Positions 1-7,235 of a DNA stretch of 7,235 bases are shown in pieces. The first letter of the stretch is position 1, and each line of letters begins with the position of its first letter. The notes below the pieces were generated by a model. The model searched no databases, was not told the origin of the DNA, and saw only the letters and a program-made list of their open reading frames with translations. The stretch covers positions 1 through 7,235 of the forward strand of contig JALGVQ010000145.1 in assembly GCA_025774615.1 (NCBI GenBank), in the 5' to 3' direction. Position numbers and translations under genes: made by a program. The stretch is from a bacterium (GTDB lineage: Bacteria > Blakebacterota > Blakebacteria > Blakebacterales > Blakebacteraceae).

Positions 1-1
1 G

Positions 2-103
2 ATATCACCGGATGATACTGAGGCAAGAAATTGGCTGGTAATGATCAATGAGGGTAAAATGCCGCCTCAATTGGAACAGATAGCATCAACAATACTACCA
101 TGA
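2..103 (+). CDS. possible 3' end of an unidentified protein (partial)
   Basis: Reading from base 2, an open frame of 33 codons enters from outside the window and ends at a TGA at 101-103. The visible C-terminus has ordinary protein-like composition, including ARNWLVMINEGKMPPQ. The start and most of the protein lie upstream of base 1. I do not recognise the family; a Trp followed by an NEGKMPP stretch is loosely like the ends of some haem-binding or cytochrome domains, but that is too weak to name it. The other forward frames close early (frame 1 has a TGA at codon 5). A 33-codon open stretch can occur by chance, so the call is tentative. Confidence 0.35.
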   Translation: MSPDDTEARNWLVMINEGKMPPQLEQIASTILP

Positions 104-240
104 GGCATCATATACTCTGATGAGGCCTTTATGATGAACTAAGATTAGTATAAAGACTATGTAATACTTAATATATAGTATGTTATGTATATAGAAGTAA
201 TAAGGAGTAATGCAGATTAATTTAGTACTATAATAACCAA
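104..240. other. AT-rich gene-free stretch
   Basis: A hand count gives about 36 G/C in 137 bases (roughly 26%), against clearly GC-rich coding sequence from about 245 onward. It is full of TA steps (ATATATAG, TATGTATATAG) and short repeats, including ATGAGGC at 100-106 and again at 120-126. No convincing gene, RNA gene or intrinsic terminator is visible. A 7-codon ORF at 210-233 follows a TAAGGAG at 201-207, but the spacing is only 2 nt. It lies downstream of both the partial gene on its left and the minus-strand operon on its right, so it could act as a termination or spacer region, an edge of foreign DNA, or an assembly boundary. Confidence 0.6.
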
Positions 241-272
241 TAATGCCAGAACACGGTCGGTATCCGGCTCCG

Positions 273-848
273 TTATCGCTTTCTACCCCCGATCAGTCGT
301 TCCACCGCGATGGTCGCGATAAGCTGGGCTCCCATACTCGCGTACAGTCTGTTCCAGTTCTCAGGCTCATCCTCCAGGATGCCAGCTCCGAGAAAGGAAC
401 CGTATGCCAGGGAGGTAGCGATATAGAACGAGGAATACGATGCCAGCAGGTCGAGCAGGAAGCTTCCATGATATCCATTGCCGACATGAACGCCGAACGC
501 TGTCAGCAGGGGATCCATGAGGAACACAGCGGGTGCGGCATGCCAGATGTCGAGGTCGTAGAAGAGGAAAATGAGCTGTTCTCCAACCTTCGATGCCACG
601 CCGCCTATAACCGGCCAGAGAAGGGAGGGCTGTGTGGATCCACGCTTCTGAAGATACGATGCAATGGCAGGGGGAATGATCTCTCTCCCTGGAGAGATAC
701 CCTGATCGGCACACAGCAGTTCCAGTTGTCCCGCCTGCCGATCACTCAGGGAAAAAGGAACATCTGCAACCTGGGCTGAGGCTGGCATTGCTCCGGCAGA
801 GATCAGGTCGGTGACAAGGAGGACAATTACTAGTGGTCTCAGTGACAT
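273..848 (-). CDS. exported hydrophobic protein of unknown function
   Basis: This 191-residue protein has an N-terminal signal peptide: MSLR, a hydrophobic core at about residues 5-20, then a likely signal peptidase I site after ASA at residues 23-25. The mature part opens with a polar stretch (about 26-75) holding one Cys (C46). Hydrophobic Gly/Ala/aromatic-rich segments follow at about 76-98, 104-122, 128-158 and 168-187, and the protein ends in a basic GGRKR tail. It could be an integral membrane protein or an envelope protein with amphipathic segments. I do not recognise the family. The start is well supported: a GAGGGAG Shine-Dalgarno (855-861) sits 6 nt before the ATG and overlaps the TGA stop of the amidohydrolase gene, so the two are probably translationally coupled. 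It is the last gene of the permease-amidohydrolase operon. The overlapping + strand frame at 243-779 is taken as a shadow, lacking these signals. Confidence 0.8.
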   Translation of the reverse strand: MSLRPLVIVLLVTDLISAGAMPASAQVADVPFSLSDRQAGQLELLCADQGISPGREIIPPAIASYLQKRGSTQPSLLWPVIGGVASKVGEQLIFLFYDLDIWHAAPAVFLMDPLLTAFGVHVGNGYHGSFLLDLLASYSSFYIATSLAYGSFLGAGILEDEPENWNRLYASMGAQLIATIAVERLIGGRKR

Positions 849-854
849 GATATA

Positions 855-861
855 CTCCCTC
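855..861 (-). promoter_or_regulatory. Shine-Dalgarno overlapping the upstream stop codon
   Basis: On the minus strand the sequence reads TGAGGGAGTATATC followed by ATG. The TGA (860-862) ends the amidohydrolase gene, and the GAGGGAG sharing its last two bases is the ribosome binding site of the exported protein, with 6 nt spacing. This layout fixes the start of the downstream gene and predicts coupled translation. Confidence 0.75.
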
Positions 862-1837
862 AGAACAGCAGCCGTTGAGCGTTTCCCCCGAGAATATCCA
901 CCTTCTCTGCTTCCGGAATGTCCAGCATCTGGATACTCTCCACCATCGAACTGAGACTGCCGATCATGTGAGGATAGTCACTTCCGGCAAGGAGATGACT
1001 CGACCCGGCGAATGCGATGGCGAGTCGCAGGGCATTCGGATCGAAGTTGACGGTATCGTAATAGAACTCCTTCAGCTGATCACTGGGGAGACGGCTGATA
1101 TGCTCCCGACATTCCTCGAATGCGTGATATCCCCGATCGAGTCTTTCAGCCAGGTAGGGGATTGCACCCCCGAGATGGGCAAGTACCCAGGTTATCGCCG
1201 GGAACCGTTCAACGATACCACTGAAGACGAGACCGGCTGCCGCAAGAGTAGTGTCGAAGGTGAATCCAACGAGTGGCATCAACCAGTAGTCGGTCATCGC
1301 TTCGACGCCGACCGGATGGATCGGGTGAATGTATAACACGGCGTTCAGTTCGTTGGCTTTCTCATAAAGAGGCAGGAACATCTCATGGTGGAGCGGAACA
1401 CCATTGATGTTGCTGTAGAGCATGATCCCACGCATTCCCAGCTCCAGGATAGCGCGTTCAAGCTCACGTACCGCGGCCTCGGGGTCGTTGAGGGGGAGGG
1501 TGCCAAGCGCAGTGAAGCGATCGGGGTTATCCTTCATGATTTCTGCGAATGCATCGTTCACTATGCGCGCCAGGGCAACAGACTGCACGGGAGGAGAGAG
1601 GTGGGTGCCAGGTGAAGTGAGCGTCACGACCTGCATGTCGATTCCCTCATCCTCCAGGACCTGTTCCCTGAAGGTGATGTCCCGATGACCTGGAACGGCC
1701 ACATTATAGTCTCCGGGGGAGTAGAGCACCGGATTTCCATCAGCGTCATCAGTGACAGTCACTGCTCCCTGTTCGGCCCTGAGTGCCTCAATGTATTCGG
1801 GGGGGTAGTGATGGTTGTGGAAGTCAATTATCTTCAC
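860..1837 (-). CDS. ACMSD-like amidohydrolase (amidohydrolase_2 family)
   Basis: This 325-residue cytoplasmic TIM-barrel metalloenzyme belongs to the amidohydrolase-2 group that includes aminocarboxymuconate-semialdehyde decarboxylase (ACMSD) and gamma-resorcylate decarboxylase. Visible signatures are the N-terminal metal-binding DFHNHHYP (HxH at H7/H9), H171 in YIHPIHPVG, H221 in VLAHLGG and the metal-ligand Asp D287 in AGSDYPH. These correspond in order to the Zn ligands and catalytic His known in ACMSD, and the length is typical. Members decarboxylate or hydrolyse (semi)aromatic carboxylates; the actual substrate cannot be read from sequence. Translation starts at GTG (1835-1837), 7 nt after AAGGA (1845-1849), and overlaps the permease 3' end by 14 bp. 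With a transporter upstream and an exported protein 11 bp downstream, it probably handles an imported compound or its breakdown product. True ACMSD activity (tryptophan/nitrobenzoate pathways) is only one option. Confidence 0.88.
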   Translation of the reverse strand: MKIIDFHNHHYPPEYIEALRAEQGAVTVTDDADGNPVLYSPGDYNVAVPGHRDITFREQVLEDEGIDMQVVTLTSPGTHLSPPVQSVALARIVNDAFAEIMKDNPDRFTALGTLPLNDPEAAVRELERAILELGMRGIMLYSNINGVPLHHEMFLPLYEKANELNAVLYIHPIHPVGVEAMTDYWLMPLVGFTFDTTLAAAGLVFSGIVERFPAITWVLAHLGGAIPYLAERLDRGYHAFEECREHISRLPSDQLKEFYYDTVNFDPNALRLAIAFAGSSHLLAGSDYPHMIGSLSSMVESIQMLDIPEAEKVDILGGNAQRLLF

Positions 1838-3185
1838 GGGTGTGTCCTTTTCTGATCCTGGTAGTCCACTTCCAGAGTGCGTATGCCGGTAGACCGATCA
1901 GCACAAGTCCGAGACCGAATCCACTCTCGACGGGATCTGAGATGATCTGATTGATCACAATCGCGACTGAGGCTACCACGAACACGACCGGAATCCAGGG
2001 GTAGCCCCATACCCGGTAGGTGGGAGCATAACCCGGCCGTCGGCGCAGGATGATGAGTCCTGCGGCCATCATCGCGAAGAAGATCCATTCTGTGTATACA
2101 ACCCGGGTGAAAAGGGCTTCATAGGTACCTGTCACCACCAGAACAGATGACCAGATCGCCTGGGCAGCGATAGCCCGCGAGGGAGTCCTGAACCGGGGAT
2201 TGATCACGCCTATCCAGGGAAAGATCAGGCCGTCCCGGGCCATGGAATAGTAGACGCGTGGACCCGCCAGGATGATACCACTGAGAGCGCCGAAGGTGGA
2301 GAATATGACGAGAGCACTCATCACTGAGGAGCCACCCCTGCCCAGTACCGCATCGGCTGCATCAGCCGCCACCCTTGTTGAGGATATGACCGTTTCCAGT
2401 GGCAGAATGTGCAGATACACAGCATTCATTGCGATGTAGCAGGCAGTTACCGCAAGGACACCTATCACGAGCGCGCGAGGGATCGTCCGTTCAGGCCGGA
2501 GTGTTTCACCTGCCGCATAGGTGACCATGTGCCACCCACCGAACGCGAAGAGACCGGCGACAAGTGCCAGGGCGAGATCGCTTAATGTGAAGAGACCGGA
2601 ATTAGTGAGGTCAGGTTGTGTTACCGACAGAGCGGTGTCGCCCGACAGGGTGTCGGTGGGATCGCCGATCGTGAATCCCACGATGATGATCACCACGATA
2701 GCCACGATCTTGCCGAGGGTAAATGTTGTCTGAAGGGCGCTTCCCTGGCGTACTCCGAAGTAGTTGACCATTGACAGCAGGAATATTCCGAGGATTGCGA
2801 CTGCCTGGATGGCACTGTCACTCATGGGGATGAAATGGGCGGTATAGCGCGCGAATACGACGGCGATTGCGGCAATGATGCCGGAGTGCATGGTCCAGAA
2901 CATCGCCCAGCCCCACAGGAACCCGACCTGGGAGGAGTAGGCTTCCTTCAGAAAGACATATACGCCGCCTGATCGGGGAAAGGCCGAGGCGAGCTCAGCC
3001 GCGACCAGCGCTCCGAACAGGGTCAACACTCCGGCAATTATCCAGACCAGGTAGACACCTGCGACGCTCGGCACCTGCGCGGTGATAAGAGACGGCTGAA
3101 CGAAGATCGAGGCACCGATAATTGTTCCCACAACCATCGCGGTTGCCCTGGTCAGACCGATCGATCTGCGCAGCTCCTGTGTCAT
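1824..3185 (-). CDS. APC-superfamily amino acid permease
   Basis: This 453-residue inner-membrane transporter is full length for the amino acid-polyamine-organocation (LAT/AGT-like) group and has about 12 hydrophobic helices. TM1 carries the unwound substrate-binding segment GTIIGASIF (residues 20-28). PRSGGVYVFLKEAY (70-83), the TM6 region FAFGGWH (213-219) followed by ETLRPERTIPRAL, and the TM8 segment STFGALSGIILAGPRVYY (296-313) with the trailing SMARDG are all characteristic of the family. Members take up or exchange amino acids using ion gradients or antiport; specificity cannot be inferred. The basic C-terminal tail (TTRIRKGHTRED) should be cytoplasmic. The ATG at 3183-3185 precedes RRSIGLTRA, a usual permease N-terminus, but no strong Shine-Dalgarno lies close by (GGGAA is about 12 nt upstream). 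It is the first gene of the minus-strand operon and overlaps the amidohydrolase gene. Confidence 0.93.
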   Translation of the reverse strand: MTQELRRSIGLTRATAMVVGTIIGASIFVQPSLITAQVPSVAGVYLVWIIAGVLTLFGALVAAELASAFPRSGGVYVFLKEAYSSQVGFLWGWAMFWTMHSGIIAAIAVVFARYTAHFIPMSDSAIQAVAILGIFLLSMVNYFGVRQGSALQTTFTLGKIVAIVVIIIVGFTIGDPTDTLSGDTALSVTQPDLTNSGLFTLSDLALALVAGLFAFGGWHMVTYAAGETLRPERTIPRALVIGVLAVTACYIAMNAVYLHILPLETVISSTRVAADAADAVLGRGGSSVMSALVIFSTFGALSGIILAGPRVYYSMARDGLIFPWIGVINPRFRTPSRAIAAQAIWSSVLVVTGTYEALFTRVVYTEWIFFAMMAAGLIILRRRPGYAPTYRVWGYPWIPVVFVVASVAIVINQIISDPVESGFGLGLVLIGLPAYALWKWTTRIRKGHTREDN

Positions 3186-3392
3186 CGGCGTATTGAGTTC
3201 CCTGGTGTCCAGTGAGTATTTCCAGGCGGAATGACCATACCGGAATCATGCCCTGGCGAAAAGGGGAAGCACGGTACAACACTTCAGGCTATACTGGCGG
3301 CTGTGGGGTTTGACGACGCCAGGCCGGTGAGGTTCAGGAATCCCGATCCCGTCCCGCAGGCCGCGCTCGACAGTGAGGTGGTGATCGCCTTG
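3186..3392. promoter_or_regulatory. divergent intergenic region (permease / lipoprotein)
   Basis: These 207 bases separate the starts of two divergent genes, so promoters for both must lie here or slightly inside. The + strand frame stays open back to 3231, but the upstream residues do not look like a protein N-terminus before a lipoprotein signal. On the minus strand a TTTTCG then 17 nt then TATGGT arrangement, reading from about 3262 down to 3234, is a weak sigma70-like candidate for the permease operon. No clear operator or riboswitch was seen. Confidence 0.4.
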
Positions 3393-4142
3393 ATGAGGAT
3401 GCTCCGAACGATCCGACCTGTATCTTTCTGTTCAACACTGCTGATAATTAGCCTCTTCGCTGCCGGTTGCAGTGATGGATCCCCATCCGATCCGGGATCT
3501 GAACTCAACGATCCCGACTTCCTATTCGAAGAACGGTTCAGCAGTATTCCTGACGGCGGTCTTCCCTCAGGCTGGACCATCGTGACCCAGGAGGGGGCCA
3601 CCCTGGAGGGGCCGGCGGAATGGTCGGTCAGCTCGGGCGCGCTCCACCAGGCCTCGAACGTGCAGGCCCCGCCCACGCAGGGTCTACCCTATGCGATGCA
3701 TTATGAGGGGACGATGGCGATCTATGGTGAGGAATGGATCAATATCGCCTTCAGCGCCGATATGACTCCGCGGGATGATGACGGGATCGGCGTGGTGTTC
3801 CGCTGGCGGGAGTCAGATGTGAGCAGCGATGGCGATTTTTACCGGTTCCTGATGGTACGGGACCAGACGAGTGGTGGCCCGAGGATACGGGTGGATAAGC
3901 ATGTTGATGGGGTATGGACCATTCTGGCACAGGATCTTTCAACGGAATACCAGTACACCGAAAATCACACATATCGAGTGACGGTGGAGATGGCGCTCAC
4001 GCAGATCACCGTCAAGCTGGATGGTGAGAAACTGTTCGAACTGCTCGATGCAAGCATCCCGAGCGGGAAGATCGGATTCTTCTGCTACGCCGAGGAGGGC
4101 GCTGACTTCGATAACATCACCGTCTACCGGCGCGGCCCTTAG
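3393..4142 (+). CDS. lipoprotein with concanavalin A-like jelly-roll domain
   Basis: The product, about 249 residues from the ATG at 3393, begins MRMLRTIRPV with a hydrophobic stretch and a lipobox SLFAAGC (Cys at residue 26), followed by an acidic/Ser/Pro linker (SDGSPSDPGSELNDPD). It should be lipidated and anchored in the envelope. The rest (about residues 41-247) looks like one beta-sandwich of the concanavalin A-like/DUF1080 type: FEERFSS at the start, an EWSVSSGALHQ strand, DDDGIGVVFRW, DFYRFLMVRD, TYRVTVEMALTQITVKLDGEKLFE and a closing GADFDNITVYRRG. Such folds often bind or cleave glycans; no catalytic residues can be assigned, so a binding or structural role is as likely. The frame is open to 3231, but the lipoprotein signal argues for 3393, 3399 or a TTG/GTG just upstream (GAGGTG at 3375-3380). 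The stop codon TAG lies inside the adjacent repeat element. Confidence 0.8.
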   Translation: MRMLRTIRPVSFCSTLLIISLFAAGCSDGSPSDPGSELNDPDFLFEERFSSIPDGGLPSGWTIVTQEGATLEGPAEWSVSSGALHQASNVQAPPTQGLPYAMHYEGTMAIYGEEWINIAFSADMTPRDDDGIGVVFRWRESDVSSDGDFYRFLMVRDQTSGGPRIRVDKHVDGVWTILAQDLSTEYQYTENHTYRVTVEMALTQITVKLDGEKLFELLDASIPSGKIGFFCYAEEGADFDNITVYRRGP

Positions 4143-4166
4143 TGCCCTGTCACGCAACAACCGTCG
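4140..4166 (+). repeat. left terminal inverted repeat of the palindromic element
   Basis: This 27-base end matches the reverse complement of 4277-4303 at 22 of 27 positions, with the best blocks at the outer end (TAGTGCC, then TGTCA) and the inner end (ACAA.CGTCG). The first three bases are the stop codon of the lipoprotein gene. Confidence 0.7.
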
Positions 4167-4276
4167 CCTTCGAGCGGCGCCGTATCCCGACCGGCTACGT
4201 TGCGCCTCCTCGCCATAGCCACCGCTATGCCTCGTCGCCACGCCTTGCCGGTCAAGCACGGCGTTACTCTCGGTAC

Positions 4277-4303
4277 CGACGTTTGTCACCTGACATGGCA
4301 CTA
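4277..4303 (-). repeat. right terminal inverted repeat of the palindromic element
   Basis: This is the inverted partner of 4140-4166. It differs at five positions, among them an A for C in the outer TAGTGCC(C/A)TGTCA motif. It abuts, and shares two bases with, a further copy of that motif at 4302-4314. Confidence 0.7.
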
Positions 4304-4314
4304 GTGCCCTGTCA
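4291..4314. repeat. 24-bp near-perfect palindrome at the element's right edge
   Basis: The arms TGACATGGCA (4291-4300) and TGCCCTGTCA (4305-4314) pair at 9 of 10 positions around a central CTAG, which could form a hairpin. No run of T follows on either strand, so it is not a standard intrinsic terminator, although convergent genes end on both sides. The last three bases, read on the minus strand, are the TGA stop of the aldehyde dehydrogenase gene. Confidence 0.75.
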
Positions 4315-5877
4315 GCGCAGCCCGGGGATCCTCCTGAGGAGTTTCAGCAGGAAGGTGAGCAAGCGATGAAACTTCTCTTCGCTCCAGCCTTTCGGGGGCC
4401 CGACCGGCAACAGGCGCTGTATGGCGATCGACCGGTTCTCGGTGTACTTGATGATCCCCGCAGTTCCGTGACGACGCCCCAGTCCTGAGGCTTTGAATCC
4501 CCCCTGCGTCATGCCGGCAGATCCCCAGGTCGCCCGATATGAATCGTTGATGTTGATCGTTCCTGCCATGAGCCGGGAGGCCAGGCGGTAGCCGAGGCGG
4601 GTGTCACGTGTCCAGAGGGAGGCGTTCAACCCGTACGGGCTCTCATTGACCAGTTCCACCGCTTCATCCGTCGATGAGAAGGGATGGATGCTCACCACCG
4701 GCCCGAAGGTCTCCTCGGAATGAAGGGCCATCTCACTGGTGACACCGGTAAGGATCGTCGGCTCGAAGAAGAGTGGTCCGATATCAGGGCGTGGCTTTCC
4801 GCCGGCAAGGAGAGAGGCTCCGCGAGCAACAGCGTCCTCGACGTGTTCGGTCACTTTATCGAACTGTTCCCGGGATATCAGTGACCCCATGTCGAATTCA
4901 TAGCCCAGAGAAGCGCCCATTTCAAGACGGCCTGTCTCCTCGACCAGGTGCCGGGTGAATTCATCCATCACCGATTCATGCACGTAGAGTCGTTCGATGG
5001 AGACGCAGAGCTGGCCGGTGGAGGAGAAGCAGTCCCAGACCGCGACCCGTGCCGCCTTTTTGAGATCGGCGTCGGCAAGCACCACCATGGCGTTCTTCCC
5101 GCCCAGTTCCATCGTGCAGCCGATCAGGTGTTCACCCGCCTGTCCGGCCAGCAGTCGGCCTGTCGCCGTGCTTCCGGTGAAGGCGAGGTAATCGATCTGA
5201 TCGATCATGGGGCCGGCCAGTTCTGAACCCCGTCCGGTGACGATCTGAAAGAGATCGGTCGGCAGTCCGGCCTGGTAAAGGAGATCCGCCCCTTCGAGCG
5301 CGGTAAACGGGGTGAGCCTGTCCGGTTTCACGATCACCGCGTTACCTGCCATCAGTGCGGCTACGGCATCGGAGATCGAGAGCGAGAGAGGATAGTTCCA
5401 CGGCGAAATGAAACCGACAAGTCCGTACGGCGGAAACTGTTCCACGGCCCGTGTCAGCAGCGGGAAGACGCCCTTCCGTCGTTTCGATCTGAGATGTCGG
5501 CGCGCGTGGAACGCGTAGTACCGTGCCATGATCGCGATGTCACCCAGTTCCTCATAGGCATGGTTGCGCGCCTTGCCGGTCTCGAGCTGGATGATATCGA
5601 GGATCTCTTCCTCACGCTTCCAGACCAGGTCGTGGAAGCGAAGCAGTATCCGGGCCCGTTCCCTGAACGATCGTTCCGCCCAGTGGTGCTGGGCGTCCCT
5701 GGCCCTGCGAACCGCCTCTTCGACATCGACTCCCGTACACATCGGCAGAGTGCCGATACTCTCCCCGGTAAAGGGGGTAGTGACGGTCAGCGTCTCCCGC
5801 TCTCCGTCGACAACAGTGACCCGGCGAGCCAGGCGTTCAAGGAATGCCTGGTCGATAACGGCGGATCGTTCGATCAT
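4312..5877 (-). CDS. gabD2: NAD(P)-dependent aldehyde dehydrogenase, GabD2-type (succinate-semialdehyde dehydrogenase-like)
   Basis: This 521-residue enzyme belongs to the aldehyde dehydrogenase superfamily and oxidises an aldehyde to a carboxylate in the cytoplasm. The active-site set is complete: FISPWNYP (N161), VKPD (K184), the cofactor loop FTGSTATG (G235), general base E257 in MELGGKN, nucleophile C291 in TGQLCVSIER, and E389 in SEETFGPVV. The wording around these sites (ELGGKNAMVVL, GQLCVSIERLYV, DMGSLIS, the end of a SGLGRRHG run) resembles the GabD2-type succinate-semialdehyde dehydrogenases of actinobacteria as I recall them; substrate and NAD/NADP preference are not proven. A slightly extended C-terminus (about 490-521, basic and Leu-rich, ending FLLKLLRRIPGLR) is amphipathic and might touch the membrane. 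The ATG overlaps the cyclophilin stop as ATGA (5874-5877), and GAGGA lies directly against the start, implying reinitiation. The TGA stop is supplied by the adjacent repeat. Confidence 0.9.
   Translation of the reverse strand: MIERSAVIDQAFLERLARRVTVVDGERETLTVTTPFTGESIGTLPMCTGVDVEEAVRRARDAQHHWAERSFRERARILLRFHDLVWKREEEILDIIQLETGKARNHAYEELGDIAIMARYYAFHARRHLRSKRRKGVFPLLTRAVEQFPPYGLVGFISPWNYPLSLSISDAVAALMAGNAVIVKPDRLTPFTALEGADLLYQAGLPTDLFQIVTGRGSELAGPMIDQIDYLAFTGSTATGRLLAGQAGEHLIGCTMELGGKNAMVVLADADLKKAARVAVWDCFSSTGQLCVSIERLYVHESVMDEFTRHLVEETGRLEMGASLGYEFDMGSLISREQFDKVTEHVEDAVARGASLLAGGKPRPDIGPLFFEPTILTGVTSEMALHSEETFGPVVSIHPFSSTDEAVELVNESPYGLNASLWTRDTRLGYRLASRLMAGTININDSYRATWGSAGMTQGGFKASGLGRRHGTAGIIKYTENRSIAIQRLLPVGPPKGWSEEKFHRLLTFLLKLLRRIPGLR
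5874..5877 (-). other. ATGA stop/start overlap coupling cyclophilin and dehydrogenase
   Basis: The minus strand reads GGCGAGGAATGATCG. TGA ends the cyclophilin gene and the overlapping ATG begins the dehydrogenase gene. The purine-rich GAGGA directly abuts the start codon, too close for ordinary initiation, so termination-reinitiation is the likely way the second gene is translated. Confidence 0.75.
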
Positions 5878-6344
5878 TCCTCGCCGATGGTGAGGCTGTT
5901 GATCGTTATATCCTCGAGAGGGCGGTCGCTCGCGTTCGTCTGCACACTACCGATCGCTCTCATGATCTCCAGGCCGTCAGTCACTCGACCGAAAATCGCA
6001 TGCCGGTTGTCGAGCCACGAGGTCTCAGAAAGGGTGATGAAGAACTGTGATCCACCGGTGTTCGGGCCGGCGTTCGCCATGCTGAGGATACCTTCGACGT
6101 CGTGTTTCAGGTCGGGATGGAACTCATCGTCGATAGTATACCCGGGTCCACCGGTCCCTGTGCCCTGAGGGCAGCCTCCCTGCACCATGAATCCTTCAAT
6201 GATCCGGTGAAAGATCAGGCTGTCGTAAAAACCATCCTGTGCCAGCTTGATGAAATTGCCGGTGGTCTCTGGTGCCTGTTCCTCGAAGAGTTCGACCTTG
6301 AAGGTGCCGTTGGATGTCTCGAATGTCGCGATCCTGTTTGCCAT
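5874..6344 (-). CDS. ppiB: peptidyl-prolyl cis-trans isomerase, cyclophilin type B
   Basis: This 156-residue single-domain cyclophilin catalyses cis-trans isomerisation of X-Pro bonds and helps protein folding. No signal peptide is present (MANRIATFETSNG), so it should be cytoplasmic. Core residues are visible: FHRIIEGFMVQGG (H46, R47, F52, M53, Q55), the MANAGPNTGGSQFFI block (Q100, F101, F102), and WLDNRHAIFGRV (W110, L111, H115). W110 aligns with human CypA W121, the residue associated with cyclosporin binding, where E. coli PpiB has Phe; sensitivity is only an inference. Length is normal for the short bacterial type. AGGAG (6348-6352) lies 3 nt before the ATG, a short spacing. The gene is first of a two-gene unit with the aldehyde dehydrogenase and is divergent from the ECF sigma factor gene. 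Confidence 0.95.
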   Translation of the reverse strand: MANRIATFETSNGTFKVELFEEQAPETTGNFIKLAQDGFYDSLIFHRIIEGFMVQGGCPQGTGTGGPGYTIDDEFHPDLKHDVEGILSMANAGPNTGGSQFFITLSETSWLDNRHAIFGRVTDGLEIMRAIGSVQTNASDRPLEDITINSLTIGEE

Positions 6345-6528
6345 GATCTCCTGCCTGTGTGGAGTCGGAGTGTTCCTGTTCAGGGAATCTATCGAACCGG
6401 GCGCGCCGGCTCAACTGCCATGCGAGATCAGGTTGGTGGTAATCTGGCTATGTACGATTCAGGGATGTGTCAGGAACGCTGTAAACGCGTATCCTGTTCA
6501 GGCGGTCAAGGAGCCAGCGTCGGAAGAA
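6345..6528. promoter_or_regulatory. divergent intergenic region (cyclophilin / ECF sigma factor)
   Basis: These 184 bases separate two divergent genes and should hold both promoters. An 11-base direct repeat TCCTGTTCAGG occurs at 6374-6384 and 6492-6502, and GTTCCTG (6372-6378) has an inverted partner CAGGAAC (6471-6477). These place GGAAC, the usual -35 core of ECF promoters, on the + strand at 6473-6477 and on the minus strand at 6373-6377, which would suit autoregulation by the neighbouring sigma factor. No convincing -10 element at the expected spacing was found, so the promoter call is weak. Confidence 0.4.
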
Positions 6529-7137
6529 ATGAAGGGACCCGCATTGAGATCGACTATGCGCGATGAGCAGGAAAAAGTGGTCGGGGGGGAGGGGGGGAGC
6601 ACGGATCCCGCTCTCTTCGAGGAACTCGTCCGTCCCTTTTACCAGCACATCTATCGCTGGGCGCTCACGATGACGAGGGACCCCGATGATGCCGACGATG
6701 TGACCCAGGAGACGGTGATCCGGGCATACCGGCATATCGCTACCTACCGGAAGGAGAGCCGGGTATCCACCTGGCTCTACCGGATAACCCGCAACGTGGC
6801 GATGGAGATGATGAGCAACCCGAGAAGGAATCGCGAGCGACCCGATGCAGCCGTTATCGAAGGAGCGGCCGGGCATCTGAAGATCGAAGACTCTGATGGA
6901 GGGATAGATCATCAGCAGCTTCTAAGGATTGTACGCGCCTTCTTCGGAGAACTCTCTGATCGACAGCGAGAAGTCTTCGATCTTGTCGATCTCCAGGGAC
7001 GGGAGCCGATTGAGGCGGCTGAGATGCTCGAAATCGATGCCGCAACAGCGCGGACCCACCTCTTCAGGGCACGACGTGTGATCAGAGAGAGGATCATGGA
7101 ACACTATCCGGAATTCGCGGAGGCACTGGGCAGATGA
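6529..7137 (+). CDS. ECF-type RNA polymerase sigma factor
   Basis: This is a sigma70-family factor of about 202 residues from the ATG at 6529 (193 from the alternative ATG at 6556). It directs RNA polymerase to a specific promoter set, usually when its anti-sigma factor releases it. Region 2 runs from about FEELVRPFYQHIYRWALTM through the DPDDADDVTQETVIRAYRHI helix and STWLYRITRNVAMEMM. Region 4 runs from LSDRQREVFDLVDLQGREPI through the helix-turn-helix EAAEMLEIDAATARTHLFRA and RRVIRERI. There is no sigma region 3, as in ECF factors. The frame is open upstream to 6247, but the earlier residues overlap the cyclophilin gene and match no sigma domain. AAGGAG (6508-6513) lies 15 nt before 6529 and GGAAGA is almost adjacent; neither start is ideal. 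The N-terminus contains a G7-A-G7 tract. It overlaps the anti-sigma gene by ATGA. Confidence 0.92.
   Translation: MKGPALRSTMRDEQEKVVGGEGGSTDPALFEELVRPFYQHIYRWALTMTRDPDDADDVTQETVIRAYRHIATYRKESRVSTWLYRITRNVAMEMMSNPRRNRERPDAAVIEGAAGHLKIEDSDGGIDHQQLLRIVRAFFGELSDRQREVFDLVDLQGREPIEAAEMLEIDAATARTHLFRARRVIRERIMEHYPEFAEALGR
6583..6597 (+). repeat. G7-A-G7 homopolymer tract in the sigma factor N-terminus
   Basis: Two runs of seven G separated by one A encode Gly-Gly-Glu-Gly-Gly just before region 2 of the sigma factor. Any one-base length change would shift the frame near the start of the gene. It may be a slippage-prone site or simply a flexible linker; it is also a place where sequencing errors are likely. 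Confidence 0.7.
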
Positions 7138-7235
7138 ACTGCGAAGAAGCAAGGGACCTGATGTTAGAGGCCGATCTCACCGATCTGAAGATGGAGACAG
7201 GCACATCCCTGTCGGAACATCTCAGAGGGTGCCGG
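7134..7235 (+). CDS. zinc-finger anti-sigma factor, N-terminal part (partial)
   Basis: An open frame of 34 codons starts at the ATG overlapping the sigma factor stop (ATGA, 7134-7137) and continues beyond the window. GGAGG at 7119-7123 lies 10 nt upstream as the ribosome binding site. The protein begins MNCEEARDLM and then SEHLRGCR. This is the layout of the anti-sigma zinc-finger (zf-HC2/ZAS) domain: an early Cys (C3) and an H-x3-C pair (H29, C33), with the expected second Cys of C-x2-C just past the end. Position directly after an ECF sigma gene supports it: such proteins bind and hold the cognate sigma factor, often with a transmembrane segment after the finger. The remaining length and any sensor domain are not visible. 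Confidence 0.75.
   Translation, partial: MNCEEARDLMLEADLTDLKMETGTSLSEHLRGCR

Follow-up and report, generated by a model that had tools for sequence, protein, structure and literature searches.

Positions 4142 to 4301 of the window (the whole 7,235-nucleotide stretch analysed here) hold a 160-bp element whose entire length is one imperfect palindrome. Our preferred reading, held at a probability of roughly 0.7, is that it is a non-autonomous transposon of the MITE type, for which a DDE transposase acting in trans provides the movement. Its features are those of MITEs: it is short, lacks coding capacity, has terminal inverted repeats and exists as dispersed copies with common ends. It represents a new family of a known kind of element, close in behaviour to the Correia/NEMIS, ERIC and RUP repeats, and less usual in its REP-sized derivatives and in the concerted change of both arms along the whole length. 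It is a dominant short repeat family of a phylum with four genomes in the collection.

Position, fold and pairing of the element

The original prediction had placed a compact palindromic block at 4140-4314. The palindrome stands, but its limits move: alignment of 27 full-length copies, together with size classes that have common ends, fixes the element (plus strand, full-length class of subfamily A) at 4142-4301, with a TA on either side. The left TA (4140-4141), identified from flank statistics and the stop-codon table, lies in the preferred C-TA-G context; the right one (4302-4303) is identified from flank statistics. The final 11 bases of the predicted block (4304-4314) are part of another, incomplete element end, TAGTGCCCTGTCA (4302-4314, plus strand), which is a direct repeat of 4140-4152 and adjoins the first element. 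Adjoining tandem copies are also present at loci L023 and L027. The 27-bp terminal inverted repeats are as claimed, with 22/27 matches between 4140-4166 and the reverse complement of 4277-4303. Within the element they read GTGCCCTGTCACGCAACAACCGTCG on the left (4142-4166, plus strand; direct reading and end-motif counts) and, as minus-strand sequence, GTGCCATGTCAGGTGACAAACGTCG on the right (4277-4301; direct reading and genome counts). The other predicted parts were also located, all on the plus strand: the inner arm GACCGGC (4189-4195), in helix 4, pairs with GCCGGTC (4247-4253), according to direct reading and pairing analysis, and the copy alignment places the apical hairpin CATAGC-CACC-GCTATG at 4214-4229. 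The element is gene-free, in line with the predicted lack of a transposase in the block.

The block folds into one continuous hairpin of -74.6 kcal/mol, compared with -50.2 +/- 3.6 in dinucleotide shuffles (z -6.7, matched by 0/200 shuffles). Its symmetry is far beyond chance. The hairpin of the window copy (56 pairs) forms in 86.9% of cells across the 27 full-length copies, in an alignment (A1) that omits the row of a false hit, L081. Changes on both sides of a pair are found at 27 of the 56 pairs and in 101 cells; shuffles give 33.9 such cells, and sliding the partners by 1-3 columns gives 10-31. Much of this signal is the difference between subfamilies A and B, hence fewer independent events than cells. 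Several pairs vary inside one subfamily, and columns 77/93, the outer pair of the apical hairpin, are C-G, A-T, G-C or T-A among copies. The symmetry is thus kept in other copies through compensatory changes. A transposase that reads both ends would be expected to cause paired change close to them. It would not lead one to expect paired change in the interior, which implies either selection on the folded strand or template switching between the arms. In two full-length copies of the sister species (L154 and L153) another palindrome stands in place of the apical hairpin, through replacement or alteration, and the remainder is kept.

The window copy sits between two convergent stop codons. The upstream gene (3231-4142, plus strand), with a weak 3-keto-disaccharide hydrolase-like match, has its TAG stop completed by the element, from the TA at 4140-4141 and G4142. 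The stop codon of the convergent aldehyde dehydrogenase gene (4312-5877, minus strand; PF00171, E 5.9e-139) is formed by the final three bases of the partial end 4302-4314. Such a location, and compensatory changes that extend along the full stem, even into interior helices for which a transposase has no use, are what a conserved structured RNA or bidirectional terminator selected in place, and dispersed only as a by-product, would lead one to expect. We consider this improbable: template switching between arms could give paired changes without selection, no Rfam covariance model matches up to E 1 in 4000-4450, and the sites are not conserved between species. A preference for terminator positions, or a dedicated terminator role, was also rejected, since the copies lie in 37 tandem, 12 divergent and 7 convergent gene contexts, a distribution in keeping with that of intergenic gaps in general (162, 33 and 23). 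A transcribed copy of the transposon that we favour would fold into a stable hairpin in the RNA, and this may terminate or process neighbouring transcripts, as a side effect and not as its reason to exist.

A long imperfect hairpin whose structure is kept while its sequence changes also recalls the attC-like recombination sites of integrons or tyrosine recombinase systems. The copies, however, stand singly between ordinary genes and not in cassette arrays, and direct reading reveals no RYYYAAC/GTTRRRY core boxes at the element ends, which makes such an origin highly improbable.

Copies, subfamilies and size classes

In the genome that contains the window (G000; 3.3 Mb, 82% complete) the block has 34 matches, and ten of these cover nearly its full length with 87-100% identity. 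About ten full copies thus occur there, together with short classes of 23-24, 33 and 64 bp. The end motif GTGYCMTGTCACG is found at 101 places in this genome with at most one mismatch, against 10 for the reversed motif, and the right terminal inverted repeat has 26 near copies against 0 for the reversed pattern. Dozens of copies are present in 4/4 genomes of the phylum (one family, two genera; 63-85% complete, in hundreds of contigs each), and the repeat is absent from 56/56 genomes searched outside it. The prediction of a lineage-specific family that recurs in the genome and is conserved between relatives is borne out; in place of a single-copy, unconserved block with a symmetry kept nowhere else, we find dispersed copies that maintain their pairing. 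A search of viral contigs for the exact element end returned none, and a genome-collection search with the element end matched only the metagenome-assembled genome Meg22_46_Bin_213 (G001). Guaymas Basin hydrothermal sediment is the origin of other Meg22-prefixed genomes (PMC10553843), and this sediment is likely the source of G001.

Two subfamilies have a homologous core in common. Subfamily A has the ends GTGCCCTGTCA.. / ..TGACATGACAC; G000, G001 and G002 carry it, in size classes of 23-24, 33, 64, 70, 105 and 160 bp; subfamily B, with ends GTACACCGTTCCG.. / ..CGGAGCGGTGCAC, occurs in G002 and G003 in classes of 32, 68, 108, 161 and 242 bp. Within each subfamily the classes have common ends. 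The possibility that the two end types are unrelated was rejected, their first 22 bases being identical at 13/22 positions in the alignment; judged from this comparison they are diverged homologues in which both arms changed in concert. With its graded size classes and two co-diverging end types, the family is well suited to testing, in nature, whether repeats of the REP-like and MITE-like kinds can give rise to one another and what keeps long palindromes paired. In G002 (L124-L130) subfamily A ends lie mostly at contig starts or ends, as expected if near-identical copies break the assembly. One full G002 copy shares 93% identity with that of the window, with neighbouring genes only about 70% identical. 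These observations suggest a recent burst, or a transfer between genera.

The short forms probably arose by apex deletion, since their junctions coincide with brief direct repeats (GTCAC, CGT/CAT, GCCG) internal to the palindrome. The four copies of the 108-bp class, at four unrelated loci, have in common the private junction GATGTATTGTG and private substitutions, and one junction of the 68-bp class is common to three loci. Such junctions at unrelated loci imply that some short forms, those of 108 and 68 bp, spread as units. At the orthologous site G000:C268 / G001 L090 each species retains element remnants, but of unequal length, evidence that copies decay or grow in place; at one orthologous site 12 bp are left in G000, against a tandem 33-mer and 24-mer in G001. 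This last site and the junctions at direct repeats are compatible with the 24, 33 and 64 bp classes being in-place deletion products, only the longer forms moving. We regard this as possible but doubtful as a general account: besides the recurrent 108-bp and 68-bp forms, which argue against it, most 33-mers carry GTGGCAT or GTGACAT, rare among full copies.

Spread of the 24-33 bp forms is not readily explained by classic DDE transposition, and they could be deletion remnants instead. Another view would make the folded palindrome itself the mobile substrate, in units down to 24-33 bp, handled by a hairpin-processing enzyme with selection for pairing over the whole length, so that REP-sized and MITE-sized forms would make one continuous family. 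This is unlikely in our judgement; if correct, it would link two kinds of repeats thought to use different enzymes.

Mobility and insertion sites

In the sister species the site of the window copy lacks an insertion: both flanks are recovered at G001:C294, and the element is missing from the interval. G001 carries both neighbour genes at about 74% identity, and its upstream gene ends in TGA. Between the two genes G001 has about 1.5 kb (L104, G001:C294, 1166-2735) that are absent there in G000, with a minus-strand open frame resembling a transglutaminase-type protein. Copies near a glnB-like gene have different positions in G000 and G001. The copies are mobile: they occupy other sites from one species to the next, and short classes marked by private junctions reappear at unrelated loci.

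A simple ORF caller assigns about 84% of this DNA to coding sequence, and 0/66 copies fall within a predicted gene. The false hit L081, the sole 'inside_gene' row of the gene-context table, is excluded from these 66 copies and included among the 47 subfamily A flank rows. Subfamily A copies are preceded by C-T-A and followed by T-A-G, those of subfamily B by C-T-N-A and T-N-A-G, respectively. In subfamily B a 3-bp TNA is duplicated on the two sides of one and the same copy, with 9/20 exact matches against 3.8 expected (p 0.003); 3 bp alone stands out among the duplication lengths tested at the element boundary, and a looser set that includes some false pairs gives 10/40 against 3.1 expected (p 0.0002). 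In subfamily A, to which the window copy belongs, agreement between the two flanking dinucleotides does not exceed that of shuffled pairs and so does not demonstrate a strict duplication.

The stop codon of a neighbouring gene overlaps or abuts the element in 26/66 copies, and these stops are mostly TAG, made of the flanking TA and the first G of the element. A special preference for stop codons beyond CTAG was rejected: 6/22 background non-coding CTAG sites also lie at stops, so that target choice, combined with the elimination of insertions that disrupt genes, is a sufficient explanation. Because the element begins with G, a TAG stop codon that receives it would be rebuilt as TAG, so that insertions at gene ends would be harmless and persist. 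The family is a clear example of how palindromic mobile repeats persist, intergenic and often at stop codons that are rebuilt on insertion.

Partner enzyme and related repeats

The mechanism we envisage begins with a DDE transposase of an unrecovered autonomous element, which would recognise the outer, roughly 12-16 bp, inverted ends. The enzyme would excise the element and insert it elsewhere, with duplication of TA at CTAG targets in subfamily A and of TNA at CTNAG targets in subfamily B. Short direct repeats within the palindrome would then promote apex deletion to shorter forms, of which at least those of 108 and 68 bp went on to spread as units. The 3-bp TNA duplication of subfamily B points to a DDE transposase. 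TNA and TA target duplications are typical of IS5-family groups (IS1031, IS427), and our best guess is that the partner is possibly an IS5-like enzyme; the likeness to this family lies in the TNA duplication, whereas no IS5-type transposase with these ends was found in the four incomplete genomes.

Three matches to PF01609 (IS4/IS5) in G000 are not flanked by element ends, and PF13340 (DUF4096) and PF13586 (DDE_Tnp_1_2) give only sub-threshold hits without such ends, the PF13340 hit in G003 overlapping a long open frame on the opposite strand. PF13358 (IS630, DDE_3) has matches in 0/4 of the incomplete phylum genomes. Around single-ended copies, 2-5 kb were searched for a distant second end and none was found, nor is there an autonomous copy with these ends among the loci examined in the four incomplete, fragmented genomes. 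The suggested check for a transposase gene flanked by the same ends was thus negative in these genomes; as they are 63-85% complete and in hundreds of contigs, this absence is weak evidence.

The original prediction of a non-autonomous mobile or REP-type family holds as regards a mobile, non-autonomous element. Its REP alternative, with a RAYT-like enzyme as mobilising partner, is disfavoured: PF01797 (Y1_Tnp) was found in 0/4 phylum genomes (63-85% complete) with control genomes positive, and subfamily B makes a TNA duplication. Movement of a REP/BIME-type repeat as a single-stranded hairpin by a RAYT-like Y1 transposase would account for the REP-sized 24-33 bp classes, intergenic and palindromic, and for the C-T-A or T-A-G context at the hairpin foot. 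Yet REPs carry a GTAG tag at one end only (PMC3733652), whereas here CTA and TAG are mirror images at both feet, with neither a one-sided GTAG nor a GGAG tag, and the full element measures 160 bp. We find this mode of movement quite unlikely. The family resembles REP/BIME repeats with RAYT in being short intergenic palindromes of high copy number that give RNA hairpins (PMC3733652, PMC2817692), and differs from them in its target duplication, in the absence of the one-sided GTAG tag and in that no Y1 transposase was found.

The likeness is closer to repeats of the MITE kind. Correia/NEMIS repeats of Neisseria have TA termini, inverted ends, long stem-loops and classes of 107 and 155 bp, the longer being almost exclusively intergenic (PMC2229807). 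Our family has in common with them a length of about 100-160 bp, inverted ends, terminal TA, a long stem-loop fold and length classes, but its sequence is unrelated and G+C-rich, it reaches down to 24-33 bp and one of its subfamilies duplicates TNA. ERIC/IRU/RU-1 of enterobacteria, a MITE-like repeat of 127 bp, likewise has TA at its termini and forms a stable hairpin as RNA (PMC2229807); it is unrelated in sequence, resides in another host phylum and falls in an A+T-rich class of elements. RUP of Streptococcus pneumoniae is a 107-bp non-autonomous element inserted at TA and thought to be moved in trans by the transposase of IS630-Spn1 (PMC2229807). The parallel extends to non-autonomy, TA target and movement in trans by an insertion sequence transposase; the partner of RUP is known by its common ends, whereas none was found here.

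Two minor observations complete the description. Positions 1-240 of the window are strikingly A+T-rich relative to the remainder of the contig. Both genera also contain another family of palindromic repeats, AGGAGCCTGYCGG..ACGACAGGYTCCT (L027 and L082 in G000, L175 in G003, L212 in G002). Its GGAG-type foot resembles a REP tag, and one member is lodged in a 242-bp copy of the main family, at the apex (L175, G003:C242:992-1233).
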